In this document: positions 1 through 64,000 of the stretch, one piece after another
Numbering within the stretch: the stretch's first letter is position 1
Layout: every line of letters starts with the position of its first letter
Assembly: GCF_019090095.1 (NCBI RefSeq)
Contig: NZ_JAGQFP010000002.1
Span: 620,001-684,000, forward strand
From: Stutzerimonas stutzeri
GTDB lineage: Bacteria > Pseudomonadota > Gammaproteobacteria > Pseudomonadales > Pseudomonadaceae
Direction: 5' to 3'
DNA length: 64,000 nucleotides
Notes under the pieces: generated by a model
Told to the model about the DNA's origin: nothing
What the model saw: the letters and a program-made list of their open reading frames with translations, nothing else
Databases searched by the model: none
Translations under genes and position numbers: made by a program

Positions 1-172
1 CGGGCACGTAACCGCTGGCGCCGCGGTGGGCGATGATCAGCGGCTGGGGTTCGTCGCGGCCGTTCTTGGCGGCGAGCGAGGCATCGGGCGTGGCGGCAAA
101 CGCGGCGATCGGCAGCAGCAGGCTGCAGGCGGCGAACAGGTGGCGCAGGGTTGTGCGGCTGTGGCGGGCCAT
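1..172 (-). CDS. glpQ: Glycerophosphodiester phosphodiesterase, 5' part only (runs off the window)
   Basis: Only the first 57 codons are visible, and the rest lies before base 1. The product would hydrolyse glycerophosphodiesters to glycerol-3-phosphate plus an alcohol. An N-terminal signal peptide (basic start, hydrophobic core around residues 11-26, Ala-rich end) predicts export. The HRGASGY motif at residues 49-55 is the start of the GDPD catalytic domain. Two in-frame ATGs exist. The one at 187 has no Shine-Dalgarno sequence. The one at 172 has GGAGA about 9 bases upstream and gives a normal signal peptide, so it is preferred. In P. aeruginosa a glpQ gene precedes folA in the same area, which supports the name. 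Confidence is limited by truncation. Confidence 0.8.
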   Translation of the reverse strand, partial: MARHSRTTLRHLFAACSLLLPIAAFAATPDASLAAKNGRDEPQPLIIAHRGASGYVP

Positions 173-187
173 TGCGGGCGTCTCCAT

Positions 188-325
188 GGAAGGGGAGCGG
201 TTAGCCTGAAGCCTGACGATGACGACAGCTTGACGCTTCGGTAAAGCCAATATGACCGTTCGATGATGCCGACGTGTATCTGGCGGCGCTGACTGCTGCT
301 CCGGCGCTCTGGTATTCTCGCTGCC
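188..325. promoter_or_regulatory. Divergent glpQ/folA intergenic region
   Basis: This 138-bp gap must hold promoters for both directions. On the + strand a TATTCT hexamer at 313-318 could be a -10 element, with CTGACT at 289-294 (18-bp spacer) as a weak -35. That would start the folA transcript within a few bases of its ATG at 326. No clear Shine-Dalgarno precedes that ATG. No other signal was recognised. Confidence 0.3.
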
Positions 326-841
326 ATGAATCAGACCTCTCTTCCCCTGGCGATGATCGCGGCGCTTGCCGACAACCGGGTCATCGGCCTCGACAACAAG
401 ATGCCCTGGCATCTGCCAGCCGATCTCAAGCACTTCAAGGCCATGACCCTCGGCAAGCCGATCATCATGGGCCGCAAGACCTGGGATTCGCTCGGCCGGC
501 CTTTGCCGGGGCGACTGAACCTGGTGGTCAGCCGTCAGCCGGACCTGCAGCTCGAAGGTGCCGAGACCTTCACCTCGCTCGACGCCGCGCTGCTGCGCGC
601 CGAGCAATGGGCGCGCGAGCAGGGTGTCGATGAGCTGATGTTGATCGGCGGTGCGCAGCTCTATGCCCAGGCGCTGCCCCGGGCGCAGCGGCTCTACCTG
701 ACCCGCATCGAAGCCAGCCCTGAGGGCGATGCCTTCTTCCCGGCCTATGACGAAGCCGAATGGGCGCGCATCGACAGCCAGGCCCACCCCGCCGAGGGCG
801 CCGCACCGGCGTATCGGTTCGAGACCTGGCAGCGGCGCTGA
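326..841 (+). CDS. folA: Dihydrofolate reductase
   Basis: The 171-residue product reduces 7,8-dihydrofolate to tetrahydrofolate with NADPH in the cytoplasm, supplying one-carbon carriers. Length fits bacterial DHFR (about 160-170). Landmarks are the N-terminal strand ending in IAALADNRVIG, the substrate loop MPWHLPADLKHF with the catalytic acid at Asp33, the NADPH-binding GRKTWDSLGRPLPGR segment at about residues 49-63, and the late LMLIGGAQLYAQAL motif. It is a single gene, divergent from glpQ and followed by a YitT protein after a 93-bp gap that contains a weak hairpin. The start has no strong ribosome site but matches the family N-terminus. Confidence 0.97.
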   Translation: MNQTSLPLAMIAALADNRVIGLDNKMPWHLPADLKHFKAMTLGKPIIMGRKTWDSLGRPLPGRLNLVVSRQPDLQLEGAETFTSLDAALLRAEQWAREQGVDELMLIGGAQLYAQALPRAQRLYLTRIEASPEGDAFFPAYDEAEWARIDSQAHPAEGAAPAYRFETWQRR

Positions 842-869
842 GCCGAGCCTTCCCCACCTGATCTTGACC

Positions 870-893
870 GGCGCCAAGTCTTCACCTGGCGCC
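870..893 (+). terminator. Possible weak terminator after folA
   Basis: Inverted repeat GGCGCCA / TGGCGCC, a 7-bp stem with a 10-base loop, lies 29 bp after the folA stop. No T-run follows, so intrinsic termination is uncertain. Confidence 0.3.
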
Positions 894-934
894 AGCGCCT
901 ATGCTTTCCCTCCGCTCGCCACGAGACAGATGTC

Positions 935-1612
935 ATGCAGGACCCCAGAACCGACGCGGTGCTGACCGATGTCGAACGCGACGATGCCGAGCCGGCCGAA
1001 CGCATTGCCGCGATCTTCGTACGCCATCCGCTGTGGGAGGATGCGTTGGCGATGCTGCTCGGCACCGCCATGGTGGCGCTCGGCGTCGCCTTCTACAGCC
1101 ATGCCGGCCTGCTCACGGGCGGTACGGTCGGGCTGGCCTTCCTGCTCAAATATGTCGCCGGCTGGCCCTTCGGCCTGGTGTTCTTCACCCTGAACATCCC
1201 CTTCTACCTGCTGGCGATCTGGCGCATGGGCTGGGGCTTCACCCTGCGCACCGTGATCGCGGTAGGGCTGGTGTCGCTGCTGGCGGAGCTGACCCCGCAG
1301 TGGATCCGCTTCGCTGAACTGAACATCTACTACGCGGCGCTGTTCGGCGGCTTCGCCATGGGCGTCGGGCTGCTGATGCTGTTCCGTCACAAGGCCAGCC
1401 TGGGCGGGGTGAACATCCTGGCGCTCTATCTGCAGGCGCGCATTGGCCTGCGTGCCGGGACCTTTCAGATGGGCATCGATGCGTTGATCGTGCTCGCCGC
1501 CGTGTTCATCGTGCCGCCGGAGAAGGTCGCGCTGTCGGTGCTCGGCGCGGTGGCGCTGAACCTGGTGCTGGCGGTCAACCACCGGGCCGACCGCTACATG
1601 GGCGTCAGCTGA
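935..1612 (+). CDS. YitT family membrane protein
   Basis: A 225-residue protein with a roughly 45-residue hydrophilic N-terminus, then five or six hydrophobic segments (about residues 45-65, 68-90, 93-115, 118-135, 142-160 and 185-210). The arrangement, the GLLTGGTVGLAFLLKY stretch and the GGVNILALYLQ motif fit the YitT/DUF161 family of inner-membrane proteins. Their substrate is unknown; transport of a small solute or ion is sometimes proposed. It stands between folA and the convergent phosphoesterase gene, whose stop is only 3 bp away. ATG 935 is chosen because it gives the full-length family N-terminus; the ribosome site (GAGACA) is weak. No function beyond membrane location can be read from the sequence. 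Confidence 0.85.
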   Translation: MQDPRTDAVLTDVERDDAEPAERIAAIFVRHPLWEDALAMLLGTAMVALGVAFYSHAGLLTGGTVGLAFLLKYVAGWPFGLVFFTLNIPFYLLAIWRMGWGFTLRTVIAVGLVSLLAELTPQWIRFAELNIYYAALFGGFAMGVGLLMLFRHKASLGGVNILALYLQARIGLRAGTFQMGIDALIVLAAVFIVPPEKVALSVLGAVALNLVLAVNHRADRYMGVS

Positions 1613-1615
1613 GGC

Positions 1616-2071
1616 TCAGCCGAGCGTGACCAGCTGCGCCCGTGGCTGGCCGTCCTCGATATCCAGCAGGGCCAGGCTGATCGGCAGCGTGAAGCGCCGG
1701 CGGCCGGCGCTGCCGGGGTTGAGGTAGAGCACGCCGTTGAGTTCCTCGATCTTCGGCTGGTGGGAATGCCCGGCGATCACCACGTCGATGCCGTCGGCAA
1801 CCGGATCGATCGCCATGGTCTTCACATCGTGCGTGACGTGGATGCGCAGCCCGCCGAGCTGCAGGTCGAGCTGCTCGGGAATGGCCGCGGCCCAGTCGCC
1901 GCTGTCGACATTGCCGCGTATCGCCTCGAGCGGCGCCAGCGCGCGCAGTCCTGCCAATACCTCCGGCTTGCCGATGTCGCCGGCATGAATGATGCGCTCG
2001 CAGCCGCCCAAGGCCGCCAGTGCCTCGGGCCGCAGCAGGCCGTGGGTGTCGGATATGACGCCGATGCGCAT
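1616..2071 (-). CDS. YfcE/MJ0936-type metallophosphoesterase
   Basis: A 151-residue calcineurin-like phosphoesterase. All metal ligands of the family are present: DTH (Asp8, His10), GD (Asp32), GN (Asn54), His81 and GHSH (His102, His104). Relatives hydrolyse small phosphodiesters or phosphomonoesters in vitro, but physiological substrates are mostly unknown. The open frame continues upstream to 2179. ATG 2071 is chosen because GGAGG stands 6 bases before it and because family proteins begin MRIGVISDTHG. The gene is divergent from the FAD oxidoreductase at 2179, with 107 bp between the starts. Confidence 0.88.
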   Translation of the reverse strand: MRIGVISDTHGLLRPEALAALGGCERIIHAGDIGKPEVLAGLRALAPLEAIRGNVDSGDWAAAIPEQLDLQLGGLRIHVTHDVKTMAIDPVADGIDVVIAGHSHQPKIEELNGVLYLNPGSAGRRRFTLPISLALLDIEDGQPRAQLVTLG

Positions 2072-2178
2072 AAGGCCTCCGGTCAAATTCATCGATACCC
2101 GACTATAGGCAAGCGAGGCTTGGCCGCGGTTCGATATTGCGGCAGGCTGGCGGCCGCCGAACGAAGAGGAGCGAGTCA

Positions 2179-3444
2179 ATGGAACAGGTCGATTGCGTGG
2201 TTATCGGTGCCGGCGTGGTGGGGCTCGCGGTCGCGCGGACGCTGGCGCAGGCCGGCCGTGAGGTGGTGATCCTGGAGGCCGAGGCCGCCATCGGCACGGC
2301 TACCAGCTCACGCAACAGCGAAGTGATTCACGCCGGTATCTACTATCCGCAAGGCTCGCTCAAGGCGCGGCTGTGCGTGGCCGGGCGCGATGCGCTCTAT
2401 GCGTTCTGCGACAGTCACGGTGTGCCCTATCGCCGCTGCGGCAAGCTGATCGTCGCCACGGACGCGTCGCAACTGGCCGGCCTCGAGACGCTGCAGGCGC
2501 ACGCCCGAGCCAATGGGGTGGACGATCTGCAGCGCCTCGACGGTGCACAGGTCAATGCGCTGGAGCCGCAGCTCAACGCCGTGGCCGGGCTGCTGTCGCC
2601 GAGCACCGGCATTGTCGACAGTCACGCCTTGATGCTGGCGTTGCAGGGCGATGCCGAGGCGGCCGGCGCGCTGCTGGCGCTGCATGCGCCGGTCACGGCG
2701 ATGGCGGTCACCGCGACGGGATTGCGCGTCGAGGTCGGTGGTGACGAGCCCATGACGCTGCTCGCCAAGAGCGTGATCAACTGCGCCGGGCACGCGGCAC
2801 CGCTGATCGCCGCGCAAACCAAGGGCCTGGCGGCGGAGTCGGTACCGCCGCGCTATTTCGCCAAGGGCAGTTATTTCAGCCTGGCGACCGCCACGCCGTT
2901 TCGCCATCTGGTCTATCCGCTGCCCGAGCCCGGTGGGCTGGGGGTGCATCTGACGCTGGACCTGGGCGGCCAGGCGCGTTTCGGCCCGGACGTCGAGTGG
3001 GTCGACAGCCTCGATTACGCAATGGATGAAAGCCGCGCGGCCCGTTTCTACGCCGCGATCCGCCGCTACTGGCCAGGCCTGCCCGATGGCGCGCTGCAGC
3101 CGGCCTACACCGGCATCCGTCCGAAGATCAGCGGCCCCGGCGAGCCGGCCGCGGATTTCCGGATCGACGGCCCGGCCACGCATGGCATTGCCGGCCTGGT
3201 GAACCTGTTCGGTATCGAATCGCCCGGGCTGACCGCGGCCTTGGCGATCGCCAATGAGGTGAGCCTGCGCCTCGCTCAGGAGGCGCGGGCGGCCGGATCA
3301 GACGGGGGCTTGCTCGTCGTTCACCGGCGACTCGGGCAGGAACCAGTTCATCAGCAGCGCGCAGATGCCGCCGGTGGCCACGCCCGATTCCAGCACGTTG
3401 CGCAGCGCCGCCGGCAGGTTCGCGAGGAATTCCGGCACCTGTGA
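2179..3444 (+). CDS. FAD-dependent oxidoreductase, DAO/LhgO-like
   Basis: A flavoprotein of the D-amino-acid oxidase superfamily. The dinucleotide fold is GAGVVG at residues 10-15. The following [12 protein letters not shown] segment (about 45-56) and the IRPKISGPG and [12 protein letters not shown] motifs (about 345) are typical of the L-2-hydroxyglutarate dehydrogenase (LhgO) branch, so oxidation of a 2-hydroxy acid is a reasonable guess, not a demonstrated role. AGGAG upstream of ATG 2179 sets the start. The frame yields 421 residues against about 365-370 in relatives. The last 48 codons (beyond about residue 373) read antisense through the end of the convergent permease and look like unselected tail. 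That may reflect a lost stop codon. Confidence 0.85.
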
Positions 3445-4677
3445 AACGCCGAGGCCCAGTGCCAGCGACACCGAGATGATCAACAGGGCGCGGCGATCCA
3501 GCCGCACGCCGGCGATGATGTTGATGCCGGCCGCGGCCACCGCGCCGAACATCACCAGCGCGGCGCCACCGAGCACCGGCTCGGGCACCGCCTGCAGCAC
3601 GCCGGCGACCGCCGGGAACAGCCCGAGCACCACCAGCATCGCGGCAATCCACAGGCCCACGTAGCGGCTGGCGATACCGGTCAGCTGGATGATGCCGTTG
3701 TTCTGCGCGAACACCGAGCTGGGGAAGGTGTTGAACAGGCCGGCCAAGAGCGAGTTGGCGCCGTTGACCAGCACGCCGCCCTTGATCCGCTGCATCCAGA
3801 CAGGCCCTTCGACCGGCTGGCCGGAAATCTTGCTGGTGGCGGTGATGTCGCCGATGGCTTCCAGCGAGGTCACCAGGTAGATCACCACCATGGGAATGAA
3901 CAGGCTCCAGGAAAAGCCGAGGCCGAAGTGCAGCGGCATCGGCACCTGGAACAGCGCCGCCTCGTGCATGCCGGCAAAATTCAGGCGGCCCAGGTAGGCG
4001 GCCAACGCGTAGCCAATGGCCAGCGCGATGATGATCGCGCAGCTGCGCATCCAGACCACCGGCAAGCGGTTGAGCACGACGATCGCCGCCAGCACCACGC
4101 CGGACATCAGCAGGTTCTCGCGGCTGGCAAAGGTGCCGTCACCCATGGCCGCGAAACCGCCGCCCATGCTGATCAGGCCGACCTTGATCAGCGTCAGGCC
4201 GATCATCAGCACCACGATGCCGGTGACCAGCGGCGTGATCAGCCGCTTGATGAACGGCAGCACGCGCGAGACGCCCATCTCGATGAAGGAGCCGGCGATC
4301 ACCACGCCGAAGATCGCCGCCATCACGCCTTCCACCGGCGTGCCCTGCTTGACCAGCAGCACGCCGCCGCCGATCAGCGGGCCGACGAAGTTGAAGCTGG
4401 TGCCCTGCACGATCAGCAGCCCGGCGCCGAGAGGGCCGAAGCGTCTGCACTGCAGGAAGGTGGCGATGCCGGAGATTACCAGCGACATGGAGACGATGAT
4501 GTTGGTGTCGCGCGGCGACACGCCGATGGCCTGGCAGATCAGCAGGCCGGGTGTGACGATCGGCACGATGATCGCCAGCAGGTGCTGCAGCGCGGCGAGA
4601 AAGGCGATCCACGGCCGGGGACGGTCGTCGAGGCGGTACAGCAGATCGTTGGCGGGGCGCTGGTCGAGGGCGTTCAT
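3298..4677 (-). CDS. NCS2 purine (xanthine-type) permease
   Basis: A 459-residue inner-membrane transporter of the nucleobase:cation symporter-2 (NAT) family, with about 12-14 hydrophobic segments. The NAT signature [10 protein letters not shown] lies at residues 325-334, followed by IASRYVG. This is nearly identical to the signature of E. coli xanthine permeases XanP/XanQ, so xanthine or a related oxopurine is the likely substrate, driven by H+. The early GTSFNFVGP stretch (TM3) and the [13 protein letters not shown] segment (TM8, with a substrate-binding Glu) are also present. The start is ATG 4677. The gene is tandem with a second NCS2 permease 240 bp upstream and convergent with the oxidoreductase, whose frame overlaps the 3' end by 147 bp. 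Confidence 0.93.
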
Positions 4678-4917
4678 GTTCGTCCTTGGCGGAGAAAACG
4701 CGCGAGTTTACTGACTGCAGCGAGGTGCGGACAGTGCCCGCTGCGGCCGGTGCCTGCGGGCGTGCTGTGCGCTGAAAGACGAATGCGGGGGGATGTGCTT
4801 GATGGCTATCGCTGCGCGCCGCATGGGCTCCGCGCGAAACAGCGCGATGCCCGCGTTATGCGAGCATCGCTTGAATCGGGGCGGGCGAGGTAGCGCCCGC
4901 CGAGACGGCGGGCCTCG

Positions 4918-6453
4918 TCAGTGGCCTGCCGGGCTCTTGGCGGCTACGGCGTTTCCGTGAGCGGCGGCGTCGCCATGGCTGCCAGCACCGAGTACCGGCA
5001 CTTCGTTGCCTTGCGCGTCGAAAAGCCGGCCGTCGCGGAAGTAGTCGCCGTCATGAAGCTTGGCGATGTCCTGATAGCGCAGGGTACGCTCGCTGGCGGC
5101 GACGAATACCGACTGCTGGTTCGAGTTGCCGGCTTTCAGGTGGTTGAAGATCAGGTTCAGCACGATGGCCATGATCGCCGCCGAGCTGATGCCGGAATGG
5201 AAGATGGTCTCGAACCAGGCCGGGAACTGGTGGTAGAAGCTTGGCGCCGCGATCGGAATCATGCCGAAGCCGATCGAGGTGGCGACGATGATCAGGTTCA
5301 TGTTGTTGCGGTATTCCACCTGCGCCAGCGTTCGGATACCGGCCGCCGCGACGGTGCCGAACAGCACGATACCGGCGCCGCCGAGCACCGCAGTGGGAAC
5401 AGCGGCGATCAGCCGGCCCATCACCGGCAACAGGCCCAGCGTGACCAGGATGAGCCCGGCCGTGGCGACCACGTAGCGGCTCTTCACGCCGGTCACGGCC
5501 ACCAGGCCGACGTTCTGCGCGAAGGCACTCTGGGTGAAGGAGCCGAAGAGCGGAGCCAGGCTGCTGGAGATCATGTCGGCGCGCAGGCCATTGCCCAGCC
5601 GCTTGGAGTCGACCTTGGTGCCAATGATCTCGCCCACCGCCAGGATGTCGGCCGAGGTTTCCACCAGAGTCACGATGATCACGATCAGCATCGACAGAAT
5701 CGCCGCCAGGTGAAACTCCGGCATGCCGAAGTGCAGCGGCTTGGGCATCGCAACCATCGGACCTTCGAGCACACCGGAGAAGTCCGTCATGCCCAGGAAG
5801 GCTGCCACCAGGGTGCCGATAACCATCGCCAGGAGAATCGACAGCCGGGAGATGCTGGCGCTGCCGAGCTTGGACAGCAGCAGCACCGTTGCCAGGGTAA
5901 AGGCGGCCAGGCCGATATTGGCCGTGCTGCCGAATTCGGGCGACTGGCTGTTGCCCCCCATCGCCCAGCGTGCCGCGACCGGCATCAGGGTCAGGCCGAT
6001 GATCGTGATGACGATACCGGTGACCAGTGGCGGGAAGAACTTGGTGATCCGAGAGAAGATCGGGGTAATCAGCAGGCCGATCAACGAGGCGGCGATCACG
6101 GCGCCGAGCACGGCGGGAATGCCTCCGGCGCCATCGCTGCCGATGATGGCGATCATGGTCGCTACCCCGGCGAAGGACACGCCTTGTACCAGCGGCAGTT
6201 GGCAGCCGAAGAACGGCAGGCCGAGGGTCTGCAGCAGGGTGGCGAGGCCACCGGCGAACAGCGAGGCGGCGATCAGCAGGCCGATGTCCGCCGGAACCAG
6301 TCCGGCCGCCTGACCGACGATCAGGGGCACCGCGACGATACCGCCATACATGGTCAACACATGCTGCAGGCCATAGGCCAGGTTGGCGCCGATGCCGAGA
6401 TTCTCGTCTTCGGGCCGCTGTTCAGGAGATGGTTTTGCGGATGAGGCTGTCAT
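4918..6453 (-). CDS. NCS2 purine (uric acid/xanthine-type) permease
   Basis: A second NCS2 symporter, 511 residues, with 12 or more membrane segments between residues 25 and 445. Its NAT motif is QNVGLVAVTG at residues 313-322, followed by VKSRYV. This differs from the XanQ-type motif of the neighbour and resembles motifs of the urate branch, so urate is a candidate substrate. The TM8 segment VETSADILAVGEI is conserved. A hydrophilic C-terminal tail of about 60 residues, including a short His/Ala-rich stretch, is longer than usual. A TTGTATACAT palindrome lies 71 bp upstream of the start and may be the operator of a GntR-type purine regulator. The region downstream (4678-4917) shows no further gene. 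Confidence 0.92.
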   Translation of the reverse strand: MTASSAKPSPEQRPEDENLGIGANLAYGLQHVLTMYGGIVAVPLIVGQAAGLVPADIGLLIAASLFAGGLATLLQTLGLPFFGCQLPLVQGVSFAGVATMIAIIGSDGAGGIPAVLGAVIAASLIGLLITPIFSRITKFFPPLVTGIVITIIGLTLMPVAARWAMGGNSQSPEFGSTANIGLAAFTLATVLLLSKLGSASISRLSILLAMVIGTLVAAFLGMTDFSGVLEGPMVAMPKPLHFGMPEFHLAAILSMLIVIIVTLVETSADILAVGEIIGTKVDSKRLGNGLRADMISSSLAPLFGSFTQSAFAQNVGLVAVTGVKSRYVVATAGLILVTLGLLPVMGRLIAAVPTAVLGGAGIVLFGTVAAAGIRTLAQVEYRNNMNLIIVATSIGFGMIPIAAPSFYHQFPAWFETIFHSGISSAAIMAIVLNLIFNHLKAGNSNQQSVFVAASERTLRYQDIAKLHDGDYFRDGRLFDAQGNEVPVLGAGSHGDAAAHGNAVAAKSPAGH

Positions 6454-6523
6454 GTCGATCCCTTTCTCGCTGTTGTTCTTGTGCGGCTAATGTAGACAAT
6501 TCCTTTCAGGATTGACTACCACT

Positions 6524-6533
6524 TTGTATACAT
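6524..6533. promoter_or_regulatory. TTGTATACAT palindrome upstream of urate-type permease
   Basis: The 8-bp perfect palindrome TGTATACA (6525-6532) within TTGTATACAT lies 71 bp before the permease start. GntR-family regulators of purine and amino-acid catabolism commonly bind TTGTAnACAA-like sites. A related TGTAGACA occurs at 6491-6498, giving a possible second half of a repressor region. No regulator gene lies nearby, so the partner is unknown. Confidence 0.45.
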
Positions 6534-6719
6534 TTTTATCTGCTGCCGCTCAGGACACAGGTGCAGCCACGTTCTCCAGCGCGTGGAGCAAGGCGGCCCG
6601 TGGACGTTGAGTGGTCAAAAACGCGAGGGCGACAAACCGACGGCCGGTTGCGCAGGGTTCAGGTTACGACTGCCAAGGGCGGAATCGATGGCTGGTGAAT
6701 TGGTGGTGCAACTGGGGCC

Positions 6720-6831
6720 TTGCCCCGCGAGGGGCCCCATTCGTGGCCAACGCCAAACTGTGGGAGTGGTCTCGACCGCGAACGGGCACGGTGCGCTGGC
6801 TGGCTTTGTGGGTGGGGTCGGGGATGAGGGA
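6720..6831. repeat. Degenerate leading copy of the tandem unit
   Basis: The segment from about 6755 (AACTGTGGGAGTGG, then TCTCGACCGCGAACGG and GTGCGCTGGCTGG) follows the second half of the repeat unit seen three times further on, with many substitutions. It looks like a decayed copy or the founder of the array. Confidence 0.55.
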
Positions 6832-7340
6832 GAACGAGCGGGAGCCGTCAGACCGTGCAACCGCTCCATTCGCGGCCAAGGCCGCTCCCACAGGTCACGC
6901 ACCTCGCCCAAACCGTGGGAGCGGTTGGGGACGCCTAGTCTTGACCGCGAAAAGGCATGGCGCACCGGCTGGTTATTTTTGGTGGAATCGCGTCAGGGGA
7001 AGGGAGGAACGAGCGGGAGCCGTCAGATCGTGCAAACGCCCTATTCGCGGCCAAGGCCGCTCCCACAGGCGCGCATTTCGCACAACCATGGGAGCGGTTG
7101 GAGACGCCTAGTCTTGACCGCGGACGGCATGGCGCACCGGCTGGTTATTTTTGGTGGGATCGCGTCTGGGTAAGGGGGAACGAGCGGGAGCCGTCAGATC
7201 GTGCAAACGCCCTATTCGCGGCCAAGGCCGCTCCCACAGGCTACGCACTTTGCCCAAACCGTGGGAGCGGTTTGGGACGCCTGGTCTTGACCGCGAATGG
7301 CCGCGACGCACCCGCTGGCCACCCGTTGGGTTGGCGCCAG
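6832..7340. repeat. Three tandem ~173-bp units, each with an inverted REP pair
   Basis: Units begin at 6832, 7007 and 7178 (periods 175 and 171 bp) with GAACGAGCGGGAGCCGTCAG. Each holds a Pseudomonas REP core CGCGGCCAAGGCCGCTCCCA (from 6871, 7046 and 7217). About 20 bases later comes the inverse CCGTGGGAGCGG (6913-6924, CCATGGGAGCGG at 7086-7097, 7259-7270), making a REPIN-like doublet. Each ends with TCTTGACCGCG and a GCACC(G/C)GCTGG stretch. The array occupies the whole gap between the permease start and the end of ilvD. Several open frames cross it, but all are low-complexity products of the repeat. Confidence 0.93.
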
Positions 7341-7414
7341 GATGACCGGCGGAGGGCGAGTCGAGTGCGCGGCCTCCGGGCGGAAGCCGCGCACTAAGAA
7401 AGACCGGCGGTCGG

Positions 7415-9253
7415 TCAGTCTTCGAGCATCGCCTTGTTGCGGACTGCGCCCTTGTCGGCGCTGGTGGCGAGCAGGGCGTAGGCCTTGAGCGCCGTGGTCA
7501 CCTTGCGCGCGCGAGGCTGGGCCGGCTTCCAACCCTTCTTGTCCTGCTCGATGCGGCGGTGGGCCAGTTCTTCATCGCTGACCTGCAGCTGGATGCTGCG
7601 GTTGGGGATGTCGATCAGCACCTTGTCGCCGTCGCGGACCAGGCCGATGGCGCCGCCTGCGGCCGCTTCCGGCGAAGCATGGCCGATGGACAGGCCCGAG
7701 GTGCCACCGGAGAAGCGACCATCGGTGAGCAGGGCGCAAGCCTTGCCCAGGCCTTTGGACTTCAGGTACGAGGTCGGGTAGAGCATTTCCTGCATACCTG
7801 GGCCGCCCTTCGGGCCCTCGTAGCGAATGATGACGATGTCGCCGGCCTTCACTTCGTCATTGAGGATGCCCTTCACGGCACTGTCCTGGCTTTCGAAGAT
7901 CTTCGCCGTGCCTTCGAACACGTGGATGGATTCGTCTACGCCGGCGGTCTTCACCACGCAGCCATCGAGCGCGATGTTGCCGTAGAGCACGGCCAGGCCG
8001 CCTTCCTGGGAATAGGCGTGCTCGACGCTACGGATGCAGCCGTGCTCGCGGTCCAGGTCCAGGGTGTCCCAGCGGGTCGACTGGCTGAAGGCCGTCTGCG
8101 TCGGGATGCCGGCCGGGCCGGCCTTGAAGAAGGTGTGCACCGCTTCGTCCTGGGTCTGGGTGATGTCCCACTGGGCGATGGCTTCTTCCATGCTGCGGCT
8201 GTGCACGGTGGACACATCGGTGTGCAGCAAACCGCCACGGGCCAGTTCGCCGAGAATGGAGAAGATGCCGCCGGCGCGGTGCACGTCTTCCATGTGGTAC
8301 TTCTGGATGTTCGGCGCCACCTTGCACAGCTGCGGCACCTTGCGCGACAGCGCGTCGATGGCGAGCAGGTCGAAGTCGACCTCGGCTTCCTGGGCGGCGG
8401 CCAGGAGGTGCAGGATGGTGTTAGTCGAGCCGCCCATGGCGATGTCCAGCGTCATGGCGTTCTCGAACGCCTTGCGGCTGGCGATGTTGCGCGGCAGCAC
8501 CGACTCGTCGCCTTCACCGTAATAGCGCTGGCACAGTTCGACGGCAGTACGGCCGGCGCGCAGGAACAGCTGCTCCCGGTCGCTGTGGGTCGCCAGGGTC
8601 GAACCGTTGCCGGGCAGGGCCAGGCCCAGGGCTTCGGCCAGGCAGTTCATCGAGTTGGCGGTGAACATGCCGGAGCAGCTGCCGCAGGTCGGGCAGGCGC
8701 TGCGCTCGTATTCGGCGACCTTCTCGTCGGACGCGCTTTCGTCCGCGGCGATGACCATCGCATCGACCAGGTCCAGGCCGTGGCTGGCCAGCTTGGTCTT
8801 GCCGGCTTCCATCGGGCCGCCGGAGACAAATACCACCGGGATGTTCAGGCGCAGGGCGGCCATCAGCATGCCGGGGGTGATCTTGTCGCAGTTGGAGATG
8901 CAGACGATGGCGTCGGCGCAGTGCGCGTTGACCATGTACTCGACCGAGTCGGCGATGATCTCGCGCGAGGGCAGCGAGTAGAGCATGCCGTCGTGGCCCA
9001 TGGCGATGCCGTCATCGACCGCGATGGTGTTGAATTCCTTGGCGACGCCGCCGTGCTTCTCGATCTCGCGTGCGACCAGCTGGCCGAGGTCCTTCAGGTG
9101 CACGTGGCCGGGCACGAACTGGGTGAAGGAGTTGGCGATGGCGATGATCGGCTTCTTGAAGTCTTCATCCTTCATGCCGGTGGCACGCCACAGCGCGCGG
9201 GCACCGGCCATGTTGCGGCCGTGCGTGGAGGTTTTCGAGCGGTAATCGGGCAT
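7415..9253 (-). CDS. ilvD: Dihydroxy-acid dehydratase
   Basis: A 612-residue [4Fe-4S] dehydratase that converts 2,3-dihydroxy-isovalerate and 2,3-dihydroxy-3-methylvalerate to the 2-keto acids of valine and isoleucine synthesis. Length equals that of E. coli IlvD. Visible landmarks are VDDGIAMGH (Asp80-Asp81), NCDKITPGM with cluster Cys122, the [11 protein letters not shown] motif (Cys187-Cys193) and the C-terminal [14 protein letters not shown] segment. ATG 9253 gives the standard [19 protein letters not shown] start. The REP array lies directly downstream. Upstream is a 287-bp gap before the end of rlmI that presumably contains its own promoter; GGTGAGCGTCACC at 9295-9307 is a small inverted repeat there. 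Confidence 0.98.
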
Positions 9254-9540
9254 GACGGTTCCTGCGGCTAATCAGCTGGTCGAATAGTGCTTATGGTGAG
9301 CGTCACCTGTGCCGCGTGCAACGGCAGGTGACCGTGCGTGCGGAGGGGCCGGATCGAGACGGGGTATCGCTCGGGCGGCCTGGGCTCATGGGCCCGCCGG
9401 GGGATGGCGGCGAGGAATGGGCCGATTCTACGCCCGGCCGCGGCACTGCGAAAGGTTGATGGTCGGGGTCGGCGGGTTGCCGGCGCGGTCGTCGAGGTGG
9501 ATGTCGCTTTCACATCCACCGTGTGCGTCCCGCGTTCGCC

Positions 9541-10737
9541 TCAGCTGTTCGGCAGGATCCGGCAGGTGATGCTCTTGATATAGCGCGTCTCGGGAATCGC
9601 CGGGTGCACCGGATGGTCCGGGCCCTGGCTGCCGCGTTCCAGCAGCTGGATGTTGCGGTCCAGATGACGGGCGCTGCCGAGCAGGATGTTCTGCAGATCG
9701 TCCTCGGGCAGGTGCATGGAGCAGGACGCGCTGACCAGGATGCCGTCCTTGTTGAGCAGGCGCATGGCTTGCTCGTTGAGGCGGCGGTAGGCGGCTTCGC
9801 CGTTCTTGAGGTCCTTCTTGCGCTTGATGAAGGCTGGCGGGTCGGTGATGACCACGTCGAAGCGCTCCTCGGCGTTCTTCAGCTCCTTCATCGCCTCGAA
9901 GGCATCGCCTTCGACGCAGGTCATCTTTTCAGCGACGCCATTGAGCGCCGCGTTACGCTCGACCCCGTCGAGGGCGAAGCCCGAGGCGTCGACACAGAAC
10001 ACCTCACTGGCGCCAAACGCGGCGGCCTGTACGCCCCAGCCGCCGATGTAGCTGAACAGATCCAGCACGCGCTTGCCCTTGACGTAGGGTGCCAGCCGCG
10101 CGCGGTTCATCCGGTGGTCGTAGAACCAGCCGGTTTTCTGGCCTTGCAGCACAGGCGCTTCGAACTTCACGCCGTTCTCTTCCAGGGCCACCCACTCGGG
10201 GACGACCCCGAAGGCGGTATCGACGTAACGCTCCAGGCCCTCGGCGTCCCGCGCGCTGGAGTCGTTCTTCCACAGTACGCCACGCGGCTTGAGTACCTGC
10301 ACCAGGGCTTCGAGCACCGCGTCCTTGTTGCGCTCCATGGTGGCGGAGGCCAGCTGGACCACCAGGTGATCGTGGAAACGGTCTACCACCAGCCCTGGCA
10401 ACAGGTCCGAGTCGCCATAGATCAAGCGGTAGCAGGGCTGATCGAACAGGCGTTCACGCAGCGACAGGGCGACCTGGATGCGGTGCACCAGCAGCGACTT
10501 GTCCAGGCTGTGCTTGAGATCGCGCGACAGCAGGCGGGCGCAGATCAGGTTGTTCGGCGAGACGCCGACGATGCCCAGCGGTTTGCCGCCCGCCGCTTCG
10601 AGGATGGCCTGGTCGCCCGCGGCGAAACCGCTCAGCGGCGTGGCCGCGGTGTCCACCTCGTTGCTATAGACCCACAGGTGCCCCGCGCGCAGGCGGCGAT
10701 CGGCGTTGGCTTTGAGACGCAGGCTGGGCAGGGTCAT
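9541..10737 (-). CDS. rlmI: 23S rRNA (cytosine-1962-C5) methyltransferase-type enzyme
   Basis: A 398-residue class I SAM methyltransferase of the RlmI/YccW family, expected to methylate 23S rRNA. An N-terminal PUA domain (about 1-75, LRLKANADRRLRAGHLWVYS) is followed by an EEHEAD-like middle and the Rossmann methyltransferase. Motif I reads VLDLFSYIGGWGV, motif IV TDPPAF and motif VI SASCS, whose Cys is characteristic of m5C methyltransferases. The start ATG 10737 fits the family. The gene stands alone, with a REP-bearing gap upstream. The name is by family; related paralogues in Pseudomonas may modify another site. Confidence 0.88.
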   Translation of the reverse strand: MTLPSLRLKANADRRLRAGHLWVYSNEVDTAATPLSGFAAGDQAILEAAGGKPLGIVGVSPNNLICARLLSRDLKHSLDKSLLVHRIQVALSLRERLFDQPCYRLIYGDSDLLPGLVVDRFHDHLVVQLASATMERNKDAVLEALVQVLKPRGVLWKNDSSARDAEGLERYVDTAFGVVPEWVALEENGVKFEAPVLQGQKTGWFYDHRMNRARLAPYVKGKRVLDLFSYIGGWGVQAAAFGASEVFCVDASGFALDGVERNAALNGVAEKMTCVEGDAFEAMKELKNAEERFDVVITDPPAFIKRKKDLKNGEAAYRRLNEQAMRLLNKDGILVSASCSMHLPEDDLQNILLGSARHLDRNIQLLERGSQGPDHPVHPAIPETRYIKSITCRILPNS

Positions 10738-10860
10738 TGGGAGGGCTCCGGGAAAAGGGCGGGATTATAAGGGGGACGGAAGATAAAAGCGCGGAGCAAG
10801 CAGGGGTTCGGACGGATCAAGGGTTCGGCTCGGGCACCGATGGAACCGCAGCTTCGTTGT

Positions 10861-10886
10861 GGTGGATCGATGGAGCGTGATCCACC
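10861..10886. repeat. Short hairpin repeat
   Basis: GGTGGATC ... GATCCACC, an 8-bp perfect stem with a 10-base loop, followed by CTACG. It sits in the rlmI-pfpI gap beside a REP pair and resembles dispersed hairpin repeats of Pseudomonas. Copy number elsewhere is unknown. Confidence 0.6.
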
Positions 10887-10920
10887 CTACGTTTCTCCGG
10901 GCTCCAGACTTCCAGCCCAC

Positions 10921-10999
10921 CTGTAGGAGCAGGCTCTGCCTGCGACCCGCTCGACCAGGAGCCGTGTCCGATCGCAGGTAGAGCCGGCTCCTACGGGCG
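10921..10999. repeat. Inverted REP pair (second REP type)
   Basis: CTGTAGGAGCAGGCTCTGCC at 10921-10940 continues to TGCGAC. The inverse TCGCAGGTAGAGCCGGCTCC begins at 10972 and runs to TACGGGCG by 10999. The two halves are separated by about 25 bp, as in REPIN doublets. The core (TGTAGGAGC...) differs from the GGGAGCGG type at 6.8-7.3 kb, so two REP families are present in the window. Confidence 0.8.
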
Positions 11000-11021
11000 C
11001 GAAGCCTGCGGCCGCTTCTTT

Positions 11022-11561
11022 CTACACCGCCAGTGCCTTGATCAGGGCGTCACTGAACGCGGGGATATCGTCCGGTTTGCGGCTGCTGATCAGGTGGCCA
11101 TCGACCACCACCTGCTCGTCGACCCAGTTGGCGCCGGCGTTTTTCAGATCGTCGGTCAGCGAGGGCCAGCTGGTCATGCGCTTGCCTTTGACCAGGTCGG
11201 CGGAGGCCAGCAGCCAGGCGCCATGGCAAATGACGGCGATGGTCTTGTTCGCGCGCGCAGCGTCACGCACCAGCTCCTGGGCCATGTCATCGGTGCGGAT
11301 GATGTCGGAGTTGACCACGCCGCCGGGCAGCAGCACCGCGTCGTAATCCTCCATGCGGAGGGTGTCGAAGGTCTTGTCGACATGAAACTTGCTGGCCGGG
11401 GTGGTGTGATTCCAGCCGGTCACCTCGCCATTCTTGGCCGAAACGATGTGGACGGTGGCGCCCTTCTCCTCGAGTGCTTCCTTGGGCCCGGTCAATTCCA
11501 CCTGCTCGAAGCCGTCGGTAACCAGCGCCGCAACGCGTTTGCCTTTGAGTGACTCTGCCAT
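11022..11561 (-). CDS. pfpI: PfpI/DJ-1 family cysteine amidase-like protein
   Basis: A 179-residue class I glutamine amidotransferase-like protein of the DJ-1/PfpI superfamily. The nucleophile elbow VICHGAW places Cys112 and His113, with Glu19 (GFEQVE) as the usual third residue. The LLPGGV loop at about 77-82 is also typical. Relatives are described as proteases, chaperones or methylglyoxal deglycases, and the real activity is uncertain. The P. aeruginosa homologue named pfpI has been linked to stress resistance. The gene is divergent from mutM across a 243-bp gap in which no further gene is seen. Confidence 0.88.
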   Translation of the reverse strand: MAESLKGKRVAALVTDGFEQVELTGPKEALEEKGATVHIVSAKNGEVTGWNHTTPASKFHVDKTFDTLRMEDYDAVLLPGGVVNSDIIRTDDMAQELVRDAARANKTIAVICHGAWLLASADLVKGKRMTSWPSLTDDLKNAGANWVDEQVVVDGHLISSRKPDDIPAFSDALIKALAV

Positions 11562-11804
11562 GTTCGTCCTCCTCGTCGTTTCAAGAGCGCCCAGATCGGC
11601 GCTACTTGAAATCCGACCATGTTCTCGGCCAAAGTTCGCACCCTTCGGCCGCGGCGATGCGCTCAGCGTCTGCCCCTTGATGTGGTCAGCATCCTGCGTG
11701 GTCGTCCTGCACGACTGCCGTTCGGCCCCGGCGAACCGGAAGCGGGCTGACGCCGCCTCGCCCGTCCTGATAAGGTCATCTCCGGTTCATTGCCCATAGC
11801 GTCC

Positions 11805-12617
11805 ATGCCCGAACTTCCTGAAGTCGAAACCACCCGCCGCGGGATCGAGACCCATCTGGTCGACCAGCGTGTCAGCCGTGTCATCGTCCGCGAACGACGC
11901 CTGCGCTGGCCCATTCCGGACGATCTCGATGTGCGCCTGTCAGGGCAGCGCATCCTGGCGGTGGAGCGGCGCGCCAAATACCTGCTGATTCGCGCTGAAG
12001 TGGGCACTCTGATCGCCCATCTCGGCATGTCCGGCAGCCTGCGGCTGGTACCGGCGGACCTGCCGGCGGCCAAGCACGAACACGTCGACATCGTCCTCGA
12101 GTCGGGCATGGCGCTGCGCTACACCGATCCGCGCCGTTTCGGCGCGCTGCTCTGGAGCGAGGATCCGCTGAGCCACGTGCTGCTGGCCAACCTGGGCCCC
12201 GAGCCGCTCAGCGACGCCTTCGATGGCGAGCGTCTGTACCAGCTGTCGCGCGGGCGGAGCATGGCGATCAAGCCGTTCATCATGGATAACGCGGTGGTGG
12301 TGGGCGTCGGCAACATCTATGCGAGCGAAGCGTTGTTCGCGGCGGGGATCGATCCGCGCCGGGCCGCGGGCGCGGTGTCGCGGGCGCGCTATCTGAAGCT
12401 GGCGATCGAGACCAAGCGCATCCTGGCGTATGCCATCGAGCGCGGCGGCACGACCCTGCGCGATTTCGTCGGCGGCGACGGCAAGCCTGGTTACTTCCAG
12501 CAGGAGCTGTTCGTCTACGGGCGAGCCGGCGAGTTCTGCCGGCAGTGTGGCTCGACCTTGCGCGACATTCGCCTGGGGCAGCGAGCCAGCGTTTACTGCG
12601 GCCGCTGCCAGCGTTGA
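11805..12617 (+). CDS. mutM: Formamidopyrimidine-DNA glycosylase
   Basis: A 270-residue bifunctional glycosylase/AP lyase that removes 8-oxoguanine and formamidopyrimidines in base-excision repair. The mature N-terminus [13 protein letters not shown] carries catalytic Pro1 and Glu2. The C-terminal zinc finger uses CRQC and CGRC. The frame opens at 11790, but the start must be ATG 11805, because the proline after the initiator Met is the nucleophile. Internal landmarks include GRLHLGM-type HLGMSGSLR and the [10 protein letters not shown] helix-turn-helix region. No operon partner is apparent; the next gene follows after 113 bp on the same strand. Confidence 0.97.
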
Positions 12618-12730
12618 GGCGGCCACTGCGCAGGCATTGACGGCGTTCACGATCAATAAGTGGCCGCCGCTGCTATAGTGACCGGCACAACAATCATCTG
12701 CCTCGTTTCGCCCAGTTGAAGGACCACACC

Positions 12731-13072
12731 ATGAATCTGTTTCGCTCCACTGCTGTCGTCTTGGCCCTGACCACTGGTCTGCTGGCGGTTCCCGCTCAGG
12801 CGCAGTCCGTGCAGCAGAACGCCAGCGGCGATCCCATGTACACCGTCGAGGCGCCCAAGGCCTTTTCCATCGTCGGCGATCTGTTTATCGCACGCCCGCT
12901 GTTGATCGCCGCAACGGCCATCGGCGCCGGTCTGTTCGTGGTCAGCCTGCCGTTCAGCGCCATGGGCGGCGGCATCAAGGAAACCGGTAAGGCGCTGGTC
13001 GTCGAGCCCGGCGCCGCCGCCTTCGCCCGTTGCCTGGGATGCACCCGCGTCGGTTACAACCGCCAGGACTGA
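12731..13072 (+). CDS. Small exported protein, conserved in Pseudomonas, function unknown
   Basis: A 113-residue protein with a signal peptide ([18 protein letters not shown], cleavage probably after AQA at about 24), one further hydrophobic segment (about residues 57-75), and a C-terminal tail with a CLGC pair. Similar Pseudomonas proteins are loosely called multidrug transporters in databases, without evidence I can see here. The frame could open with TTG at 12716. ATG 12731, preceded by GAAGGA, gives the proper signal peptide. It is probably a single-gene unit, closed by a GC-rich hairpin at 13114-13148. Confidence 0.65.
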
Positions 13073-13113
13073 GCCAGGCCTCGCGCTGACCGGAGCGCGA
13101 TAAGCACTACCCG

Positions 13114-13148
13114 CACGGCTCCGCCGCCTTCGCGCGCGCGGAGCCGTG
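13114..13148 (+). terminator. Hairpin after the small exported protein
   Basis: CACGGCTCCGC / GCGGAGCCGTG forms an 11-bp perfect stem with a 13-base loop 42 bp after the stop. The tail is only moderately T-rich (GTCGTTTC, then a longer T-run about 17 bases on), so termination efficiency is uncertain. Confidence 0.55.
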
Positions 13149-13293
13149 TCGTTTCTGAGGTTTGCTTTTTTTGCGATACCAGCGCTGACCGAAGGCGGCG
13201 GGCCGGAGCGCTCAGGTCTTGGTATCGCTGGCTGGTCGCGTGGTGCGGCTGAGGATGCAGGTCGGCCGCGTTGCGAAGTGATGCCGGTTGCCG

Positions 13294-13314
13294 GGCTCAC
13301 CGCAGCGGTGAGCC
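13294..13314 (-). terminator. Hairpin downstream of the ferredoxin gene
   Basis: GGCTCACCGC-A-GCGGTGAGCC is a 10-bp perfect inverted repeat starting 15 bp after the ferredoxin stop on the minus strand. It has no T-run, so it may serve as a weak terminator or 3'-end stabiliser. Confidence 0.45.
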
Positions 13315-13328
13315 GCGCACGTCGCCGA

Positions 13329-14304
<976 letters not shown>

Positions 14305-15900
14305 TCAAGGATTTTTCAATCGTTCGGCCAGTTGACTGGAGAGCTTCGCGGTCAGGCCGTAGATGGACAGCTGCGGGTTGGCGCCGATACTGGTCGGAAA
14401 CAACGAGCCGTCATGGATCGACAGGTTGGCCAGTTGTTGGTGCCGCCCGAGGCTGTCGGTCACCGCCTGGCGCGGATCTTCACCCATGGCGCAACCGCCC
14501 ATGACATGGGCGCTGCCGAGCCGGGTGCGATAGCGCTCGAGCTTTAGTCCATCGATCAATTGGCGCGCTTGCGCGAGGCGGGTGACGTACTCGGCGTCAC
14601 TGTGCAGCGGCAGGACCGCTTTGGCCCCGGCCGCAAACTGAATCTCGGCCATGCTGTGATACGCACGGCGGATGCCGTCCCAGGTGTAGTCGGTCATTCG
14701 ATAATCGAGCGTCGGCGAGCCGTCGCTGCGCAGCTGAACCTGGCCCTCCGCGCTGTCCGGGTGAAAGCCATCGCGCATCAGCGCGATCATCGCATTGGTG
14801 TGGGGTAACTGTTCCATTCGCAGGGCGTTGTCGACGCCGAAGCGCCCGAGCAGCGTCGCCGCCAGGGCCGGGTGCACGGGCGGCACCTCGAGCTTGTAGG
14901 ACATCCGCCCGCGCGCGCCGTCGCGCCACTGGAAATGATCGGAATAGATCGATTGGGGGGCGCCGTAGAAGGGGTTGATCACCGCCTCGAATTGCGCCGC
15001 CGAGAAATTCACCAGGTGCAGGAAGGTACGCTTGCCGAGCCGCTGATGTGGGTCGGGTGCATCCGAGCGCAGCAGGATGGCCGGCGTGTTGATGCCACCG
15101 CCGGCAAGGATGTAGTGCCGCGCACGGACCCGGATCCGCCGTCCGGTCGGTGTGACGCACAGCGGGTCCATGGCCACGCACTCCAGCGCCGTCACCCGGT
15201 CGTGCTCGATCACCAGGCGGTCGGCTCGGGTCAGGTAGAGCACTTCGCCACCGGCCTCCAGCATGGCCGGGATCGTCGTCACCAGCATCGACTGCTTGGC
15301 GTTGGTCGGGCAGCCCATGCCGCAGTAGCCCAGGTTCCAGCAGCCGCGCACGTTGCGCGGTATCACCGCCCAGCTGTAACCGAGCGCCTCGCAGCCGTCT
15401 CGGATCACCTGGTTGTTGGCGTTGGGCGGCAATGGCCAGCGCTCGACACCCAGGCGCTGCTCCATCCGCTCGAACCAGGGCGCCAGATCCTGCTCGGAAA
15501 GCCCTCGGACGTCGTGCTCGCGGGCCCAGTGCTCGAGGGTGGCGGGGGGCGTGCGAAAGCTCGAGGTCCAGTTCACCAGGGTCGATCCGCCCACTGCACG
15601 GCCTTGCAGAATGGTGATGGCGCCGTCGTGGCTGGTGCGGCCGATAGCCTCCTGATAGAGCGAGGCGTAGGCGGTCGGCTCCTGCATATCGAAGTCGCGG
15701 CTGCTGCGCAGCGGTCCTTCCTCGATCAGCAGCACCCGGTAACCCGCCGCGCTGAGGATTTCCGCGCTGGTAGCGCCACCGGCCCCGCTGCCGACGATGG
15801 CAATGTCGGCCTCGAGGGTGGCGTCGTGCTCGAGTCGCGATCCATCGTGAATCTTCCAGCCGCGGGCGATACCTTCGGCAATCGGGTCGGGAACGGGCAT
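14305..15900 (-). CDS. GMC family FAD-dependent oxidoreductase
   Basis: A 531-residue flavoprotein of the glucose-methanol-choline family. The FAD-binding GSGAGG is at residues 37-42. The family also shows RAVGGSTLVNW, CGMGC, the HVMGGCAMG segment that holds the active-site His in relatives, and a C-terminal GANPQLSIYGLTAKLS. This clade includes dehydrogenases of long-chain or cyclic alcohols that pass electrons to a small Tat-exported partner or the quinone pool. AAGGAG 6 bases before ATG 15900 sets the start. It is the last gene of a three-gene unit with the Tat protein (39 bp upstream) and the aldehyde dehydrogenase, which suggests alcohol > aldehyde > acid oxidation. The substrate is unknown. 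Confidence 0.9.
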   Translation of the reverse strand: MPVPDPIAEGIARGWKIHDGSRLEHDATLEADIAIVGSGAGGATSAEILSAAGYRVLLIEEGPLRSSRDFDMQEPTAYASLYQEAIGRTSHDGAITILQGRAVGGSTLVNWTSSFRTPPATLEHWAREHDVRGLSEQDLAPWFERMEQRLGVERWPLPPNANNQVIRDGCEALGYSWAVIPRNVRGCWNLGYCGMGCPTNAKQSMLVTTIPAMLEAGGEVLYLTRADRLVIEHDRVTALECVAMDPLCVTPTGRRIRVRARHYILAGGGINTPAILLRSDAPDPHQRLGKRTFLHLVNFSAAQFEAVINPFYGAPQSIYSDHFQWRDGARGRMSYKLEVPPVHPALAATLLGRFGVDNALRMEQLPHTNAMIALMRDGFHPDSAEGQVQLRSDGSPTLDYRMTDYTWDGIRRAYHSMAEIQFAAGAKAVLPLHSDAEYVTRLAQARQLIDGLKLERYRTRLGSAHVMGGCAMGEDPRQAVTDSLGRHQQLANLSIHDGSLFPTSIGANPQLSIYGLTAKLSSQLAERLKNP

Positions 15901-15939
15901 CGGTTCTCCTTGATGCAAGCGGCGTGTTCAGCCAGTCGG

Positions 15940-16488
15940 CTAGACGGTTGGCGGGCCGGGATAGCCGCAATGCGCCCAGGACTCCGGACGGCCATACCAG
16001 GCCATCAGGATCATCTGCTGGAGCGAGGCATGCCCCTGTCGGAACAGGTCGATCGAGCTGTGCTCCCAACGCTGCAGAAATGCCGTCACTTCGTCATCCT
16101 GCGCCTGCTCCCAACCGCCCCAGATGCCCGTCGACGGACCGCGGGTGAGCGGCAGCGACAGCAGGTCGAACAACTGCCGGACCTGCTGCGCGACCGCCGG
16201 TGACAGGCGGGCCAGGCCTTGGTCGAGGCTCGCCAGCGTGCCTTGAACGGCACCGGGCAGGCTGGCGGGAGCCGTTGCGCCCTCGAGCATCACTGCAGCG
16301 ATACGCCGTAGCATCGGCAGGTCACTGTCGCGCAGTTGCACGAATCCCCGGGCCGGGTGATCGGCGCTGCAGCCGGCGAGGCTGCCGAGCAGGCCGGCAC
16401 CGGCAAGGGCGACGCTGCCGAACAGGCCGATGCGAAGCAGGCGGCGGCGAGAAACCAGGTTGTCGCCAGTCATCGTTTCGAAGGGCAT
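15940..16488 (-). CDS. Tat-exported small subunit, gluconate-2-dehydrogenase subunit 3-like
   Basis: A protein of about 182 residues with an N-terminal twin-arginine signal (SRRRLLRIG, then a hydrophobic Ala/Gly/Leu stretch ending LAGC). The Cys there could be a lipobox, making a Tat lipoprotein. The remainder is helical and Trp-rich near the C-terminus (GIWGGWEQ, MAWYGRPESWAHCGYPGP), as in small subunits that accompany GMC dehydrogenases. The start is ambiguous: TTG 16503 overlaps the dehydrogenase stop, ATG 16488 and ATG 16473 follow, and none has a good ribosome site. ATG 16488 is a compromise. It lies between the aldehyde dehydrogenase and the GMC oxidoreductase genes. Confidence 0.75.
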   Translation of the reverse strand: MPFETMTGDNLVSRRRLLRIGLFGSVALAGAGLLGSLAGCSADHPARGFVQLRDSDLPMLRRIAAVMLEGATAPASLPGAVQGTLASLDQGLARLSPAVAQQVRQLFDLLSLPLTRGPSTGIWGGWEQAQDDEVTAFLQRWEHSSIDLFRQGHASLQQMILMAWYGRPESWAHCGYPGPPTV

Positions 16489-16499
16489 GGCCGCGCGAC

Positions 16500-17930
16500 T
16501 CAACGTACGAAGAGCTTGTAGATGAGCTTCTGCAATGCCTTGCCGTAGGGTGGATAGATCACGCTGGCCGCATTGAAGCGCTGCTTGACGAAAACGCCCT
16601 TGGCCTTGCTGAAGGTCAGGAAGCCGTCTCGCCCATGGTAATGCCCCATCCCGGACGGGCCGATGCCGCCAAATGGCAGATCGTCCTGCGCCACATGCAG
16701 CAACGTGTCGTTGAGGCAGACTCCGCCGGAATGAGTGTGCCGCAGCACTCGGCGCTGCTCGGCCTTGTCGTAGCCGAAGTAATACAACGCCAGCGGACGC
16801 GGCCGCGCAGTGACGTAGGCGAGCGCCTGGTCGATCCCGTCGTAGGGCACCACCGGCAGCAGCGGGCCGAAGATTTCATCCTGCATGACCTGCATGTCGT
16901 CGCTCACCTCGAGCAGCACATGCGGTGCCATGCGCCGCTGCTCGCCTGGTTCATGCAGTGCTACCACGCGGGCGCCCTTGGCCCGGGCGTCGTCCAGGTA
17001 AGCCTGCAGGCGCGCATGCTGTCGACGGTTGATGATGGCGGTGTAGTCCGGGTTGTCTTCCAGCTGTGGATAGAAACGTCGCACCGCCTTGGCGTAGGCC
17101 TCGACAAAGCCATCGATGCGCGATCGCGGCACCAGCACGTAATCCGGGGCGACACAGGTCTGGCCTGCATTGAGTGTCTTGCCGAAGGCGATGCGCTCGG
17201 CGGCGTCGGCCAGCGGCACGTCGGCCGACACGATCGCCGGAGACTTGCCGCCCAGTTCGAGGGTCACGGGCGTGAGATGCTCCGCGGCGGCGCGCATCAC
17301 CTGGCGACCCACGCTGGTGCTGCCGGTGAACAGCAAATGGTCGAAGGGCAGCTGCGAGAACGCGACCGCGGTGTCGACGTCGCCGAGGACCACCGCGACC
17401 TGATCCTCGGGAAAGATCTGCGCCAGCAGGTCCTTGAGCAGCGCGCCGGTCAGCGGCGTGGCCTCGCTCATCTTCAGCATGATCCGGTTGCCCGCCGCCA
17501 GCGCACCGATCATCGGGCCGATGGCGAGATACAGGGGATAGTTCCAGGGAACGATGATGCCGACCACCCCCAGCGGCTGATAGACCACGCGGGCGCTGGC
17601 CGGCTGGAAGGCCAGGCCGACCCGCCGCCGGGACGGAGCCATCCAGCGCCGCAGATGGCGCTTGGCATGCCGAATGCCATGCAGGCTGGGCATGATTTCC
17701 GCCAGCCGCGTTTCGTCTGCCGAGCGGTTGCCGAAGTCCTCGCTTATCACGTCGATCAGAACTTGCTGGTGGCCGGCAAGCAGGTCGTGCAGCGCTTCCA
17801 GCCACTGCAGGCGGTCCTCGGCGCAAGGGCTGGGCGCGGCCTGGAATGCCTGACGCTGCCTTTCGAACAGGGTTTGCAGGCGGTCGATTTCGAGGCTGGG
17901 CTGATTGGCATGAGGGGCATCGGCAAGCAT
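16500..17930 (-). CDS. Aldehyde dehydrogenase (coniferyl-aldehyde-dehydrogenase-like)
   Basis: A 476-residue NAD(P)-dependent aldehyde dehydrogenase that oxidises an aldehyde to the acid. The general base is in LELGGKSPA (Glu225) and the catalytic Cys259 in NAGQTCVAP. The NYPLYL and PWNYP motifs of the cofactor site are present (GIIVPWNYPLYLAIGP, about 130-145). The short length and hydrophobic C-terminus resemble the class 3/fatty-aldehyde and coniferyl-aldehyde branch. First gene of the operon, it starts 33 bp from a perfect operator-like palindrome and is divergent from a TetR gene. That implies substrate-responsive control of the three-gene set. Substrate remains inferred. Confidence 0.9.
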   Translation of the reverse strand: MLADAPHANQPSLEIDRLQTLFERQRQAFQAAPSPCAEDRLQWLEALHDLLAGHQQVLIDVISEDFGNRSADETRLAEIMPSLHGIRHAKRHLRRWMAPSRRRVGLAFQPASARVVYQPLGVVGIIVPWNYPLYLAIGPMIGALAAGNRIMLKMSEATPLTGALLKDLLAQIFPEDQVAVVLGDVDTAVAFSQLPFDHLLFTGSTSVGRQVMRAAAEHLTPVTLELGGKSPAIVSADVPLADAAERIAFGKTLNAGQTCVAPDYVLVPRSRIDGFVEAYAKAVRRFYPQLEDNPDYTAIINRRQHARLQAYLDDARAKGARVVALHEPGEQRRMAPHVLLEVSDDMQVMQDEIFGPLLPVVPYDGIDQALAYVTARPRPLALYYFGYDKAEQRRVLRHTHSGGVCLNDTLLHVAQDDLPFGGIGPSGMGHYHGRDGFLTFSKAKGVFVKQRFNAASVIYPPYGKALQKLIYKLFVR

Positions 17931-17962
17931 GGTGCGATCCGGGCAGGTGACAGCCGATGGTT

Positions 17963-17980
17963 TTAGAGTAATGACTCTAA
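17963..17980. promoter_or_regulatory. Palindromic operator between the dehydrogenase operon and tetR
   Basis: TTAGAGT-AATG-ACTCTAA is a perfect 7-bp inverted repeat. It is AT-rich against a GC-rich background and placed 33 bp from the aldehyde dehydrogenase start and 78 bp from the TetR-family start. Size and position fit a TetR dimer site controlling both divergent transcripts. Confidence 0.75.
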
Positions 17981-18058
17981 TCTGTCAAACCTGTGCGCGT
18001 CCCGAGCGGGCAGGTTACCTTTGCGGTCTCCGTTTCAGCGTACCGAACACAATTCCGC

Positions 18059-18748
18059 ATGACCGCCAAATCAAGTACCCGCGAGCGCATCCTGCAAGCC
18101 AGCCTGGAGCTGTTCAACGCCAGCGGCGAGCGCAGCGTGACCACCAACCATATCGCCGCGCACCTGGCGATATCGCCGGGCAACCTCTATTACCACTTCC
18201 GCAACAAGCAGATGATCATCGCCGAGCTGTTCGAGCGCTACGAGGCGAATGTCGATGGCTTCCTGCAACTGCCGGAAGGCCGCGCGTTGACCATCGAGGA
18301 CAAGGCTCGCTACCTCGAGGCGCTGCTGTCGGCGATGTGGGACTACCGCTTCCTGCATCGCGATCTGGAGCACCTGCTCAGCAGCGATGCTCAGCTGGCC
18401 GAGCGTTATCGGCTGTTCGCCCAGCGCCATCTGCTCAGTGCGCGACGCATCTACCAGGGGTTCGTGGACGCCGGCATGCTCGAGATGACCGCGCCTCAAG
18501 TGGAGGCGTTGGCAGTCAATGCCTGGATCATCATGACGTCCTGGGTACAGTTCCTCTGCAGCTTGCACGGCGCCCCGGACCAGGTACTCGACAGAGGCAT
18601 GTTGCGCCGCGGCATTTACCAGTTGCTGGCGCTGGAGCAGGGCTTCGTGACGCCGCCGTGGCGCCCGGCCGTGGCGCGCCTGCTGGCGCAACTGGACGGA
18701 GCGACGATCATCCAGGACGATGCGTCGTCATCGTCCGCACGGCTCTAG
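18059..18748 (+). CDS. TetR family transcriptional regulator
   Basis: A 229-residue regulator with an N-terminal TetR DNA-binding domain (residues about 7-55; helix-turn-helix near TTNHIAAHLAISPGNLYYHF). The rest is a helical ligand/dimer domain with many Trp and Leu. The frame extends to 17993, but MTAKSSTRERIL at 18059 is the natural start of the domain. It is divergent from the aldehyde dehydrogenase operon with an 18-bp palindrome between, so it probably represses that operon and itself. The ligand may be the aldehyde or alcohol substrate, or its CoA or acid product. Convergent with the YheT hydrolase, overlapping by 4 bp. Confidence 0.88.
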   Translation: MTAKSSTRERILQASLELFNASGERSVTTNHIAAHLAISPGNLYYHFRNKQMIIAELFERYEANVDGFLQLPEGRALTIEDKARYLEALLSAMWDYRFLHRDLEHLLSSDAQLAERYRLFAQRHLLSARRIYQGFVDAGMLEMTAPQVEALAVNAWIIMTSWVQFLCSLHGAPDQVLDRGMLRRGIYQLLALEQGFVTPPWRPAVARLLAQLDGATIIQDDASSSSARL

Positions 18749-19758
18749 GGCGCCGACAACCACTCGGGTATCCGCTGCTCCAGGTAATAGCGCGGTGCCA
18801 GCGGGGTGCCCTCGACGAAGCCGACATGGCCGCCGGTACGATGCAGCTCAAGGGCGGTGCTCGCCGACAACTCCGCGGGCTCGGGCACGCTGTGGCGGGA
18901 CACGAAGGGGTCGTCCTCGGCCTGAATCAGCAGGGTGCGCACCCGGATGTCCGGCAGGAAATAGCGACTCGAAGCGCGGCGGTAATAGTCGCTGGCGTCG
19001 GCGTAGCCGTGCAGCGGTGCGGTGAACCGGCCGTCGAAATCCCAGAAGGTGCGCATGCCATCGAGCGAGCCGAGCTGTTCCAGCGCAGCCAGATGCTCGG
19101 TACGCCCCTGGCTGGCGAACAGCCGCCGCTTGTCGCGCACGTAGGCCACCAGCTCGCGCATGAAATGCGCCTGGTAGACGCGCGAGAAGCCGCGACCGAT
19201 GCGGTCGGCGCACTGATCGAGGCGAAAGGGGACCGAGACGGCGACGGCCCGCTGCAGCGGCGCCGCGCCACCCGCTTCACCGAGGTACTTGAGCAAGACG
19301 TTACCCCCCAGCGAGTAGCCGACCGCATGCAGTGGCGCCAGCGGGCGAGCGGCCTGCAGGTGCGCGATGACTTCGGCCAGGTCGTCGCTGGCGCCGGAAT
19401 GATAGGCGCGGGGCAGCAGGTTCGGCTCACCGGAGCAGCCGCGCCAGTTGATCGCCACGCTGGCCCAGCGCCGCTCGGCCAGGCGCTGCTGCAGACCCAG
19501 CACATAGTGGGAACTGGACGAGCCGGTCAGCCCATGCAGCACCAGCACCAATGGCGCCGAAGGTTCATGGACGCCGTGCCAGTCGAGATCGATGAAATCT
19601 CCATCGGCCAACCACATGCGCTCGCGGCGCCGCGACAGTACGGGTGCGCGACGGCAGAACGAATTCCACAGCGTCTGCAGATTGCCCCCCGGCAGCCACC
19701 AGGCGGGCGCGAAGGTGGTGTCGGGTTCGGAACCTACGGGAATATCTGAGACGGTCAT
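18745..19758 (-). CDS. YheT family alpha/beta hydrolase
   Basis: A 337-residue serine hydrolase. The N-terminal WWLPGGNLQTLW motif, LHGLTGSSSSHYV oxyanion region (about 74-86), nucleophile elbow GYSLGGN (Ser149), AEDDPFV acid loop and GGHVGFVEG histidine loop are all characteristic of the YheT/EMB8 group, whose substrates are unknown lipids or esters. Length is typical. The start ATG 19758 gives the family N-terminus. It is transcribed in the direction of rsmD and the M16 genes, but an 81-bp gap separates it from rsmD. Confidence 0.9.
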   Translation of the reverse strand: MTVSDIPVGSEPDTTFAPAWWLPGGNLQTLWNSFCRRAPVLSRRRERMWLADGDFIDLDWHGVHEPSAPLVLVLHGLTGSSSSHYVLGLQQRLAERRWASVAINWRGCSGEPNLLPRAYHSGASDDLAEVIAHLQAARPLAPLHAVGYSLGGNVLLKYLGEAGGAAPLQRAVAVSVPFRLDQCADRIGRGFSRVYQAHFMRELVAYVRDKRRLFASQGRTEHLAALEQLGSLDGMRTFWDFDGRFTAPLHGYADASDYYRRASSRYFLPDIRVRTLLIQAEDDPFVSRHSVPEPAELSASTALELHRTGGHVGFVEGTPLAPRYYLEQRIPEWLSAP

Positions 19759-19839
19759 GGACGCGGTGCGACCCTGCGAATGGTGGTGTGACAGGCCCTG
19801 CTGCCCGGTGATCGGAGCGCCTCCGGCGGCGCCGCCAGG

Positions 19840-20439
19840 TCAGGCCTCGCCGCTGCGTTCCCAGAGTGCGTAGTGCACGTTGCCGGCTTTTTTCTCGCGG
19901 TGCAGCCGCCAGTTGCCGGGCAGGCCGAGCGTCGAGGGCTGCGCCTCGCTCTCGGTATAAACCCAGGCTTGCTTGGCTAGCCATCCCTTGCCTTCCAGCA
20001 GCGCGCAGGCGGGTTGCAGCAGGTTCTTGTTGAACGGTGGATCGAGAAACACCAGATCGAACGGCGTGGGCGTCTGGGTTTCCAGGTAGCGCAGCGCGTC
20101 GCTTTGCAACAGCTGGCCGTGGCCGCACTTCAGGGTATCCAGGTGCTTGCGCAGGCTGGCGATGGCGTTGGCGTTCAGGTCCAGCGCCAGCGCCAGGCTG
20201 GCGCCGCGCGACAGCGCCTCGAGATACAGCGCACCGCTGCCGGTGAACGGATCGAATACGCGGGCGCCGGACAGATAGGGCGCCAGCCAGTTGAACAGGG
20301 TCTCACGCACACGGTCCGGTGTCGGGCGCAGGCCTTCGGCATCGGGGAAGCTGAAGCGCCGGCTGCGCCATTCGCCGCCGATGATGCGTAGCTGCCCCTG
20401 GCCACCACGGGCAGAAGGTCGGATGGGTGGGTTGGCCAT
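19840..20439 (-). CDS. rsmD: 16S rRNA (guanine-966-N2)-methyltransferase
   Basis: A 199-residue SAM-dependent methyltransferase that modifies G966 of 16S rRNA in assembled 30S particles. The N-terminal RIIGGEWRSR basic strand, LRPTPDRVRETLFNWL, SAM-binding FDPFTGSGAL (62-71) and motif IV LDPPF (133-136) are diagnostic. Its ATG overlaps the stop of the upstream M16 gene (TGATG), so translation is probably coupled. Confidence 0.95.
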   Translation of the reverse strand: MANPPIRPSARGGQGQLRIIGGEWRSRRFSFPDAEGLRPTPDRVRETLFNWLAPYLSGARVFDPFTGSGALYLEALSRGASLALALDLNANAIASLRKHLDTLKCGHGQLLQSDALRYLETQTPTPFDLVFLDPPFNKNLLQPACALLEGKGWLAKQAWVYTESEAQPSTLGLPGNWRLHREKKAGNVHYALWERSGEA

Positions 20440-21977
20440 CAGTGCTCCGGGACGCCGCTGGGTTGTTCGACGGGCTTCTCGCTGGGTGCCGGCAGCGGCT
20501 TCTGCTCGACCTGCGGGCCGACCGTGACGATCACGAAGTTCTCTGCGCTGAGGTGCTTGTTCATCGCGGCCTTGACCTCTTCGACCGAGAGCGCCTGCAC
20601 CTGTTGCATGAAGTCTTCGAGGTAGGTCAACGGCAGGCCGTAAAAGCCGATGCTGCCCAGCTGACCGACGATGTCGGCATTGCTCGCCGTCGACAGCGGG
20701 AAGCTGCCGGCGATCTCACGCTTGCTGCGTTCCAGTTCGGCCTGGGTCGGACCATTCTTCAGGAACTCGTCGACCAGTTGCTGCACCAGCTGCAGGGTGG
20801 CTTCGGAGAGGCTGGCGCGGGTCTGCAGGTTGATCATGAACGGCCCGTTGGTCTGCATCGGGCTGAACCCGGAGTAGATGCCGTAGGTCAGCCCGCGTTT
20901 CTCGCGGACTTCTTCCATCAGCCGGGTACCGAAGCCGCCACCGCCGAGGATCTGGTTGCCCAGGTAGAGGGCGGCGTAATCGGGGTCTCCGCGCGGGATG
21001 CCGAGCTGCGCCAGCATCAGGTGCGTCTGGTTGGACGGAAAGTCGATGTGTCGCGTGCCCGGTGTCGGAGCGCTCGGCACTGGCGGCGGTGGCAATGCCG
21101 GGCCCTGCGCAAGCGCGGCCGAAACCTGTTCGGCTATCGCTTCGGCCTGTGCGCGGTCGAGATCGCCGACCAGCGCGATCACCGCGTTGCCGGCGGTATA
21201 GGCCTTGGCGTGGAAGGCGCGAAGCTGATCGGCACTGATCGCGGGGATGGTATCCGGCGTGCCCTCGCTGGGGTGCGCGTAGGGATGCTTCTGATAGAGC
21301 TGCTCGAACAGTTCGAGGCTGGCGAGCTTGCCCGGGTTCTGCTTCTGGAATTCGAAGCCGGCCAGTACCTGGTTCTTGATTCGCTGCAGCGAATCGGTGG
21401 GGAAGGTTGGCTGGCCAACGACCTGGCTGAACAGCTGCAGTGCCGGCTCGCGCTTGTCCGGTGCGCTGAGGCTGCGCAGGCTGGCCACGGCCATGTCGCG
21501 ATAGGAACCGTTGCTGAACTCCGCGCCAAGGCTTTCGAAACCCTCGGCAATGGCGGTGACGTCCTTGCCCTCGATCCCTTCGTTGAGCATGGCGTTGGTC
21601 AGCATCGCCAGCCCGGGCAGGTCACCGTCCTGGCTGCTGCCGGCGGCAAAGGTCAGGCGCAGATCGAACATCGGCAGTTGGTGGGCTTCGACGAACAGTA
21701 CCCGGGCGCCACCGCTGGTCTGCCAGCTCTGAATATCCAGCTCCCGGCGTGCCAGGGGCTTGCTGTCGAGCTCGTCGAGGGACTCGATCCGCGCCTGTTT
21801 CTCGTCGGCTTGCTTGGCAATGGCTTGCCCTGACTCGGCCGGGGTGGCGACCGTTTCTTCAGTGGGCACCGGGATCGCCGAGGCCGTCTCGCCGGTGTCT
21901 TCGCAGGCGGTGAGCCCCAGGCAGGCCATCAACAGCAGGCCGAGCAGGCTGCGATGCAACGGGTTGCGATCACTCAT
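20439..21977 (-). CDS. M16 family protein lacking the zinc motif; predicted lipoprotein
   Basis: A 512-residue M16 (pitrilysin/insulinase-like) protein with a lipoprotein signal: MSDRNPLHRSLLGLLLMACLGLTAC, cut before Cys25. Glu26 at +2 favours the outer membrane. The two M16 domains are present, but the place of HxxEH reads GLAMLTNAML, so no zinc site remains. The C-terminal domain keeps the RLMEEVREKRGLTYG motif that contributes Arg/Tyr in M16 pairs. It is the non-catalytic partner of the upstream gene, whose stop overlaps its start by 8 bp. The pair probably forms a periplasmic or envelope heterodimer. The frame extends to 22001; MSDRN was chosen for the signal. Confidence 0.88.
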   Translation of the reverse strand: MSDRNPLHRSLLGLLLMACLGLTACEDTGETASAIPVPTEETVATPAESGQAIAKQADEKQARIESLDELDSKPLARRELDIQSWQTSGGARVLFVEAHQLPMFDLRLTFAAGSSQDGDLPGLAMLTNAMLNEGIEGKDVTAIAEGFESLGAEFSNGSYRDMAVASLRSLSAPDKREPALQLFSQVVGQPTFPTDSLQRIKNQVLAGFEFQKQNPGKLASLELFEQLYQKHPYAHPSEGTPDTIPAISADQLRAFHAKAYTAGNAVIALVGDLDRAQAEAIAEQVSAALAQGPALPPPPVPSAPTPGTRHIDFPSNQTHLMLAQLGIPRGDPDYAALYLGNQILGGGGFGTRLMEEVREKRGLTYGIYSGFSPMQTNGPFMINLQTRASLSEATLQLVQQLVDEFLKNGPTQAELERSKREIAGSFPLSTASNADIVGQLGSIGFYGLPLTYLEDFMQQVQALSVEEVKAAMNKHLSAENFVIVTVGPQVEQKPLPAPSEKPVEQPSGVPEH

Positions 21978-23322
21978 CGCTGGACTCCTCGGGCAGAACA
22001 TGGGCCACGCTCAGGCGGGAGCGGGTGAAATAGTGGCGGGCAGCTTGCTGTATGTCGCCCGCAGTGACGGCTTCCAGCGCGCTGAGCTCCTCGTCCATCA
22101 GGCGCCAGGACAGCCCGACGCTTTCCAGCTGGCCGATGGTGGTGGCCTGCTGGCTGATGGAGTCGCGCTCATAGACCAGCCCGGCGATGACCTGGGCGCG
22201 CACGCGCTCGAGCTCCTCCTGGCTCGGCGCGTTCTGCTTGAGCTGCTCGAGCTGCTTCCACAGGCCCGCCTCCACCTCTTCCAGGCTGCGGTCCTTTTGT
22301 CTGTTGGGCGTGGCGCTGAGCACGAACAGCGAATCGCCGCGAGCGTAGGCGTCGTACCAGGCCGAGGCGCTGGTCACCAGCTCTTCGCCGCGCTCGAGCT
22401 GCTGTGGCAGGCGCGCGCTGTAGCCGCCGTCGAGCAGCGCGCTGATCAGGCGCAGGGCGTGGATTTCTCGCGGCGTTTCGCTGGTCGCCAGGCTCGGGGT
22501 ATTGAACGCCATGATCAGGCTGGGGACCTGCGTCTTGACGTGCAGGGTCAACCGTCGCTCACCCGGCTCGTCCAGTTCCAGGGGGCGTTTGGCCTCTGGT
22601 ATAGCACGGCTCGGAATGGGGCCGAAATAGCGCTCGGCCAGCTCGCGCACCTCGACCGGCGTGACGTCGCCGACCACCACCAGCGTGGCATTGTTGGGCA
22701 CGTACCAGCGCTCGTACCAGCGGCGCAGTTCCTCGACGCTCATGCGCTCGAGATCGGCCATCCAGCCGATGGTCGGCGTGTGATAGCCGCTGGCGGGATA
22801 GGCCATCGCCTTGAAGCGTTCGAAGGCCAGGGCGCTCGGCTTGTCGTCGGTGCGCAACCGACGCTCCTCCTTGATCACCTCGATCTCCCGGGCGAACTCG
22901 TCGGCGGGCAGCTTCAGGCTGGCCAGGCGGTCGGCTTCGAGCTCGAAGGCAACCGCGAGCCGGTCGCGCGCCAGCACCTGGTAGTAAGCCGTGTAATCGT
23001 CGCTGGTGAAGGCGTTTTCCTCGGCCCCGAGCTCGCGCAGGATGCGTGACGCTTCGCCGGCCCCGAGCTTGCGGCTGCCCTTGAACATCATGTGCTCGAG
23101 GGCATGCGACAACCCGGTCTGTCCGGGCGACTCGTAGCTGGACCCCACCTTGTACCAGAGCTGGGACACCACGACCGGCGCGCGGTGATCTTCACGCACG
23201 ATCACCTTCAGGCCGTTGTCCAGGGCGAATTCGTGGGTGGGCTGGCTGTCGGCTGCAACGACCAGGGACATATACAAGGCGCCGAACAACAGGGCTGCGG
23301 CGCTGCGTAGCATCGGGGGCAT
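21970..23322 (-). CDS. M16 family zinc peptidase, exported
   Basis: A 450-residue catalytic M16 metallopeptidase. The inverted zinc motif HALEH (His73, Glu76, His77) is intact, and the distal glutamate lies in the ELEADRLASL helix. An N-terminal signal (MLRSAAALLFGALYMSLVVAA) predicts periplasmic location. The frame opens at 23448, but the extra 42 residues lack family similarity, so ATG 23322 is used; the ribosome site is weak. Followed with overlap by the inactive partner and then rsmD. The divergent ftsY begins 235 bp away. Substrates are unknown; in other bacteria such pairs degrade short peptides. Confidence 0.92.
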   Translation of the reverse strand: MPPMLRSAAALLFGALYMSLVVAADSQPTHEFALDNGLKVIVREDHRAPVVVSQLWYKVGSSYESPGQTGLSHALEHMMFKGSRKLGAGEASRILRELGAEENAFTSDDYTAYYQVLARDRLAVAFELEADRLASLKLPADEFAREIEVIKEERRLRTDDKPSALAFERFKAMAYPASGYHTPTIGWMADLERMSVEELRRWYERWYVPNNATLVVVGDVTPVEVRELAERYFGPIPSRAIPEAKRPLELDEPGERRLTLHVKTQVPSLIMAFNTPSLATSETPREIHALRLISALLDGGYSARLPQQLERGEELVTSASAWYDAYARGDSLFVLSATPNRQKDRSLEEVEAGLWKQLEQLKQNAPSQEELERVRAQVIAGLVYERDSISQQATTIGQLESVGLSWRLMDEELSALEAVTAGDIQQAARHYFTRSRLSVAHVLPEESSDE

Positions 23323-23557
23323 AGTCAGGGCTCGTTCTGGGATCGGTCTCGCTGCGAGGTAAGGGGCAGCCGAGCACGGTTGGCCATGGTACTGGGGCAT
23401 CGGGGTCAGGGCAAAGCGGTCGAACATCCGGCCATCAATGTGCCGCACCGCTGGTGGATGGCCGCGCTTAGCGCCAGCGGTTACGCAGTGCTAGGATAGG
23501 CCCCGTCTGGCCGGTGGCATGACGCCGGCGTTTCGCCCTCTTGAGAAAATCTTCTCC

Positions 23558-24868
23558 ATGTTTGGTTCCAACGACGATAAGAAGGCGCCGGCCGCGACCG
23601 GCGAAAAGAAAGGCTTGTTCGGCTGGTTGCGCAAGAAGCCGCAGACGCCCGCCGCCGAGCCGCCACCGGCCGAGCCGCTGGAAGACAGCCAGCCATTCGC
23701 GGACGAGCCCGATAGCCTGCAACGCGAAGAACTGCCCGCCGAAGAGCCGCCCCGCGCTGAGCTGGCCGAGCCCGCCGAACTGCCGGTGATGGAGCCGGAC
23801 ACGGCCGCGCAGACCGAGCCCGAGCCCGAGCTCGAGCCGGTCCAGCCCAAGGACGTTCCGGAAGCGCCGGCATTGGCCGAGATCGCCATCGAACCAACGC
23901 CTGCCGTCGTCGAGGCGCCGGCCAAGCTGGGCTTTTTCGCACGCCTCAAGCAGGGCCTGTCGAAGACCAGCGCCAGCATCGGCGAAGGCATGGCCAGTCT
24001 GTTCCTGGGCAAGAAGGTCATTGATGACGATCTGCTGGACGAGCTGGAAACCCGCTTGCTGACCGCCGACGTCGGCGTCGAAGCCACCACGGCGATCATG
24101 CAGAACCTCACCCGCCGCGTCTCGCGCAAGGAACTGGCCGACAGCGGCGCCTTGTACAAGGCGTTGCAGGAAGAACTCGCCGCGCTGCTCAAGCCTGTCG
24201 AACAACCGCTGGCGGTCGATAGCGGCAAGCAGCCCTTCGTGATCCTGGTGGTCGGCGTCAACGGCGTCGGCAAGACCACCACCATCGGCAAGCTGGCCAA
24301 GAAGCTGCAGCTCGAAGGCAAGAAGGTCATGCTGGCCGCTGGCGATACCTTCCGCGCGGCGGCGGTCGAGCAGTTACAGGTTTGGGGTGAGCGCAACAAG
24401 ATTGCGGTGATCGCTCAGCACACCGGCGCCGATTCCGCGTCGGTCATCTTCGATGCGGTGCAGGCGGCCAAGGCGCGCGGTATCGATGTGCTGATCGCCG
24501 ATACCGCCGGCCGTCTGCATACCAAGGACAACCTGATGGAAGAGCTGAAGAAGGTCCGTCGGGTGATGGGCAAGCTCGACGAGACCGCACCGCACGAGGT
24601 GCTGTTGGTGCTCGATGCCGGCACCGGCCAGAACGCCATCAACCAGACCAAACAGTTCAACCAGGCCGTGGAGCTGACCGGCCTGGCGCTGACCAAGCTC
24701 GATGGCACCGCCAAGGGCGGGGTGATCTTCGCCTTGGCCAAGCAGTTCGGCACGCCGATTCGCTATATCGGGGTGGGCGAAGGCATCGATGACCTGCGCA
24801 CCTTCGAAGCGGACGCCTTCGTCAATGCGCTGTTCGCCGAGAAAGGGACGAGCGGAGCCTCGGCATGA
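23558..24868 (+). CDS. ftsY: Signal recognition particle receptor
   Basis: A 436-residue SRP GTPase receptor that docks ribosome-SRP complexes at the inner membrane. An acidic, Pro/Glu-rich A domain (about 20-115) precedes the N domain and the G domain. G1 is [10 protein letters not shown] from residue 233, G3 is DTAGR from 315 and G4 is [10 protein letters not shown]. The N-terminus [10 protein letters not shown] is typical of Pseudomonas FtsY, so ATG 23558 is preferred to the upstream 23519. It forms the ftsY-ftsE-ftsX operon with 4-bp ATGA overlaps. Confidence 0.97.
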
Positions 24869-25536
24869 TTCGTTTCGATCAGGTCGGCAAGCGCTATCCC
24901 AACGGTCACGTTGGCCTTCACGAGCTGTCCTTTCATGTGCAGCGTGGGGAGTTTCTCTTCGTCACCGGCCACTCCGGTGCCGGCAAGAGCACCTTGCTGC
25001 GCCTGCTGCTGGCAATGGAGCGCCCAACCAGCGGCAAGCTGTTGCTGGCCGGGCAGGACCTGGCGCGAATCAGCAATGCGCAGATTCCATTCTTGCGCCG
25101 GCAGATTGGCGTGGTATTCCAGAACCACCAGCTGCTGTTCGATCGCACCGTATTCGATAACGCCGCGCTCCCGCTGCAGATCCTCGGGCTGAACAAGCGT
25201 GAGATCGGCCAGCGGGTCATGACGGCGCTGGAGCGCGTCAGCCTCAAGGACAAGGCGCTGCAATACCCGGCGGACCTTTCGACGGGGCAGCAGCAGCGCG
25301 TCGGCATCGCCCGCGCCGTGGTTCACCGCCCGGCATTGCTGCTGGCCGACGAACCCACCGGTAACCTCGACCCGCGTCTGGCGGCGGAGATCATGGGCGT
25401 GTTCGAAGATATCAATCGCCTCGGCACCACGGTGCTGATTGCCAGTCACGACCTGGCACTGATTGCGCGCATGCGCCATCGCATGCTCACGCTGCAGCGC
25501 GGGCGTCTTATCGGTGACGGGGAGGCCGCCCGATGA
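24865..25536 (+). CDS. ftsE: Cell-division ABC transporter ATPase FtsE
   Basis: A 223-residue ABC ATPase that with FtsX regulates septal peptidoglycan hydrolases through the divisome. Walker A GHSGAGKST lies at residues 35-43, the signature LSTGQQQRVGIARA around 136-149, and Walker B LLLADEPTGNLD follows directly. Length is normal. Its ATG overlaps the ftsY stop (ATGA), and the same holds for ftsX downstream. Confidence 0.97.
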   Translation: MIRFDQVGKRYPNGHVGLHELSFHVQRGEFLFVTGHSGAGKSTLLRLLLAMERPTSGKLLLAGQDLARISNAQIPFLRRQIGVVFQNHQLLFDRTVFDNAALPLQILGLNKREIGQRVMTALERVSLKDKALQYPADLSTGQQQRVGIARAVVHRPALLLADEPTGNLDPRLAAEIMGVFEDINRLGTTVLIASHDLALIARMRHRMLTLQRGRLIGDGEAAR

Positions 25537-26543
25537 GCGCACCCGAGCAGAATCCGAACCCGGCCGAGCGCGCCGGTGGCGTGCGCAACAAGCCGGAGCA
25601 GCCGCGCGGCGATGAGCCAGATTTCAAGACGCTGTTCCACGCCTGGCTGGAGAGCCATCGGGCCAGTGTGGTCGACAGTGTCGGCCGGCTGGTCAAGCAG
25701 CCTATCGGCAGCTTCTTCACCTGTCTGGTCATGGCCGTGGCGCTGAGCCTGCCCATGGGGCTGGCGCTGTTGCTGGACAACGTCGAGCGCCTCGGCGGCT
25801 CCTGGCAGCGGGCGGCGCAGATTTCGTTGTTCATGAAGCTGGACGTGGGCGCGGAGCAGGGGCGCACGCTGCGCGAGCAGATCCTCGAGATGCCCGATGT
25901 GGCCGAAGCCAGCTGGATCAGCCGTGAGCAGGCGTTGGAGGAATTCCAACAGCTGTCCGGTCTCGGCGAGGCGCTGCGCGAACTGCCGGAGAATCCGCTA
26001 CCCGGCGTGATTCTGGTCACGCCCAGCAAGGTCGATCGGGACGATCTCGAGGCCCTGCGCCAGCGTCTTGCCGAACTGCCAGGCGTTGAGCAGGCGCAGC
26101 TTGATCTGCTCTGGGTCGAGCGTTTGACCGCCATCCTCAAGCTCGGCGACCGCTTCGTCTTCGGCCTGAGCCTGCTGCTGATCGCCACCTTGCTGCTGGT
26201 GATCGGCAACACCATCCGGCTGCACATCGAGAACCGCCGGACCGAGATCGAGGTGGTCAAACTGGTCGGCGGAACCGACGGCTACGTGCGCCGTCCCTTC
26301 CTCTACATGGGCGCTCTGTACGGCCTGGGTGCCGGGCTGATTGCCTGGTTGCTGCTGGCCTACGGGCTGGGCTGGCTGAACGAAGCCGTGGTTGGGCTGG
26401 CCGGTCTGTACGGTAGCGACTTCGGGCTGGAAGGTGTGCCGGCAGACGATGGCCTGTCGCTGGTGCTCGGCGCCGTGTTGCTGGGTTATATCGGCGCCTG
26501 GCTGGCCGTGGCGCGCCACCTGAGCGAGTTGGCTCCGCGTTAA
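25533..26543 (+). CDS. ftsX: Cell-division protein FtsX
   Basis: A 336-residue integral membrane partner of FtsE. There is a cytoplasmic N-terminus of about 60 residues rich in charged residues, a first membrane segment around 62-85, and a periplasmic domain of about 120 residues that contacts hydrolase activators. Then come three C-terminal segments, with the LVGGTDGYVRRPFLYMG loop before the second. Its start overlaps ftsE by 4 bp. Length and topology match the family. Confidence 0.96.
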   Translation: MSAPEQNPNPAERAGGVRNKPEQPRGDEPDFKTLFHAWLESHRASVVDSVGRLVKQPIGSFFTCLVMAVALSLPMGLALLLDNVERLGGSWQRAAQISLFMKLDVGAEQGRTLREQILEMPDVAEASWISREQALEEFQQLSGLGEALRELPENPLPGVILVTPSKVDRDDLEALRQRLAELPGVEQAQLDLLWVERLTAILKLGDRFVFGLSLLLIATLLLVIGNTIRLHIENRRTEIEVVKLVGGTDGYVRRPFLYMGALYGLGAGLIAWLLLAYGLGWLNEAVVGLAGLYGSDFGLEGVPADDGLSLVLGAVLLGYIGAWLAVARHLSELAPR

Positions 26544-26578
26544 GTTGCTGTTTTTAAAGAGATTTTATGAGGTGTAAG

Positions 26579-26606
26579 GGAACTTTTCCAGGTTCTTGCA
26601 GTCTGA
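26579..26606 (+). promoter_or_regulatory. Sigma-E/AlgU-type promoter of rpoH
   Basis: GGAACTT (26579-26585), a 16-base spacer, then TCTGA (26602-26606) match the sigma-E/AlgU consensus GAACTT-N16/17-TCTGA. It ends 45 bp before the rpoH ATG. An overlapping sigma70-like pair, TTGCAG (26596-26601) and TAAACT (26618-26623) with 16 bp between, could give housekeeping expression. Heat and envelope stress control of rpoH by sigma-E is established in E. coli and P. aeruginosa. Confidence 0.8.
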
Positions 26607-26651
26607 CTCGGCAGTGCTAAACTGCTGCAGCTTCATTATCGGAGGATCTGC

Positions 26652-27506
<855 letters not shown>

Positions 27507-27528
27507 TTGGCTCCCGGATGATCGACAA

Positions 27529-27554
27529 GGCGCTGCACTGCAGCGCCTTTTTTT
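27529..27554 (+). terminator. Rho-independent terminator after rpoH
   Basis: GGCGCTGCA-C-TGCAGCGCC followed by seven T residues, starting 22 bp after the rpoH stop. It is a classic intrinsic terminator. It is the strongest one seen in the window and also faces the convergent kinase gene. Confidence 0.92.
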
Positions 27555-27594
27555 ATGCTCGTCGGGTCAGATCCGGCGCGCCCGGGCCGGTGTG

Positions 27595-30153
27595 TCAGGA
27601 CGGCGGGCTGACACTGCTCAGGGCATCGCTCAGTGCGATCAGCAACTGTGCGGCGCTGATGGGTTTGTGCAGCCAGCTGATGCCGGTGTCACCTTCGCGC
27701 TGCTCGAAGTGGCTGGCAGCGGAAATCACGATGATCGGCAGATGGTGCGTCGCCGGGTTCGCGCGTACCTCGTCGATCAGCTCGCGGCCGCTGCCATCGG
27801 GCAGGTGAAGGTCGAGTGTCATCGCCTCGTAGCGGACGTTGGCCAACTTGTCCCGGGCCGCATGCAGGCTCTGTACCCGGTCCACGGCATAACCGGCGTC
27901 GCGCAGCATCAGGTGCAACAACCGGCCGGTGTCCGGTTCGTCTTCGATCACCAGCAGCCGTGGCTGGCCCTGGTCCGCTGCCGGCGAGGAGGGCTCGAGG
28001 ATGGGCAGCTCGCACCAGAAGGTCGTGCCGCGCGTCTCGCTGGTTTCAAAGCCGACCCGCCCTCCCATGCGCTCGATGAACTTTTTGGTGATGGCGAGCC
28101 CCAGGCCGGTGCCACCCTTCTGACGGCTATCCGAAGCGTCGGCCTGGGCAAACTTCTCGAACACCCGGCTGCGGAAGCTGGCCGGGATGCCGGGGCCCTG
28201 GTCGGTGACGTTGATGCGCACGTGACCGGCATCGGGCAGGCTGCAGTGCAGGCTTACTTCGCCGCCTTCGGGGGTGTACTTGATCGCGTTCGACAGGAAA
28301 TTGGTCAGCACCTGTTGCAGGCGCAGGCCATCGACCCAGACGTTCACATTTGCCGGATCGCGCAGCACACAGCTCACGTTGAAGTGCGCGGCGAAGGCCT
28401 GATTGCTGGCCAGTGCCTCGTCCAGAAGCCGGCGCAGCGCATGTTCGCGCATGTCGAAGGCCATCTTCCCGGCTGCGATTTTTTCCATGTCCAGCAGGTC
28501 GTTGATCAGATAGCCCAGGCGCAGGCTGTTGCGATGGGCGATATCCAGCATCTGCTGCATCGCGGGCGGCACATCGCCCAGCGCACCGCCGGTTACCAGG
28601 CCCAGGGCGCCACTGATGGAGGTCAGCGGCGTGCGCAACTCATGGCTGACGGTCGAGACGAACTGGTCCTTCATCTGCTCGATGCGCTTGTGCTCGGTGA
28701 GGTCCATGCTGGTGCCGCTGATGCGCAGGGGCTGGCCGTCTCGGTCGCGCTGGATGTAGCCCCGGATGAGTACCGGAATCACTTTCCCGCTCTTGTGCAG
28801 GAAGCGCAACTCGGTGGTGAAATGGTCGACCGCCGAGAGCATGGTTTGCGCCAGCTGTGCCTTGGCCGACGCCAGGTCCTCGGGGACCAGCAGGCGCTCC
28901 CAGAGCTTCAGATCCGACTGCAGCTCACCGGGGCGATAGCCGAGCATGTGCCAGGCTCGCGGCGATGCATAGAAGCTGCCGGCGTCCAGATGCAGGTCCC
29001 ATAGGCCGTCGTTGCTGCCCTTGAGGGCGAGGCTGAGGCGCTCTTCGCTGAGTTGCAAAGCGCGTTTGTTTTCGCGGATGCGCTCGGTCATCTGCTGCGC
29101 CAGTGCCTCGGCGCGGCTGCGCCTGAGCGACAGGGAGGCGGTCAGGACGAACAGCAGCACGCTCAGGCCGGCACCAAGTCCGATGACCAGCCAGTTGCTG
29201 GCCTGAAAGAACGCCTCGAACTCCGGCAGGCTCTCCAGGCGCAAGGTCCAGGTCTGCCCGTAGAGGTCGAGCTGTACCACCTGGCTGTACTGTGCCGGCT
29301 CGGCGCGTGGCTGCTGGCGGCTGACGAAGATCAGATCGTCGGGATCCTCCGTTTCACCGGCATAGATGTGCAGGCTGAGGTTGGGATCGGCGGCGCCGAG
29401 GATACCGTGCATCAGGTCGTCCATCCGGTAAGGACTGTAGACGAACCCCCGGAGCGCCTGCAGGCGCTGTTCGGCTGTGCCCGAGGGTTGGTCAGGGCGA
29501 TACAGTGGCACGTACATGAGAATGCCGGCCTGCGTTTCGCCGTGGGTCTCCTGGCGCAGCGTGACCTTGCCGGTGATGTGCGTTTGCCCGGATCGGGCGG
29601 CCTGCAGCATCGCATGGCGGCGCACCGGCTCGGCGAACATGTCATAGCCGAACGCTGCCAGGTTGCGGCCGCGAAATGGCTCGAGGTAGACGATAGGGGT
29701 GTACAGTCGGGCGTCTTCGCGGTGAGGGTGCACGTCGTAGTCGGCGAAGCCCTCAGCGCGAACCCGCTGGATGTGCGCGGTCCGCTCCGCTGGCCGTACG
29801 GCCTCCGCGAAGCCGACACCCTGGATGCCGGGGTAATGCTCGCGTAACCGCAGACGCTCGTTGTAGGCGCGCCACTGGGAGCGGGACACCTCCGCGTTAA
29901 CGTCGAACAGCCCGGCCGCGCCGAGCAGGATCTGCTCGTGGTCGACCATCCGCTTGCCAATGGCTTCGGTGGTGGTCTTGACCAGGAAGTCGAACTGCTG
30001 GTTCGCCGCGCGCTCTTCTTTGAGCGTGAGGTGCTGGAAAATGGCCAGTTGTACGAGCAGGGTGAATGCCAGCACGAGCCAGGCGACACTGTTACGCCAG
30101 TGAAAGAGTTGCCGCACCTTGCTCAAAGGTGCCTGGATTGCGTTTCCGCTCAT
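27595..30153 (-). CDS. CHASE-PAS hybrid sensor histidine kinase
   Basis: An 852-residue membrane hybrid kinase. Order: membrane segment (about 20-40), periplasmic CHASE domain (about 75-270; HEQILLGAAGLFDV, YPGIQGVGFAE), second membrane segment (about 325-345), a PAS domain with PAC (about 370-485), HisKA with phospho-accepting His504 in SHELRT, HATPase with N and G boxes (NAIKYTPEGG, GGTGLGLAI), and a C-terminal receiver with phospho-acceptor Asp781 (LDLHLP). CHASE domains sense small extracellular ligands. No response regulator or HPt gene is adjacent, so the output partner is elsewhere. It is a stand-alone gene between the rpoH terminator and mtgA. Confidence 0.93.
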   Translation of the reverse strand: MSGNAIQAPLSKVRQLFHWRNSVAWLVLAFTLLVQLAIFQHLTLKEERAANQQFDFLVKTTTEAIGKRMVDHEQILLGAAGLFDVNAEVSRSQWRAYNERLRLREHYPGIQGVGFAEAVRPAERTAHIQRVRAEGFADYDVHPHREDARLYTPIVYLEPFRGRNLAAFGYDMFAEPVRRHAMLQAARSGQTHITGKVTLRQETHGETQAGILMYVPLYRPDQPSGTAEQRLQALRGFVYSPYRMDDLMHGILGAADPNLSLHIYAGETEDPDDLIFVSRQQPRAEPAQYSQVVQLDLYGQTWTLRLESLPEFEAFFQASNWLVIGLGAGLSVLLFVLTASLSLRRSRAEALAQQMTERIRENKRALQLSEERLSLALKGSNDGLWDLHLDAGSFYASPRAWHMLGYRPGELQSDLKLWERLLVPEDLASAKAQLAQTMLSAVDHFTTELRFLHKSGKVIPVLIRGYIQRDRDGQPLRISGTSMDLTEHKRIEQMKDQFVSTVSHELRTPLTSISGALGLVTGGALGDVPPAMQQMLDIAHRNSLRLGYLINDLLDMEKIAAGKMAFDMREHALRRLLDEALASNQAFAAHFNVSCVLRDPANVNVWVDGLRLQQVLTNFLSNAIKYTPEGGEVSLHCSLPDAGHVRINVTDQGPGIPASFRSRVFEKFAQADASDSRQKGGTGLGLAITKKFIERMGGRVGFETSETRGTTFWCELPILEPSSPAADQGQPRLLVIEDEPDTGRLLHLMLRDAGYAVDRVQSLHAARDKLANVRYEAMTLDLHLPDGSGRELIDEVRANPATHHLPIIVISAASHFEQREGDTGISWLHKPISAAQLLIALSDALSSVSPPS

Positions 30154-30346
30154 GCTAGCGCTGCCATGCGTTCGGTGGCGAATCGGCGAGAGGATGACTG
30201 CACGTCCGTCTCGATGGCATCCCGTCCATCGGGCGTCGCCGGCATCTCGCGACCTGTCGCATGCAGCTTACTCGTTGCGATGGCGCTCTGCCATAACGCT
30301 CCGTCTGACCGTTCCGGTTGCCGACGAGCGCCGGATCAGCGGTCAG

Positions 30347-31063
30347 TCAATCGGCCTTGGTCGGTTGAAGCTGGTTCAGGTAGTGGCTGCCGCCCAGCTG
30401 CCGCATCTGCTGGCGGATCCAGCTGGCACGTCGGCGTACGTGCGGTCCGGGGCGCCCTGCGCTCCACTCGCGCGGGTTGGGCAGCACCGCGGCCAGCTGG
30501 CTGGCCTGGGCCGTGGACAGGTAGGCCGCGCCTTTGCCGAAATGGTGTTGGGCCGCCGCCTCGGCGCCGAAGATGCCGTTGCCCCATTCGACGCTGTTCA
30601 GATAGACCTCGAGGATGCGCTGTTTCGGCCAGAGCAGCTCGATCCAGGCGGTGAACCAGACTTCGAAGCCCTTGCGCACCCAGCTGCGGCCAGACCAGAG
30701 GAACAGGTTCTTGGCGACCTGCTGGCTGAGGGTGCTGGCGCCACGCAGCGAGCCGCCGCGCTCGTTGTGCGCGAATGCCGCGCGAATGGCGGCGATGTCG
30801 AACCCCCAGTGATTGGCGAACTTCTGGTCTTCGGCCGCGATGACGGCCATCTTCAGGTCATCGGGCAGCACCTTCCATGGCCGCCAGTTGCGCTGCAGGT
30901 CGATGGGCTCGCCGGTGCTCCAGGACTCGATCTTGCGCTCGATCATGAGCGCCGTGAATGGCGGCGGAACCCAGCGCAGCACCAGTACCAGCAGCACGGA
31001 TAGGGCGCTCGACCAGAGCAGCAGTTTGATGAGGCGGCGCGACAGGGCTCGGAGCATGGACAT
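30347..31063 (-). CDS. mtgA: Monofunctional peptidoglycan glycosyltransferase
   Basis: A 238-residue GT51 enzyme polymerising lipid II into glycan strands. One N-terminal membrane anchor (about residues 9-29) precedes the transglycosylase domain. The motif AAEDQKFANHWGFD contains the catalytic Glu. The later GGSLRGASTLSQQVAKNLFL motif and RKGFEVWFTAWIE with the second catalytic Glu region complete the set. There is no transpeptidase domain, hence monofunctional. Divergent from the DUF423 gene, 63 bp apart. Confidence 0.96.
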   Translation of the reverse strand: MSMLRALSRRLIKLLLWSSALSVLLVLVLRWVPPPFTALMIERKIESWSTGEPIDLQRNWRPWKVLPDDLKMAVIAAEDQKFANHWGFDIAAIRAAFAHNERGGSLRGASTLSQQVAKNLFLWSGRSWVRKGFEVWFTAWIELLWPKQRILEVYLNSVEWGNGIFGAEAAAQHHFGKGAAYLSTAQASQLAAVLPNPREWSAGRPGPHVRRRASWIRQQMRQLGGSHYLNQLQPTKAD

Positions 31064-31126
31064 GGTCGGGGGCGGGGTGAACGGGCATTATAACGGCGTC
31101 GTCCACTCCTGACTGGAAGCGCCTGA

Positions 31127-31501
31127 ATGATTCGCCTATTCCTTCTGCTCGCTGCCTTCTTCGGCCTGACCGGCGTGGCGCTGGGCGCCTTTGCGGCACA
31201 TGGTCTGAAAAGTCGTCTCAGCACCGACTACCTCGCGGTGTTCCAGACCGGCGTGCAGTACCAGCTGATTCATGCGCTGGCGCTGTTCGGCGTCGCGTTG
31301 CTGGCGTTGCATGCGCCGGGCCGCCTGCTGAGCGCTGCTGGCGGGCTCTTCGCGCTGGGCGTCCTGCTGTTTTCCGGCAGCCTCTATCTGTTGGCGCTGA
31401 CCGGCGTTACCCGCCTCGGCATCGTCACTCCTATCGGCGGCACCGCCTTTCTGGCCGGATGGCTCTGCCTGCTGCTGGCGGCCTGGAACCTTCGCGGGTG
31501 A
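31127..31501 (+). CDS. DUF423 family small membrane protein (YgdD-like)
   Basis: A 124-residue protein with four hydrophobic segments. The N-terminus FLLLAAFFGLTGVALGAFAA, then HGLKSRLSTDYLAVFQTGVQYQLIHALAL, is diagnostic of DUF423. Function unknown in all relatives I recall. Divergent from mtgA; followed after 105 bp by thiS. Confidence 0.9.
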   Translation: MIRLFLLLAAFFGLTGVALGAFAAHGLKSRLSTDYLAVFQTGVQYQLIHALALFGVALLALHAPGRLLSAAGGLFALGVLLFSGSLYLLALTGVTRLGIVTPIGGTAFLAGWLCLLLAAWNLRG

Positions 31502-31606
31502 GTGATCGCACCACGGCGGCATGGATGAATGGCAACGCGCGTCGCCTTGGTGCGCCGGGGCGATCGGGCTAGAATGCGGGCCCCCTTGTCAATGGTGGCG
31601 ATCACT

Positions 31607-31807
31607 ATGCACATCCAGTTGAACGGCGAGCGCTACGAGCTCCCTGACGGTCAGTCGGTGGCCGATCTGCTGCAACGCCTGGACCTGACTGGGCGGCGGC
31701 TGGCGGTCGAGCTCAATCGAGACATCGTACCGCGCAGCCAACATGGCACGACGCGCCTGGCCGAAGGCGATCAGGTCGAAGTCGTGCACGCGATTGGCGG
31801 TGGTTGA
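31607..31807 (+). CDS. thiS: Sulfur-carrier protein ThiS
   Basis: A 66-residue ubiquitin-like carrier whose C-terminal Gly-Gly (ending AIGGG) is converted to a thiocarboxylate and donates sulfur to the thiazole of thiamine. The frame extends upstream to 31529, but relatives begin MHIQLNGE, at 31607. The gene precedes thiG by 87 bp, the usual thiSG arrangement of Pseudomonas. No thiF-like adenylating gene is nearby. Confidence 0.94.
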   Translation: MHIQLNGERYELPDGQSVADLLQRLDLTGRRLAVELNRDIVPRSQHGTTRLAEGDQVEVVHAIGGG

Positions 31808-31894
31808 TCGGCTTACCGCCTCGATAGCAATTCCGGACGTCGCCCGTGCAGCGACGTACTTCTTCGCTTCATTACAGATGAACAGGATGGTCGC

Positions 31895-32689
31895 ATGAGC
31901 CCAGTTCCGCACGACAAACCCTTTACGCTTGCCGGCCGCACCTATACGTCGCGTCTGCTGGTAGGCACCGGCAAATACAAGGATCTCGACGAGACCCGCG
32001 CCGCCATCGAGGCGTCCGGCGCCGAAATCGTCACTGTCGCGGTGCGCCGCACCAACATTGGCCAGAACCCGGGCGAGTCTAACCTGCTCGACGTCATCTC
32101 GCCGGAGCGCTACACCATCCTGCCGAACACCGCCGGTTGCTACGACGCCGACGAGGCAGTGCGCACCTGCCGCCTGGCCCGCGAGCTGCTCGACGGCCAC
32201 AAGCTGGTCAAACTGGAAGTGCTGGCCGACCAGAAGACGCTGTTCCCCAACGTCATCGAAACCCTCAAGGCCGCCGAAGTGCTGGTCAAGGACGGCTTCG
32301 ACGTCATGGTCTACACCAGTGACGACCCGATCATTGCGCGGCAGCTGGCGGAAATCGGCTGCATCGCGGTCATGCCGCTGGCCGGCCTGATCGGCACCGG
32401 GCTGGGTATCTGCAATCCCTACAACCTGCGCATCATTCTCGAAGAGGCGAAGGTGCCGGTACTGGTCGACGCCGGCGTAGGCACCGCCTCCGACGCGACC
32501 ATCGCCATGGAGCTGGGTTGCGAGGCGGTGCTGATGAACAGCGCTATCGCCCATGCGCAGAATCCGGTGTTGATGGCCGAAGCCATGAAATACGCGATCG
32601 ATGCGGGGCGCCTGGCCTATCTGGCCGGACGCATGCCGAAGAAACTCTACGCCAGCGCGTCCTCGCCGCTCGAAGGCTTGATTCGCTGA
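31895..32689 (+). CDS. thiG: Thiazole synthase
   Basis: A 264-residue TIM-barrel enzyme that forms the thiamine thiazole phosphate from deoxyxylulose phosphate, dehydroglycine and ThiS-thiocarboxylate. The Schiff-base lysine lies in LVKLEVL. Other landmarks are [24 protein letters not shown], the [13 protein letters not shown] phosphate loop and [10 protein letters not shown]. Length is standard. Downstream is a good terminator before trmB. Confidence 0.97.
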
Positions 32690-32702
32690 GTGATCCCGTC
32701 TC

Positions 32703-32740
32703 CGGCCGCGTTCGTTCCGGGCGCGGCCGTTCCTTTTTTC
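32703..32740 (+). terminator. Terminator after thiG
   Basis: CGGCCGCG ... CGCGGCCG, an 8-bp stem with an 11-base loop, followed by TTCC and six T residues, 13 bp after the thiG stop. It separates thiSG from trmB, whose ATG is only 14 bp on. Confidence 0.85.
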
Positions 32741-32753
32741 TACAGGTCTATTC

Positions 32754-33464
32754 ATGAGCGACACCCTCTCTCCGGCTGACGGCCAACGGCGCATGCGCAC
32801 CATCAAAAGCTTTGTCATGCGCGCCGGGCGCATGACCGAAGGCCAGCAACGCGGCCTGGGCCTGGGTTGGCCGCGATTCGGCCTGGAACTGGCCGACGGC
32901 ATGCGCGATTTCGACCAGGTCTTTGGCCGGTCGGCACCGCGCACGTTCGAAATCGGCTTCGGCATGGGCCACTCCACGCTGGAAATGGCGGCGGCCGCAC
33001 CTGAACAGGACTTCATCGGCGTCGAGGTGCATACACCCGGCGTCGGTGCGCTGCTAAACGGACTTCTGTCACAAAACCTGACGAACGTGCGGGTTTACAG
33101 TTGCGATGCGCTGGAAGTGCTGCGTGAATGCGTCCCCGATGCCAGTCTGGACCGGGTCCTGCTGTTCTTTCCCGACCCCTGGCACAAGAGTCGCCACCAC
33201 AAGCGGCGCATCGTCCAGCCGGCATTCGCCGAACTGGTGCGGCAAAAGCTGAAGGTCGGCGGGGTATTGCATATGGCCACCGACTGGCAGGCCTATGCCG
33301 AACACATGCGCGAGGTGATGAGCGCCGCGCCCGGCTACCGCAACCAGGCGGCCAATGGGCAATACGTCGAGCGTCCACAAGAGCGCCCGACGACCAAGTT
33401 CGAGCGCCGTGGCGAGCGCCTGGGCCATGGGGTCTGGGATCTCAAGTTCGAGCGCGTCGACTGA
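32754..33464 (+). CDS. trmB: tRNA (guanine-46-N7)-methyltransferase
   Basis: A 236-residue SAM enzyme forming m7G46 in tRNA variable loops. The SAM-binding [12 protein letters not shown] motif, [12 protein letters not shown] and the [16 protein letters not shown] catalytic segment are diagnostic of TrmB. The C-terminal [17 protein letters not shown] matches too. The terminator of thiG sits immediately before its start, so a promoter must overlap or precede it. It marks the left edge of the accessory hut block. Confidence 0.97.
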
Positions 33465-33643
33465 TAGAAAAAAGGGTTGTCGTGTGGCACCCGCCAGCGC
33501 CGCGACCCGCGGCCTCAGGGAAGACCAGATAAAACAAGAGCATGCCAGGACGGCACGATCTCCCAACGCCTCAACGAGCGCCTTGCCTATCGGCAAAGGC
33601 CGTTATCTGCCGCGCGTCCTTTGCGCAGCAAGGAGCAAAAGCG

Positions 33644-34981
33644 ATGTATAGGAAATGTGCAGTTCTGCTAATGGCGCTCTGTGCCAGCCAGGTCCAGGCC
33701 AAGGTAGACGAGGCTCAGGCGGCACGCCTGGGCCAGGATCTGACGCCACTGGGCGCCGAGCGGGCCGGCAACGCCAGCGGCAGCATCCCGGCGTGGACCG
33801 GTGGGGTGACAGCGCCGGCCAATTACCAACCGGGCATGCATCATCCCGATCCGTTCGCAGCTGATCCGGTTCTCTACCGGGTCGATAGCACCAATGTCGC
33901 GCAATACGCGGCGCTCTTGCCGGAAGGGCTGCGTGCTCTGGTCGAGCGTGATCCGGACTTCTACCTGCGCGTATTCCCGACACGCCGCAGCGCCGCGGCA
34001 CCCCAGCGCATCTATGACCAGACGCGTGCCAATGCGGAGTCAGCCGAGCTGATCGCCAATGGCAACGGCATCACCGGGGCGGTCGCCGGTATCCCGTTTC
34101 CGCTGCCCGAGGACGGTATGCAGGTCATCTGGAACCATATCCTGCATTACAAGGGCGAGCAGACCCACATGGTCAACAACCAGGCCGTCGTCATCAACGG
34201 CAGGGCCAGCCTGATCAAGCGGGACCGGCACATCTACTACGTCTACAACCGCGAGGGGATGACCCCCGCGCAGCTGGACAATACGCTGCTGTTCTACAAA
34301 TACCGGGTAACCGCGCCGGCTAAGCTCTCCGGGACCGCCCTGGTGGTACAGGATCCCATGGATCAGGTGTTGGCGATCCGCAAGGCCTGGCGCTACAGCC
34401 CGAGCGATCGCCGGGTTCGCCGTCTGCCTTCGCTGGCCTACGACTCGCTGCAACCGGACACCAGCGGACTGGCGACCGCCGACGTGGTCGACTCCTTCAA
34501 CGGCGCGCCGGATCGTTACGAGTGGAAGCTGATCGGCAAGCGGGAAATGCTTGTGCCCTACAACAGCTACGCGATCCATCAGCAGGGCATTCCCTATGAG
34601 TCGATCGTCGGTGCACGGACCCTGAATCCCGACCTGCTGCGCTACGAGCAGCATCGGGTGTGGATCGTCGAGGCGGCGCTGCGCAAGGGATTCAGCCACC
34701 CCTATGCCATGCGCCGGTTCTATATCGACGAAGACAGCTGGCAGATCCTGGCGGTCGATCTGTTCGATGGCGATGCCGAGCTGATCGGCTTGCAGGAGAG
34801 TCATCCGATCAGCTACTACGAGGTGCCGATGTTCGGCAGTACCGTGGAAACGCTGTACCACCTCAAGGATGGCAACTACTTCGTCGACGGCCTGGACAAT
34901 AACGAGCCGATGTACGACTTCAGCGCCCAGATGGGGCCACGCGACTTCTCGCCCGCAGCGCTGCGTCGCGGCGCCAACTAG
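33644..34981 (+). CDS. DUF1329 family exported protein
   Basis: A 445-residue protein with a signal peptide (MYRKCAVLLMALCASQVQA, cleavage about residue 19). The body has the pattern of DUF1329: LTPLGAERAGNASGSIPAWTGG, the AGIPFPLPEDGMQVIWNH repeat and YDFSAQMGPRDFSP near the end. Members resemble outer-membrane lipoprotein-sorting (LolB/LppX-like) folds and occur beside genes for degradation of fatty or steroid compounds; the role is unproven. AAGGAG 9 bases before ATG 33644 fixes the start, and the earlier in-frame ATG at 33542 is not used. No operon partner. Confidence 0.88.
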   Translation: MYRKCAVLLMALCASQVQAKVDEAQAARLGQDLTPLGAERAGNASGSIPAWTGGVTAPANYQPGMHHPDPFAADPVLYRVDSTNVAQYAALLPEGLRALVERDPDFYLRVFPTRRSAAAPQRIYDQTRANAESAELIANGNGITGAVAGIPFPLPEDGMQVIWNHILHYKGEQTHMVNNQAVVINGRASLIKRDRHIYYVYNREGMTPAQLDNTLLFYKYRVTAPAKLSGTALVVQDPMDQVLAIRKAWRYSPSDRRVRRLPSLAYDSLQPDTSGLATADVVDSFNGAPDRYEWKLIGKREMLVPYNSYAIHQQGIPYESIVGARTLNPDLLRYEQHRVWIVEAALRKGFSHPYAMRRFYIDEDSWQILAVDLFDGDAELIGLQESHPISYYEVPMFGSTVETLYHLKDGNYFVDGLDNNEPMYDFSAQMGPRDFSPAALRRGAN

Positions 34982-35418
34982 CGTTCGAGCCCCGCCAGGC
35001 CGTTGCGCGGCCTGGCACCGCCCTGGCCAGCCTGGCCAGCGCCTCCTGATCAGACCCGTCGGTGCCGTCGCGGTCAGCGCCACCACCGGGGTGTCACGAC
35101 GCTACCCACCCTGCCAAGCCCGCTACGGACCCTTGCACGCATCCCGATGCAGCGCCACCGCGGCTCGCGCGCGCATGCTGGACGTCGTAATCGTCCGCGG
35201 CATGCGTCACCTGTGGCGGCGGCGAATAGCGATACCGATGCTCTGCCGCCAGCCGCCAGCCGCGCGGCCTCATCCAGTCGTACCAGAACCACTGCCCGGC
35301 GAGCGACGCCTCGACGTCTGTGCGGCCCCATCGAGGGGCAGTGCAGGCGCCGGGTTGGCGCAACGCACGCTGCGCCGGGATCGGCCGACTCATCGGCACC
35401 ATACCGGGCGGTTCTTAT
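34982..35418. other. Unexplained 0.4-kb gap before the hut promoter
   Basis: Between the DUF1329 stop and the first HutC-type site no convincing gene is seen. A GCCAGGCCG/CGGCCTGGC hairpin at 34994-35016 may end the DUF1329 transcript. Two overlapping minus-strand frames (35094-35402 and 35074-35430) are open but match nothing I recognise and have no clear ribosome site. They could be a decayed gene. Confidence 0.4.
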
Positions 35419-35430
35419 ATGTATATACAA
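35419..35430. promoter_or_regulatory. Distal HutC-type operator
   Basis: ATGTATATACAA differs from the TTGTATATACAA palindrome upstream of hutI by one base. HutC-family repressors bind such sites. It lies 134 bp before the hutI start, 109 bp from the proximal site, a spacing that would allow looping. Confidence 0.75.
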
Positions 35431-35502
35431 TGGCGCTCGTTAGGGTAGTGGCTGCCTGGGTAATAAGCGGCTTACGCGCCGGTAAATAGCGGTTATAGGT
35501 GC

Positions 35503-35540
35503 TTGACCACGCTCTGTGTCTTTTCTATTGTATATACAAT
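35503..35540 (+). promoter_or_regulatory. hut promoter with overlapping HutC operator
   Basis: TTGACC (35503-35508), a 17-base spacer and TATTGT (35526-35531) form a sigma70-type promoter. Its -10 is covered by the perfect 14-bp palindrome ATTGTATATACAAT (35527-35540). A repressor bound there would block polymerase, matching the known HutC-urocanate switch. The operon starts 24 bp after it with hutI. Confidence 0.85.
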
Positions 35541-35563
35541 AAGACAAGCCGAGGTCAGTCCCG

Positions 35564-36802
35564 ATGCCTTCCACTCCCGATAAGCGCCTGCTATGGCGTG
35601 CCGTAAGCGTCTTCGACGGTAGGCAGACCCTGCCTCAACCCATGGCGGTGCTGGTCGAGGCCGGTCGCGTCGCGCTTATGGTGCCTATGTCCGAACTCGA
35701 CGAGGCGCAGGTCGCCGGTGCCTTCGAGGCCGGGTGCGGGGGTGTGATGACGCCCGGTCTGATCGATTGCCACAGTCATCTGGTCTATGCCGGTAACCGC
35801 GCCGATGAATTCGAGCAGCGTCTGGAAGGTGTCGATTACGCTGAAATCGCCAAGGCCGGCGGTGGCATTCTCCGTACCGTGCGCGCCACTCGCGCCGCCA
35901 GCGAGGAGCAGTTGCTGGACGAGAGCCTGCCTCGGCTGCAGGCCCTGCTGGCCGATGGCGTGACCACCGTCGAGATCAAGTCCGGTTATGGCCTGACGAC
36001 CGCCGACGAGCTGAAAATGCTGCGGGTGGCGCGCCGCCTCGGCGAGCTGCTGCCGGTACGAATCACCACGACCTTGCTGGCGGCGCATGCCTTGCCACCC
36101 GAATATGCCGACGACAGCGACGGTTACATCGACCTGGTGTGCGGCGAGATCATCCCGGCGGCCGCAGCCGAGGGCCTGGCCGATGCGGTGGACGTGTTCT
36201 GCGAGCACATCGGCTTCAGCGCAGCCCAGTGCGAGCGGGTCTTTCAGGCGGCGCAACGGCACGGCCTGCCGGTCAAGGCGCATGCCGAGCAGTTGTCCAA
36301 CCAGGGCGCCAGCGCCCTCACGGCGCGTTATCAGGGGCAATCGGCCGACCATATCGAGTTTCTCGACGAGGCCGGGGTGCAGGCCATGGCCGCTGCCGGT
36401 ACGGTCGCGACCCTGTTGCCGGGCGCTTATCACACGTTGCGCGAAACCCAGCTGCCGCCGATTGCGTTGCTGCGTCAGTACGGTGTGGCGATGGCGGTGG
36501 CCGGCGATGCCAACCCCGGCACCGCGCCCATCTGTTTCCCCACCCTGAACCTGAATCTGGCTTGCACGCTGTTCCGTCTGACCCCTCGCGAGGCGCTGGC
36601 CGGCATGACCGCACACGCGGCGCAGGCTTTGGGTAAACCCGAACTGGGCCGCATCGCCGTCGGCGCGCCAGCCGATCTGTGCTTGTGGGATGTCCGAACG
36701 CCGGCCGAGCTGGCGTACGCGGTACAGCCGGGACGACTGCGTCAGCGCATCGTCGGCGGTGTCGTCAGCTATGACAAGGAGGCCGATCGCCATGTGGGCT
36801 GA
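35564..36802 (+). CDS. hutI: Imidazolonepropionase
   Basis: A 412-residue amidohydrolase-superfamily metalloenzyme that opens imidazolone-5-propionate to N-formimino-L-glutamate, the third step of histidine breakdown. The metal ligands His70 and His72 sit in [12 protein letters not shown], and the [11 protein letters not shown] and [13 protein letters not shown] motifs carry further ligands, with GDANPGTAP near the C-terminal Asp site. First gene of the hut operon, directly after the HutC operator. Overlaps hutG by 11 bp. Confidence 0.97.
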
Positions 36803-37748
36803 CCGTCATTCCATGGCGCTCTGGCAGGGGCGTGTCGATCCCGAGGCAGACAGCGCGCGCTGGCACCAGCGCGTCCAGCCGCTCGTCGAGGGCAACCCAC
36901 CGGGACTGGCCTTGCTTGGCTTCGCCAGTGACGAGGGGGTGCGGCGCAATCATGGCCGGGTCGGCGCGGCGAATGGCCCGCTGGCGATGCGCAAGGCGCT
37001 GGCCAATCTGGCCTGGCATCGCAGCGGACCGGCCTACGATGTCGGTGACGTGGTCTGTGCCGATGGCGACCTGGAGGCTGCCCAGGCGCGTCTGGGCGAG
37101 TGTGTCGGCCGATTGCTGGAGGCCGGGCATCTGCCGATCGTACTGGGCGGCGGGCATGAAGTGGCGTTCGGCAGCTGGCAGGGCCTGGCGGCGCATTTGG
37201 GCGGCGATCGATCCGCGCAGGCCGTTCCTCCCCGCATAGGCATCATCAACTTCGATGCGCATTTCGATCTCCGCGATCCGGCCCAGGTGCATTCGTCTGG
37301 CACGCCGTTCGCGCAGATCGCCGAGCAATGCGCCATACGCGGCTGGCCCTTCGCGTACGCCTGCATCGGCGTCAGCCGTGCCAGCAACACCCGCGCCTTG
37401 TACAAGCGCGCCGCCGAATTGGATGTGCTGGTGCGCGAGGACCGTGAGATCCGCGAGGCCAGCCTGGCGGCCATCAGCACCGACCTGGATCGCTTCATCG
37501 CCGACTGCGATGCCGTCTACCTGACCATCGATATCGACGTGCTGCCCGCCTGCGAAGCCCCTGGCGTCAGCGCACCGGCTGCGCGCGGCGTGTCCTTGGC
37601 ACTGCTCGAGCCGTTGCTCGAACGCGTCCGCGACAGCGGCAAGCTGCGCCTGGCCGACCTCGCCGAGCTCAACCCCGAACACGACATCGACAGCCGCACC
37701 GCGCGGTTGGCGGCGCGTTTGATTCACCTGCTGTCCCTGACCGGCTGA
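36792..37748 (+). CDS. hutG: Formimidoylglutamase (arginase family)
   Basis: A 318-residue manganese ureohydrolase that cleaves formiminoglutamate to glutamate and formamide, ending the four-step Hut route. All metal-ligand motifs are present: [18 protein letters not shown] and TIDIDVLPA. This differs from the HutG of the five-step pathway (N-formylglutamate deformylase), which requires HutF; no hutF is present in this block. ATG 36792 has GGAGG upstream inside the end of hutI, indicating coupled translation; the longer frame from 36690 is not used. Confidence 0.95.
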
Positions 37749-37839
37749 GCCCGCGCAGCCCTTTCTCTGACAAAAACAATTACAGAGGAACCACCGATGA
37801 TGCTTTTCAGCGTTCGAGCGCTCCGCCGGGAGGACGACC

Positions 37840-39165
37840 ATGTCTGACCCGGCCACCACCCTCGTCCATGTCTCGCCGGGCCGTGCCCTGGCGCGTCTGC
37901 TCGGTTACAGCCTGATCGGGCTGCTGGTGTTTTTCGTGCCGTTCGAGATCGACGGTCGCTCGACCATCCTGCTCGATCACAGCGCCAGCGCCTTGCTCGC
38001 CCACGCGCGGCCACTGGTCATCGCGATCGCACTGCTGTTCATGCTCTACGGTGCGCTGCAACCCTGGTTCAGCGGCAGCTGGCGTGGCGACCTGACCCGC
38101 ACGGTATTCGCCGTGCTCAAGGTGTTCGGCCTGCTGATTGGCGTGGGCTATCTGTTTGGCGTCGGGCCGGCGGCCTTGTATCAGCCGGGCATGCTGCCGT
38201 TTCTGTTCGACAAGCTGGTGCTCAGCCTGGCGCTGATAGTGCCGCTCGGCGCCCTGGCGCTGGTGTTCCTGATCGGCTTCGGGCTGCTGGAGCTGGTCGG
38301 CGTGCTGATGCAACCGGTGATGCGGCCGATCTGGCGCACTCCGGGCAAGTCCGCGATCGATGCCGTGGCCTCGTTCGTCGGCAGCTACTCGGTGGGCCTG
38401 CTGATCACCGACCGCATGTACCGCCAGGGCCATTACAGCGTGCGCGAGGCGGCGATCATCGCCACCGGATTCTCCACCGTCTCGGTGCCGTTCATGGTGA
38501 TCATCGCCAAGACCCTCGGCCTGATGGACATCTGGAACCTGTATTTCTGGAGCGCGATGCTGGTGACCTTCAGCGTCACCGCCGTCAGCGCGCGCATTTA
38601 TCCGCTGTCGCGCCTGCCGTCCGAGCGCCGCCCCGAGCCGCCCCTGCCGGCCGGCGACAGCCGCATCGCCAGCGCCTGGCGCGCGGGGCTCGAACAGGCC
38701 GCCTGCGCGCCGTCGCTGCCCAGCGCACTGCGGAAAACCTTCATCGACGGGCTGCGCATGACCGCGGCGATCCTGCCGAGCATTCTCGCGGTCGGCCTGC
38801 TCGGGTTGCTGGCCGCCAAGTACACCCCGCTGTTCGATGCCATCGGCCTGCTGCTGTACCCGCTGACCTGGCTGTTCGGCCTCGAGCAGCCAATGGCGGT
38901 GGCCGGTGCGATCTCCTCGGGTCTGGCCGAGATGTTCCTGCCGGCGATGCTGCTGAGGGACGCCGAGGCACAGGTCAAGTTCGTCACCGCGATCGTCTCG
39001 GTGAGCAGTGTGCTGTTCCTGTCCGCCTCGATCCCCTGTGTGCTCGCCACCCGAATCCCCCTGCGTTTGCGCGACCTCCTGCTGGTCTGGCTGCAACGCA
39101 CCCTGTTGAGCCTGGCCTTCAGCATTCCGCTGGCCCACCTGGCGCATTACCTGGGCTGGCTGTAA
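37840..39165 (+). CDS. YjiH-like membrane protein in the hut operon
   Basis: A 441-residue protein with about 10-11 membrane segments resembling the YjiH family, which has nucleoside-recognition (Gate) domains. The segment [38 protein letters not shown] (about 187-224) is the recognisable core. Function of the family is not established. Its place inside the hut operon suggests transport of histidine, urocanate or a breakdown product such as formamide. CGGGAGGACGACC before ATG 37840 gives a good ribosome site. The 91-bp gap before it contains AGAGGA and a minor ATG but no other gene. Confidence 0.75.
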
Positions 39166-39203
39166 CGCCTGCCGCTTCCGAGTTTGTCAAAGAGGACCCT
39201 GAA

Positions 39204-40886
39204 ATGACCCGTTTCCGCGACACCGAAATCCGCGCCGCCCGCGGCACCACCCTGACCGCCAAAAGCTGGCTCACCGAAGCGCCGCTGCGCCTGCTGATGA
39301 ATAACCTCGACCCGGAAGTGGCCGAGAACCCCAAGGAGCTGGTCGTGTATGGCGGCATCGGCCGTGCCGCACGCAACTGGGAGTGTTTCGACAAGATCGT
39401 CGAGGTGCTGACCCGCCTGGAAGACAACCAGAGCCTGCTGATCCAGTCTGGCAAGCCTGTCGGCGTCTTCGAAACCCACAAGGATGCGCCGCGGGTGCTG
39501 CTGGCCAACTCCAATCTGGTGCCGCATTGGGCGAACTGGGAGCACTTCAACGAACTGGATCGCAAGGGCCTGGCCATGTACGGGCAGATGACCGCTGGCA
39601 GCTGGATCTACATCGGCAGCCAGGGCATCGTCCAGGGCACCTATGAAACCTTCGTCGAGGCCGGCCGCCAGCACTATGGTGGCGACCTCAAGGGCCGCTG
39701 GGTACTGACCGCCGGCCTGGGTGGCATGGGCGGCGCGCAGCCACTGGCCGCTACCCTGGCCGGGGCCTGCTCGTTGAATATCGAGTGCCAGCAGAGCCGT
39801 ATCGATTTCCGCCTGAAGACCCGCTACGTCGACGAGCAGGCCAACGACCTCGACGACGCCCTGGCGCGTATCGACAAGTACACCGGTGAAGGCAAGGCGA
39901 TCTCCATCGCGCTGTGTGGCAACGCCGCCGAGATCCTTCCGGAACTGGTACGTCGCGGCGTGCGGCCGGACATGGTCACCGACCAGACCAGCGCCCACGA
40001 CCCGCGCCACGGCTATCTGCCGATCGGCTGGAGCTGGGACGAATACGTCGCCCGCGGTAAGACCGAAGAAGAGGCGGTGGTCAAGGCCGCGCGTCAGTCC
40101 ATGGCGGTGCACGTGCGGGCCATGCTGGACTTCCAGAAGATGGGCGTGCCGACCTTCGACTACGGCAACAACATCCGTCAGATGGCGCTGGAGGAGGGCG
40201 TCGACCACGCGTTCGACTTCCCCGGTTTCGTGCCGGCCTACATCCGCCCGCTGTTCTGCCAGGGCATCGGCCCGTTCCGCTGGGTAGCGCTGTCCGGCGA
40301 TCCCGAGGACATCTACAAGACCGACGCCAAGGTCAAGGAGCTGATCCCCGACGACGCGCACCTGCACAACTGGCTGGACATGGCCCGCGAGCGCATCAGC
40401 TTCCAGGGCTTGCCGGCACGCATCTGCTGGGTCGGCCTGAAGGATCGGGCGCGCCTGGCCCAGGCCTTCAACGACATGGTCGCCAGTGGTGAGCTGAAGG
40501 CGCCGATCGTGATCGGTCGCGACCACTTGGACTCCGGCTCCGTGGCCAGCCCCAACCGCGAGACCGAGGCGATGCAGGACGGCTCCGACGCCGTCTCCGA
40601 TTGGCCGCTGCTCAACGCCCTGCTCAACACCGCCGGTGGCGCCACCTGGGTTTCGTTGCACCACGGCGGCGGCGTCGGCATGGGCTATTCGCAGCACGCC
40701 GGGGTAGTCATCGTCGCTGACGGTACGCCAGAAGCCCGGGCCCGTCTCGGACGGGTGCTGCGCAACGATCCGGGGACCGGGGTGATGCGTCACGCCGACG
40801 CGGGTTACGACATCGCCATTCAGTGCGCCGGCGAGCAAGGACTCGACTTGCCGATGGTCGCCGCTACCCAAGGAGCCGACGCATGA
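39204..40886 (+). CDS. hutU: Urocanate hydratase
   Basis: A 560-residue NAD-dependent urocanase that hydrates urocanate to imidazolone propionate, step two of histidine catabolism. Landmarks are [11 protein letters not shown], the NAD-binding [35 protein letters not shown] and the C-terminal [16 protein letters not shown]. Length matches other bacterial urocanases (about 555-560). Its stop overlaps the hutH start (ATGA), so the two are coupled. Confidence 0.98.
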
Positions 40887-42421
40887 GCCTGTTCAACCTG
40901 ATTCCGGGCCAATTGACCCTGGCCCAGCTGCGCGCGGCCTACCACGCACCCCTCCAGCTGCGGCTGGACGACAGCGCCCACGCCGCGGTCGAGGCCAGCG
41001 TTGCCTGCGTCAACGCGATCATCAGCGAAGGCCGCACCGCTTATGGCATCAATACCGGTTTCGGCCTGCTGGCCTCGACCCGCATCGCCAGCGAAGACCT
41101 GGAAAAGCTGCAGCGCTCTCTGGTGCTGTCGCATGCCGCCGGGATTGGCGAGCCGCTGGACGACGCCATGGTGCGGCTGATCATGCTGCTCAAGGTCAAC
41201 AGCCTGGCGCGCGGGTTCTCCGGCATTCGCCTAAAAGTCATCGAGGCGCTGATCGCCATGATCAATGCCGAGGTCTACCCGCATATTCCGTTGAAGGGGT
41301 CGGTCGGGGCTTCCGGTGACCTGGCGCCGTTGGCGCATATGTCGCTGGTGCTGCTCGGTGAAGGTCGGGCGCGTTACCAGGGTCAGTGGCTACCGGCCCG
41401 GGAGGCGCTGGCGGTGGCCGGGCTCGAACCCATGACCCTGGCCGCCAAGGAAGGCCTGGCCTTGCTCAACGGCACCCAGGTCTCCACCGCCTACGCCTTG
41501 CGGGGGCTGTTCGAGGCCGAGGACCTATTCGCCGCGGCCACCGTGTGCGGCGGGCTGACCGTCGAGGCGGCGCTGGGCTCGCGGGCTCCGTTCGATGCCC
41601 GCATTCATGCCGCGCGCGGTCAGCGTGGGCAGATCGATGCGGCGAGCGCGTTCCGCCACCTGCTCGGCGACAGCAGCGAAGTCGGCCACTCCCACGAGGC
41701 CTGCGACAAGGTGCAGGACCCGTACTCGCTGCGCTGCCAGCCGCAGGTCATGGGCGCCTGCCTGACGCAGTTGCGCCAGGCCGCCGAGGTGCTGGCGGTG
41801 GAAGCCAATGCGGTCTCCGACAATCCGCTGGTGTTCGCCGCCGAAGGCGATGTGATCTCCGGGGGCAACTTCCATGCGGAACCGGTGGCCATGGCCGCCG
41901 ACAACATCGCCCTGGCGATCGCCGAAATCGGCGCGCTGAGCGAGCGGCGTACTTCGCTGATGATGGACAAGCACATGTCGCAGCTGCCGCCGTTCCTGGT
42001 GGCCAATGGCGGGGTCAACTCCGGATTCATGATCGCCCAGGTCACCGCCGCGGCCCTGGCCAGCGAGAACAAGGCTCTGGCGCACCCGCACAGCGTCGAC
42101 AGCCTGCCGACCTCGGCGAACCAGGAAGACCACGTCTCCATGGCCCCGGCTGCCGGCAAGCGGCTGTGGGAGATGGCCGCCAACACCCGAGGCGTGCTGG
42201 CCATCGAGTGGCTGGGTGCCTGTCAGGGGCTGGATTTCCGTGAGGGCCTGAAAAGCTCGCCGTTGCTCGAGCGGGCGCGCCAGGTGCTGCGGGCCAAGGT
42301 GCCCTACTACGTGGAAGACCGCTTCTTCGCGCCGGACATCGCCGCGGCCGATGCTTTGCTCGCCGAGCGCGTACTCAACCCCTTGATGCCCAACGGGCTG
42401 TTGCCTTCGCTGAACCAGTGA
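40883..42421 (+). CDS. hutH: Histidine ammonia-lyase
   Basis: A 512-residue lyase that removes ammonia from L-histidine to give urocanate, the first step and the inducer of HutC regulons. The self-formed MIO cofactor derives from Ala143-Ser144-Gly145 in [14 protein letters not shown]. Other conserved parts are NTGFGLLA and [17 protein letters not shown]. The frame extends upstream to 40823, but [13 protein letters not shown] at 40883, overlapping the hutU stop, is the normal start. Followed by a hairpin and the transporter gene. Confidence 0.98.
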
Positions 42422-42437
42422 CGCTGTGACGTCTTCC

Positions 42438-42460
42438 TGGCCTGTACGCGGTGCAGGCCA
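42438..42460 (+). promoter_or_regulatory. Intercistronic hairpin between hutH and the transporter
   Basis: TGGCCTG ... CAGGCCA, a 7-bp stem with a 9-base loop, 16 bp after hutH. It has no T-run and may tune mRNA stability between hutH and the transporter. Confidence 0.35.
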
Positions 42461-42508
42461 AGGGGACCTTTTGCCGCAAAACAACAATAAAAACCGAAAG
42501 GAACTCTC

Positions 42509-43849
42509 ATGAATTCAATTGTTCTGGCCGTATTGGCCATGGTCACGCTGTCGATGATGCGGGTCTCGGTGGTCTTCGCCCTGGTGATCTCCGCGGTAAT
42601 CGGCGGGCTGACCGCGGGGATGCCTATCGAGGCGATCATCGAGGCCTTCAACGAGGGCCTCGGCGGAGGCGCCTCGGTGGCTCTGGCGTACGCGACCCTG
42701 GGCGCGTTCGCCGTGGCCCTGTCGCGTACCGGTATCGCCCAGCGATTGTCGGCCCGGGTCGTCGAGCACCTAGGGCACAGCCGCCACAAGTCCGGTGAGC
42801 TGGCGCTGGTCAAGTGGATCATGCTGGCCAGCCTGGTGCTGGCCGGGTTCGCCGCCGAAACCGTGATTCCGGTGCATATCGCCTTTATCCCGATCCTGGT
42901 GCCGCCCCTGTTGCACGTGATGAATCGCCTGCAACTGGACCGACGCCTGACCGCCTGTGCGATCACCTTCGCCATTACCGTGACCTACATGGCATTGCCG
43001 ATCGGCTTTGGCACCATCTTCCTCAACGATATCCTCATCGGCAACGTCAACCAGGCCGGCGCCGTCCAAGGGTTGACGGTCAGCCGCGAGATGGCGCCCC
43101 AGGCGATGGCAATCCCGGCGCTGGGCATGGTCTTCGGGCTGGCGATCGCCGCGTTCAGCTACCGCCGCAAGCGGGTCTATCAGGAACTGCCGGTCGCCGG
43201 CGAGCACCTGAGCAGCAGCGCCAGGCCCTTGAGCTTGCGCCAGCTCGGACTGATCGCCCTCGCCCTGCTGCTGGCGCTGGGTGTGCAGCTGTGGAGCGGT
43301 TCGATGGTGTTCGGCGGCCTGGTCGGCTTCGCGGTGATTTCCATCAGCGGGGTGATCCGCTGGGATGAACAGGACGACGTGTTCACCCAGGGCATGCGCC
43401 TGATGGCGCTGGTGGGGTTCATCATGATTGCCGCGGCCGGTTTCGCGGCGGTGATGAAGGCCACCGGAGAGATCCCCAGCCTGGTCAGCAGTTCGGCAGA
43501 GCTGATCGGCAACAATCGCGGCATGGCGGCGCTGATCATGCTGCTGGTGGGGCTGTTGATTACCATCGGCATCGGCTCGTCGTTTTCCACGGTGCCGATC
43601 ATCGCCTCGATCTATGTGCCCCTGGGGCTGGGCTTCGGCTTCTCGCCGCTGGCGATCATTGCGTTGGTCGGAACTGCCGCGGCGCTCGGCGACGCCGGTT
43701 CGCCCGCATCGGATTCGACCCTCGGGCCCACTGCGGGGCTCAATGCCGACGGCCAGCATGACCACATCTGGGACACCGTGGTACCGACCTTCCTGCACTT
43801 CAACCTGCCGCTGATCGCGGCCGGTTGGCTGGCGGCCATGGTGCTCTGA
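42509..43849 (+). CDS. Na+/H+ antiporter-like transporter, candidate histidine or urocanate permease
   Basis: A 446-residue protein with about 11-12 membrane segments in the ion-transporter superfamily (Na+/H+ antiporter NhaC-like family). The GTAAALGDAGSPASDSTLGP motif near residue 390-410 is characteristic. Genes of this type occur in hut operons of several bacteria, where uptake of histidine or urocanate is assumed. Operon position between hutH and hutC supports substrate import, but ion exchange cannot be excluded. GAAAGGAA precedes ATG 42509. Confidence 0.8.
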   Translation: MNSIVLAVLAMVTLSMMRVSVVFALVISAVIGGLTAGMPIEAIIEAFNEGLGGGASVALAYATLGAFAVALSRTGIAQRLSARVVEHLGHSRHKSGELALVKWIMLASLVLAGFAAETVIPVHIAFIPILVPPLLHVMNRLQLDRRLTACAITFAITVTYMALPIGFGTIFLNDILIGNVNQAGAVQGLTVSREMAPQAMAIPALGMVFGLAIAAFSYRRKRVYQELPVAGEHLSSSARPLSLRQLGLIALALLLALGVQLWSGSMVFGGLVGFAVISISGVIRWDEQDDVFTQGMRLMALVGFIMIAAAGFAAVMKATGEIPSLVSSSAELIGNNRGMAALIMLLVGLLITIGIGSSFSTVPIIASIYVPLGLGFGFSPLAIIALVGTAAALGDAGSPASDSTLGPTAGLNADGQHDHIWDTVVPTFLHFNLPLIAAGWLAAMVL

Positions 43850-43933
43850 TCGTCCGGGCGCGCTCGGGTCCCTGCACCTCGGTCACGGTGAACGTTATCA
43901 TCCGCGCATCGCGTCGACTTTAAGGGGGCCTGA

Positions 43934-44677
43934 GTGGCCAGCAACACACCGCGCTACCGGGTCATCGAGCAGTACCTGCTCGAGCGCATCAACGCCGGCG
44001 ACTTTCCGGTCAATCACCAGATCCCAGCGGAGGAGCAGCTGGCGCGGGATTTCGGCGTCAGCCGGATGACCGCCAACAAGGCTATCCGCGACCTGGTGCA
44101 GAAGGGCTACCTGATCCGCCAGGCCGGACTCGGCACCTTCGTCACCGATCGCAAGGCCGAGTCTTCGCTGCATGAGGTGCTGAACATCGCGGCCGAGGTC
44201 AGGGGGCGCGGCAACGAGTACAGCAACCTGATACTGCGCTGCGAGGCGATCGAGGCGGACGACGAGGTCGCCCTGCGGCTCGGCGTGCGGGTCGGCACGC
44301 CGACCTTCCACAGCATTCTGGTGCACCGCGAGAACGGCCTGCCGATCCAGCTGGAGGATCGCTACGTCAACCCGCGCTGGGTACCCGATTACCTCAAGAC
44401 CGATTTCGCCCGGCACACGCCCAACGAGGTGCTGGTTGCGGCCTGCCCGATCTCCGACGTCGAACACGTGGTCGAAGCCGTGCTGGTCGATCGTCAGACC
44501 GCCGAATGGCTGGCCATGGACCCGGCGACGCCGTGTCTGAGCATGATCCGCCGGACCTGGTCCGAGGATCACCTGGTCAGCTACGCGCGGCTGATTCATC
44601 CCGGCGATCGCTACAAGCTACGCTCGGCACTCGGGCCGCGGGACTTCGCCTCGGCCTCGCCGCGACGCGGCAGCTGA
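43934..44677 (+). CDS. hutC: HutC, GntR-family repressor of histidine utilisation
   Basis: A 247-residue repressor with an N-terminal GntR winged helix (about 6-70; FGVSRMTANKAIRDLVQKGYL) and a C-terminal UTRA ligand domain that binds urocanate. Start is GTG 43934 with AAGGGGG upstream. As last gene of the operon it is likely autoregulated by the two palindromes before hutI. In many Pseudomonas hutC stands apart or divergent, so its place here differs. The product should release DNA when urocanate accumulates. Confidence 0.95.
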   Translation: MASNTPRYRVIEQYLLERINAGDFPVNHQIPAEEQLARDFGVSRMTANKAIRDLVQKGYLIRQAGLGTFVTDRKAESSLHEVLNIAAEVRGRGNEYSNLILRCEAIEADDEVALRLGVRVGTPTFHSILVHRENGLPIQLEDRYVNPRWVPDYLKTDFARHTPNEVLVAACPISDVEHVVEAVLVDRQTAEWLAMDPATPCLSMIRRTWSEDHLVSYARLIHPGDRYKLRSALGPRDFASASPRRGS

Positions 44678-44686
44678 GGCATCCGC

Positions 44687-44707
44687 CCCGGCCGTTCGAG
44701 GGCCGGG
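44687..44707 (+). terminator. Hairpin after hutC
   Basis: CCCGGCC-GTTCGAG-GGCCGGG, a 7-bp stem 9 bp after the hutC stop. There is no T-run, so it may only be a weak terminator of the hut operon. Confidence 0.4.
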
Positions 44708-44789
44708 CTAGGCAGCCCGCAGCGCCACCGATCGCGGCGAGTCCCGCCCGCAAGCGCTATTTGGAACACCACTCGACAAGGGGGGCTAT

Positions 44790-45152
44790 ATGTTCAGACC
44801 GGGTCACGCGGAGATCAGTCGACTGGCATCGCCAGTGCTCCCCGGGTACCACCTGGTGCTCGATTACCACGTCGAGGGACCGGAAAACAGACCGGAGTGG
44901 GCCTGCTTCCATCTGCACGGGCAGGTCGATGAAACGCCGATCGACGAGCATTTCTCGATGCACCGGGACGTGGCGTTCAATTTCCTGCAGCGCATCCATC
45001 AGTGTTTGCGCAAGCGAGGCGTGAACCTGCATGCCGATGTGCTGTTCGGGCTCCATGCCGACTACGATCCGCTGTTCGAGGACCTGCGCCACCAGCTGCA
45101 CGGTACGCCCGGGGAGCCGGTGGATCTCGATCGGTTTCTGCGCGAAGAGTGA
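44790..45152 (+). CDS. DUF5064-like small protein, function unknown
   Basis: A 120-residue soluble acidic protein with patterns I associate with DUF5064 of Pseudomonas (MFRPGH start, HRDVAFNFL, PLFEDLRHQL). No signal peptide, membrane segment or catalytic motif is visible. It is expressed alone between hutC (113 bp away) and the convergent DUF3392 gene, 6 bp from its stop. GGGGG precedes the ATG. The name depends on memory of the family, so confidence is moderate. Confidence 0.65.
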   Translation: MFRPGHAEISRLASPVLPGYHLVLDYHVEGPENRPEWACFHLHGQVDETPIDEHFSMHRDVAFNFLQRIHQCLRKRGVNLHADVLFGLHADYDPLFEDLRHQLHGTPGEPVDLDRFLREE

Positions 45153-45158
45153 TGCCGC

Positions 45159-45482
45159 TCAGTTGCGGTCGGCCACCACGCCAATGATGAACAGCAGGAG
45201 CAATAGCACCGGGGCGAGGGTGTAGTTGTTGAACTGGGCCAGGCCCTTGGCCAGCCAGGGGCTCAGGTAGATGATGCCCAGGCCGTAGACCACGGCGCAG
45301 AACACCACGAAGGCGAGCGTACGCAGGACGAAATTGAGGCCGCCGATGTTCTTCTGCACCCAGGCATTGAGTGCCGGCCCGAACAGCACGAACAGGGTCG
45401 CCATGACCGCCAGTGAGATGTCGAACAGATGATGCCGGCTCCAGCGCGACAGGGTGGCGATGAGGTCGAGTACAAGATCCAT
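45159..45482 (-). CDS. DUF3392 family membrane protein
   Basis: A 107-residue protein with three hydrophobic segments (about 20-40, 52-72, 84-103) and the SRWSRHHLFDISLAVMAT start typical of DUF3392. Role unknown. It lies 9 bp downstream of hemW and follows the rdgB-hemW genes in the same direction, as in other Pseudomonas. Confidence 0.85.
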   Translation of the reverse strand: MDLVLDLIATLSRWSRHHLFDISLAVMATLFVLFGPALNAWVQKNIGGLNFVLRTLAFVVFCAVVYGLGIIYLSPWLAKGLAQFNNYTLAPVLLLLLFIIGVVADRN

Positions 45483-45491
45483 GCGGGGTCC

Positions 45492-46706
45492 TTAGGGCAG
45501 GAAAAGCTGTAGCAGGTCGTTGAGAAATAGCTGGCCCTTGGCCGTGGCGACCAGGCGCTGCGGATCGCGCTCCAGCAGTCCACGCGCTTCGGCTTCGTGG
45601 CGGCCTTGGGCGAGCAGCGTCGTCGAAAGGCCGGTGCGTTCAGTGAACAACGCTGCCGGCACGCCGTCGGTGAGGCGCAGCACATTCATCAGAAATTCGA
45701 AGGGCAGTTCATCGTCGTGCAGAACGTTCTCGCCGGCGCGAAAACGCTTGGCCGGGTCCAGATAATCCTTGGGCAGGCGGGTCTTCCAGGTCCGGCGAAT
45801 CTGCCCGTCTGGGCTGCTCGCCTTGCCGTGGGCGCCGGCACCGAGGCCGAGGAAATCACCAAAGGTCCAGTAGTTGAGGTTGTGGCGCGCCTGATGCCCC
45901 GGCTGGGCATAGGCCGAGGTTTCGTACTGGCGGTAACCGTGCTCGGCGAGCAGCGTCTGACCCGCCTCCTGGATGTCCCACAGGGTCTCGTCTTCAGGGA
46001 GCACGGGCGGCTTGCTCCAGAACTCGGTGTTGGGCTCGACCGTCAGCTGGTACCAGGACAGGTGCGTCGGTTGCTGGGCGATGGCGATGCGCAGATCGCC
46101 CAGCGCATCGTCCAGGCTCTGGTCGGGCAAGCCGTGCATCAGGTCCAGGTTGAAGTTGTCGAAACCCGCCGCACGCGCCATATCAGCGGCGCGCACCGCT
46201 TCGTCGCCGTCGTGGATACGTCCCAGCGCCTTCAGCTTGGCCGCCTGGAAGCTCTGCACGCCGATCGACAACCGATTGATCCCCAGGCTTCGGTAGTCAC
46301 GGAATTTCGCCTGTTCGAAGGTGCCCGGGTTGGCTTCCAGGGTGATCTCGATGTCGGCGGCGAAACCGACCCGTTGTTCCAGCCCCTCGAGAATCCGGCC
46401 CAACGCCTGGGCGGAAAACAGGCTCGGGGTACCGCCACCGAAGAAGATCGAGCTGAGTCTGCGTCCGTGCGCCTGCTCCAGCTCGGCGTCCAGATCAGCG
46501 AGCACTGCCGCGACATAGGCGTCTTCAGGCAGAGTGGGGCCGGCGGCGTGAGAATTGAAGTCGCAATAGGGACACTTACGCACGCACCAGGGAATATGGA
46601 CGTAGGCCGCCAGCGGCGGCAGCTGGAAGCTGGCAGCCGGGAGATGGAGGCTGTCCGTGTGCTTTTCGCTTCCAGCGTTCAGCTTCTGGCTTCCGGCTTC
46701 GCTCAT
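45492..46706 (-). CDS. hemW: Radical SAM heme chaperone HemW
   Basis: A 404-residue radical SAM protein related to HemN, which in E. coli delivers heme to the respiratory chain rather than oxidising coproporphyrinogen. The cluster motif CVRKCPYC places Cys41, Cys45 and Cys48, with [10 protein letters not shown] before it. GGGTPSLF and TLEANPG follow. Its ATG overlaps the rdgB stop (ATGA). About 25 residues precede the usual start of the domain. This stretch ([10 protein letters not shown], then [10 protein letters not shown]) is coded by a repeat-like sequence and is the only start possible without a shorter non-ATG one. Confidence 0.92.
46615..46700. repeat. AGCTGGAAGC-like inverted repeats inside the hemW 5' end
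   Basis: Copies of AGCTGGAAGCTGG (46620-46632) face GCTTCCAGCG, CAGCTTCTGG and GGCTTCCGGC (46667-46699). Such AAGCTGGAAGC families are common between Pseudomonas genes. Here they are translated as the N-terminal extension of HemW. Confidence 0.6.
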
Positions 46707-47299
46707 GCGATACCCAGGCGCTGCTTGAGCAGGGCCATGGCACGGGCGCGGTGACTGATCTGGTTCTTGTCCTGTGGGGCCAGCTCGGCGCTCGAGCAGT
46801 TGCGCTCGGGCACCCAGAACAGCGGGTCATAGCCAAAGCCGTGCTCGCCCTGTGGGGCGTGCAGGATGCGGCCATGCCAGAGCCCCTCGCAGAGTATCGG
46901 CAGCGGATCGTCGGCATGGCGCACCAGCGCCAGCGCGCAGACGAACTGCGCACCCCGTTCGGCATCGGGTACCTGCCGAAGCGCATCCAGCAGCTTGGCA
47001 TTGTTGGCGGCATCGCCTTGGCCATCGGCATAGCGGGCCGAGTAGATGCCCGGCGCGCCGCCGAGATGATCGACCGCCAATCCCGAGTCGTCGGCCAGCG
47101 CGGGCAGGCCAGACACCCTGGCCGCATTGCGCGCCTTGAGGATCGCGTTCTCGACGAACGACAACCCGGTTTCCTCGGGCTCCACGTCGCTGAATTCGCC
47201 CACCGAGCGCACGCGAATCGCGTGGCCCAGCATGGCTTGCAGTTCCTTGAGTTTGCCGGCGTTGTGGCTGGCCAGCACCAGTTCGTTGAAAGGCATCAT
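46703..47299 (-). CDS. rdgB: dITP/XTP pyrophosphatase (RdgB/HAM1)
   Basis: A 198-residue house-cleaning enzyme that hydrolyses dITP, ITP and XTP to the monophosphates, guarding DNA. The [12 protein letters not shown] start, [22 protein letters not shown] and the GFGYDPLFW motif are diagnostic. ATG 47299 or the next codon at 47296 can start; it overlaps the stop of the DUF4426 gene. Transcribed with hemW and DUF3392. Confidence 0.96.
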
Positions 47300-47718
47300 T
47301 CGTCCGGAAAGAATTCCTGAGTGAAGTCGAAATTGATCGGTGCAGCGCCGCTAGGCTTGACGTTCAGATTGAAGCGCAGGACCTCGCGCGACTCGAAGGG
47401 AAATTGGGCGAGGTAATAGATGGCCTCGTCACCTTCCTTGAGCTGCTTGAAGGTCAGCGGGTAGTCCTGCCCGAGCAGGTTCTTGACCGAACCGCTGACC
47501 TGTGCGGCGACCGGTTTGCCGGACTTGAGCACCGAAACGTTGACCACGCCCTGGGTCTTGCTGCGCACCAGGCCCGCCGCGGCGGCGATGTCCGGCTGCA
47601 GGAAGCTCGAATTGAAGGCGATGTAGTGGACGTCGTGCTCGCCCACGCTGTGTTTGCGCTCGGCCATGGCGGGCAGCGCCAGTAGCAGGGCGAGCAGGCA
47701 TATCAGGCTAGATCTCAT
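47296..47718 (-). CDS. DUF4426 family exported protein
   Basis: A 140-residue protein with a signal peptide ([19 protein letters not shown]) and a beta-rich body ([35 protein letters not shown]). Similar proteins sit between metW and rdgB in other Pseudomonas and carry DUF4426. Function unknown, probably periplasmic. CTGGAGGAAACC before ATG 47718 defines the start against a much longer frame from 48027. Its stop overlaps rdgB. Confidence 0.85.
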
Positions 47719-47741
47719 GGTTTCCTCCAGCGGTGAGGCGC

Positions 47742-48341
47742 TCAGCGAGCGGGACCGGCGACGCGATAGATGCCGATTTCTCCGATCAGGTTCGGCCACA
47801 GGCGGCTCGCGACGCCGTGCTTGTGATGGCGGTCGACCGCCAGTCGCTCGATCACCCGGGCACCGAGTTCGCGACAGAGCCGCTCGAAATCCTCGAAGGT
47901 GCAGAAATGGATGTTCGGCGTGTTGTACCAAGTGTAGGGCAGGAACTCCGAGACCGGCATGCGGCCTTTGCTGGCCAGGTACCAGCGGCAGCGCCAGTGA
48001 CCGAAGTTGGGGAAGGTGATGATGCATTCGCGGCCGACGCGAAGCATTTCCTTGAGCAACTCGTCCGGGTAGTGCACCGCCTGTAACGCCTGGGTCATGA
48101 CGACCATGTCGAAGCTGTCACTGGCGAAATTGCCCAGGCCCTTGTCCAGGTCCTGCTCGATGACGTTGACGCCCTTGTCGATACAGGCGGCGATGTTGTC
48201 GGGGTCGATTTCCAGGCCGTAACCGCTGACCTGCTTGTGGTCGCGCAGCCAGGCCAGCAATTCCCCGTTGCCGCAGCCGAGGTCGAGCACACGGCTACCC
48301 GCCGGTATCCAGTCTTGGATGATGTCCAGATCGGCGCGCAT
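47742..48341 (-). CDS. metW: MetW methyltransferase-like protein
   Basis: A 199-residue class I SAM-methyltransferase-fold protein (motif VLDLGCGNGELLAWL at about 19-33) that always pairs with metX. MetW is reported to stimulate homoserine acylation by MetX rather than act alone. The gene follows metX by 9 bp in the same direction, forming the metXW operon of methionine biosynthesis. Confidence 0.94.
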   Translation of the reverse strand: MRADLDIIQDWIPAGSRVLDLGCGNGELLAWLRDHKQVSGYGLEIDPDNIAACIDKGVNVIEQDLDKGLGNFASDSFDMVVMTQALQAVHYPDELLKEMLRVGRECIITFPNFGHWRCRWYLASKGRMPVSEFLPYTWYNTPNIHFCTFEDFERLCRELGARVIERLAVDRHHKHGVASRLWPNLIGEIGIYRVAGPAR

Positions 48342-48350
48342 GTGAATTCC

Positions 48351-49490
48351 TTATAAAGCGATGCGGTTCATGTAGCCGCGAAACGCTTGCAGATAACGGG
48401 GAATGGGGATGAGGAAGGCGTCATGGCCTTGCGGTGCGTCGACTTCCAGGTAGCAGACGTTCTTGCGTGCGGCCATCAGCGCATCGACGATTTCGCGCGA
48501 GCGCTCTGGCGAGAAGCGCCAGTCGGTGGTGAAGGAAATGACGCAGAACTCAGCCTTGGCCGTGGACAAGGCTTGCGCCAGGTCATCGTCGAACGCTGCG
48601 GCCGGGTCGAAATAGTCCAGCGCCTTGGTCATCAGCAGGTAGGTGTTGGCATCGAAGCGGCCGGAGAACTCCTCGCCCTGGTAGCGCAGGTAGCTCTCGA
48701 CCTGGAACTCGACGCTGTTGAAGTCGTAGTTGAGCTTCTCGCTCTTGAGACCTCGGCCGAACTTGGTGCCCATGGCGTCATCGGACAGGTAGGTGATGTG
48801 GCCGACCATGCGCGCCAGCATCAATCCCCGCTTGGGAATCACGTTCCGCTCGAGGAAATGCCCACCGTGGAACTCCGGGTCGGAAAGGATCGCCTGACGC
48901 GCCACCTCGTTGAACGCAATGTTCTGCGCCGACAGCTTCGGTGCCGAGGCGATCGCCACGCAGTGACGCACGCGCTCGGGGTAGCTCATCGTCCATTGCA
49001 GCGCCTGCATGCCGCCGAGGCTGCCGCCGACTACCGCCGCCCATTGCTCGATGCCGAGCACATCGGCCAGTCGCGCCTGGCTGTTGACCCAGTCCTCCAC
49101 CGTGACGACCGGAAAATCGGCACCGTAGGGGTTGCCGGTCTGCGGATTGATGCTGCTGGGTCCGGTCGAGCCGTTGCAGCCGCCAAGGTTGTTCAGGCTG
49201 ACGACGAAGAAGCGGTTGGTGTCGATGGCCTTGCCCGGCCCGATGCAGCTGTCCCACCAGCCCGGCTTGCGCTCGTCCATGTCATGGTAGCCGGCGGCAT
49301 GGTGATGGCCGGATAACGCATGGCAGATCAGCACGGCGTTGCTGCGCGCGGCGTTCAGCTCGCCGTAGGTCTCGTAGATCAACTGGTAGTCGTGGAGCGT
49401 GCGGCCGCAGGCGAGTGCCAGCGGCTCGGCGAAATGCTCGACCTTCGGACTCACCAGACCAACGGAATCGGCTGGAATAGCAGTGGGCAT
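48351..49490 (-). CDS. metX: Homoserine O-acyltransferase (succinyltransferase in Pseudomonas)
   Basis: A 379-residue alpha/beta-hydrolase acyltransferase that activates homoserine for methionine synthesis. The nucleophile elbow [10 protein letters not shown] holds Ser157; the oxyanion region [15 protein letters not shown] is nearby. In Pseudomonas the MetX enzyme with MetW is known to use succinyl-CoA, whereas most MetX use acetyl-CoA, and the sequence alone does not let me decide. Start ATG 49490. First gene of metX-metW. Confidence 0.94.
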
Positions 49491-49571
49491 CGACCCTGGC
49501 TCGTACTGGAAGAAGGCGGCAAAGTCTAAAGGTTAGCGCGCTTCAATTCATCCTCAATCGCAACGCGCCGG

Positions 49572-51533
49572 TCAGCCCAGGCTGGCGCTGGTCAGGCTGA
49601 CCACCTTGCCCTGGCGGCGTAGCGGTGCCGGACGTCGCAGCACGCGGAGCATTTCCCCGGCTTGTGCCAGCTGTTGCTCCAGCTCCTGCCCATAACGCGC
49701 CAGCAGGCGGCCGCGCTGGCTGTTCTGCTGGCTATCCTGGGCCATGCTCTTGAGTTGCAGCATGTGGGCTTCGAGCTGTTGCTTGTGTTCCAGCGAGTGC
49801 TGCATCAGCGGCAGCAGCGCTTCGCCGGCCCATTGCTCGGCATCCTGGCGCAGGCGTTGGTGCATGGCGATGACCTCCTGCACCAGCGTGGCGAAGAAGC
49901 GCCGGGTCAGCGTGCGCTGTTCGGTGAGCAGCGTCTTGAGCTGCAGACGGAACTGATCGGCCTTGGCCTGCAGGTCCTTGAGCTGGTGCTGATAGGCGGC
50001 GAGACGGAACAGTGGGGCGTCGATGCCATGCAGCGGGTTCTCGTCGTTGTGCCGACGGTAGATGGCCGAGACCATCTTGTTCGCCAATGCCGCTTCGTGT
50101 TCGAGGGCGCCGAGGTCCTGCTCCACCGAGCGGAAGAAGTGCAGGATGCTCAGGTTGATGCCCAGCGTGGTCAGGCTGCCGGTCAGGCTGCGGCGCAGGC
50201 GCGTCAGATGTTCTTCCAGGCGCTCGGCGCGCACGGTGCCGCGTAACAGCTCGCCTTGGCGCTGCAACAGACGCTGGTTGGTCTTGAGCTGCAACAGGCG
50301 CTTGTGATGTTGGTTGTGATCGTGACGCGTACGCGCAGTCAGCTCCAGCAGCAGCTGGCCACTGTCCTGCCGGCGGCCTTCGAGCAGTTCGCTTTGCGCG
50401 CGTACCTTGGCCAGCCGCTGCGTCAGGATGTGCTGGCTGTTGTGCAACAGGGCCAGCACCTGGCGCACGACCTGTTGCTCGAGCAGCTGCTCCTTCTGCG
50501 CGAGAATACGCTCGCACAGCAGGTGCTCCAGCGCCAGCAGTCGGCTGCGTTGCAACAGTGGCTGATCGTCGCGGATCTTGGCCAGCAGGGCCTGCTTGGC
50601 CGACAGCGGCAGGACGTCTTCCTCGGCGATGCCCAGCTGTTGGGCCGTGGTGGCCTGCATCCGCTGAATCGCCTCATCGACGAAGGCATCGCCGGCCACA
50701 TCGTCCCAGAGCACGTCGATCTTGTTCAGCACGGCGAACAGACGCTGGCGGTCGCCGTCGTCCAGCTGTCGGATGTGCTGCTCCCAGATGTCCATGTCGC
50801 TGGCGGTCGCGCCGGCATCGGCGGACAGCAGAAAGATCACCGCCTGGGCGTTGGGCAGCATCGACAGGGTCAGCTCCGGCTCGCTACCCAACGCGTTGAG
50901 GCCTGGCGTGTCGAGGATACGCAGGCCCTGGCGTAGCAGCGGATGATCGAAGTTGACCATGGCGTGCCGCCACGCCGGCACCAGAACCTCGCCGGGTGTC
51001 TGCGCGTGTTCCAGTGTGTCGGGGTGGAAGCCGAGCTGGATCGCTTGCTCCACCGGCAGCGACTTGACCGCGGCGACTTGAGTGAAGGCTTCCACCATGC
51101 CCTCGGGGTCCGCGGTGTCCAGCGGCAGCGTCAGCCAGAGGCTCGGATTGCGCTTGAGCTGGGCGATGCTGGTGTCTTCCAGGCGCGACTCGATGGGCAG
51201 CAGGCGGATATAGCTGCGCGCGGCCCGGGGGTCGAAGAACAGCTCGGTCGGACACATGGTGGTGCGCCCTGCCCGGGACGGCAGGATGCGCTGGCCGTAG
51301 CCCGAGAAGAACAGGGCGTTGATCAGCTCGGTCTTGCCCCGGGAGAATTCGCCGACGAAGGCGAGGGTGATGTGATCGGTGCGCAGCAGTTTGAGCGCTC
51401 GGTCCAGTCTGGCCTCTACCGCCTCGGAGCTGAGGCGGTTGTGGCTCAACCAGCTGCGGTAGCGCGTGATCTCACGGACCAGGTCACGCTTCCAGGTGAC
51501 GTAGGCATCCACTTGCCGGTCGAGTCGTTCCAT
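49572..51533 (-). CDS. Dynamin-like GTPase
   Basis: A 653-residue large GTPase. G1 is GEFSRGKTEL at 61-70, G3 DTPGLNALG near 220 and G4 NKID near 266. The C-terminal 350 residues are Gln/Leu/Arg-rich helices (coiled coil) such as QLLELTARTRHDHNQHHKRLL and a short hydrophobic patch. It falls in the bacterial dynamin group, proteins that assemble on membranes and are tied to membrane fusion, stress protection or efflux. No partner dynamin gene is adjacent (dynamins often occur in pairs). Located between metX and yggT as an added gene relative to P. aeruginosa in my memory. Confidence 0.85.
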   Translation of the reverse strand: MERLDRQVDAYVTWKRDLVREITRYRSWLSHNRLSSEAVEARLDRALKLLRTDHITLAFVGEFSRGKTELINALFFSGYGQRILPSRAGRTTMCPTELFFDPRAARSYIRLLPIESRLEDTSIAQLKRNPSLWLTLPLDTADPEGMVEAFTQVAAVKSLPVEQAIQLGFHPDTLEHAQTPGEVLVPAWRHAMVNFDHPLLRQGLRILDTPGLNALGSEPELTLSMLPNAQAVIFLLSADAGATASDMDIWEQHIRQLDDGDRQRLFAVLNKIDVLWDDVAGDAFVDEAIQRMQATTAQQLGIAEEDVLPLSAKQALLAKIRDDQPLLQRSRLLALEHLLCERILAQKEQLLEQQVVRQVLALLHNSQHILTQRLAKVRAQSELLEGRRQDSGQLLLELTARTRHDHNQHHKRLLQLKTNQRLLQRQGELLRGTVRAERLEEHLTRLRRSLTGSLTTLGINLSILHFFRSVEQDLGALEHEAALANKMVSAIYRRHNDENPLHGIDAPLFRLAAYQHQLKDLQAKADQFRLQLKTLLTEQRTLTRRFFATLVQEVIAMHQRLRQDAEQWAGEALLPLMQHSLEHKQQLEAHMLQLKSMAQDSQQNSQRGRLLARYGQELEQQLAQAGEMLRVLRRPAPLRRQGKVVSLTSASLG

Positions 51534-51641
51534 GATCCTGGGGTGTCCTGATAGGCGAATCAGGCGATTATCCCAGTCGCCCGGTGCCGGTCAATCGAGC
51601 GGATGTGAACCAGTGCCCAAAGCGCACAGCTGGCCGATGCC

Positions 51642-52232
51642 TCAAATCAGTGAGCGAAGAATGTTGGGCATGTACGTCATCATCGCCAGGTTGTTGATCA
51701 CGAGCATGTCCAGAAGCTTGATCGCGAGGAAGGCGAAGATCGGCGAAATGTCCAGCCCACCCATGTTGGGCAGCAGGCGACGGAAGGGCGCGAGTGCCGG
51801 TTCGCAAATCTGGCTGACCAGTTGCGCGCCAGGGTTGTGGCTGCCGGGCGCGACCCAGGACAGGATCACGCTGATGATCAGGGCGTAGAAGAAGATGTTG
51901 AGGAACAGCCCGGTGACGCCGATGATCGCCCAGACCAGCAGCTGCAGAGGATTGCCGATGGTGCCGTAGGCAATCATCAGCACGGCTGCCATCAATAGCA
52001 GCTGAACGATGATCGCCAACAGCAGTGACGACAGATCCAGCCCACCGATGCTGGGGATCACCCGGCGCAACGGGCGCAACAAGGGGTGCGTAGCGCGCAC
52101 GATGAACTGGCTCAGCGGATTGTAGAAGTCAGCCCGAACCAACTGCAGGATGAAGCGCAGGAGAACGATCAGCAGGTAAAGGCTGCCGAGCGTCTGAATG
52201 ATCAGGATCAGGGCTTGCGAGAGTTGCGACAT
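51642..52232 (-). CDS. YggT family membrane protein
   Basis: A 196-residue inner-membrane protein with two YGGT repeats (about 1-90 and 100-190). Each has a pair of hydrophobic segments and a short motif (FILQLVRADFYNPLSQFIVRATHPLLRPLRRVIP and PGSHNPGAQLVSQICEPALAPFRRLLP). The family is implicated in osmotic tolerance and cell division proteins' placement, but the mechanism is unclear. Downstream of proC after a 303-bp gap. Confidence 0.9.
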   Translation of the reverse strand: MSQLSQALILIIQTLGSLYLLIVLLRFILQLVRADFYNPLSQFIVRATHPLLRPLRRVIPSIGGLDLSSLLLAIIVQLLLMAAVLMIAYGTIGNPLQLLVWAIIGVTGLFLNIFFYALIISVILSWVAPGSHNPGAQLVSQICEPALAPFRRLLPNMGGLDISPIFAFLAIKLLDMLVINNLAMMTYMPNILRSLI

Positions 52233-52535
52233 GAAGGCTCCTTAGAATCTATTGATGTGTCGTCGCGAGCCGCACTGCTGCGCCAAAGGGGCGCGGCCAC
52301 GGCGCGGGACGCCGGTAATGGTTGTGCCTTGGCAGTCGCGCAATGCCGCCTGGCTCGACTGCGCTGTAGACCGTTCGCACGGTGTGGCCTTGTTCGTCAC
52401 TCGTTTGCCGTGACCCACTGCTGTGCATCATGCGATGCCCGTAGCTGGTGAGGCGGCAAGCCCGTTCGCCACGGACGCTGCCTGGCTTCGCCCCAAGCGG
52501 GCTCCGGCGCGGCCGCGACCAGAGGCCAACAGACC
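52233..52535. other. 303-bp gap between proC and yggT
   Basis: No open frame with a recognisable product or repeat was found here on either strand. It presumably includes the yggT leader or promoter. CGCGGGACGCCGGTAATG and similar stretches show no hairpin of note. Confidence 0.4.
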
Positions 52536-53363
52536 CTACTTGCCCAGTTGCTCGGCGAGTTCGGCCGAGCGGCGCGCGGCGGCGTCCATCGCCTGTTGCA
52601 CCAGCGCCTCGAAGCCGCCCGCTTGAAAGACTTTGATCGCCGCTTCGGTGGTTCCGTTCGGTGAGGTGACCCGGCGCCGCAGTTCGGCAGCGTCAACGTC
52701 GCTTTCACAGGCCATCCGCGCCGCACCCAGGGCGGTGTGCAGGGTCAGCTCCGCTGCGGTATGACGCGGCAGGCCAAGCTGTTCGCCGGCGGCCGTCATG
52801 GCTTCGATCAGCAGGAAGAAATAGGCCGGACCGCTGCCGGACACTGCGGTCACGGCATCGATCAGGTCTTCGCTGTCAAGCCAGATCGCCAGGCCGACGG
52901 CCGACAGTAGTTGTTCGGCCTGGCCTTTCTGTTCGTCACTGACCGTCGGGTTGGCGAACAGGCCACTGACGCCCTGGCGCAGCAGCGCAGGGGTATTCGG
53001 CATGCAGCGCACGATCGCCCGTGGCGTATCGGCGCCCAGCCATTGCTGCAGGCTGGCGCAGGTGATGCCGGCGGCGATCGACACGAGCAGTTGATGCGCC
53101 TGCAGGTGCGCGGCCAGGTCGCGACAAACGGCCTGCATGACCTGTGGTTTGACCGCCAGCACCACCACATCGGCCCCGGCGATGGCCTGGGCGTTGTCAG
53201 CGAAGGCCTCGATACCATGAACATCGTGCAGCTCGGTGCGTCTGTCCGCACCAGGGTCGCTGGCGCAGATGGCGGAGGCAGGAATGCCCTGGGCGCGTAG
53301 CCCGCCGATCAGGCTGGCGGCCATGTTGCCACCGCCGATGAAGGCGATACGGGGAGTGCTCAT
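52536..53363 (-). CDS. proC: Pyrroline-5-carboxylate reductase
   Basis: A 275-residue NAD(P)H-dependent enzyme making L-proline from pyrroline-5-carboxylate. The N-terminal FIGGGNMAASLIGGL Rossmann motif, the NTPALLRQGVSGLFAN segment and the late VSGSGPAYFFLLIEAM plus DLR-type VTSPNGTTEAAI signatures are all present. Start ATG 53363, 16 bp after the yggS stop; the two are co-transcribed as in many proteobacteria. Confidence 0.97.
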   Translation of the reverse strand: MSTPRIAFIGGGNMAASLIGGLRAQGIPASAICASDPGADRRTELHDVHGIEAFADNAQAIAGADVVVLAVKPQVMQAVCRDLAAHLQAHQLLVSIAAGITCASLQQWLGADTPRAIVRCMPNTPALLRQGVSGLFANPTVSDEQKGQAEQLLSAVGLAIWLDSEDLIDAVTAVSGSGPAYFFLLIEAMTAAGEQLGLPRHTAAELTLHTALGAARMACESDVDAAELRRRVTSPNGTTEAAIKVFQAGGFEALVQQAMDAAARRSAELAEQLGK

Positions 53364-53379
53364 GCGAAATTTCCTTTAT

Positions 53380-54072
53380 TCATGCAGATGGGCGGCCGTA
53401 GGCCCGGGCGCCGAACAGGGCGGTGCCGACTCGGACCCAGGTGGCGCCTTCGGCGATAGCCGCTTCCAGGTCTTGGCTCATGCCTATCGAGAGCGTGTCC
53501 AGACCCAGCTGGAGTTCGGTTTGCAGCTGGCGCAAGCGGGCGAACGCAGCGCGCTGTTCGGCCGGATCGTCAGTTGGTTCGGGAATCGCCATCAGCCCGC
53601 GCAGACGCAAACGGGGCAGGGCGGCGATGGCGTGCGCCAATTGCGGCACCTCCTGCGGCTCGCAGCCGGACTTGCTGGCTTCGCCGCTGACGTTGACTTG
53701 CAGGCAGATGTTCAACGGTGGCAGTGATTCGGGGCGCTGATCGGAAAGGCGTTGGGCAATCTTCAGGCGGTCCACCGAGTGGACCCAGTCGAAGTGTTCG
53801 GCGATCGACTTGGTCTTGTTCGACTGGATGGGGCCGATGAAATGCCAGGTCAAGGGTAGATCGCTCAGGGCCGCCTGTTTTTCCAGCGCTTCCTGCAGGT
53901 AGTTCTCTCCGAAATCGTGCAGGCCGGCTTCGCTGGCCCGGCGGATGGCGTCGGCCGGCTGCGTCTTGCTCACCGCCAGCAGGTGCACCTCGTCGGGATT
54001 GCGCGCCGCAGCTTGCGCCGCCTCACGGATGCGCGCTGCGACCTTTGCAATATTGTTCGCTATCGTGGACAT
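53380..54072 (-). CDS. yggS: PLP homeostasis protein (YggS/PLPBP)
   Basis: A 230-residue single-domain PLP-binding barrel that buffers pyridoxal phosphate and affects amino-acid pools. Lys36 in LLAVSKTQPAD binds PLP; HFIGPIQSNKTK, GLMAIPEP and the final LSIGMSQDLEAAIAEGATWVR motif are diagnostic. Divergent from pilT, 66 bp between starts. Upstream of proC in the same operon. Confidence 0.96.
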   Translation of the reverse strand: MSTIANNIAKVAARIREAAQAAARNPDEVHLLAVSKTQPADAIRRASEAGLHDFGENYLQEALEKQAALSDLPLTWHFIGPIQSNKTKSIAEHFDWVHSVDRLKIAQRLSDQRPESLPPLNICLQVNVSGEASKSGCEPQEVPQLAHAIAALPRLRLRGLMAIPEPTDDPAEQRAAFARLRQLQTELQLGLDTLSIGMSQDLEAAIAEGATWVRVGTALFGARAYGRPSA

Positions 54073-54138
54073 TACCTGCGCCTGCCACCTTAGGGTCTGC
54101 GCGGCATTCTACCTGCTTGCTTGTAATTGGGGAGTCCC

Positions 54139-55173
54139 ATGGATATCACAGAGCTGCTGGCCTTCAGTGCCAAGCAGGGTGCGTCGGATTTGCACCTGTC
54201 TTCCGGCTTGCCGCCGATGATCCGCGTCGATGGCGACGTGCGTCGGATCAACCTCCCCGCGATGGACCACAAGCAGGTGCACGCGCTGATCTACGACATC
54301 ATGAACGACAAGCAGCGCAAGGATTTCGAGGAATTTCTCGAGACTGACTTCTCCTTCGAGGTGCCCGGCGTGGCCCGTTTCCGGGTCAACGCGTTCAACC
54401 AGAACCGTGGTGCCGGCGCAGTCTTCCGGACCATTCCGTCCAAGGTGCTGACGATGGAAGATCTCGGCATGGGCGAGGTGTTCCGCAAGATCACCGACGT
54501 GCCGCGTGGCCTGGTGCTGGTCACCGGTCCGACCGGTTCGGGCAAGTCCACCACCTTGGCGGCGATGCTCGACTATCTGAACAACACCAAATATCACCAC
54601 ATCCTCACCATCGAGGATCCGATCGAATTCGTTCACGAATCGAAGAAGTGTCTGGTCAACCAGCGTGAAGTGCACCGTGACACCCTTGGCTTCTCCGAGG
54701 CGCTGCGCTCGGCGCTGCGTGAGGACCCGGACATCATCCTCGTGGGCGAGATGCGCGACCTGGAAACCATTCGCCTGGCGCTGACCGCGGCGGAAACCGG
54801 CCACCTGGTGTTCGGCACCCTGCACACCACCTCGGCGGCCAAGACGATCGACCGGGTGGTCGACGTGTTCCCGGCGGAGGAAAAGTCGATGGTGCGCTCG
54901 ATGCTCTCCGAATCCCTGCAGGCGGTGATCTCCCAGACCCTGCTGAAGAAGGTCGGCGGCGGCCGGGTTGCCGCCCACGAAATCATGATCGGCACCCCGG
55001 CGATCCGTAACCTGATCCGCGAGGACAAGGTCGCGCAGATGTACTCATCGATTCAGACCGGTGGATCGCTGGGTATGCAAACCCTGGACGCCTGCCTCAA
55101 GGGGCTGCTGGCCAAGGGGCTGATTTCCCGCGACAGCGCCAAGGAAAAGGCCAAGCAGCCGGAAAATTTCTAA
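54139..55173 (+). CDS. pilT: Type IV pilus retraction ATPase PilT
   Basis: A 344-residue hexameric secretion ATPase that powers pilus retraction and twitching motility. Walker A GPTGSGKSTT lies at residues 130-139, the Asp box and Walker B in LREDPDIILVGEMRDLETI, the His box in LVFGTLHTTSA. The C-terminal AIRNLIRED motif required for retraction is present. GGGGAG before ATG 54139 sets the start; frame begins at 54127. Followed by pilU after 73 bp. Confidence 0.98.
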   Translation: MDITELLAFSAKQGASDLHLSSGLPPMIRVDGDVRRINLPAMDHKQVHALIYDIMNDKQRKDFEEFLETDFSFEVPGVARFRVNAFNQNRGAGAVFRTIPSKVLTMEDLGMGEVFRKITDVPRGLVLVTGPTGSGKSTTLAAMLDYLNNTKYHHILTIEDPIEFVHESKKCLVNQREVHRDTLGFSEALRSALREDPDIILVGEMRDLETIRLALTAAETGHLVFGTLHTTSAAKTIDRVVDVFPAEEKSMVRSMLSESLQAVISQTLLKKVGGGRVAAHEIMIGTPAIRNLIREDKVAQMYSSIQTGGSLGMQTLDACLKGLLAKGLISRDSAKEKAKQPENF

Positions 55174-55246
55174 CCCGACAGGGCCGGCGTTATCGCCTGG
55201 CTTCCGCTTCGCTTAAATGGCGGCGTGCCCGCCTCCGAGAAAGACG

Positions 55247-56392
55247 ATGGAATTCGAGAAACTGTTGCGTCTGATGGTCGAGAAGGGCGGCTCCGATCTG
55301 TTCATCACCGCCGGCGTGCCGCCTTCGATGAAGGTCAACGGCAAGATCATGCCGGTGAACAAGACGCCGATGTCACCGGAAATGACCCGTGAAACCGTGC
55401 ATTCGGTGATGAACGAGCAGCAACGTCGGGACTTTGCCGAGAACCACGAGTGCAACTTCGCCATCAGCGCGCGTGGCATCGGTCGCTTTCGCGTCAGTGC
55501 GTTCTATCAGCGCAACCTCGCCGGCATGGTGCTGCGTCGTATCGAAACCAATATCCCGACGCTCGAAGACCTGAAGCTGCCCGACGTGCTGAAGAAGCTG
55601 GCCATGACCAAGCGTGGTCTGGTGCTGTTCGTCGGCGCGACTGGCACCGGCAAGTCCACGTCGCTGGCTGCGATGATCGGCTATCGCAACAAGAATTCCA
55701 GCGGGCACATCATCTCCATCGAAGACCCGATCGAGTTCATTCATCAGCATCAGAGCTGCATCGTCACCCAGCGCGAGGTCGGCATCGACACCGAATCCTT
55801 CGACGTCGCCCTGAAGAACACCCTGCGTCAGGCGCCCGACGTCATCCTCATCGGCGAGGTGCGGACCCGCGAAACCATGGACTATGCCGTCGCCTTCGCC
55901 GAAACCGGGCACCTGTGCCTCGCGACGCTGCACGCCAATAACGCCAACCAGGCGCTGGACCGGATCATCAACTTCTTTCCAGCCGACCGTCAGCAGCAGG
56001 TCTGGATGGACCTGTCGCTGAACCTGAAGGCCATCGTCGCCCAGCAGCTAATCCCGACGCCGGACGGCAAGGGCCGCCGCGCGGTCATCGAAGTCCTGAT
56101 CAACACGCCGCTGGCAGCCGACCTGATCCGCAAGGGCGAGGTGCACGAGCTCAAGTCATTGATGAAGCGCTCCACCGATCTGGGCATGCAGACGTTCGAC
56201 CAGGCGCTGTACAACCTCTACGTGCAGGGCGAAATCACTTACGAAGACGCCCTGCTGCATGCCGACTCGTCCAACGACCTGCGCCTGATGATCAAATTGG
56301 GCTCGGAAACCGATAGTGAACACCTGACGTCCGTCTCCCAGGGGCTGACGCTCGAAGTCAGCGATGACGATCCGGGGCGCAGTTTCCGCTGA
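55247..56392 (+). CDS. pilU: PilT-dependent retraction ATPase PilU
   Basis: A 381-residue paralogue of PilT that assists retraction under load. Walker A is GATGTGKST (about 141-149 of the protein), Walker B DVILIGEVRTRETM, His box LCLATLHANNA. The acidic C-terminal tail of about 35 residues (SLTLEVSDDDPG near its end) distinguishes PilU from PilT. Start ATG 55247 (MEFEKLL) as in relatives. Its stop is adjacent to that of the convergent TIGR03915 gene. Confidence 0.97.
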   Translation: MEFEKLLRLMVEKGGSDLFITAGVPPSMKVNGKIMPVNKTPMSPEMTRETVHSVMNEQQRRDFAENHECNFAISARGIGRFRVSAFYQRNLAGMVLRRIETNIPTLEDLKLPDVLKKLAMTKRGLVLFVGATGTGKSTSLAAMIGYRNKNSSGHIISIEDPIEFIHQHQSCIVTQREVGIDTESFDVALKNTLRQAPDVILIGEVRTRETMDYAVAFAETGHLCLATLHANNANQALDRIINFFPADRQQQVWMDLSLNLKAIVAQQLIPTPDGKGRRAVIEVLINTPLAADLIRKGEVHELKSLMKRSTDLGMQTFDQALYNLYVQGEITYEDALLHADSSNDLRLMIKLGSETDSEHLTSVSQGLTLEVSDDDPGRSFR

Positions 56393-57223
56393 TCAGGGCT
56401 GGCTGGGCGGTCCGATTCGCTTGCCCGGCCGATTGGCAACCCGTTCGGCCTGGCCGTCGCGTTGTGCGCCGGCCCGGGCGCGGCTCATCAATTGCGGGAT
56501 CAGCGGCCCTTCCGGCAGATTTTTCCAGAAGCGCAGCGGCAGGTGACTCTGCATCACCTGGCGGTTCAGCCGCGCCGGGTTGAAAGTGCTTTCATAGTAG
56601 GTCTTCCACAGCTCCGTTCCGGGATCCTGCGAGGTCTGCGCCAGCTGTCGCCAGGCAGGCGGGCAGGGGCAGAAGTGGAGCAGCTGGACCCCATTCCATA
56701 GCACGGCGTCATCCGGCGTCGCGATCAGCCAGGTGTGCAGCCCCATCCGGTCGGCGAAGTGCGGGGCGGCGCTGGGCAGGATGTCGTGCGCGGGTTCGAA
56801 CCAGGCCACATAGTCAGGCGCATCGGCCGCGCTCGTCGGGCTGAAGCGCAGGAAGGCGTGCATATGGTGCGCTTCTCGACGCACCGCCTTGATCCGCGCG
56901 TGCAGCTCGCTGCCATCGACATCACCGACCAACCGCGCCGTGCGGTCACCTCTGACGACGCGCCAGAGAATGCGGTACAGCAAGCTCCAGCGATCCGGCG
57001 TGCGAAACCGTGCTGCACATTCGAGTTCGCCGATCAGCTCACGTGAAATCCGCACGGTAGGCATTGGTTCGCCGGCAGCGGCTGTGTCGAGTCCATCGAA
57101 CAAACCGCCAGGTTCATCGGCTCCGAGCCACTCCACCTGATGCGGCGCGACGCCCTCGCGCAGCAGCTCACGTGCCGCATCACGCCAGCCCTCGAAGCAC
57201 TCGTCGAAGCGTACCTGACGCAT
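56393..57223 (-). CDS. TIGR03915-type putative DNA-repair protein (DUF4130)
   Basis: A 276-residue protein of the family found next to, or fused with, uracil-glycosylase-like UdgX domains and adjacent to TIGR03916 radical SAM genes. Here it stands alone, without a UDG domain. Visible patterns are the RVLWRVVRGDRTARLVGD-like helix (about 88-105), HAFLRF (about 122) and YYESTFNPARLN near the C-terminus. No enzymatic motif can be named. Its ATG shares one base with the radical SAM stop (TAATG), so the two are coupled; a GTG at 57229 is an alternative. SOS box upstream of the pair. Confidence 0.82.
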   Translation of the reverse strand: MRQVRFDECFEGWRDAARELLREGVAPHQVEWLGADEPGGLFDGLDTAAAGEPMPTVRISRELIGELECAARFRTPDRWSLLYRILWRVVRGDRTARLVGDVDGSELHARIKAVRREAHHMHAFLRFSPTSAADAPDYVAWFEPAHDILPSAAPHFADRMGLHTWLIATPDDAVLWNGVQLLHFCPCPPAWRQLAQTSQDPGTELWKTYYESTFNPARLNRQVMQSHLPLRFWKNLPEGPLIPQLMSRARAGAQRDGQAERVANRPGKRIGPPSQP

Positions 57224-58434
57224 TACCACAACCCTAGCTGCGCGGGGCCTTCGCTGAGCTGCTGCCGCAGAACAGCGGAGGCCTGGTAGGCCAGCCTCGG
57301 CCGGTAATCCTGGGTGATGACGAAGGGCTTGGCCTTTTCCAGCGAGCAGCGCAGACGCGTCAGGTCTTCGAAACGAATACGTTTCTGTCGGCGCAGTGCG
57401 ACCAGGCGCTTGGCGCTCAGCAGGCCGATACCGGGAATCCGCGCGATCAAGGCGGGTTCGGCCTTGTTCAGGTCGACGGGGAAGTGTTCTCGGTGGGACA
57501 GTGCCCAGGCCAGCTTGGGGTCGATATCCAACGGCAGGTTGCCGGGGCCGGCCAGCAGTTCGTTGGCGCCGAAGCCGTAACCGCGCATCAGGAAGTCGGC
57601 CTGGTACAGGCGATGTTCGCGCAGCAGCGGGGGCGCCTCGAAAGGCACGGTCTTGGGGCTGTGCGGGATGGGGCTGAAGGCCGAGTAATAGACCCGGCGC
57701 AGGCGGTAGTCGGCATACAGCGACTGGGCCGTATGGAGGATGGTGCTGTCGTCCGTGGCATCGGCGCCGACGATCATCTGTGTGCTTTGCCCGGCCGGTG
57801 CAAAGCGCGGCGCGCGCCGCTCGGCCTGGGCTTCGGCCTCTCCTTGATGAATCGAGTGCATGGCTTGCTTGATGGTGACGACCTGCTTCTCCGGCGCCAG
57901 GCGAATCAGGCTGGACTCGGTGGGCAGCTCGATATTGACGCTGAGGCGGTCGGCGTAGCGGCCGGCCTCGGCGATCAGCAGCGGGTCGGCGTCGGGTATG
58001 GTTTTCAGGTGGATGTAACCGCGAAACTCATGCTCCTCGCGCAGCAGCTTGGCGACACGGTTGAGCTGCTCCATGGTGTAGTCGGCCGACCGAATGATGC
58101 CGGAGCTGAGAAACAACCCGCTGATGCAGTTGCGCCGATAGAAATCGAGCGTCAGCGCCACCACTTCCTCGGGCGTAAAGCGTGCTCGTGGAACATCGCT
58201 GGAGCGGCGATTGACGCAATACTGGCAGTCGTACAGGCAGAAGTTGGTCAGCAGCACCTTGAGCAGCGCCACGCAGCGTCCATCCGGCGTGAAGCTGTGG
58301 CAGATGCCCATGCCGTTGGTCGCACCCAGCCCGCTCTTGCCTTTAGAGCTGCGCTTGGGGGCGCCGCTGCTGGCGCATGACACGTCATATTTGGCGGCGT
58401 CGGCGAGGACGCTGAGTTTCTCGATCAACTGCAT
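57223..58434 (-). CDS. TIGR03916-type radical SAM protein, putative DNA modification/repair
   Basis: A 403-residue radical SAM enzyme with cluster cysteines Cys66-x3-Cys70-x2-Cys73 (CLYDCQYC). Three more Cys precede it (Cys20, Cys45, Cys54), a number that could bind a further cluster. The C-terminal third has a helix-hairpin-helix (IPGIGLLSAKRLVALRR, from residue 333), a non-specific DNA-binding fold. This is the reason the family is thought to act on DNA. The reaction is unknown. Its start lies 12 bp from a LexA/SOS-like palindrome. It is the first gene of a two-gene operon with the TIGR03915 partner. Confidence 0.88.
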   Translation of the reverse strand: MQLIEKLSVLADAAKYDVSCASSGAPKRSSKGKSGLGATNGMGICHSFTPDGRCVALLKVLLTNFCLYDCQYCVNRRSSDVPRARFTPEEVVALTLDFYRRNCISGLFLSSGIIRSADYTMEQLNRVAKLLREEHEFRGYIHLKTIPDADPLLIAEAGRYADRLSVNIELPTESSLIRLAPEKQVVTIKQAMHSIHQGEAEAQAERRAPRFAPAGQSTQMIVGADATDDSTILHTAQSLYADYRLRRVYYSAFSPIPHSPKTVPFEAPPLLREHRLYQADFLMRGYGFGANELLAGPGNLPLDIDPKLAWALSHREHFPVDLNKAEPALIARIPGIGLLSAKRLVALRRQKRIRFEDLTRLRCSLEKAKPFVITQDYRPRLAYQASAVLRQQLSEGPAQLGLW

Positions 58435-58446
58435 GGCGGCTACCGT

Positions 58447-58470
58447 GATACTGTTTGCATATACAGTATC
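58447..58470. promoter_or_regulatory. LexA/SOS box upstream of the radical SAM operon
   Basis: GATACTG ... CAGTATC: the core CTG-N10-CAG (58451-58466) with flanking TA/TA matches the E. coli/Pseudomonas LexA consensus CTGTATATAnnnnCAG type. The 24-bp site is palindromic in its 7-bp arms. It lies 12 bp from the radical SAM start and 98 bp from the TM2-protein start. It therefore most likely makes the repair pair DNA-damage inducible. Confidence 0.85.
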
Positions 58471-58568
58471 ACGGCGCGCTGGTGAACCGATGCCCGCTCG
58501 GCAGACGTGCCAGCGGTTGCGAATCGGATAAGCTCAGCGACGACACCCAATCAATCAGTGAGGCTCAG

Positions 58569-58967
58569 ATGCGGCAGAACACCCACAGCACTTTGATCGG
58601 CTATCTCCTGTGGATTTTCGGATTTCTCGGTTCTCACCGTTTCTACTACGGCAAGCCGATCACCGGCACCCTCTGGTTCTTCACGTTCGGTTTGTTCTTC
58701 GTCGGCTGGATCATCGACCTGTTTCTGATTCCGTCGATGGACCGGGAGGCGGACATGCGTTTCCAGCCGGGTCCGATCGATTACACCGTGGCCTGGATCC
58801 TGCTGACCTTTCTTGGCGTATTCGGCGTGCACCGGATGTACCAGGGCAAATGGATTACCGGTCTGATCTATCTGTGCACCGGCGGGCTGTTCTTTGTCGG
58901 CGTGCTCTATGATTTCTGGACGCTGAACAGCCAGGTATCGATGCGCAACATGGAAAAGCGCTGGTAA
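58569..58967 (+). CDS. Double-TM2-domain membrane protein
   Basis: A 132-residue protein with two TM2 modules in tandem. Each has two hydrophobic helices joined by a (G/V)xHR(F/M)Y segment: GFLGSHRFYYGKPITGTLWF (about 17-36) and GVFGVHRMYQGKWITGLIYL (about 84-103). TM2 proteins usually carry one copy, and their role in bacteria is unclear. GAGG 6 bases before ATG 58569 is the ribosome site; the longer frame from 58455 is not used. It is divergent from the SOS-box operon. Confidence 0.85.
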   Translation: MRQNTHSTLIGYLLWIFGFLGSHRFYYGKPITGTLWFFTFGLFFVGWIIDLFLIPSMDREADMRFQPGPIDYTVAWILLTFLGVFGVHRMYQGKWITGLIYLCTGGLFFVGVLYDFWTLNSQVSMRNMEKRW

Positions 58968-59000
58968 CGGTCCGGTTGGCCCGGACCGTTCGCCGCGGCT

Positions 59001-60272
59001 TCAGCCCTGGAAAGCGACTCTGCCATCGACCAGGGTATAGCGCACCGCTCCAGGTAGGCAGTGCCCCATGAAAGGGCAGTTGCGCCCCTTGGAATGCCAG
59101 ACCTCTCCGGCCAGCGTCGAGCTGTTCGGATCGAACAAGACCAGGTCGGCGGCCGCGCCGACAGCCAGCTGACCCGCCGGAAGTTGCAGTGCCGCGGCCG
59201 GGCCGCTGCTCAGGCGAGCCAGCAGGGTGGGCAGGTCGAGCAAACCGTCTTCCACCAGCGTGAGCGCCAGCGGCAGCAAGATTTCCGCACTGCTGATACC
59301 TGGCTCGGTCTCGCCGAATGGCGCCTGTTTGGCGTCTGCTTCGTGGGGTTGGTGGTGGCTGGAAATGGCCGAGATGGTGCCGGCTTTGACCGCCTCACGC
59401 AGGCCCTCACGGTCGGCTGCGCTGCGCAGCGGCGGCTGCACGTGGTAGAGGCTGGAGAAGCCGTGCAAGGCTTCATCGGTCAGGATCAGCTGATACATGG
59501 CCACATCGGCGGTGACCGGCAGCCCGCGCGACTGGGCTTCGGCGATCATCCGGGCGCCACGGGCCGTGGTCAGCTGACTGAAGTGGGCGCGTACGCCGGT
59601 TTGCTCGACCAGTAGCAGGTTGCGCGCCAGCGCAACGGTTTCAGCCGTTTCGGGGATCCCTGCCAGGCCGAGAAAGGCGGCCGCAGGCCCTTCGTGAGCC
59701 AGCCCGCCGGCAGCCAGGTCGGCATCCTGGGAATGGATGACCACCGTCAGATCGAAGGTCGCGGCATATTCCAGCGCCCGGCTCAGGTTTCGATGGTTGG
59801 TGAAGTCGGTCAGGCCGTTGCCGAAGGCGACGCAGCCGGCATCGCGCAGCGCGACCAGCTCGGCGAGCTGGTCGCCCGCCAGGTTGCGGCTCAGGGCGCC
59901 GATCGGGAAAACCTTGGCATGCCCGGATTCGCGGGCGCGGTCGAGAATCAGCTCGGCGACCGCGGCAGTGTCCAGCACCGGTTTGGTATCGGGCGGACAG
60001 CACAGGCTGGTGATGCCGCCGGCGGTGGCGGCCAGCGTCTCGCTGGCAATGTTGCCTTTGCGGCTATAGCCCGGTTCGCGCAGCGCGACGGACAGATCGA
60101 CCAGGCCTGGTGCTGCAACCAGTCCTTGTGCGTTGAGCGTGTGCGCCGCGGCGAAGCCTGCGGGCGGCTGTCCGATGCCGACGATCTTGCCGTCCTGGCA
60201 GTAGAGGTTGGTGACTTCATCACGGCCGCTGGCCGGATCGATCAGGCGAGCGTCGAGAATTTCGGTTGGCAT
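59001..60272 (-). CDS. pyrC': Dihydroorotase-like non-catalytic subunit of aspartate transcarbamoylase
   Basis: A 423-residue dihydroorotase homologue. The HxH zinc motif that active enzymes carry near LVDLHVHLREPG is replaced by LVDLSVALREPG, so metal binding and activity are lost. In Pseudomonas the pyrC' (PyrX) product is a structural subunit needed for PyrB activity. Its ATG overlaps the pyrB stop (TGATG), giving coupled synthesis for a stoichiometric complex. True dihydroorotase must be encoded elsewhere. Confidence 0.95.
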   Translation of the reverse strand: MPTEILDARLIDPASGRDEVTNLYCQDGKIVGIGQPPAGFAAAHTLNAQGLVAAPGLVDLSVALREPGYSRKGNIASETLAATAGGITSLCCPPDTKPVLDTAAVAELILDRARESGHAKVFPIGALSRNLAGDQLAELVALRDAGCVAFGNGLTDFTNHRNLSRALEYAATFDLTVVIHSQDADLAAGGLAHEGPAAAFLGLAGIPETAETVALARNLLLVEQTGVRAHFSQLTTARGARMIAEAQSRGLPVTADVAMYQLILTDEALHGFSSLYHVQPPLRSAADREGLREAVKAGTISAISSHHQPHEADAKQAPFGETEPGISSAEILLPLALTLVEDGLLDLPTLLARLSSGPAAALQLPAGQLAVGAAADLVLFDPNSSTLAGEVWHSKGRNCPFMGHCLPGAVRYTLVDGRVAFQG

Positions 60273-61288
60273 CAGTTCTGCTCCTCGAGCGCCTGTTCAC
60301 TGTCGATCTGCCGTTGGGCTGTTTGCCCGCTCATGGCCATGGAAAGCACCGCCATGCGAACCGCGATGCCATAGGTAACCTGATTGAGAATGACCGATTG
60401 GCTGCCGTCCGCCACGGCCGACTCGATTTCGACGCCACGGTTGATGGGTCCCGGGTGCATGACGATGGCGTCCGGTTTGGCCAGCGCCATGCGCTGCGTG
60501 GTCAGGCCGTAGAGGCGGTAGAACTCACCCTCGCTGGGCAGCAGTCCGCCCTGCATCCGTTCACGCTGCAGGCGCAGCATGATCACCACGTCGACATCGC
60601 GCAGTCCTTCGTTCATGTCGTGATAGACCCTGACGCCGTACTGCTCGAGGCCAATCGGTAGCAGAGTCTTCGGGCCGATGACACGGATGTCCGGGCAACC
60701 GAGGGTGCGCAGGGCGAGCATGTTGGAACGGGCCACCCGCGAATGCAGGATGTCGCCGACGATCGCGACCGAAAGTTTTTCGAAGTCGCCCTTGTGGCGG
60801 CGGATGGTGAGCATGTCGAGCATGCCTTGGGTCGGGTGTGCATGGCGCCCGTCCCCGCCGTTGATGACGGCCACGTCAGGGCAAACCTGCTCGGCGATGA
60901 AATGTGCGGCCCCGGAATCGGCGTGACGCACAACGAACATGTCGGCGGCCATCGCCTCGAGGTTGCGCAGCGTGTCGGTAAGGGTTTCGCCTTTGCTGGT
61001 GGACGAGGTCGAGACGTTCAGCGTAATCACGTCCGCCGACAGCCGCTTGGCGGCCAGCTCGAAGGTCGTGCGGGTGCGCGTCGAGTTTTCGAAGAAGACG
61101 TTGCACACCGTCTTGCCGCGCAACAGCGGGACCTTCTTCACAGCCCTGGCGCCAACTTCCAAAAACGAGTCGGCGGTATCGAGAATTTCGGTGAGCAGGG
61201 CGCGCGGAAGGCCATCCAGGGACAGGAAATGGCGCAGCTGGCCGTGGTCGTTCAGCTGAAGCGGGCGCTTGGCGTCGGTAGGCGTCAT
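60272..61288 (-). CDS. pyrB: Aspartate carbamoyltransferase catalytic chain
   Basis: A 338-residue transcarbamoylase making N-carbamoyl-aspartate, first committed step of pyrimidine synthesis. The carbamoyl-phosphate motif [12 protein letters not shown] and the [12 protein letters not shown] and [12 protein letters not shown] segments are diagnostic. The frame reads back to 61501, but [16 protein letters not shown] at 61288 is the family start. About 30 N-terminal residues precede the core, typical of the Pseudomonas type (about 334 residues). Followed by pyrC', preceded by pyrR. Confidence 0.97.
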
Positions 61289-61298
61289 CGCAGGAGTC

Positions 61299-61811
61299 TC
61301 AATTGGCGGAAGCGTAGGTCTGGTATTCGAGCGCGAGCGGCGCGGGGCCGAGCAGTTTGACGCGCTGGTCGGGTGGCAGCGACAGCGTGGCACCCACCAC
61401 GTCCGGACGAATGGGCAGCTCGCGGGCGTTGAGGTCCAGCAGGCAGACCAGGCTGACACTGGCTGGACGGCCATAATCGAACAGCTCATTGAGTGCGGCA
61501 CGTACGGTACGCCCGCTCATCAACACGTCATCGATCAGCACCAGATGCTGACCGTCGATTTCGAATGGCAGCGCCGAGGGGCGGACCTGTGGATGCAGGC
61601 CATTCTGGGTGAAGTCGTCGCGGTAAAACGATACATCCAGCACGCCGAGGGCTTCCTCGCGGCCACGCAAGTCCAGCAATGCCTGGGCGACCCAGACGCC
61701 GCCGGTATGGATTCCGATGAAGCGGGGTTCCGAGATGCCGTGGCTGCTCAGGTGCTGATCGAGTGCGGCGACCATTTCCGGCAGCAGTCGATCGGGGTTG
61801 GGCAGGGTCAT
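61299..61811 (-). CDS. pyrR: PyrR-type pyrimidine regulator / uracil phosphoribosyltransferase
   Basis: A 170-residue phosphoribosyltransferase fold with PRPP loop [14 protein letters not shown]. In Gram-positive bacteria PyrR is an mRNA-binding attenuator; in Pseudomonas PyrR is reported to be needed for pyr expression, with less clear mechanism. Located 10 bp upstream of pyrB. No obvious pyr leader hairpin with a T-run was noticed between the genes. Confidence 0.94.
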
Positions 61812-61832
61812 CGTGTCTCTCCTTGAGGCGCG

Positions 61833-62261
61833 TCAGGCGCGCGGTTGTGCGGCCAGCCAGCCTTCGAGCAACAGTGCCGCGGCGAGCGCGTCGACTGGCC
61901 GCTCGCGGTAGCCGCCCTGTTGCCCGCCGCGTAGTCGCTCGCCTTTGGCTTCGTAAGTGGTCAAACGCTCGTCGTGGGTGAATACAGGCAGGTTGAAGCG
62001 GCCGTTGAGCCTGCGCGCGAACTTCTCCGCTCGGGCGCTCATCTCGCTGGGGCTGCCGTCCATGTTCAGTGGCAGGCCGACCACCAGGGCGTCCGGTTGC
62101 CATTCGCGCAACAGGGCCTCGATGTGCGACCAGTCGGGCACGCCGTTCTGCGCCTTGAGTACACAAAGTTCGCGTGCTTGACCGGTGATGGCCTGGCCGA
62201 CCGCGACGCCGATCTGCTTGGTGCCATAGTCGAATCCCAGCAATAGGCGCAGCGCGCTCAT
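61833..62261 (-). CDS. ruvX: YqgF/RuvX-type RNase H-fold protein
   Basis: A 142-residue RNase H-like nuclease required for late rRNA processing in E. coli (YqgF), earlier proposed as a Holliday-junction resolvase. The catalytic-acid motif LLGFDYGTKQIGVAVG, VVGLPLNMDGSPSEMS and the THDERLTTYEAK motif are typical. The frame extends to 62375 but MSALRLLLGFDYG starts at 62261, overlapping the algH stop by 4 bp (ATGA). Confidence 0.95.
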   Translation of the reverse strand: MSALRLLLGFDYGTKQIGVAVGQAITGQARELCVLKAQNGVPDWSHIEALLREWQPDALVVGLPLNMDGSPSEMSARAEKFARRLNGRFNLPVFTHDERLTTYEAKGERLRGGQQGGYRERPVDALAAALLLEGWLAAQPRA

Positions 62262-62827
62262 GCGTGGCCGACCTGAGTGCTCAGCAGGTCGAGGTCGACC
62301 CCCAATGACGCGGCTGCGGCGGTCAGGCGCTGCTCGGGCGGAAGATCGAACAGGATATGCGGTTGCGCAGGGCAACTCAGCCAGGCGTTGTCGATCAGCT
62401 CCGCCTCCAGCTGCCCTGGTTGCCAGCCCGCGTAGCCGAGCGCGATGAAGTATTGCTTCGGTCCCCGGCCGTCGGCGATGGCGAACAGCACGTCCTGGGA
62501 GGTGGTGACGCCCAGCTCGCCGAGGCCGAGGGTGGCCTGGAACTGCGCGTCGGCCGGGTGCAGCACGAAGCCCCGGTCCGTTTGAACCGGCCCGCCGGAG
62601 AAGATTGTCACCTGCTGGTTCGCCGGGCTGCCGGGCTCGTCCGGTCGCAGCTGTTCGAGCACGTCTGCCAGATTCAGCCCGCTCGGGCGGTTGACGATCA
62701 GCCCCATCGCCCCCTCCCGGTTGTGCTCGATCAGGTAGATCAGCGTCTGGGCAAAGTTCGGGTCAGCCATGTGCGGCATGGCCATCAGAAAGTGGTGCTT
62801 GAGGTAGCTGGGCGAGGTTGCGTTCAT
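62258..62827 (-). CDS. algH: YqgE/AlgH family protein
   Basis: A 189-residue DUF179 protein. The N-terminal YLKHHFLMAMPHMADPNFAQ and GAMGLIVNRPSGL motifs and the IFSGGPVQTDRGFVLHP segment are diagnostic. In P. aeruginosa algH influences alginate and other virulence traits; biochemical function unproven. Start ATG 62827 as in relatives (a longer frame begins at 62905). Coupled to ruvX. Confidence 0.95.
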   Translation of the reverse strand: MNATSPSYLKHHFLMAMPHMADPNFAQTLIYLIEHNREGAMGLIVNRPSGLNLADVLEQLRPDEPGSPANQQVTIFSGGPVQTDRGFVLHPADAQFQATLGLGELGVTTSQDVLFAIADGRGPKQYFIALGYAGWQPGQLEAELIDNAWLSCPAQPHILFDLPPEQRLTAAAASLGVDLDLLSTQVGHA

Positions 62828-62916
62828 GGACGCTAGCTTAAGCGTTGCAGGCGGGGCCGTGAAGCCGCCTGCGCGGGCTGGTTGCGCAACGGGTGCGCTG
62901 GGCAATGATCGTCGGA

Positions 62917-63813
62917 TCAGCGGCTCGACAGCCGGTCACCCCGCTCGAAGCGCCAGGTTCTGATGATTTCGACCTGGTCGAACTTCTGCGCCAGTTCGCC
63001 GGAAAACGGGGCGAAGGGTGCGGCGAGTCGAACGATACGCATGGCTGCCTCGTCGAGCACGGCTTGCCCGGAAGACTCCAGGACGCGAAGCTCCTGGACC
63101 GCGCCGTTGCGATCGACGATCACAAGCATGCGCAGGCTGCCGTAGATGCGTTGACGGCGAGCTTCGTCGGGGTAGTTGAGGTTGCCGATGCGCTCGACCT
63201 TCTTGCGCCACTCGTCGCGATACCAGGCGCTGATATCGCGCATCGTCGCCGCGCTGTTCTGACGGCTGACACGCGGTCGTTTGGCATACTGCTCGACCTG
63301 CTGCGCCAACTCGGCCTCCAGGCTCGCGATTTCCGAGCTGAGCTGCGAGCTGTCATAGACCGGAGCGGGCGGTGCCTGCGGTTTGGGCGGGTTGTCCGTA
63401 GCCTTCTCCGCCGTTTTCTCCGGCTGCGGTGCGCGGGTGGCGACGGCTGTCTTCTGTGTCTCGTTGCGGCGGCTCGGAGGCGGCGCCGACGCAGGCGTGA
63501 CCTTGCGCACCTGGGTATCCTGGAAAGGCGCTTGCTCGGTGGTTTTCGGCGACGCCTTGTGTTCCAGCGTGCCGCTGCCTTGCTGGTTGTCCTGGGCGAG
63601 GAAGTCGGCTTCCTTCGGCTTGTCTTCGCTTTTGAAGGTGGACAGGGTGATTTCCAGCGTCTTGCTGGTCTGCTTGGGCGTGGAAAGGCTGAAGCCGAGC
63701 CCCAGGATCAATGCGGCATGCAAGACGGCGGCGAGGAACAGCGTAAAGCCGAGACGATCCGCCGGACGGACATCGGTATGGGCAGGAATGGGTCGGCGTG
63801 TTGCAGCGTTCAT
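62917..63813 (-). CDS. tonB: TonB-like energy transducer
   Basis: A 298-residue protein with a short cytoplasmic N-terminus, one membrane segment (about 25-47, LGFTLFLAAVLHAALILGLG), a Lys/Pro/Glu/Ala-rich periplasmic linker (about 50-200) and a TonB C-terminal domain (YPDEARRQRIYGSLRMLVIV, SSGQAVLDEAAMRIVR). In P. aeruginosa the gene at this position, tonB3, is linked to twitching motility and pilus assembly, an idea that suits pilTU being near here. No exbBD partner is adjacent. Confidence 0.92.
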   Translation of the reverse strand: MNAATRRPIPAHTDVRPADRLGFTLFLAAVLHAALILGLGFSLSTPKQTSKTLEITLSTFKSEDKPKEADFLAQDNQQGSGTLEHKASPKTTEQAPFQDTQVRKVTPASAPPPSRRNETQKTAVATRAPQPEKTAEKATDNPPKPQAPPAPVYDSSQLSSEIASLEAELAQQVEQYAKRPRVSRQNSAATMRDISAWYRDEWRKKVERIGNLNYPDEARRQRIYGSLRMLVIVDRNGAVQELRVLESSGQAVLDEAAMRIVRLAAPFAPFSGELAQKFDQVEIIRTWRFERGDRLSSR

Positions 63814-64000
63814 CGCATTTCAGTCAGCTCGAAGTGCGCGCAGTCTGCCCAGCGTGACTGCAAAAGTCTATGAACCAGGCGGCAGCTTTGATGAGCGGAT
63901 AAAAGAGGCGCTGGGTGACGAGTCGGCTACCGGACCGCACACCTTCAGCCGTGGCCGCGGCCGGCCGAGAGGCCAGCCGCGCAGAGCTGTCAGGCGCGGG
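63814..64000. other. Region upstream of the tonB-like gene; no gene seen
   Basis: 187 bp to the window edge. No frame gives a product I recognise, though a 57-codon minus-strand frame runs off the edge. In P. aeruginosa gshB lies next; only its flank could be here. The gap probably includes the tonB-like promoter. Confidence 0.3.

Follow-up and report, generated by a model that had tools for sequence, protein, structure and literature searches.

Among the closest described counterparts of the system treated here are SOS-associated operons of other bacteria. In its accessible part, PMC8565304 places COG4277-COG1573 in the SOS networks of Bacteroidetes, citing Verrucomicrobia and Alphaproteobacteria as well, and describes the COG1573-COG4277 operon as a UDG base excision repair system. 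LexA control has also been predicted for CAC3343-CAC3344 from Clostridium acetobutylicum (PMC3828012, accessible part). DUF4130, the domain of the partner protein discussed below, has been tied to SplB-like radical SAM proteins (PMC3765255), and a gene of this annotation is upregulated in desiccated Acinetobacter (PMC13130816), both according to the accessible portions of these papers. The preliminary description of our locus had treated the system as unnoticed, a view that finds no support, given the SOS control already reported or predicted in these sources for COG4277-COG1573 and CAC3343-CAC3344. The literature searched, outside which most subscription papers lay, yielded no published work naming TIGR03915 or TIGR03916, a single paper that names DUF4130, and no experimental chemistry for the pair. 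Throughout, we take COG4277 to correspond to TIGR03916.

The locus lies in a 64,000-nucleotide stretch of the Stutzerimonas stutzeri genome (the window) and consists of an overlapping gene pair, encoding a TIGR03916 enzyme and a DUF4130 protein, behind a LexA-type operator sequence. This pair probably repairs or reworks damaged nucleotides in DNA. It resembles the operon of PMC8565304, whose accessible part likewise reports SOS-network motifs before the COG4277-type gene, and is likened to CAC3343-CAC3344, from another phylum, through the accessible part of the published description.

The gene pair and its operator in the window

The features of the locus are the following:

57223..58434, minus strand: radical SAM gene, TIGR03916 (rSAM_link_UDG), 403 aa; 540.9 bits against a cut-off of 343.5
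58273..58377, minus strand: N-terminal stretch with invariant Cys20, Cys45, His46 and Cys54, a predicted second metal-cluster site (from alignments)
58216..58239, minus strand: CLYDCQYC, the radical SAM CX3CX2C motif with Cys66/70/73 (read in the sequence)
57358..57480, minus strand: candidate C-terminal helix-hairpin-helix, predicted DNA contact; PF12836, residues 319-359, E 1.9e-5, 25.1 bits, just below the cut-off of 27
57221..57225, minus strand: TAATG stop/start overlap of both genes (read in the sequence)
56393..57229, minus strand: partner gene, TIGR03915/DUF4130, without a UDG domain; 205.4 bits against a cut-off of 112.25
56510..56998, minus strand: DUF4130 match (PF13566), residues 78-240; 132.7 bits, cut-off 27
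58443..58474, no strand: 32-bp SOS operator sequence CCGTGATACTG-N10-CAGTATCACGG with perfect 11-bp arms; 28.47 bits with the own-genome SOS matrix

Both proteins score above the curated cut-offs of their models, TIGR03916 and TIGR03915. These are, however, names without a tested function, and the UDG implied by rSAM_link_UDG is missing from the window pair. The two coupled genes were found where they had first been placed. Their junction reads GTGGTAATGCG on the minus strand, where the TAA stop and the ATG have one base in common, and an in-frame GTG two codons upstream of this ATG is an alternative start, so that the partner comprises 278 aa from the GTG or 276 from the ATG at 57223. The nearest named proteins come from Pseudomonas and Stutzerimonas (91-94% identity). 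Judged by translation, the neighbours are presumably pilT/pilU-like genes on one side and TM2-type and pyrC/pyrB-like genes on the other, the TM2-type gene lying divergently beyond the operator site. There were no Rfam matches in 56000-58800 and no sigma-70-like promoter by a simple scan.

The preliminary description had reported a 24-bp site containing CTG-N10-CAG, 12 bp from the enzyme start. Such a site is present (GATACTGTTTGCATATACAGTATC, 58447-58470, 12 bp from the ATG), but as the core of a dyad that extends to 32 bp. That description had proposed scoring the site against a Pseudomonas LexA weight matrix; the matrix used was built from a small training set of five boxes of the same genome, those of lexA, recA, imuA, topB and a FAN1-like gene. 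With it, the operator reaches 28.47 bits. No other 24-mer in the 64 kb scores above 13.29, and the top value from 20 shuffled windows was 17.53. The five training boxes score between 9.5 and 27.2 bits when left out, and the site therefore equals the SOS boxes of its own genome. The bare CTGT-N8-ACAG pattern is not rare, since it occurs at 21 places in the genome against 15 for a control pattern read backwards. Of the other 20 places, 14 were read, and five AT-rich sites precede the genes for LexA, RecA, ImuA, topoisomerase III and the FAN1-like nuclease. A chance origin of the site is rejected on its matrix score and its conservation upstream in other loci.

Besides the pair, the genome of the window holds other SOS-boxed genes of interest. 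The FAN1-like nuclease gene lies behind an SOS-type box (G000:C1:546300-548800), and a second radical SAM gene, of the PA0069 family (NF033668, 500 bits; G000:C2:140800-143300), follows the box ATAACTGTATTTATATACAGTATG, which scores 32.8 bits. Although it shares this kind of box, the PA0069-family protein belongs to another family and has no meaningful pairwise alignment to the TIGR03916 enzyme (best E 0.26).

Operators across lineages and co-occurrence of the pair

Among 398 genomes of the phylum, a TIGR03916 match of some sort was found in 99 and one above the cut-off in 84; the other 15, with short sub-threshold matches, were dropped. The stretches of all 84 loci were read, and expected motif counts come from the remaining sequence of these loci. 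For the window's class, the 120 bp upstream of the enzyme gene contain CTGT-N8-ACAG in 20 of 30 loci (0.09 expected) and CTG-N10-CAG in 25 of 30 (1.59 expected). All 54 loci of the other proteobacterial classes carry GAAC-N7-GAAC, a direct repeat counted in both orientations (0.16 expected). This repeat is the Alphaproteobacteria motif given in the accessible part of PMC8565304. The motifs do not cross over, as none of the 30 and none of the 54 upstream regions carries that of the other group, and shuffled 250-bp upstream regions gave 2 exact palindromes and 16 exact direct repeats in 1680. Altogether, a lineage-specific LexA motif precedes the enzyme gene in 79 of the 84 loci, with fewer than two expected.

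Within the window's genus, the gene is present in 47 of 56 genomes and missing in 9; the 30 loci read among the 47 all carry CTG-N10-CAG, and 29 carry CTGT-N8-ACAG. These counts bear on the explanation that the dyad arose by coincidence or belongs to the divergent TM2-type gene, leaving the pair outside damage control. The position of that gene on the far side of the site would suit it, but the lineage-specific motifs before the enzyme gene and the unbroken conservation within the genus leave it hardly credible. The SOS control that had been proposed for the pair is instead strongly supported by conserved operators, and is as sure as a prediction from sequence can be.

The motif is missing in five loci of the window's class: L016, which is a Bacteroidota-like copy, L047, and L052, L053 and L057, the last three from a single gammaproteobacterial genus. 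Lacking CTG-N10-CAG, these three have two dyads in common where the gene begins, GGTTTCC-N5-GGAAACC and a second resembling GGTCTCAT-N3-ATGAGACC. The copies from Psychrobacter and Moraxella (L016, 90% like Psychrobacter, and L099-L102) resemble those of Chryseobacterium (68%) more closely than the window protein (50%), which suggests that they were acquired by horizontal transfer. None of the box types searched for occurs in exact form in their upstream regions.

A scan with an alignment led by L016 gave at least 590 loci, of which the best 80 were named; 72 belong to Bacteroidota, a group towards which the set is biased. Upstream of the genes of these 72, CTAA-N5-TTAG occurs in 21 (0.27 expected), GGA-N5-TCC in 11 (1.86 expected) and neither in 40, so that a published motif core is found in 32. 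Shuffles over 200 bp gave the first motif in 5 and the second in 30 of 1600. Both are SOS-network motifs of Bacteroidota according to the accessible part of PMC8565304. That the same pair keeps SOS-type operators even as their sequence differs from lineage to lineage is strong evidence for a real role in DNA damage.

The enzyme and the DUF4130 protein form a near-obligate pair. Over the cut-offs, both families are found in 84 of the 398 genomes, the partner alone in three, the enzyme alone in none and neither in 311. The three genomes with only the partner family (G200, G217 and G287) belong to one genus, g109, in which other sampled members have both. The partner follows the enzyme on the same strand in 82 of the 84 stretches, and lies about 3 kb further on in G229 and G241. 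In Bacteroidota it is found in 69 of the 72 stretches, within less than 400 bp in 64 of these, and in none of L128, L162 and L175. The count of 82 was made with an HMM of trimmed domains; the domain positions in several fused proteins (such as L020, L036, L038, L067 and L079) were odd sub-matches and were not used.

There is little sign of a mobile system, since matches are few in phages and those in plasmids mostly sit on predicted non-mobilizable ones. Only 10 of 50,697 phage records have a match, eight being human fecal contigs that are unannotated and labelled "Bacteriophage sp.", and two belonging to one Acinetobacter phage. Among 72,556 plasmid records, 158 match, of which 142 are predicted to be non-mobilizable, 9 mobilizable and 7 conjugative. 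The two records of Acinetobacter phage MD-2021a (CAKLQH020000003.1 and CAKLQF020000004.1, 240 kb) carry an annotated TIGR03916-type gene, 50.5% identical to that of the window.

The UdgX-type domain as an accessory

In most proteobacterial loci, the partner is fused to a further domain. A UDG profile built from 57 fused domains matched 60 of the 84 stretches, in 59 of them within the partner's own reading frame. GEQPG and HPS occur in most copies, as does an R-loop that ends in His (59 of 60). These are the motifs of UdgX in the accessible part of PMC10359453. The window partner, as had been noted, lacks the UDG part, with no UDG family found by NCBIfam/TIGR and Pfam profile searches, and this looks like a lineage loss.

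A separate UdgX, for which a search of the genome had been advised, does not appear above the family cut-off. The best TIGR03914 match reaches 26.7 bits against 189.95, in a protein with GRDPG where UdgX has GEQPG. The protein of L001 was considered as a hidden UdgX and rejected. The genome also holds what is presumably an Ung-type protein, a second protein of the UDG superfamily that has no UdgX motifs, a third, weak UDG match, and two SRAP (YedK/HMCES-type) genes (G000:C2:1479191-1479841 and 1292977-1293555).

Elsewhere the domain is seen in various states. UDG was not seen in 21 of the 81 testable proteobacterial loci, L049, L050 and L055 being left out where the stretch ended. Decayed forms include L076, with AGQPG and KARAR, L087, with TRKH after an insertion, and L084, with LRRKH. 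In the window's genus, UDG is present in 3 of the 30 loci read; two keep GEQPG and RLH, and L205 has GAQPG and no R-loop His. In L076 and L205 the domain is a decaying remnant, still fused to DUF4130 but without the Glu of motif A and the His of the R-loop. A tree from a quick search, covering 36 of the 84 enzymes, requires seven changes of the UDG trait, with at least three of them forced by well-supported branches. The UdgX-type domain is an accessory, fused in most proteobacterial loci and, across most of the window's genus, lost or reduced by decay.

These patterns bear directly on the printed account of the COG1573-COG4277 operon as a UDG base excision repair system. The 59 fusions, most with intact UdgX motifs, agree with that description (PMC8565304, accessible part), but the window pair has no UDG, none was found in the 72 Bacteroidota stretches (up to 4 kb on each side), 69 of which hold DUF4130, and in L076 and L205 the domain decays while enzyme, partner and operator stay. 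As UDG is dispensable across lineages, the label misfits the core; UDG base excision repair is rejected as the core function and, as an explanation of the whole system, is very unlikely. We infer that the published description of the Bacteroidota operon probably carries over the name from fused proteobacterial proteins.

Predicted chemistry and proposed function

The preliminary description had claimed a radical SAM protein with CLYDCQYC and three extra N-terminal cysteines, and both Cys66/70/73 and Cys20, 45 and 54 were found. None of the six varies among the 84 proteobacterial copies or in any of the 64 rows of a broader alignment. The enzyme scores 29.5 bits with PF04055, equal to the cut-off. 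Its AlphaFold2 model has a mean pLDDT of 84.7, with residues 21-55 at low confidence, and the folds that match it best are those of LipA and HydE, at 11-16% identity and with the helix-hairpin-helix barely covered. LipA, the first of several tied matches, aligns from residue 3, and human LIAS from residue 1. Sequence searches against solved structures returned only helix-hairpin-helix and radical SAM loop matches.

In the enzyme, as in LipA, three cysteines shortly precede the radical SAM triad on its N-terminal side. This arrangement, together with the fold match, speaks for an enzyme that modifies DNA or RNA, for instance by LipA-like sulfur insertion from a second cluster, giving a protective mark of the SOS response or a tRNA change and no repair. 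The cysteine spacing is nevertheless unlike that of LipA, and the fusion to UdgX points to damaged or uracil-containing DNA, so that modification seems doubtful. For the window enzyme, 9 NCBIfam families are listed at E up to 10, none of them a LipA model, which makes the likeness one of fold only. Some other family members match LipS1 (best E 1.8e-4), and the 25 of 52 NCBIfam families listed for 64 members include ThiH, HydE, MoaA, CofH, MqnE and LipS1.

An SplB-like enzyme, reversing thymine lesions as spore photoproduct lyase does, has also to be considered. Both radical SAM proteins are tied to DNA damage, and DUF4130 is linked to SplB-like proteins in PMC3765255 (accessible part). Against this, SplB is missing from the 25 of 52 families just mentioned and from the best 50 matches of either fold list, and the enzyme does not align meaningfully with the PA0069-family protein of its genome, although such absences are not proof. 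We regard an SplB-like reaction as unlikely. A repair chemistry is plausible for the pair.

The model of the partner has a mean pLDDT of 92.1, and RecJ, Cdc45 and DHH phosphoesterases top the DUF4130 fold lists over residues 1-201. The DHH/RecJ superfamily carries catalytic Asp motifs. These have no counterpart in DUF4130, where no Asp is found among 12 invariant or 7 nearly invariant columns in 78 sequences, and we tentatively assign the domain a RecJ/Cdc45-like fold without the conserved Asp. An hhalign comparison with RecJ gave no match, a weak test because the RecJ alignment is narrow (effective number 2.3). Pfam searches at loose thresholds gave, besides DUF4130 itself, only scattered matches of one or two members among the 25 of 39 families listed, and all matches to solved structures by sequence had E 0.19 or worse. 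The adaptor role first proposed for the partner fits such a fold, while the role itself is a conjecture.

In the mechanism that we propose, RecA filaments would trigger cleavage of LexA, expected to bind the operator, and the pair would be derepressed as one operon. The partner, itself without catalysis, would serve as an adaptor that holds DNA in single-stranded or gapped form. Tethered to DNA through its putative helix-hairpin-helix, the enzyme would change the lesion in place by means of a 5'-deoxyadenosyl radical and a predicted second iron-sulfur cluster bound by Cys20/45/54. In many Proteobacteria, the UdgX-type domain fused to the partner may add the capture of uracil or abasic sites; in the window's lineage this domain would have been lost and the core kept. 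The interpretation first given for the locus is, overall, partly supported; the damaged base that it named as substrate is a conjecture.

As far as our searches show, several aspects are new: how often one gene is found under operators that have switched, a near-obligate pair with a dispensable UdgX, a series of decaying domains in a single genus, and a RecJ-like fold, assigned tentatively, for DUF4130. The most specific form of the proposal, an SOS effector of two phyla and four LexA operator types in which a two-cluster enzyme and a dead RecJ-like adaptor reverse a DNA lesion by radical chemistry, with UdgX as a proteobacterial add-on, is possible but speculative. If true, radical reversal would join photolyase, AlkB, Ada and spore photoproduct lyase as a further chemistry of DNA repair. 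Setting the core of radical SAM enzyme and DUF4130 apart from the optional UdgX means that assays should address a radical reaction on damaged DNA instead of uracil excision, and the window's genus, in which UdgX motifs are kept, decayed or missing by species, offers a ready comparison set.
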